This document shows, in pieces, positions 1 through 22,121 of a stretch of 22,121 nucleotides of DNA. Position 1 is the stretch's first letter. Every line of letters begins with the position of its first letter. The notes beneath the pieces are model-generated. The model did not search any database. It was not told where the DNA came from and worked only from the letters and a program-made list of their open reading frames with translations. The DNA lies in contig MU647037.1 in assembly GCA_026770585.1 (NCBI GenBank), forward strand, positions 118,760 to 140,880. Reading direction: 5' to 3'. Made by a program: the position numbers and the translations under genes. This DNA is from Baffinella frigidus (Eukaryota > Cryptophyceae > Cryptomonadales > Baffinellaceae).

Positions 1-98
1 TCAAACTCAAGTGGTGACCACCGATGTCAGAGGGGGTCAAACTCAAGTGGTGACCACCGATGTCAGAGGGGATCAAACTCAAGTGGTGACCACCGTCA
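1..98. repeat. 36-bp tandem repeat, about 2.7 units
   Basis: Units start at 1, 37 and 73 with TCAAACTCAAGTGGTGACCA; the array enters from the left edge. There are no spacers, so it is a minisatellite. Confidence 0.9.
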
Positions 99-740
99 GC
101 TTACTGACGTGGTGACGCACGAAGCAGGGAGATGTGTGAGGGCCTGGAGATAGGCGGGCGGGCAGCGCTCTCGCACTTGCTTCTCCATGGCGCAGGCAGG
201 CCCCCTCCATCCTTCCACCCACCCCCCCGACGTGATGTGTGAATTTCATAGGGAAGCGGTTTTAATTTAAAACTTTCCGGCGATGAAATTTACTACACAC
301 AATGAGTTTTACTAGTAATATCAAAGCATTTGTGTAGTAATTTTCATTGAATCCAATGGTTTTACATTAACACCATTTCCGCATTAGATTGTTACCGCTT
401 GGGACGGCGGATTGGGTGTCTTTCGTCTTGGACGAGGAGTTTGTTGCTGGCATTCTCGTTCTTCTTCTTCTTCCTCTTCGGTATTGTCGTTCGTCTTCTT
501 CTTCTTCCTCTTCGGTATTACTCTCACGCCTGAAGATGAGTGGTCCAAACGTCTATGCGCTTGACAACGATGGGGGTTGTTCGACTGACGTCGCACTTGC
601 TTCTCCCACCACTTCAGTAACGCCGTCTTGCCACTTCAGTAACGCCATCTTGCTCTGCTTCACCACTTCAGTAGCGCCATCTTGCGCAGGCATGCCCGCC
701 TGTAACAATACCTTCCTCGCAACAATACCCTGCATCTTTC
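99..740. other. Non-coding stretch with a MITE, CTT repeats and minisatellites
   Basis: A GTGTAGTAATTTTC foldback lies at about 283-347. A duplicated 30-bp CTT-rich unit ending CTCTTCGGTATT lies at 458-519. A CACTTCAGTAACGCCATCTTG repeat (three copies) lies at 611-686. Frames here are low complexity and I support no gene. Positions 385-560 resemble 1000-1130 at low identity. Confidence 0.6.
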
Positions 741-741
741 G

Positions 742-845
742 TATCCCTTAAGTGACCAACGGGTGAATAATCGCCCGTGGAAGCCCTAGGCAGGTCCTAG
801 GGCCCTACGGTAGGGCGTATGAGCCTACTGGTCACTTAAGGGATA
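742..845. mobile_element. 104-bp foldback element, TATCCCTTAAG family
   Basis: Terminal inverted repeats TATCCCTTAAGTGACCA / TGGTCACTTAAGGGATA surround CCTAGG/GGCCCT-rich internal arms. TA at both ends fits a TA target duplication. There is no coding capacity. Nearly identical to 20823-20926. Confidence 0.85.
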
Positions 846-854
846 ACGATACCG

Positions 855-1370
855 TAATCGAAACAATACCTTGCATCACCCCTGTAACAATTCCTACCTC
901 TCAACAATACCTAGCTCAATTCTTGCCTCATAACAATGCCTACCACAACAATACCTACCGTGTCAACAGTACCTATTGCGTATAGGTAGGTAGTGTTATC
1001 GCTTGGACTGGCGGGTTTGCACTAGTGTACCTTGCTTGCTGGACGAAAACGGGTGTGTTGTTGTTTTCTTCGTTATCTTTATTACTCTCCAGCCTGGAGA
1101 TGAGTGATCTGAAAGTCTATGAGCATTACAAGGAGGGGATAATCAAGTTGAATCCGAGAATAAGAATTAGGTTTGGAGTCTCAGGGTCTCGGCCGTACTC
1201 AACCCTAAACCCTAAACCCCAAACCCCAAATTTCAGAAGGGCTCTGGCGGTATGCTTTTTTAGTGTCGGCGTGGTTATCAATAACTAGCGTGCTGTGTGG
1301 TTCTTTTGTTGCATATTCATAAACTTCTTTCAACTCATCTTCCGTTAGATAAGCGCTAACTTCTGGATTT
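855..1370. repeat. AACAATACC-type degenerate minisatellite and unassigned flank
   Basis: Repeated AACAATACCT-like units run from about 700 to 985, interrupted by the foldback at 742-845. A short CCCTAAA patch lies at about 1200-1230. I see no gene. Confidence 0.5.
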
Positions 1371-1470
1371 AGTTAGGCCTACGGTATTGACTACGGTAGG
1401 CCGTAGGGTCCTAGGGGGGCTCCAACGAAAAACCCTACGGCCTACCGTAGGTAATACCGTAGGCCTAACT
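1371..1470. mobile_element. 100-bp foldback element, AGTTAGGCCTACGG ends
   Basis: AGTTAGGCCTACGGTATT... and ...AATACCGTAGGCCTAACT form long inverted arms rich in CCTACGGTAGG. It is a separate family from the 104-bp and 121-bp elements but shares the CCTACGGTAGGGTCCTAGG core style. Confidence 0.75.
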
Positions 1471-1758
1471 ACCCCATTTGTAGTCCGTTACCCTATTAAC
1501 AACGACAATAGGAGGGTTGTGTCCGTCTGACATCCAAGTCTATGAGAGAGAGGCCCAGGCAGCGCCTAGCGCCCTCGTAGGCACGGGGCCGTCCGCTGCA
1601 AGGCGGCGGCTCCATCACCACTGGGGGCAGGCTCCTGAAACGGGTGTGTCTTGGAAGAAGGTTAAGTTAAGTGGGCGACTGTTTTAGACGTTCGTCTGAA
1701 GAGATCTGAAAGTCTCTGAGCCTGGCGAGGAGGGGTGTGTCCCTCTGACATCAAAGTC

Positions 1759-1911
1759 TAACCCTAAACCCTAAACCCTAAACCCTAAACCCTAAACCCT
1801 AAACCCTAAACCCTAAACCCTAATTCCTAAACCCTAAACCCCAAACCCCAAACCCTAAACCCTAAACCCTAAACCCGAAACCCTAAACCCTAAACCCTAA
1901 ACCCGAAACCT
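1759..1911. repeat. Interstitial telomere-like array, CCCTAAA
   Basis: About 21 units of CCCTAAA, mostly perfect, with CCCGAAA, CCCCAAA and CCTAATT variants. This is the most uniform telomere-type tract in the left half. Confidence 0.9.
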
Positions 1912-1941
1912 CACGACGAGGTGCCACTAGCCCTTAGAGGA

Positions 1942-2046
1942 GGCTCACATAGTGCTCTGGGGCATTTTTGATTTACCTTGGATCGGGGTCAAAAGTGACC
2001 CCGATCCAAGGTGAAATCGAAGACCTTCCAGGGCACTATTTGAGCC
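1942..2046. mobile_element. 105-bp foldback element, GGCTCA ends
   Basis: Two arms of about 50 bp (GGCTCACATAGTGC... and ...GCACTATTTGAGCC) meet at CGGGGTCAaaagTGACCCCG. The inner 18 bp are perfect. Non-coding. Confidence 0.75.
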
Positions 2047-2199
2047 ACTTGGGATGGCTGGTTGTGTGTTTTCGACCGACGTCGACGCCCGCTTCCAGGA
2101 GCAGATAAGGTGGTGCTTACCTTGGGTGTATGTGCCTTAAGATGGTGCTTACCGTAGGGTCTATGAGTATTAAGGTCTATGCCAACCTCGACTCTTGCC

Positions 2200-2236
<37 letters not shown>

Positions 2237-2290
2237 GGTGAAGGGTGTTTTCTGACATCGAATCTCGCTTCCAGGTGCAGAGAAAGTGGT
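2047..2290. repeat. Diverged repeat copies and a (CT)n microsatellite
   Basis: TTCCAGGnGCAGAnAAGGTGG followed by TGCTTACC recurs at about 2093-2121 and 2270-2298. A CT dinucleotide run spans 2200-2234. Open frames across it are simple Ser-Leu or Arg-Glu runs and are rejected. Confidence 0.6.
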
Positions 2291-2629
2291 GCTTACCGCC
2301 GTGGAGAGGTGAGACCCTCCACACCCGAATCCCCACCACCAGACCCTAGAAAAACAATCCGAGAAAAAAAACCTTTGACCATGCACTTCCGAAACCCCCC
2401 CTGAGACCCTGGCACATCCGAACCCCCTTTAGACCCTCCACACCCGACACCCCCCTTAGACCCCGCACACCTAAAATCCCCTTTTTTGAACACACGCATT
2501 CTCCCTCCAGAATTTGACGGCATACCCTGCTCGCACCCACTCGAGGCTAGAAGTGTGACCATTTTAAAACAGTCATTCTTTTACAAGTGTAGGGGGGGGG
2601 GGGATATATAGTAATTTTCACACAAATCG
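2291..2629. repeat. Degenerate C-rich minisatellite
   Basis: GACCCTCCACACCCGA and CCCCCTTAGACCC units recur with drift to about 2480. A G12 homopolymer lies near 2592-2603. No gene. Confidence 0.5.
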
Positions 2630-2685
2630 GGGCATTTGGTCAGGTATCTTAAGTTATAACTTGAGATACGTGACCAAGCATGCCC
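2630..2685. repeat. Imperfect palindrome
   Basis: GGGCAT...TTGGTCAGGTATCTTAAGTT / AACTTGAGATACGTGACCAA...ATGCCC forms a hairpin with a 2-bp centre. Confidence 0.7.
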
Positions 2686-2807
2686 GTGACTGGTACTAAA
2701 TTTAATAACCCCACATTTAAAATAGTCCCTCTTCCAGCCTCGAGTGGACACAGCCTCTTTCGCGCGATCTCCCGTTTGGTAAAGCCACGTCAATGCAACT
2801 CACTACG

Positions 2808-2907
2808 CTCACAGCGCTTGCCTGTTGTGCTCACAACACCTGTAGCTAGGCCTACGCAGGAGGCCTAGCTACAGGTGCACTCACAGCGCTTCCGTGTTGT
2901 CTTGTGA
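2808..2907. repeat. 17-bp-stem palindrome between direct repeats
   Basis: CACCTGTAGCTAGGCCT and its complement (2837-2877, 7-bp loop) sit between two imperfect copies of CTCACAGCGCTTnC-TGTTGT (2808-2836 and 2878-2907). One arm and the loop recur at about 4492-4515. Confidence 0.65.
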
Positions 2908-2956
2908 GGCACTGACGATACCTCTTTCTTGTTGGGAACTGACGAAACCTGTTTTG

Positions 2957-3136
2957 TAGAGCTATTCCGGTAGGGCTTGTCGCGTTTTCGATTTCGAGAC
3001 TTCGAGACTTCATTTTTGCCATGAGATTTGAAACGGTGTGTTTCAAAACGTTTTACGCCCTTTGAAACCTTTTTGAAGTCTGAAATCTTGAAATCTCCAA
3101 GTCGAAAACGCGACAAGTCCTACCGGAATGGCTCTA
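2957..3136. mobile_element. 180-bp foldback element, TAGAGCTATTCCGGTAG family, copy 1
   Basis: Ends TAGAGCTATTCCGGTAGGGC and GTCCTACCGGAATGGCTCTA, with long inner arms around CTTGTCGCGTTTTCGA. Copy 2 is at 15123-15310. TA ends suggest a TA target site. Confidence 0.85.
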
Positions 3137-3841
3137 GTTAGGACCGGACGAAACCTATTTCTTGAGAAATGACGATGCCTCTTTGACGATCCCGTGCCAC
3201 GCCAGAGTCTTCGAAGAGGTCGCCAAAAGTCAATTTCCCCTGAAGGCAGTTGTTTTCAAAAGTCAAATACCGTATCCACATACGGTTTAAAAAAATAACC
3301 CCCTCCTCCACTCTGGCGTGGTGTGTGAGCAGCTAGAGAGATTGATAATTTATTGCCAAACAACCAGCGTCGGCGCCGCACATGCTCCGCATTGTGCCAC
3401 TTACTGTACCCCGTGTCGGCCGCTCATACGAGCATTTTCCGGATGGATTCTAACTCCACCTCCTACATGTGAGCAGCTACATCAAAGGATCGATCCCGTC
3501 CATCGGCATCCGATTCTCCTAGCCGCCACGCTTAAGTCTACATAAATGACATCTGTTCTCGCCCGAGGGGGGCCCGTCCCGAGGCGGTCCTCGCAACGCG
3601 GGCGTGCAGGACTGGTCAAACCCAACTGGTCAAAACAGCGGGCTTGAAGGACTGGTCACAACCGCGAAACCTGCAGCGGGCCAACATGAACGTAGGTGCC
3701 GAGTGTGGTCTGGGGGCACGCCCTATGTAGGAGTAGTCGGAGTGACTTTACAAAAGTAGCCGGAGTGACTTTACACAGGCACGTTCCCTGTCGGGACTGG
3801 GACTTCCAGCGGGCAATTCAATACAGTCTTCTCTCTCTATG
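3137..3841. other. Non-coding stretch with a dispersed repeat
   Basis: Positions 3353-3465 match 6903-7008 (inside intron 3 of the transferase gene) in inverted orientation at roughly 85%. Positions 3603-3660 hold a GCGGGC...GGACTGGTCA repeat, and 3728-3775 two copies of a GTAGnCGGAGTGACTTTACA unit. I find no gene. Confidence 0.55.
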
Positions 3842-3935
3842 TACAGGGGTACCTCACTCATAAGAAATCGCCCCCCCCCCCCTAGGTCCCCCATAGGGTC
3901 CTGGACAAAGGCCTACCGTAGGGTCCTAAAGGGAG
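3842..3935. mobile_element. Single-ended copy of the TACAGGGGTACC family
   Basis: A left end TACAGGGGTACCTCACTCAT followed by a long C run and CCTAGG sequence; the right terminus is missing. Confidence 0.65.
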
Positions 3936-4268
3936 GCAGTTGAAGAACGTGGAGAGTTATCAGTAAAGCCTTTCGGGAAGACCGCGGAGGGGTATCAGAC
4001 CAAGCCGTTCGGGAAGAACGTGTGGAGGGTTTCGACTGCACGTTTGCGCGAATGCAATGTGTGCCCCTAGGCTCGAACTTTGCGGACGCGAGTGTTGCGA
4101 CGAGCATCGAATAGCTTTGCTTTTCCAGGCACTTTATGGAGGTTCAGCACTCGACGTCGAACCGATCTCTGATGATTCACTGGCAGGATTCCTTACAACT
4201 ACTTATAGGCGCTCTCCCTTGGAGCCCTTTTACCCGAGGCGGGCCCGTCCAGGACCCGGTCCTCACAG

Positions 4269-4372
4269 TATCCCTTAAGTGACCAGGCCTCCAAATTTGG
4301 GGGCCTGAGGTCCTAGGCTGGTCCTAGGGCCCTACGGTAGGGCGTATGTGCCTACTGGTCACTTAAGGGATA
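4269..4372. mobile_element. 104-bp foldback element, TATCCCTTAAG family
   Basis: Same ends and length as 742-845. The left flank (4205-4268) is a dispersed repeat with GGAGCCCTTTTACCCGAGGC that recurs at 13757-13808. Confidence 0.85.
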
Positions 4373-4467
4373 AATAAAGTGGTTTGTTAGACCCCCATAC
4401 CCCTTAACTGGCGAGTAGCCAATTGAATCTAAGAAACGGTACCCACCCGTTTTCAGAATGCCCGCAT

Positions 4468-4631
4468 CTTATGAGCGAGGTACCCCTGTACACTCCTGCG
4501 TAGGCCTAGCTACAGGGGTACCTCGCTCAGAAGAAACCGCCCCCTCCTAGGACCCTACAGTAGGACCATGCCTAGGGCCCTACAGTGGTCCTAGGGGGGG
4601 GGCAGTTTCTCATGAGCGAGGTACCCCTGTA
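4468..4631. mobile_element. 121-bp foldback element, TACAGGGGTACC family, plus a solo right end
   Basis: A full copy spans 4511-4631. A detached right end (GAGCGAGGTACCCCTGTA) ends at about 4489, separated by 21 bp that include GCGTAGGCCTAGC. Confidence 0.85.
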
Positions 4632-4648
4632 GGGTCCTACGACTTGCT

Positions 4649-4805
4649 GCGGGTCAAACATGACCCGCTCGCCACTTACTAATTACACTAGGCCTAGGTA
4701 ATCACCCTAGTCATAGATGATGAATGATTACACTAGTCCTTAATAATTACACTAGTTCTGGATGATGGCGAGCGAAATCCAGCCTAGCGCCATCACACCA
4801 GGCAT
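4649..4805. repeat. Small hairpin and TAATTACACTAG repeats
   Basis: GCGGGTCAaacaTGACCCGC lies at about 4649-4668, and three TnATTACACTAG units lie at 4680-4757. Confidence 0.55.
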
Positions 4806-4910
4806 TATCTCTTAAGTGGTCAGTGAGCTCATACGCCCTGCCGTAGCGCCTTAGGACCTGCCTAGGACCCATCGGGGGTCAATTGTGACCCCCTGGCAAC
4901 TTAAGGGATA
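4806..4910. mobile_element. Divergent TATCCCTTAAG-family foldback
   Basis: Left end TATCTCTTAAGTGGTCA, right end TGGCAACTTAAGGGATA; the interior has an unrelated GGGGGTCAATTGTGACCCCC palindrome. Confidence 0.7.
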
Positions 4911-5399
4911 GACGGGTTGAGAGCAAGTCATTTCCTAGACGTCAGGGGCCTACGCTACGAGGACGGCGGCTTGCCGCGGAAAGCATTGCGCCGCGGGATC
5001 GGCGTCGGAGTTCCCAATCCTTCCCCCCTGCCCGCACTACCAGAGGGAAACATGTGACGACATTCTACCTACCACGGCCGTCCACTAAGCGCGGTCGCCT
5101 CTCACTGAGTGGTCCACTCTCGCTAAGTGGACCATTCAGTGAGAGAGGTGCATTTAGTGTGGTCAACCCGCAGGAGGATGCTAGAGGCGGAGTTCCCAAT
5201 CCTACCCACCTACCCGCACTACCCACATGAGCTTAAAGAGGTGTAGTGCACGCTCCGTCGCCGGGTGGCGCGGGGGTGGTGGAGGAGGGTGCGGTGTAGT
5301 TGGAGCCACGCGAGGTGATGATGTAGGAGCCGGCGGAGGCAGGGGCGACGAATCGGCCTTGAGGTGTGTGATTGAAGAAAAAGGAAACAGAAAGGGTTC
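4911..5399. other. Region downstream of the transferase stop with repeats
   Basis: A foldback with CCTCTCACTGAGTGGTCCACT arms lies at 5098-5148, with weaker extensions to about 5080-5165. GGAGTTCCCAATCCT...CCGCACTACC is repeated at about 5009-5042 and 5189-5224. The 3' UTR and polyadenylation site of the minus-strand gene should start here; I see no clear signal. Confidence 0.45.
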
Positions 5400-8300
5400 T
5401 CAAAAACACGCGCCGTCCGCTTGCAGGTACCAAAGACCGGCTGCTTTCTGCCTCCGAATTTTCTCTCGGCCTCCTGTGATCCAGTTGCTGTTTAGGATAA
5501 CCATGGAAGCAGGGTCCCAGTGAGAATAGTTCATGCTCCACACGTTTTCGTTGAAAATCGTCTGATAGATGGTTCCCTGCGCGTACACCGACCGATCCAG
5601 GTACTTCACTTGGAGCGCCCCAGCTTTGGAATCGAACACACATGTCTCAGCGTCATCGACAGACCCAAACGGCGGGAGGCACAAAACATTGTAAAAGGAA
5701 GGCTGTGCGGACGTTCCGGATATCGCACGTGAATGCAGCTCGTCAAACGCCGAAATCGCAGGCGTGGTTGCAGGAACGAAGTAGCAGCCAGAGTTGATGC
5801 GCCGGAATTCGCTCCGCGGCTCCGAGCGTTGTTCAAACTCAAACAAGTCCGTCTTTGCCGAGTTATCGATGAACGGTGCATTGGAAAGCACTGACATTGT
5901 TGAAAAGTCCAGAATGTGCTCCACCGGATTCTTGAACAAAACCACGTCAGGATCGAGGTAAAAAACTGAGTACCCGAGGACCAACGCTTCCAAAACTGCT
6001 GCGGATTTCAACTTGGTCTGTTCGATACTGTCTTTCGGCAGAGAGAAGAGGAACACCCCATGGCCTCTGACTGCTGCCCAGTTGAATGTTTCCTGGTCGA
6101 GAGCCGCAACAAGGTACTCCCGGATATTCAGGCGCGCAAGATTGCAAAGAAAATTCGAGAGCATCTCTGTCTGCCACGAATGAGCCGCGGTCATTATGAC
6201 GACTCTGTGCTTCGAAGCCCGCGTTTTCAGCTGTTCCTCCAGTGACAACGGCGATGGGTGTTCCTGCGGAGATCTCTCAGGGTCGCCCAAGACCCTCAGG
6301 AATTTCTCGGTCTCGCGGGATATCTCCGTCGTTCGCTCGAAAGTCACCGCCAACGCTTTGTCGCACTCAGGCCCACCAAGCGTAGAATGTGTGCAGTTTG
6401 CCTGCTTCAGCTTCTTAGAAGACCCAGACATGCAGCCGAAATTCCTCCTGAACTGTCTGTTCTCGAAGCAGACTCGGTCACACTGGTTCCCACAGCACTT
6501 CCCCTCCCAAGGGGTCTCGCACGCAGTGCCTTGTTGCCACTTGTGCTGCAAAGTACGGTTTGGGAACAGAAGGGAGGGGGACGGGAGAAACGAGAGGTGG
6601 CGGTTGATGAGGTACTCGAGAGACTCCTTTGCTTGCCCCCACTTCTCGATTGTTGCACCTGAGATAGTGTGGCCGCCGATTACCAACAAAGAGTACCAAT
6701 CAGTTTTCACCCCCCCCACAAGGTGCTTATGAGACTGGCTGATGGGTTCTAGTCGGCCATACTAAAGCCAACACGTCTGTTGGAGCTTATTGCACGTAGG
6801 AATTCCTGATAAGTTTACCCCTTAAACTCCCAACTCACAACTTCCGTCCAAACTCAGTTCGCAAACCTGAGAAAAGCTGCCGCGAATGCAAATGACACTT
6901 TGGTGAGGTGGAGTTAGAACCCATCCGGAATATCATATGGGCGGCCGACATGGGGTACAGTAGTCGCACAATGCGTAGCATGTGCGGCTCTGACGCTGGT
7001 TGTTTGGCACCAGGGGGGCTTGATGTGATCCGAAAGGAAGCATGGCTTTTCTGCAGATAAGTTCCAGTACCCGTCCATGTTGGGAGCTCGAAGAACCTAA
7101 AGGACCTCAAGGACCTAAATTCCCAACCTTTTTTCTGACCTGAGAAGAGCTGCCGCGGGTGCAAATAATGGGTTCTAGTCGACCATACTAAAGCCAACAC
7201 GTCTATTGGAGCTTTCTTGCACGTCGGAATTCCTGGCAAGTTTACATCTGAAACTCTGAATTTCTTTCCAAACTCAGTTCTCACCTGAGAAGAGCTGCCG
7301 AGAGTGCGAATGATGCGCGAGCTTCAGCACTTTGGTCAGGTCGATCGCGTGCCTGGTTCAGGGTTGAAGGTTTGAGGTTTAGGGTTGGGGGTTCAGGGTT
7401 TAGAGTGTGGGGTTTCAGGTTCAGGGTTTAGAGATGATGGTTTGGGGTTTACGGTTTACGGTTTACGGTTTAGGGTATTGGGTATAGGGTTTGGGGCATA
7501 GGGTTAAGGGTTAAGGGTTGAGGGTTGAGGGTTTAGAGTTAAGGGTTTAGGGTTCAGGGTTTAGGGTTTAGGGTTTAGGGTTTAGGGTTTAGGGTTTGGG
7601 GTTGAGGGTTTCTGGTTTCGGGATCAGGGTTTAGGGTGTTAGGTTTAGGGTTTGGGGTTTAGGGTTTAGGGTTTAGGGTTTGGGGTTTAGGGTTTAGGGT
7701 TTAGGAATTAGGGTTTAGGGTTTAGGGTTTAGGGTTCAGGGTTTATGGTTTATGGTTTATGGTTTATGGTTTGGGGTTGAGGGTTTAGGATTCAGGGTTC
7801 AGGGTCTAGAGTTTAGGGTTTAGGGTTTAGGATTAAGGGTTAAAGGTCAAGAGTTTAGGGTTTAGGGTTAAGGGTCAAGGGTTGAGGGTTTAGGGTTTAG
7901 AGTTTAGGGTTTTAGGGTTTAGGGTTTGGGGTTTAGGGTTTATGGTTTAAGGGTTTAGGGTTTGGGTTTTAGGGTTTAGGATTCAGGGTTTAGGGTTGAA
8001 AGGTCGGGGTTTGGGGTTAATGGTTGAGGGTTAAGGGTCAGGAGTTTAGGGTTTAGGGTTTAGGGTTTAGGGTTTATGATTTAGAGTTTAGGGTTTAGGG
8101 TTTAGGGTTTAGGGTTCAGGTTTTAGGGTTTAGGGTTTAAGGTTTAGGGTTTAGGGGTCAGGGTGTACGGTTTAGGGTTTAGGGTTTAGGGTTTAGGGTT
8201 TAGGGTTTAGGGTTTAGGGTTTAGGGCTTACAGTTGAAGGGTTTGGGTTTAGGGTTTTAGGGTTTAGGGTTTTGGGTAAACCGAGAAGTCGACGAAAGCA

Positions 8301-9598
8301 TCATGTCCAAAAACCAGTTGTCAAACTCAGGCCTGCCGTACCTGGTTTAGGGTTTAGGTTTCAGGGTTCAGGTTTCAGTTTTGGGGGGTTATGGTTTAGT
8401 CTTTAAGGTTCAGTGGTTAGGGGTCAGGGGTTAGGGGTCAGGATTGAAGGTTAATGGTTTAGGGTTTGGGGTGTAGGGTGTAGGGTGTGGTGTGTAGGCT
8501 TTAGGGTGTAGGGCTCAGGGTTTCGGGTGTGAGTTGTGGGTTTTACCAGAAGGGGGGGATCGCCACGTCGATCAGCGGGACTCGGCTCGGCACTTCATTC
8601 CACAGCCAAAAATCGTACCCTCCAGCCATGTGTTTCTTCTCTTGGCCATCAGGTAGAAGATCGAATCTCTCAGAGACCGCAAACCAACATTCCGAAAAGA
8701 AAGGACGGCCATGTACGAGCTTGTCTGTAAATTTCATAAACGGATGTGCCTCGCGAAGGGGGTGCTCCTTCCATCCAAACGCTTTCAGAGAACGAATCGC
8801 AGAACCGAGCGCGGCTGGGTCCCGGAGCACAATGTCAGAGTTCGCGAGGCCCATCACAGTGTTGTCACACATTTTCCGCATCGTTGAAATCATGGCATCA
8901 AATCGTGGCAGTCCGTCGACGGTTGAATCCACGCAGAGATAATAAATGCCACGCGACTCTGCGAACTCCACCGCCGAGATTTCGTTGACGAAGAAAACAA
9001 TGGTGACGTTGAAGGGCGCCGCCTGCAGCCAACTCCTAACGGCACGCTCTTGCCGCGCTGCACGTTCCCCCGTGAAAGGAGCGGGCGCCATGAATATCAC
9101 CGCGGATTTACACAACTCCTTCGGCAAAGTGTGAAAATGGCAAATCGGGGAAGCGGGTGCGATGTTTGCTTGCACTGGGAACGCCTTGCCGGTGGCGTCA
9201 ACGGCCTTGTCCGCGCCTTCCTTTCTCACCGGCAGAAGATTGTCGGTAACTCGGACAACGCCGGCCTGCGCAGGCTGAAGGGGCGAAGAAGCTGTGGCAG
9301 TTGTTCCTGGGGAAAGCCGAGGGTCGTCCCCGCCTTCCTTTCGCACTGGCACAAGATTTTTGGGTGTCTGACCACGAGGGGATTCTGCCGGCAAAAGCCG
9401 AGGCGCAGAGGTGAGTTCGCCAGGGAGCATCTTGTGGCTAGAGGCAAGTTCGACGTGGATGAACTGGAAGGAAGCAATCACCATCGACAAGCCAGCCAAC
9501 ATCACAAAGATGGCATGTGTTCTCCCCGCACGTCGGCCAGGGGAGCTGCCTCCGCCTTTTGCCCTGCCGTCTGCTCTCAGTTGCTTCCGGCTGAACAT
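5400..9598 (-). CDS. Two-module type II membrane glycosyltransferase, four exons, 812 residues
   Basis: Exons 9598-8547, 8341-8282, 7352-7285 and 6658-5400 join in frame (1052+60+68+1259 bp, junction phases 2, 2, 1) with GT-AG introns. The start is the first ATG (9598); the frame is open further upstream but only with a GTG. Residues about 29-48 form one hydrophobic segment after a basic N-terminus, as in a Golgi/ER signal anchor. A low-complexity stem contains a repeated PVRKEG motif (residues about 83-88 and 122-127). Residues about 164-400 form a first GT-A-like module with ANSDIVL (252-258, DxD-like), GYDFWLWN (327-334) and, across intron 1, YGRPEFDNWF. A Cys-rich linker (about 440-457) leads to a PF03407 Nucleotid_trans (GT77-type) module at about 546-803, with YLDPDVVLFKNP (DxD at 629-631) and a C-terminal NSNWITGG...GLW block. 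Both modules should transfer sugar from nucleotide-sugars in the secretory pathway; donor and acceptor are unknown. Seen: exons, motifs, frames. Inferred: that both modules form one transcript. Confidence 0.8.
6659..7284 (-). repeat. Intron 3 (626 bp) with exon-3 copies and a dispersed repeat
   Basis: The intron contains two extra copies of the 3' end of exon 3 with its donor (about 7137-7170 and about 6865-6905). A duplicated stretch of about 110 bp follows (7168-7284 against 6747-6866, both with GCCAACACGTCT). A dispersed repeat at 6903-7008 also occurs inverted at 3353-3465. Positions 7030-7118 carry another dispersed repeat, also seen near 16035 and 19390-19550. The bases just before exon 4 resemble 19655-19700. 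Confidence 0.7.
7285..7352 (-). other. Exon 3 of the glycosyltransferase gene (68 bp)
   Basis: The acceptor CCCTGAACCAG and the strong donor CAG|GTGAGA bound 22 codons containing AIDLTKVLKLAHHSHS. This matches the D-x-T...H-x-x-H pattern that follows the GRxxxDNW block in related transferases. It enters in phase 2 and leaves in phase 1, matching exon 2 and the acceptor at 6659-6660 of exon 4 (TCTCAG|GT). Confidence 0.8.
7353..8281 (-). repeat. Intron 2 (929 bp), degenerate telomere-like array
   Basis: On the plus strand this is more than 100 units of TTTAGGG with variants (TTGAGGG, TTCAGGG, TTTATGG, TTTACGG). In sense orientation it is CCCTAAA. The array reaches both splice sites: the donor reads GTTTACCCAAAACCC and the acceptor CCCTGAACCAG. 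Unit degeneracy argues for an old interstitial tract rather than a living telomere. Confidence 0.85.
8282..8341 (-). other. Exon 2 of the glycosyltransferase gene (60 bp)
   Basis: This 60-bp exon is flanked on both sides by telomere-like repeat. It reads YGRPEFDNWFLDMMLSSTS in phase 2 and completes a split Trp codon left by exon 1. The preceding acceptor is CCCTAAACCAG; the donor is CG|GTTTACCC. It restores the G-R-x-x-x-D-N-W block expected shortly after the IPPF end of exon 1 in this kind of transferase. Without it the gene appears to stop at 8543, which is intron read-through. Confidence 0.8.
8342..8546 (-). repeat. Intron 1 (205 bp), mostly telomere-like repeat
   Basis: The donor is TG|GTAAAACC. 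The body, in sense orientation, is degenerate CCCTAAA/CCCTACA units, and the acceptor CCCTAAACCAG is itself a telomere unit with an altered end. Confidence 0.75.
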
Positions 9599-9981
9599 CT
9601 TTGTGAGCAGGGGAAAGAAGAGAGGTGAGCGCCCAAACACCGTTTCAAGTCAAGGACAACTCCCGCCAGGAATCGGTCATTCCTGCTGACACTTGAACCG
9701 AATTTGCGATCAAAATCGAATTCGAAGCATCAAGCTTGAATTCGTTTTTGAGCAGTCACTGAACCGCAATTGTGGGTCCACGGTCGGGACGCCAGCGAGA
9801 GCACCCTGCCAACACCCCCAGGCAGCCATGAGTTCGCTCCACGGCGACGAAGAATCCCAGAAGCCACAAGAGAGCACCGAACGCCGAGACAGAAAAAACG
9901 AATGTCAGACTGGTCAAAGTCAAGTCAAGTTGACTTTTGTGTGAAAAGTTGCCGAGGTTTGTGGTCTTTCCCGACATCTAA
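9599..9981. promoter_or_regulatory. Divergent upstream region between the two genes
   Basis: 383 bp separate the two divergent start codons, so both promoters and 5' leaders must lie here or overlap. Visible structure: an imperfect hairpin of CGAATTC arms at about 9716-9744, and a GTCAA-rich palindromic patch at about 9913-9942 (CAAAGTCAAGTCAAGTTGAC), close to the plus-strand start. I see no clear TATA box. A 38-codon ATG-initiated frame lies at 9828-9944. Confidence 0.4.
9828..9944 (+). other. Possible upstream ORF (38 codons)
   Basis: This ATG-to-TGA frame ends 37 bp before the ATG at 9982 and is in a different frame from it. The product would be hydrophilic and charged with no recognisable motif. 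If transcription starts upstream of 9828 it could act as a uORF; it could equally be chance. Confidence 0.2.
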
Positions 9982-10182
9982 ATGTTTCGCTGCTGCCTCC
10001 TCCCCCTCGTCGCCCTGGTGGCGATCTTGCCTTCGACTGTCGCGTTTTCCCCGTGCTCGCCGTTCGCCTCGTCGCTTCGGGGGCCCAGTCGTTTCTCGGG
10101 AAATGGCGCGGTGTGCTCGGCTCCTTCAGGGAGGAGCGCAGGGTTCGGCGTGTTGAGCCTCAGGGCCGAGACTCCCTCAGAG
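9982..10182 (+). other. First exon: signal peptide plus plastid transit peptide
   Basis: The exon starts with ATG and gives 67 residues. Residues 1-21 form a hydrophobic signal peptide ending STVAF; an A-F at the cleavage site is typical of complex plastids. A Ser/Arg-rich, acid-poor stretch (about 23-62) and then LRAETPSE follow, as in transit peptides before a mature N-terminus. GAG|GTAAGG at 10183 is a good donor in phase 0; reading on gives a stop within 8 codons. Confidence 0.6.
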
Positions 10183-13100
10183 GTAAGGAGGCTGGGCGCG
10201 CGGGGGTAACCCAAATCGAGGTTTCGATCGTCTCTTGCTCCTGATTTCGCGAGATGCCTTCCCTCGATCGTGTGCAGAACTCGATCAGAGTAGATGGAGG
10301 CCGTGCTTCAGGAAACAAACACCCCGAGTGGTGAATCCTCAAACGGCAAGGCAGACAAGCGAGAGTGTAGGAGGGGGACGTGGAAAGTTGCGGGGGTAGA
10401 TCTAACAGCGAGGATCGTGAGTGGAGGGTGGTATGGAGAACCAGTCGCAGACGGGGTGTCCATCAAAAAGTCCACCTCAAGCGTTCTGTGAGGACCACGC
10501 TGACGGAATTCCGCGGGTCAGGTGGGGGGGAAGGCTCTCTCCAACAAGCCGCTTGGGAAAGCGACGCTGCAGGCGGACACCAGCTGGCGCATCAGCCTGG
10601 CCCTCTCAGGTCCCGACTTCATCTCCACAAAAGTATTAATTAATTGCTTTTACTACACAAATGCTCTACTATTACTTTTATGAGCAAATCGTGTAGTAAT
10701 TTTCGTTGCCCGGAAGCAACTAATGAATAGAGCGTTTGCGGTAGAGCGTTTGCGGTAGTTGTTGTCCGTTTTGAAAGTGCGATTTTCCGGTTTTCCGGTT
10801 TTCATTTGCTCCCCCCCCCGATTCATTTGTACCAGAGAAGTGTCCATTTAAAACATTCAACGACCTTTACAACATTTTAAAAACCCGTAAAACCGGAAAA
10901 TCGCACTTTCAAAACGGACAACAATTACCGCAAACGCTCTAATTGTTGTCCGTTTTGGACGTACGGTTTCCCCGTTTCCACGTTTTGAAATGGACTTACA
11001 GGGTTTTAGAGCGAGTAGTAAAACAAAAGTGTTGTTTTAAATAGTACCAGAAGCGCGTTTCCGGTACTATTTAAAATCCTCGTCACGTCCTATAAGTCCA
11101 ATTTCAAAACGGGGAAACGGGGAAACCGTACGTCCAAAACGGACAACACTTACCGCAAACGCTCTACTTATATGGAGATTAGACTGCTGCCATCCACCAG
11201 CAACCCGCAGCAGCTTTTACCGGGTCCTTGCAAGAATCCGGGTACGAATGGTTTTTTTTGGTTTCTTCGTAGGACCCTACAATAGCAGTCCCTAGGGACC
11301 TCAGAATTGCTGCCGGGAGATACGGACAGATATATCCGGTCTAGCTGAAATTTACTACAGTACCCGATCCGGTTACAAGCTGCAAACGGGTTGCTGGTGG
11401 ATCATCAGCCCGCAGAAGAATCAGAGTGTCGCCAGATGGTGGCTGGTAGGAGCCTGGTGCGAGGCTCCCACCAGCCACCAGCAGAGAACCAAACCAGGGC
11501 GACGAGGCCTGTGGTAAAACAACCTTCAGAGTAAAGGCTCAGCCTTTAGTGTGCAGGGGAAGTTCAACTTTTGCGATCGTCGATTTGGTTCACTTCTGGT
11601 GGCTGGTGGTCGTTCTGCTTCACAGCGAATCTGCTCTCAGGCCTCGCGCTCCATGTTCCACGCTCTCCACATTCCACGCTCTCTTCTCTTTCCTAACATG
11701 TCCCTGGCTGAGCAGGAGCGCTGGGTGAGGGGGGGGCGCCCGTCGACCTCTCGTGCAAGGTCAGAACACCTACCCTGCATGCAAATGATTATTCCGATGA
11801 AACTTCATAGATTCCGACGCCTTCGCGAGGCAATAATGGCTCCAAGCCCCGTACGAATTTTGTATGGGACAAGACCATGGACACGACTGTGAGGTCGTTT
11901 AAATGTCCATCAAGGGTATTTTAGGGTCGTGTCCAATGTTTGGTACAAAATTTGTACCAGGGCTTGGAGCCATTATTGCTTCGCGAAGGCGTTGGGAACT
12001 ATGAAACTGGACGCTGCTGAAAACCGCGGACTGCCTTTTTTGGAAGGCACGCTAGCTCGCTCCTGCACCGTGAGAACCGACTGCTGACGTTTCTGAAACG
12101 CGAGGTTTTGAGCGAGCGCTTGCCACACGGTGGGCTTCGAAGGAATTTTCGTCCATAAATCTGATCGAAATGTCGGTTGATAAAATGTCGTTGTACCGAG
12201 ATATTCTTCATTAGCACCACGAAAATAAACAGACCGATCTGCAAAGCCCACTGTGTGGATTGATACTGACCCCGGATTGAACCGACAGGCGGTTTTCGTG
12301 GAGGAGGAAGGTTATGAGCCTCCGCAGGGCATCATCAAGTTCGAGGGGAGCAAGTACCCCCCGAATCCGAATCCGAAACTCCTTCACGCCTTTTTAAAAA
12401 ATGAGCCCTCGCAGCAAGCTGAAACCACTTATGTCTTTCTATTTTCTGGTACAATGAAGCTGTGGTAAAGTCGGATTTCGACGTCCGGCGGGTAGTGCAA
12501 CGACCAAACCGATTTAGGTATTTGAGCGCCCTTTGAGGGCTGGTGGAGGAGGAAGGTTATGAACTTCCGCAGGGTATTATCAAGTTCGAGTTCGCCCCGA
12601 AACCCTAACTCTAAACCCTAAACCCTAAACCCTAAACCCTCAACCCTAAACCCTAAACCCCAAACCCCAAATCTAAACCCTTGACCCGAAACCCTGAACC
12701 CTGAACCCTAGACCCGAAACCCGCACCACTCAGCCGAAAATCTCTCGAATCTCCACCAAACAAGGCCATTCTGATTCATGGACTGCTACATCGAAACCCT
12801 CCTTCAAGCTCGCCCTGTGTGTTCGTGCCATGCTGGCGGGGGGGTGCACCCATCCAACAGCATCAACTCAACGCTCCCCCTGACGCAAATCGTCGCCGGC
12901 TTGAAAAGAATCGTCGCGGATGACTAGCATGATCCAATTGGGTAGTGCCCTTCGTTGCTCACACACAGTTAAATAATACTTTAACAGAGATTTCACAGCA
13001 CCAACTCAACGCGTACCGTAAAACACATGGTCGCTGGCTTGAAGGATCTCCCCCACGCAGTTTCCTCGGGGGACAGCGGCCGTCGTAATTCTTCTACAGA

Positions 13101-16100
13101 GAGTAGTTTCACAGCACCAACTCAACGCGTGCCGTAACACACATCGTCGCCGACGTGATAGAGTTTCCACACGCAGTTTCCTTGGGGGGCAGCGGCCTCG
13201 TGGACCTGACACACATCGTCGCTGGCTTGAAAAGAATCGTGGCTGACTTGAAGGGGTTTTCCCACGCAGTATTCTTGGGGGGCAGCGGCCGTCGTGGAAC
13301 CTCTCCGAGGACCCTGCGGTAAGAAACGCCAGCTCCGTGCTAGTAAAGTTGGACACGCCATAAAATCCATCTAGACGTCTAAATATTTTTGTTTATACTG
13401 GTGCCTGCTCTGAAAATAATGATGGCGTGCCTAGATTTACTCGGACAGAGCTAGAAACTGCACCCTGAAACCAGTGCCGCCTGAAACCAGTGCCACTGCA
13501 CCCTGAAACCAGTGCCAACGACTCTGGTTGCCTTCGTCCGTGAATGGATCGGCGCAATCTCATACGCAAAGACTTATAATTTATAAACTGGATTCAACGA
13601 AGTTTACTACACAGAACTATCGTTGATAGTAATATAACAGCAAACGTGTAGTAATTTTCATTGAATCCAAGTTTATGAATTACAAGTGTTTCGACATGAG
13701 ATCCGCTACGTGCAGACCCGCCACATTGGCAATGCGTTCCTGCGTTCCTAGGACTCACCCTTGGAGCCCTTTCCCCCTGAGGCGGGCCCATCCCGGACCC
13801 GGTCCTCACACTCACCACTCATCATTTCTGCGCTCGGAACGATGGGCATTTCCAATGTGCTGAGGAAAGGTAGGATCCAACTCTCAACTTGGCGCCAGAA
13901 CTTCGACGGAATCGAGAAATGATGAGTGGTGGGGGCACTCACGTCACCGCGATGCGTCCCAACGTCGCTGAACCCCACGGAATCACTGCACGTCACGCAT
14001 CAACCTCACCAAAAGCGAACGCGCTTCGTCAAAATCCCACTCGAGAATGCTGGAGGATCCTTTTTGCATGTGGGGTTGTAAAAATTTGTGCCAGGATAAC
14101 CAACCTCGTGCCTGGCCTAATTTCGCCCAGTTACGTGACCAACCTCCCAAACGCCACACATCAACCTCAACAAAAGCGAACGCGCTTCGTCAAACGGCAG
14201 CGCCTCCTTGACTGCGAGGGTCCCGTCACTGTCAAAAGTCGCGCTTCGTCAAAAGTCACCGCTCACCATTTCTGTGTTGCGTCGGTCCTCGTGACCGTCC
14301 TCGTGACCGTCCGCGTAAACGTCCGCGTGACCGTCCGCGTGACCGTCCGCGTGACCGTGGGGTGCAGGCGGAGGGGTTCGACAAGGCGGGGTTCTGGATC
14401 TGGGGGCTTTTCGAGGAGCCAAAGTACCCCTTCATGCTCCTCGAGGTTTCAACCCTAAACCCTAAAAGCATCCTTCCTTTTCCTCCCTTGTCAACTTTCC
14501 CACCCATGTCAACTTATGCGCCAGCTTTGCCACTGCAGGGCGAACCTCGCCAGGGCGTCAAGTGGAATTTCAGTTACAAGTCTTGTTCAAAATTTCGTAT
14601 CAGGGTTTTTTTGTTCTGCGTGACAGTGCGGACGTGGAAAGGACGAGGAGTTGCTTGTTTCCAGGTCATGCATACTAATTCAGTACCACGAAACGAAACG
14701 TCGCGTTCTGAAATTTCAGGAAGTGTCTTGGCGTGGGTCCTCCTGAAACGGGTGCTGACTCGAACAGCCTTAACAGGTTGCGAGCCTCCCCCTAGAGGGA
14801 TAAATGCATATTAATATGGTAACGATGTGCGCTTGTTCGCTGTTTGAGCCGCTCAAGAATCTCATCTGTCTGAGAGCAGCGGTACCCATTCCAGGGACAT
14901 GCCATAAGTGGCCACCTCCACTTCTCCCGCACTGTCTCTTGACACTGCGCGTGTTCGCAGTGTGAGGTCCTCAAGGAGAGCGTATTAATAGGGTAACTTA
15001 AATGCGTATTAATAGTGTAGCCCCGGAGTGTTACATGCGTTTTGATAGGGCCACAACGTGCGCTTGTTCGCAGTTTGAGGTTCTCAAGGAGATCAGCTGC
15101 CTGATGCTGACTCAGAGAGTGATAGAGCTATTCCGGTAGGACTTGTCGCGTTTTCGATTTCGCGACTTCGAGACTTCAAGACTTCATTTGTACCATGAGA
15201 TTTGAAACGGTGTGTTTTAAAACGTTTTACGCCCTTTAAAACCTTTTTGAAGTCTGAAATTTTGAAATCTCGAAGTCGAAAACGCGACAAGTCCTACCGG
15301 AATAGCTCTACCTGTTCGAGTGCAGCGGTGCTTATTCCAGGGACATGCCAACTGCACATCCACTTCTCCCGGACTGGCGCTTGACACTGCGCGTGTTCGC
15401 AGTTTGAGGTGCTGGAGGAGACCCGCTGTCTGAGAGCAGCGGCACCCATTCCAGGGACATGCCATAAGTGGCCACCTCCACTTGTCCCGGACTGGCGCGT
15501 GACACTGCGCGTTTTCGCAGTTTGAGGTGCTCAAGGAGATCCCGCTGTCGTCGGGTGTGATCCCCGTCGGGCGAATGTACGGCCAGGTACCACCTCTAAA
15601 CAAGTTAGAGTGACCGAACATCCCTTCGTAGCCCTCTGATGGATGTTACGTGCAAATAACATGCAGCGCCAAGAGAAGCGGGGCAGACGCAGAAGTTTGA
15701 TCCCCGTCAGGCGAAAGTACGGCCAGGTGCGGCGTTTTCCCTGCAAACTACACCAACGCTTACAATCGATTTTTATACAATCGACTACTACACCAACGCT
15801 TACAATCGACTTACAATCGACTACTACACCAACGCTTACAATCGACTTTTGTTCTGTTCGCATGGATAGCCTCCCGTCCCCACCGGGCGTCTTGAGGACG
15901 TGGTTGAGTGTGCTCGACACACGCTCCCGTGCGTTGAGGACGTGACGAGTGTGTCCGGCACAGCGCTGTGCCGAGATGTTGCCCGGCTTGATCCCCGTCG
16001 GGCGAATGTATGGGCAGGTACGGCGGTTTTCCGTTAGGTCCTTTTGATTCTTCGAGCTCCCAACATAGGCGGGCACTGGAACTGGTTTTGCAGGAAAGCC

Positions 16101-16681
16101 ATGCTTCCTTTCGGGTATCTTGTGGCCACGAACAGAATGAAACCATCCCCGGGGGAAAGTTGACGGTTTAGTTCCAGCATCGTCAGCTTTCGGCTTTGTT
16201 TATTTTAGCAGAATCTTCTGCATTGACTATGTTGGTCCATTTCCGTCATCTTCTCTGTCTCTTCACATCGCTCCACAGCTCGGCCCCAGATCGAATCGCT
16301 GTTGGAAATGGTGCGACATCCATGCCGGAAAAATATGCGGCTTCTTCTTTAGACTTGAACACTGCTAGGAGACTTGGAGCCATCGATTCGACCTTTGGCG
16401 CTTCGCGGTGCGTGCTGCTGGCGTTGGTCCGTGTTTTGCAGTGCCTTTGATCCGAGTTGTGCAGTGGCTCGATTCCGGTGGTGTACAGCGATTTTAAACG
16501 CATCGCAGTGACTTTGACGCGGTGACTTTTGACGCATCGTTGTGACTCTAATGGCGTGCAGTGCAAGGTGACGCGCGACAAGGAAAAGGGCGTCTCGATC
16601 AGTGACGGCACCCTCTCAGTCAAGGAGACGGAGAGGATCGATGCTGACCTCGTCGGACTCTCCCAGGCCATCCTTTACGCT
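9982..16681 (+). CDS. Candidate multi-exon gene for a plastid-targeted protein of unknown function (partial)
   Basis: Six plus-strand blocks look coding. 9982-10182 is a bipartite plastid leader; 10312-about 10482 contains GTWKVAGVDLTARI; 10522-10632 contains ADTSWRISLALSGPDFIS; 12289-about 12345 contains VEEEGYEPPQGIIKFEG; 14368-14445 contains FWIWGLFEEPKYPFMLLE; 16562-16681 contains RDKEKGVSISDG and ERIDADLVG. The junctions I can place are compatible with phase 0, except the unplaced end of the 12289 exon. The order and the WIWGLFEEPKYPF and RDKEKGV styles remind me of conserved, uncharacterised chloroplast proteins of plants and algae, but this is memory, not a search. Introns carry MITEs (10644-12008), minisatellites and CCCTAAA arrays. 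No 3' end was found. Two in-frame TGA codons at 10489 and 10501 need a tiny intron or mean decay. It could be two genes, or a pseudogene interrupted by repeats. Confidence 0.4.
10312..10482 (+). other. Candidate exon 2 of the plastid-targeted gene
   Basis: The acceptor GTGCTTCAG|GAA continues the first exon in phase 0. The block reads about 57 codons, including GTWKVAGVDLTARI and GGWYGEPVADGVSI. The end is uncertain: a weak GTTCTG donor at 10483 keeps phase 0, while a better GTGAGG at 10488 gives phase 2. A GTGAGT at about 10409 could also end the exon earlier. Confidence 0.4.
10522..10632 (+). other. Candidate exon 3 of the plastid-targeted gene
   Basis: 37 codons in the same frame as the previous block lie between GGGTCAG| and AAA|GTATTA. 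They read GKATLQADTSWRISLALSG and GPDFISTK. Only about 39 bp with two TGA codons separate it from exon 2. A MITE with GTGTAGTAATTTTC ends starts about 12 bp after it. Confidence 0.35.
10644..10710. mobile_element. Short foldback with GTGTAGTAATTTTC ends
   Basis: Arms TTTACTACACAAATG / GTGTAGTAATTTTCG. Relatives lie at 283-347 and 13583-13676, the last with arms extended to TAAACTTGGATTCAATGAAA. Confidence 0.7.
10728..11166. mobile_element. Composite nested foldback, TAGAGCGTTTGCGGTA ends
   Basis: Outer ends are TAGAGCGTTTGCGG (doubled at 10728 and 10742) and TACCGCAAACGCTCTA at 11166, with a further end at 10941. One hairpin (10742-10941) uses GTCCGTTTTGAAAGTGCGAT arms. The next (about 10941-11166) uses GTCCGTTTTGGACGTACGG arms and encloses a third palindrome at 11035-11076 (AAATAGTACC...GGTACTATTT). 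Confidence 0.8.
11192..11402. mobile_element. 211-bp foldback element, ATCCACCAGCAACCCG ends
   Basis: A perfect 16-bp terminal inverted repeat with partially matching inner sequence (TTTTACCGGGTCC). Non-coding. Confidence 0.65.
11438..11479. repeat. 17-bp-stem hairpin
   Basis: GGTGGCTGGTAGGAGCC, an 8-bp loop, then GGCTCCCACCAGCCACC; one mismatch. A GGTGGCTGGTGG echo lies at about 11598. Confidence 0.7.
11480..11801. other. Unassigned stretch in the candidate intron
   Basis: The plus strand reads openly from about 11551 to 11892 after a possible acceptor GTGTGCAG|, but there is no ATG start or recognised motif, and the frame runs into the next foldback. Not called as coding. Confidence 0.3.
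11802..12008. mobile_element. 207-bp foldback element, ACTTCATAG ends
   Basis: Arms of about 48 bp, with cores GCAATAATGGCTCCAAGCCC / GGGCTTGGAGCCATTATTGC, and an inner GGACACGAC / GTCGTGTCC pair. Confidence 0.8.
12289..12345 (+). other. Candidate exon with VEEEGYEPPQGIIKFEG
   Basis: The acceptor ACCGACAG| opens AVFVEEEGYEPPQGIIKFEG. The frame stays open to a stop at 12466-12468, so the true 3' end is uncertain (possible donors at about 12347 and 12465). A 48-bp near-copy lies at 12544-12591. Confidence 0.4.
12544..12591 (+). pseudogene. Decayed duplicate of the 12289 exon
   Basis: 48 bp match 12298-12345 with four substitutions. Three of these are silent third-position changes and one is Pro to Leu, so the copy looks protein-constrained. 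It lacks the acceptor context of the first copy, has an in-frame TGA just upstream, and runs into a CCCTAAA array. Confidence 0.5.
12598..12725 (+). repeat. Telomere-like array, CCCTAAA
   Basis: Degenerate CCCTAAA/CCCTGAA units follow the decayed exon copy at 12544-12591. The array ends at CACCACTCAG|, after which a frame is open for about 40 codons (about 12731-12880); I note this frame but do not call it. Confidence 0.75.
12850..13320. repeat. Tandem repeat of about 116 bp, three to four degenerate units
   Basis: CAGCACCAACTCAACGCG recurs at 12996 and 13112, with a diverged copy near 12857. CACGCAGTTTCCTnGGGGG and CAGCGGCCGTCGT recur within each unit. Confidence 0.75.
13440..13517. repeat. 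Short CCTGAAACCAGTGCC tandem repeat
   Basis: Three copies, two of them preceded by CTGCAC. Confidence 0.75.
13583..13676. mobile_element. 94-bp foldback element, TTGGATTCAATGAAA ends
   Basis: Longest-armed member of the GTGTAGTAATTTTC family: ATAAACTGGATTCAACGAAG / CATTGAATCCAAGTTTAT. Confidence 0.75.
13757..14285. other. Dispersed repeat, foldback and 36-bp duplicate
   Basis: 13757-13808 repeats 4214-4266 (GGAGCCCTTT...GACCCGGTCCTCACA). 13813-13931 is bounded by perfect 17-bp arms CACCACTCATCATTTCT. A CATCAACCTCAnCAAAAGCG unit is duplicated at about 13997 and 14158. Confidence 0.6.
14286..14358 (+). repeat. 12-bp tandem repeat GTGACCGTCCGC
   Basis: Six units with small drift, ending about 10 bp before the acceptor of the exon at 14368. 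It is C/T-rich in part, so it may serve as or disturb the 3' splice region. Confidence 0.8.
14368..14445 (+). other. Candidate 78-bp exon with FWIWGLFEEPKYPF
   Basis: GGGGTGCAG| opens 26 codons, AEGFDKAGFWIWGLF... to MLLE, and the exon ends at GAG|GTTTCA in phase 0. The intron then continues AACCCTAAACCC. Directly upstream is a 12-bp GTGACCGTCCGC tandem repeat. The aromatic-rich, Pro/Gly-patterned block is hard to explain as chance. Confidence 0.5.
14446..14825 (+). other. Intron-like stretch after the 14368 exon
   Basis: Starts GTTTCAACCCTAAACCCTAA and then becomes non-repetitive. The frame stays open for some distance but without motifs. Confidence 0.35.
14826..15555. repeat. Degenerate tandem repeat of about 115-130 bp interrupted by a MITE
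   Basis: GCAGCGGnACCCATTCCAGG and TGACACTGCGCGTnTTCGCAGT recur near 14876, 15326 and 15441, with a partial copy at 15056. On the minus strand the units read a Cys-rich peptide (MACPWNGxRCSQT) in shifting frames. The foldback at 15123-15310 splits the array. Confidence 0.7.
15123..15310. mobile_element. 188-bp foldback element, TAGAGCTATTCCGGTAG family, copy 2
   Basis: About 90% like copy 1 at 2957-3136, with TAGAGCTATTCCGGTAGGAC / TCCTACCGGAATAGCTCTA ends. Confidence 0.85.
15555..16030. repeat. GATCCCCGTCGGGCGAATGT repeats and ACACCAACGCTTACAATCGA repeats
   Basis: The first unit occurs near 15560, 15700 and 15990. The second is tandem at 15746-15846 (three full copies plus partial ones). 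Confidence 0.7.
16031..16560. other. Dispersed repeat, then unassigned sequence
   Basis: 16035-16115 contains CTTCGAGCTCCCAACAT and AGCCATGCTTCCTTTCGG, shared with 7030-7118 and 19390-19550. A pyrimidine-rich acceptor-like CTTCACATCGCTCCACAG lies at about 16260-16277, before a frame open to about 16450. Too weak to call a gene. Confidence 0.4.
16562..16681 (+). other. Candidate 120-bp exon with RDKEKGVSISDG
   Basis: 40 codons start after GCGTGCAG| and end at GCT|GTGAGA, phase 0 on both sides. They contain CKVTRDKEKGVSIS, VKETERIDADL and GLSQAILYA. The intron immediately becomes a CCCTACA/CCCTAAA array. Whether it belongs to the 9982 gene is inferred from strand, phase and order. Confidence 0.45.
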
Positions 16682-16689
16682 GTGAGAGA

Positions 16690-17120
16690 ACCCTACACCC
16701 TACACCCTATACCCTGAATACTCAACCCTACACCCTGAATACTAAACCCTAAACCCTCATCCCTCAACCTCAAACCCTAAACCCGAAACCCGAAACCCGA
16801 AACCCGAAACCCGAAACCCGAAACCCTAAACCCCAAACCCTACACCCTAAACCATAAACCATAAACCCTACGCCCTAAATCCTGCACCCTAAACTCTACA
16901 CCCTAAACCCTCAAACCACCACCCTCACCACATTGCACCCGTGAGGAGTTTCATGTTGGATGTTGGAGAGTGTGTTCCTGTAAACCCTACACCCTAAACC
17001 CCAAACCCTAAACCACAAACCACAAACCCCAAACCACAAACCCTAAACCATAAACCCTACGCCCTAAATCCTGCACCCTAAACTCTACACCCTCCACCCT
17101 CAAACCACCACCCTCACCAC
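16690..17120 (+). repeat. Telomere-like array with a 189-bp internal duplication
   Basis: CCCTAAA, CCCTACA, CCCGAAA and CCATAAA units. A segment ending CATTGCACCCGTGAGGAGTT is repeated 189 bp apart (16931 and 17120). Confidence 0.8.
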
Positions 17121-17164
17121 ATTGCACCCGTGAGGAGTTTCATGTTGGATGTTGGAGAGTTGGA

Positions 17165-17570
17165 GAGGATGTGCGCGTGGCGCATCGTGGTCCCGCACGT
17201 TTTGGGAGTTCCCCGCACAGCTCAGAAGAGAGGGAGAGAGAGAGGGGGAGGGAGAGAGAGAGAGGGAGAGAGAGAGAGGGAGAGGGAGAGGGAGAGAGAG
17301 AGAGGGGGACAGAGACACACAGACAGACAGACAGATAGAGAGAGAGAGAGAGCTTCGCGACCGTGACTTTCTTCGCTGCCCCCATCGCCTTCACCTTCTC
17401 GATCTGCTTGGGACTTCCCCGCACAGCTCAGAAGAGAGAGAGAGAGAGGGAGAGAGAGGGAGAGAGAGAGAGAGAGAGGGACAGAGACAGATAGAGAGAG
17501 ATATGCGCGTGGCGTATCGTGGTCCCACACGTGCTTGTTGCAGCGAGAAGGTCCCAGACGTTTTGGTTGA
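17165..17570. repeat. Two (GA)n microsatellites with duplicated flanks
   Basis: GA-rich runs lie at 17222-17354 and 17430-17502. Each is preceded by TTCCCCGCACAGCTCAGAAG. GATnTGCGCGTGGCGnATCG followed by TGGTCCC occurs at about 17168 and 17501, with an inverted-context relative near 20268. Confidence 0.8.
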
Positions 17571-17783
17571 AGTGAGAGGGGGGCGACACGCTCGGAACAA
17601 TCTTCGATGCGGTGTGCGGTTCTTCAGAAGTTTGACGCGTGCGAAAGATGCCACGGCTTGGTTTCGAATGTGTTTGCAGACAGGCAGTGCACTCTGTACA
17701 CGTGTGGCGAGCACCGAACCGCTGTGGGTATCTAGGCTCTATGGGCATCTACGTATGCAAGGTTATTGCAGCGTTCAGAACCG

Positions 17784-17904
17784 TACAGGGGTACCTCGCT
17801 CATAAGAAACTGCCTCCCCCTAGGACCCTACGGTAGGACTATGCCTCGGGCCCTATGGTAGTCCTAGGGGAGGGGCAGATTCTTATGGGCGAGGTACCCC
17901 TGTA
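17784..17904. mobile_element. 121-bp foldback element, TACAGGGGTACC family
   Basis: Full-length copy: TACAGGGGTACCTCGCTCAT / GGGCGAGGTACCCCTGTA. Confidence 0.9.
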
Positions 17905-17909
17905 CTTAC

Positions 17910-18325
17910 ACGTGGTTGCGATTCGCAGGCTCGTGCAGTTGGAACCTTCACGCAGGCCTCTGCAGGGCTAGCGGGGTCTTTTTCGTGGGCTCTGCACCCC
18001 CGACTTGAAGCATTGCACAGGACCAGTTTCAGTTCCAGAGAGTGGACGAACTATCGCGTTTGGTCAACGCGCTGGAACTAAATTAAGAAAACGCCGACCC
18101 ACCAACCGTCCGTCGAGCGAGGGTGTACGTATCCCTTAAGTGGCCAGTAGGCTCCTACGCCCTACCGTAGGGCCCTAGGACCTGCCTAGGGCGAGTTAGG
18201 GCGAATAACAGGTCCTAGGGCCCTACGGTAGGGCGTATGAGCCTACTGGGCACTTACGGGATAGCGTGGTTGTACTAACGCGTGGTCGCGATTCGCAGGA
18301 TCGTCCAGTGGGAACCTTCACGCTC
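17910..18325. other. Duplicated CGTGGTnGCGATTCGCAGG block around a foldback
   Basis: 17912-17953 and 18271-18314 share CGTGGTnGCGATTCGCAGG and GGAACCTTCACGC. Between them, at 18130-18263, lies a 134-bp member of the TATCCCTTAAG family with a 30-bp central expansion. Confidence 0.7.
18130..18263. mobile_element. 134-bp TATCCCTTAAG-family foldback
   Basis: Ends TATCCCTTAAGTGGCCAGTA / TACTGGGCACTTACGGGATA. It is longer than the 104-bp copies through an insertion between the CCTAGG arms. Confidence 0.85.
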
Positions 18326-18423
18326 AGGCAGGTCGCAGACTAGAACACGAGGCTATCCATGCGAACAGATTCATAAGTTAATTATTGGATTATTGCCCAG
18401 GAAACACGCCAAAAGTCAGCATT

Positions 18424-18465
18424 TGATCACGTTTCCGTACGGACATCCGTACGGAAACGTGATCA
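18424..18465. repeat. Perfect 42-bp palindrome
   Basis: TGATCACGTTTCCGTACGGA, a 2-bp centre CA, then the exact complement. Confidence 0.9.
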
Positions 18466-18623
18466 TTTCCCCACAAATTTTAAAATATTCTTTTATTCTG
18501 TTCGCATGGAGAGCCTCGTGTGGAGGACCTCACGTGTTTCGTCATCATCAACACGTTGTAGCGCGAAAATGGATCGTACACACTGTGTAGGATGGTCGTA
18601 TGCTCCTAGGCATAGGCCTACGG

Positions 18624-18744
18624 TACAGGGGTACCTCGCCCATGAGAAACCGCGCCCCCATAGGACCCTACAGTAGGCCTATGCCTAGGGCCCTATGGTG
18701 GTCCTAGGGGTAGGGGCGTTTCTTATGAGCGAGGTACCCCTGTA
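18624..18744. mobile_element. 121-bp foldback element, TACAGGGGTACC family
   Basis: Full-length copy with TACAGGGGTACCTCGCCCAT / GAGCGAGGTACCCCTGTA ends. Confidence 0.9.
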
Positions 18745-18791
18745 GGACCACAAGGCCGTGCGTGTCCTTAATTTCAAGTACCCCCTGTAGG

Positions 18792-18895
18792 TATCCCTTA
18801 AGTGACCAGGACTCCAAATTTGGGGGCCTGAGGTCCTAGGCTGGTCCTAGGGCCCTACGGTAGGGCGTATGAGCCTACTGGTCACTTAATGGATA
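18792..18895. mobile_element. 104-bp TATCCCTTAAG-family foldback
   Basis: Nearly identical to 4269-4372, including the CAAATTTGGGGGCCTGAGG interior. One end carries a TTAAT for TTAAG change. Confidence 0.9.
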
Positions 18896-18986
18896 GCATC
18901 CATGTGGGGGACCGCTTTGCGTGCATGTTGGTGTCATTAAAGGGATGTCTATCAAGAGGATTCCTTCAACAGTCTGTCAAGGGGAA

Positions 18987-19107
18987 TACAGGGGTGCCTC
19001 GATCACAAGAAACAGCCATCCCCTAGGGCCCTACAGTAGGCTTACGCCTATGGCCCTACGGTGGTCCTAGGGGGGGTGCGGTTTCTTATGATCGAGGTAC
19101 CCCTGTA
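18987..19107. mobile_element. 121-bp foldback element, TACAGGGGTRCC family
   Basis: Ends TACAGGGGTGCCTCGATCAC / TGATCGAGGTACCCCTGTA. Confidence 0.9.
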
Positions 19108-19185
19108 CTTTGAGAGAGGGCTCGCACGCGAAACACGACTCGGATTGAACTTTCCTGTACGTGCTCGAGAGGAACTGCATGTGGG

Positions 19186-19232
19186 TACAGGGGTACCTAG
19201 CTCATGAGAAATCGCCCCCATCCCTAGGACCA
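19186..19232. mobile_element. Single-ended copy of the TACAGGGGTACC family
   Basis: Left end TACAGGGGTACCTAGCTCAT; the copy breaks off after CCCTAGGACCA. Confidence 0.75.
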
Positions 19233-19390
19233 CCCACCCTCCCTCTCAATTTATTGAGTGAAACCTACGGGCTCGAAGCTTCGTACAGCCACCCCTCGAA
19301 AGCTGTGAAAGCTGTTGTGTGTGGACGTTGTACCCACCCTCCGGGGTGGCAACGAAGCCTCGCACGGGCTGCTAGAGCCCTCATGTCCGG

Positions 19391-19555
19391 TGGGTCCTTT
19401 AGGTTCTTGGCTCCCAACTTGGGCGGACAAAGCCATGCTTCCTTCTCGTCCCGTGTCTCCTCCGCCTGGCGTGCAGCGGTCGTGATTATCCAGATCCAGT
19501 AGTGTCCACCTATGTTGGGAGCTCGAAGAACCTCAAGGACCTAAAGGCTCCATTT
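19391..19555. repeat. Inverted repeat with GGTCCTTTAGGTTCTTGGCTC arms
   Basis: TTAGGTTCTTGGCTCCCAAC at the left is matched by GTTGGGAGCTCGAAGAACCT at the right. Half-copies lie at 7030-7118 and 16035-16115. Confidence 0.65.
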
Positions 19556-19559
19556 GATA

Positions 19560-20072
19560 AACCTCACGTTCCCCCCTCTCCACTTGAGAAATAAAATCAA
19601 TCAGCGTCAAGTATTGTACCGGCGTGCCGAAAGCCGAAAGTACCGTCGTTAGTATGGCCGACCATTACCAACAGAGGCTACCAGTCATTCTTTACCACCG
19701 ATGGCTACCAATCAGATTTTTACACCAATTCACTTGCAGTGTGGGCCAGTTTGTTTGTTGAAAGACTGAAAAATCGATCCACACACCAGCCAGTCACAAG
19801 TTTCAACAACAAAAACTGGTAATTCTGGAACTAGACTGGCTGATTGGTTTTCGCGGTTCACACTAAGACACCCGTTTTCGCTGGGCGTTCAGGTGCTGGA
19901 ACTTTCATCCTAAAAGCTTGGGACATCCATCCTGAACCTTAAGACCTTAAATCTGAAGCTTTCAGCCTGCGTCCTAAATGCAAAGGTTGCCCTTCAGTTT
20001 TCAACGTCGACAACCCATAAAACTGGCCTGAGGGCAGTTTCTGAAAGAAAACACCAGATTTGAGCGGGATTT
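19560..20072. other. Mostly unique non-coding stretch
   Basis: A weak inverted repeat (CCAGTTTGTTTGTTGAAA / TTTCAACAACAAAAACTGG) lies at 19746-19821. ATTACCAACAnAGnnTACCA near 19662 resembles 6678-6700. No gene is seen. Confidence 0.4.
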
Positions 20073-20232
20073 AGGTGTTACATTACACAAGGTCTGTGGT
20101 TGTTTTATGACACACGGTACGTGTTTATGTGTTTTGTTACACAAGGTATCTGGGTGTTTTATTACACAAAGTATTTATTTAGGTGTTTTGTTACACAAGG
20201 CAGTGAGGTATTTTATTACACACACGGTAGCT
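20073..20232. repeat. GTGTTTTnTTACACAAGGTA minisatellite
   Basis: Five to six degenerate units of about 28-35 bp. Confidence 0.75.
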
Positions 20233-20334
20233 ATTCCGTCGTCAAACTTATTGTCAAACGTGTGGGACCACGATGCGTCAAGCGCACATCCGGACAGAAA
20301 AAAAAACTCCGAACTGAAACTCCCGATTACGGCG

Positions 20335-20660
20335 GTGTTGGGTTTGGGGTTTGAGGTTGAGGTTTAACGGTGAATGGTTGAGGGTTTAGTTTGAGTGTTT
20401 AGGGTTTGGAGGACAGGTTTTAGAGTTCAGTGTATGGAGTTTAGATTTTAGGGTTCAGGGGTTCAGGTTTCAGGGGTTTGGGTTTGAGGTTTTGAGTTTA
20501 GGCGCGCACCTGTGTTAGGGTTTGGGGTTTGGGGTTTGGGGTTTAGGATTTAGGCTTTAGGCTTTAGGTTTTAGGTTTTAGGTTTTAGGGTTTAGGGATC
20601 AGGTTTTAGGGTTTAGGGTTTGGGGTTCATGGTTTAGGGTTTAGGGTTTGAACTTTAGGG
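20335..20660 (-). repeat. Telomere-like array, TTTAGGG on plus
   Basis: Degenerate TTTAGGG, TTGAGG, TTTGGGG and TTTTAGG units. Another short patch lies at 20800-20822. Confidence 0.8.
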
Positions 20661-20675
20661 CTTAGAGGGTCACAC

Positions 20676-20800
20676 GGTTGACTTCAAGGGTTTCCACTGC
20701 ACCAGATTTAGCTGCAACGTGACCAAATTCGCATCAGAAAATCCTTCCAGCACCAAGGCAACTTGACTTTGATGAAATGTCGGTAGTCCACCGTGTGGTA
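20676..20800 (-). other. Candidate minus-strand exon between telomere-like arrays
   Basis: In sense direction the block reads ...QVALVLEGFSDANLVTLQ, then NLVQWKPLKST, before a possible donor GTGTGACCC at 20675 that leads into CCCTAAA repeats. The upstream end is unresolved; no good acceptor is visible. The plus strand also reads plausibly here (VDFKGFHCTRFSC then a TGA), so strand is not certain. Confidence 0.3.
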
Positions 20801-20822
20801 GGGTTCAGGGTTCGGGGTCTGG

Positions 20823-20926
20823 TATCCCTTAAGTGACCAACGGGTGAATAATCGCCCGTGGAAGCCCTAGGCAGGTCCTAGGGCCCTACCGTAGGGCGTA
20901 TGAGCCTACTGGTCACTTAAGGGATA
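20823..20926. mobile_element. 104-bp TATCCCTTAAG-family foldback
   Basis: Same interior as 742-845 (ACGGGTGAATAATCGCCCGT), inserted at the edge of a telomere-like patch. Confidence 0.9.
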
Positions 20927-20990
20927 TGGGGTTTGAACACCCAAACTGATTGGTAGCCATGGCTGGTGCTCAAAAACTGATGGGCAGCCT

Positions 20991-21081
20991 TTGTGGGTAG
21001 TGTGGGTAGGATGGGAACTCCGACTCCGACTCTGGGAGGGGAACTACTGCCTCAATGTCGTCCTACCCACACTACCCACAA
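20991..21081. repeat. Foldback with perfect 21-bp arms
   Basis: TTGTGGGTAGTGTGGGTAGG(A) is complemented exactly at 21061-21081. Interior similarity to 5189-5224 (GGAGTTCCCAATCCTACCC, inverted). Confidence 0.8.
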
Positions 21082-21196
21082 CCTTCGCTGGTACTCGTCG
21101 GTTACACTGCAGTTTCTGCGTGTCACAACAGCCCGTTGTATTTGTTCCCAACATAAAAAAGTGATTTGGTCCTTCGCTGGAACTCGTCGGCCAAAC

Positions 21197-21318
21197 TACA
21201 GGGGTACCTCGCTCATAAGAAACTGCCCCCCCCCCCAGGACCACCGTAGGGCCCTAGGCATACGCCTGCTGTAGGGTTCTAGGAGGGGGTTGTTTCTTAT
21301 GAGCGAGGTACCCCTGTA
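21197..21318. mobile_element. 122-bp foldback element, TACAGGGGTACC family
   Basis: Full-length copy; one base longer than the others within the C run. A CCTTCGCTGGnACTCGTCGG unit occurs just before it and again at 21082. Confidence 0.9.
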
Positions 21319-21589
21319 GTCTGAATACGGCCACAAAATCTAACACTGGCTGCGTGACTTGCCGGTGAACACCTCACGCTTACCTGCGCTACCCACCTCC
21401 TCTCTCCGAATGGTGTTTCCAGTAGAGCAAGCCCGACCAGGAGGCGTGCTAGCACGGCCAGCCGAAGGAAAGAACAGATGGGGCTGCAGGGTGTGCTGCA
21501 GCCATTCACGGTTGTCTGTAACATCCCAATTTTAAGAATCCGAAATTGAGCGATATGGTGCCATGCTGCTCGGCTTTGACACGATGGCA
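21319..21589. other. Unassigned non-coding stretch
   Basis: No motif, repeat or convincing frame seen. Confidence 0.3.
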
Positions 21590-21648
21590 AACCCACAACC
21601 CCAACCCTCAACCCTCAACCCTCGAACCTCAAACTTCAACCCACAGCC

Positions 21649-21680
<32 letters not shown>

Positions 21681-21876
21681 TGTACTGGTTTAGGGTTCAG
21701 AGTTTGGGGTTTTGGTTTTAGGTTTTAGGGTGCTGGGGTCGAGGGTTGAGGCTCGAGGGTTGAAGTTTGAGGTTCGAGGGTTGAGAGTTGAGGGTTGGGG
21801 TTGAGGGTTGAGGGTTGACGGTTGAGGGTTGAGGGTTGAGGTTGAGGTTCGAGTGTTGAGGGTTGAGGGTTGGGGT

Positions 21877-21929
<53 letters not shown>

Positions 21930-22121
21930 GGATGAGAGTTGAGGGTTGAGGGTTGAGGTTTGAGGTGTGAGGGTTGAGGGTTGAGGGTTGTGGGTTGTGG
22001 GTTGAGGGTTGAGGGTGCAGGGTGCAGTGTGTAGGGTTTAGGGTGTAGGGTGTAGGGTGAAGGGTGTAGGGTGTAGGGTGTAGGGTGCAGGGTGTAGGGT
22101 GTAGGGTGTAGGGTGTAGGGT
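21590..22121. repeat. Telomere-variant arrays in head-to-head arrangement
   Basis: CCCTCAA units on plus (21590-21680) switch at about 21680-21690 to the opposite strand: first TTTAGGG/TTGAGGG (to about 22015), then TGTAGGG/TGCAGGG to the window edge. Unit type is locally homogeneous. Confidence 0.9.

What the first reader, a model, noticed from the sequence alone, without database searches (positions are those of the whole stretch)
7353..8546. Telomere-type repeats make up two introns, splice sites included
Introns 1 (205 bp) and 2 (929 bp) of the transferase gene are nearly all CCCTAAA in sense orientation. Both acceptors are modified telomere units (CCCTAAACCAG and CCCTGAACCAG), and the intron 2 donor starts GTTTACCC. 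A 60-bp exon sits between the two arrays. The exon frames and a conserved D-N-W motif show these are introns, not a broken chromosome end. It suggests telomeric DNA seeded, expanded inside or was captured as spliceable introns.
Basis: partly seen in the sequence, partly recalled or inferred. Interest (0 to 1): 0.88.

Follow-up and report, generated by a model that had tools for sequence, protein, structure and literature searches.

The report
Introns made of telomere repeats
In an unidentified eukaryote, genes carry introns filled with chromosome-end-type repeats that stop exactly at the splice site, which suggests that telomere-like DNA inserted into genes can become new introns.

Summary
Introns 8546-8342 and 8281-7353 (minus strand) are CCCTAAA arrays whose edges lie 2-4 nt from all four splice sites; intron 3 has none. 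Relatives read unbroken across the exon junctions. No RNA was available.

In the 382-Mb assembly CCCTRAACCAGG occurs 1752 times, against 95 for CCCTRAACCGAG and 291 and 528 for two other registers. In fetched regions CC|AG sits at the array's 3' end in 24 of 25 cases; other variants do so in 5 of 47. Conserved exons follow it directly, and joining flanks across arrays restores kinesin, aldo/keto reductase and Sel1 domains.

Of 81 arrays, 8 have direct repeats of 7 bp or more across them, against 0.44 expected: a mark of insertion at AG|G sites. So I favour intron gain by inserted telomere-type arrays.

Against: the two window introns show only 4- and 2-nt repeats, the non-telomeric intron 3 has a 9-nt one, and other window arrays lack splice signals.

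The parts
8547..9598 (-). exon 1: hydrophobic N-terminal segment (by eye, no prediction run) and most of the first, unclassified domain
   Evidence: open frame; 207 of 304 aligned residues identical in P0001, 201 of 288 in P0003
8342..8546 (-). intron 1, 205 nt, degenerate CCCTAAA array, donor GTAAAA, acceptor CCCTAAACCAG
   Evidence: 82% within one mismatch; edges 3 and 2 nt from the splice sites
8282..8341 (-). exon 2, 60 nt, YGRPEFDNWFLDMMLSSTSR
   Evidence: 19 of 20 residues identical in P0003, 18 of 20 in P0001, 7 of 8 aligned in P0004
7353..8281 (-). intron 2, 929 nt, CCCTAAA array, donor GTTTAC, acceptor CCCTGAACCAG
   Evidence: 96% within one mismatch; edges 4 and 2 nt from the splice sites; no AG in the last 259 nt before the acceptor
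7285..7352 (-). exon 3, 68 nt, HAIDLTKVLKLAHHSHSRQLFSG
   Evidence: 22 of 23 residues identical in P0004, 21 of 23 in P0001, 20 of 23 in P0003
6659..7284 (-). intron 3, 626 nt, no telomere repeats; two further copies of the exon 3 tail with donor; control intron
5400..6658 (-). exon 4 with stop codon; Nucleotid_trans domain PF03407
   Evidence: (E 3.5e-17 on the open frame 6761-5403); relatives P0005-P0007 at 55-59% identity

Best explanation
The two introns belong to a genome-wide class of introns in this organism: C-rich-strand telomere-type arrays, in sense orientation, whose last unit runs CCCTRAACC into the acceptor AG|G of an exon. I think many arose by insertion of the array into coding DNA at AG|G sites, with duplication of 5-12 bp of the target. 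Then the first copy of the target gives the donor (|GT, or |GC), the second gives the acceptor (AG|G), and splicing restores the old coding sequence. The body of the array offers few competing signals, because CCCTAAA holds neither AG nor GT, while the reverse strand holds AG in every unit. Shown: the motif excess, its place at array ends, exons after it, domain continuity across it, and the excess of direct repeats. Inferred: insertion as the cause, splicing in the cell, and that introns 1 and 2 of the window are older, decayed members.
For: Window gene. Genome counts: CCCTRAACCAGG 1752, reversed control 71; CCTRAACCCAGG 291; CCCTRAACCGAG 95; CTRAACCCTAGG 528. CC|AG at the array 3' end in 24 of 25 against 5 of 47 for other two-base variants. 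AG-first array edges outside the selecting pattern: 12 of 16 in the CC register. Exons starting at the acceptor: protein kinase PF00069 E 1.7e-9 and CAF1C_H4-bd PF12265 E 7e-5, 2 of 10 submitted above the curated cut-off; the kinase's upstream exon ends ...VVTLW before GTAAGT in the same locus. Joined flanks: kinesin E 3.6e-8, aldo/keto reductase E 1.2e-8, Sel1 E 8.9e-8, each match crossing the junction, 3 of 6 submitted; kinesin aligns ungapped across it with KIF3B. Direct repeats of >=5, >=6, >=7, >=8 bp in 15, 10, 8, 5 of 81 arrays against permuted means 4.4, 1.2, 0.44, 0.14 and maxima 12, 5, 4, 2 in 1000; with independently found edges, 10, 7, 4, 3 of 68 against 3.7, 1.1, 0.44, 0.18, maxima 9, 5, 3, 3 in 500. 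Coding signal is stronger in sense than antisense after the array (59 of 85) and before it (58 of 78).
Against: 66 of 81 arrays show no repeat of 5 bp or more. The window's introns have only 4 nt (GGTA) and 2 nt. Intron 3, not telomeric, has a 9-nt boundary repeat, so such repeats may mark introns of this genome in general and telomere arrays may have grown inside them later. The kinase intron, about 400 nt, is telomeric only in its last part. Arrays that do not end in CC|AG also show some long repeats (3 of 86 at >=7 bp, permuted mean 0.51, maximum 4). In some repeat cases the donor would be GC, GA or GG rather than GT (L033, L062, L064, L080, L078; my reading). Six other window arrays lack an excess of splice signals at their edges. 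The regions were chosen by the motif, not at random.
Confidence: 0.6

Rival explanations
1. Takeover of old introns: introns existed first, some born with boundary repeats by another route, and telomere units captured in them spread by slippage until they filled the intron, up to the acceptor.
For: The kinase intron has an ordinary 5' part and a telomeric 3' part. Intron 3 shows a boundary repeat without telomere units. Most arrays have no detectable direct repeat. [quoted passage not shown] falciformis (PMC4287421, passages).
Against: It does not predict the one favoured register CC|AG: CCC|AG would splice as well but is six times rarer. It needs full replacement to within 2-4 nt of both ends, twice, in this gene.
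Confidence: 0.3
2. Introner-like mobile element: an element whose body happens to contain telomere-type tandem repeats spreads through genes with target-site duplication.
For: Repeats of 5-12 bp at the target and AG|G preference resemble introners; Amoebophrya introners have 3-5 nt direct repeats at the boundaries (PMC7789003, passages).
Against: No inverted repeats of 8 nt or more inside introns 1 and 2. Array lengths run from 19 to 923 nt with no shared non-repeat sequence noticed (not tested by clustering).
Confidence: 0.15
3. Not introns: pseudogenes or misassembly across repeats.
For: No RNA; assembly quality unknown; some fetched regions hold runs of N.
Against: Open 812-aa frame, conserved 60- and 68-nt exons, and domain continuity in three other places.
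Confidence: 0.04

Closest known systems
Interstitial telomeric sequences in introns of mammals
   Same: Telomere-type repeats in introns, arising in one step by break repair; none of the human ones in exons, 31% in introns, as random insertion would give (PMC7215372, passages).
   Different: Those lie within introns. Here arrays end at the splice site, mostly in one register, and can be the whole intron.
Telomere-like heptamer repeats of Eimeria
   Same: AAACCCT arrays dispersed through the genome (PMC4287421; PMC9131526; passages).
   Different: The passages do not describe arrays ending at splice sites or direct repeats. No period-3 array is in the repeat list of this window, whereas CAG repeats go with them in Eimeria.
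Introner elements
   Same: Many introns from one kind of repeated DNA, with direct repeats at the boundary (PMC7789003, passages).
   Different: Here the unit is a 7-nt tandem repeat and no inverted repeat was found in introns 1 and 2.
Intron gain by break repair or tandem duplication of AGGT
   Same: AG|G target giving both splice sites from two copies is the logic described for AGGT duplication (PMC3443670, passages).
   Different: Telomere repeats lie between the copies; 'telomer' and 'simple repeat' occur 0 times in that review's main text.

Membership tests
Spliceosomal intron | GT...AG ends | tested here: met
   all three introns of the window gene; some other arrays would need GC, GA or GG donors
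Spliceosomal intron | Removal restores frame and conserved protein | tested here: met
   window gene; 3 of 6 joined pieces elsewhere match a domain across the junction
Spliceosomal intron | Removed from RNA in the cell | not testable with these tools
   no RNA reads
Interstitial telomeric sequence | Tandem telomere-type units away from a chromosome end | tested here: met
   between exons of one gene; window lies at 118760-140880 of its contig
Interstitial telomeric sequence | Unit equals the organism's own telomere repeat | not tested
   contig ends were not examined; TTTAGGG type is inferred
Introner element | Many similar copies that are introns in different genes | tested here: met
   1752 motif copies; exons of several families after a few of them
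Introner element | Direct repeats at the boundary | tested here: inconclusive
   significant in a subset, 15 of 81 at >=5 bp; 4 and 2 nt in the window introns
Introner element | Inverted repeats inside | tested here: not met
   0 pairs of 8 nt or more in introns 1 and 2; not tested in others
Nucleotide-diphospho-sugar transferase (PF03407) | Match above the curated cut-off | tested here: met
   63.5 bits against 22

The most novel reading that the evidence does not exclude
Telomerase makes introns. At a break in an AG|G site, telomerase extends the antisense 3' end ...CCT with GGTTTAG GGTTTAG..., mostly starting at the same template position, which fixes the junction CC|AG; joining to the other end with fill-in duplicates the target, and the result is a ready intron: donor in the first copy, acceptor in the second, splice-silent body. 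(That mammalian telomerase adds repeats as GGTTAG is recalled, from no call.)
Probability: 0.3. Interest if true: 0.95.

Novelty: new variant of a known kind. Interest (0 to 1): 0.84.

Why it matters
Where most new introns come from is an open question. Here a single genome offers well over a thousand candidate sites with a favoured junction and, in a subset, target duplications, so that intron birth from telomere-type DNA can be tested directly by comparing strains and by RNA. It also warns that telomere repeats in an assembly need not mark a chromosome end.

Tried and rejected
Rejected: a broken chromosome end (exons on both sides); coding read-through (the exon 1 frame stops right after the donor); the idea that any array in the window is an intron (with a 10-nt margin GT before and AG after in 3 of 8, of which 1 of the 6 besides introns 1 and 2; background 0.51 and 0.52 per edge; reverse-sense control 4 of 8; with a 6-nt margin 3 of 8, again 1 of 6, reverse-sense 1 of 8); and P0001-P0004 as proof of intron gain, since P0001 and P0004 lack the non-telomeric intron 3 too and may be transcripts or retrocopies.

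Led nowhere: full protein limited to residues 140-460 (no relative at E <= 0.001); viral and prokaryote contigs (one search gave one Maribacter match, not used); Rfam and tRNA; NCBIfam; solved structures for exon 4 (best E 0.52). A plus-strand candidate gene (pieces near 12298, 14380, 16560) resembles a plastid-lineage protein only from memory; no search confirmed it. Of six joined pieces, three had no match above the cut-off (L043 weak TPR, L066, L030). Of ten, eight had none; a leucyl-tRNA-synthetase-like exon in L022 is weak (E 0.059) and a leucine-rich repeat in L029 is below the cut-off. In one search the best-scoring chain is a spurious repeat match; the next, an aldo/keto reductase, is E 1.2e-8.

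Full report
What was checked first. The window was read around the finding. The gene on the minus strand is exon 1 9598-8547, intron 1 8546-8342, exon 2 8341-8282, intron 2 8281-7353, exon 3 7352-7285, intron 3 7284-6659, exon 4 6658-5400: 2439 nt, 812 codons and a stop, no internal stop, three GT-AG introns. Allowing one mismatch, 7-mers of the CCCTAAA type cover 82% of intron 1, 96% of intron 2 and none of intron 3. Array edges lie 3, 2, 4 and 2 nt from the four splice sites. Exact units fall, unevenly, from 0.64 in the first 100 nt of intron 2 to 0.00 in the last 29 nt; intron 1 is at about 0.1.

Are the exons real? A search with the spliced 272-aa N-terminal part found four proteins at E <= 1 among 638 candidates. 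P0002 is the window's own exon 1 ORF. P0001 reads through all three junctions, P0003 through the first two, P0004 through the last two. By exon, identity with P0001 is 68% in exon 1, 90% in exon 2, 91% in exon 3. Exon 4 holds PF03407. None of the proteins bears a name, so the organism is unidentified. These relatives do not date the introns, since P0001 and P0004 lack intron 3 as well.

The genome. After eight unanswered requests the assembly could be searched: 382,457,362 bases in 1364 contigs, the window being C702:118760-140880. Controls of equal length: CCCTRAACCGAG 95; other registers of array and AGG, CCTRAACCCAGG 291 and CTRAACCCTAGG 528. The tool calls its counts lower bounds for common words.

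Where the motif sits. 20 regions of 3.5 to 8.6 kb and 60 of about 1.2 to 2.7 kb were fetched around listed motif places, in contigs C1-C7. In the first 20 and the window, CCCTRAACC with an array before it and AG after it is the end of the array in 24 of 25 cases; CCCTRAACC followed by CT continues the array (end in 28 of 240), by CC 4 of 38, by any other pair 5 of 47. Among array edges outside the selecting motif that meet AG at once, 12 of 16 are in this same CC register. So the register is not only an effect of my choice.

What follows the motif. Of ten reading frames starting at the acceptor, two match a Pfam family above its cut-off, a protein kinase from its first residue (YRAPELLLG..., E 1.7e-9) and CAF1C_H4-bd from residue 2 (E 7e-5). 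The kinase aligns with PHO85 from its first residue, and its preceding exon, ending ...[23 protein letters not shown] before GTAAGT, lies about 400 nt upstream; only the last part of that intron is telomeric. Over all usable cases a codon score from the window gene is higher in sense than antisense after the array (59 of 85, P 1.5e-6) and before it (58 of 78, P 6.6e-8) (trained on one gene).

Direct repeats. Reading the edges showed pairs such as AGGCATCA before and after an array (L062). The test was set after seeing such cases, but on all arrays: 90 found, 81 kept (5 dropped for N, 4 as duplicates). Exact repeats of at least 5, 6, 7, 8 bp occur in 15, 10, 8, 5, against permuted means of 4.4, 1.2, 0.44, 0.14 and maxima of 12, 5, 4, 2 in 1000 pairings of one array's left side with another's right. 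With edges found by another procedure the excess is smaller but stays: 10, 7, 4, 3 of 68, maxima 9, 5, 3, 3 in 500. Arrays not ending in CC|AG: 5, 5, 3, 2 of 86, maxima 11, 6, 4, 2, so within the range of the permutations. Flanks of 13 repeat cases were joined with one repeat copy; six protein-like readings were submitted and three match a family across the junction: kinesin, aldo/keto reductase, Sel1. The kinesin piece aligns without gap with KIF3B 221-259.

Reading. Insertion of an array at AG|G with target duplication explains in one step the donor, the acceptor, the end-to-end filling and the restored protein. The favoured register needs a cause; a telomerase that starts at GGTTTAG on the other strand would give it. 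That is inference. The window's introns fit the class by motif and filling but show only GGTA (4 nt) and GG (2 nt), so if they arose this way they are old. Intron 3's own 9-nt repeat warns that boundary repeats may be general here; the comparison with ordinary introns is the missing control. If introns were taken over later, the register remains unexplained.

Orientation. Sense AG counts are 4 and 4, antisense 21 and 110; intron 3 has 43 and 39.

Literature. Passages only: PMC7215372, PMC3443670, PMC7789003, PMC4287421, PMC9131526, PMC4501334, PMC3022908, PMC8226300. Listings showed no title on introns made of telomere repeats; several lists were cut, and only open-licence papers are held. Non-GT donors with AG|G acceptors recall dinoflagellates; that is memory, not a test.

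Verdict. Observation right; introns very probably real; part of a genome-wide class; birth by insertion favoured, not proven.

Noticed in passing
window 6659-7284 (-): Intron 3 has a 9-nt direct repeat TCTCAG|GTG at both ends and two more copies of the exon 3 tail with donor: looks like growth or gain by tandem duplication. A similar copied exon tail appears in the kinase intron of L029.
   Followed up: partly
L025, array at 262-1221 on the reverse-complemented locus: A 960-nt array in another register (CCTAG|G) with AAGGTGGAC before and AGGTGGAC after, as if inserted with an 8-bp target duplication.
   Followed up: partly
L065 and L086: Two arrays not ending in CC|AG with 11- and 10-bp direct repeats (GGTGTTCAAGG, CTCCTCAGCC).
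   Followed up: no
window 1195-1236 (+): A short telomere-like array between GTA and TTTCAG, like a 42-nt intron; no gene evidence.
   Followed up: no
window 12298-12345 and 12543-12590 (+): A 48-nt direct repeat, 92% identical, reading VEEEGYE(P/L)PQGIIKFE; the second copy abuts the array at 12596.
   Followed up: partly
window about 14344-14600 and 16557-16688 (+): Coding-like pieces followed at once by GTTTCAACCC and GTGAGAGAACCC repeats; perhaps a second gene with telomere-type introns, unconfirmed.
   Followed up: partly
window near 17786-17911, 18627-18745, 18987-19108, 21198-21319: Recurrent palindromic elements with ends like ACAGGGGTACCTCGCTCAT, MITE-like; another family with ends like TATCCCTTAAGTGACCA (seen by eye).
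   Followed up: no
window 21589-22121: Two arrays in inverted orientation meeting at about 21680, with CCCTAAACCAG at the joint and no exon seen.
   Followed up: no
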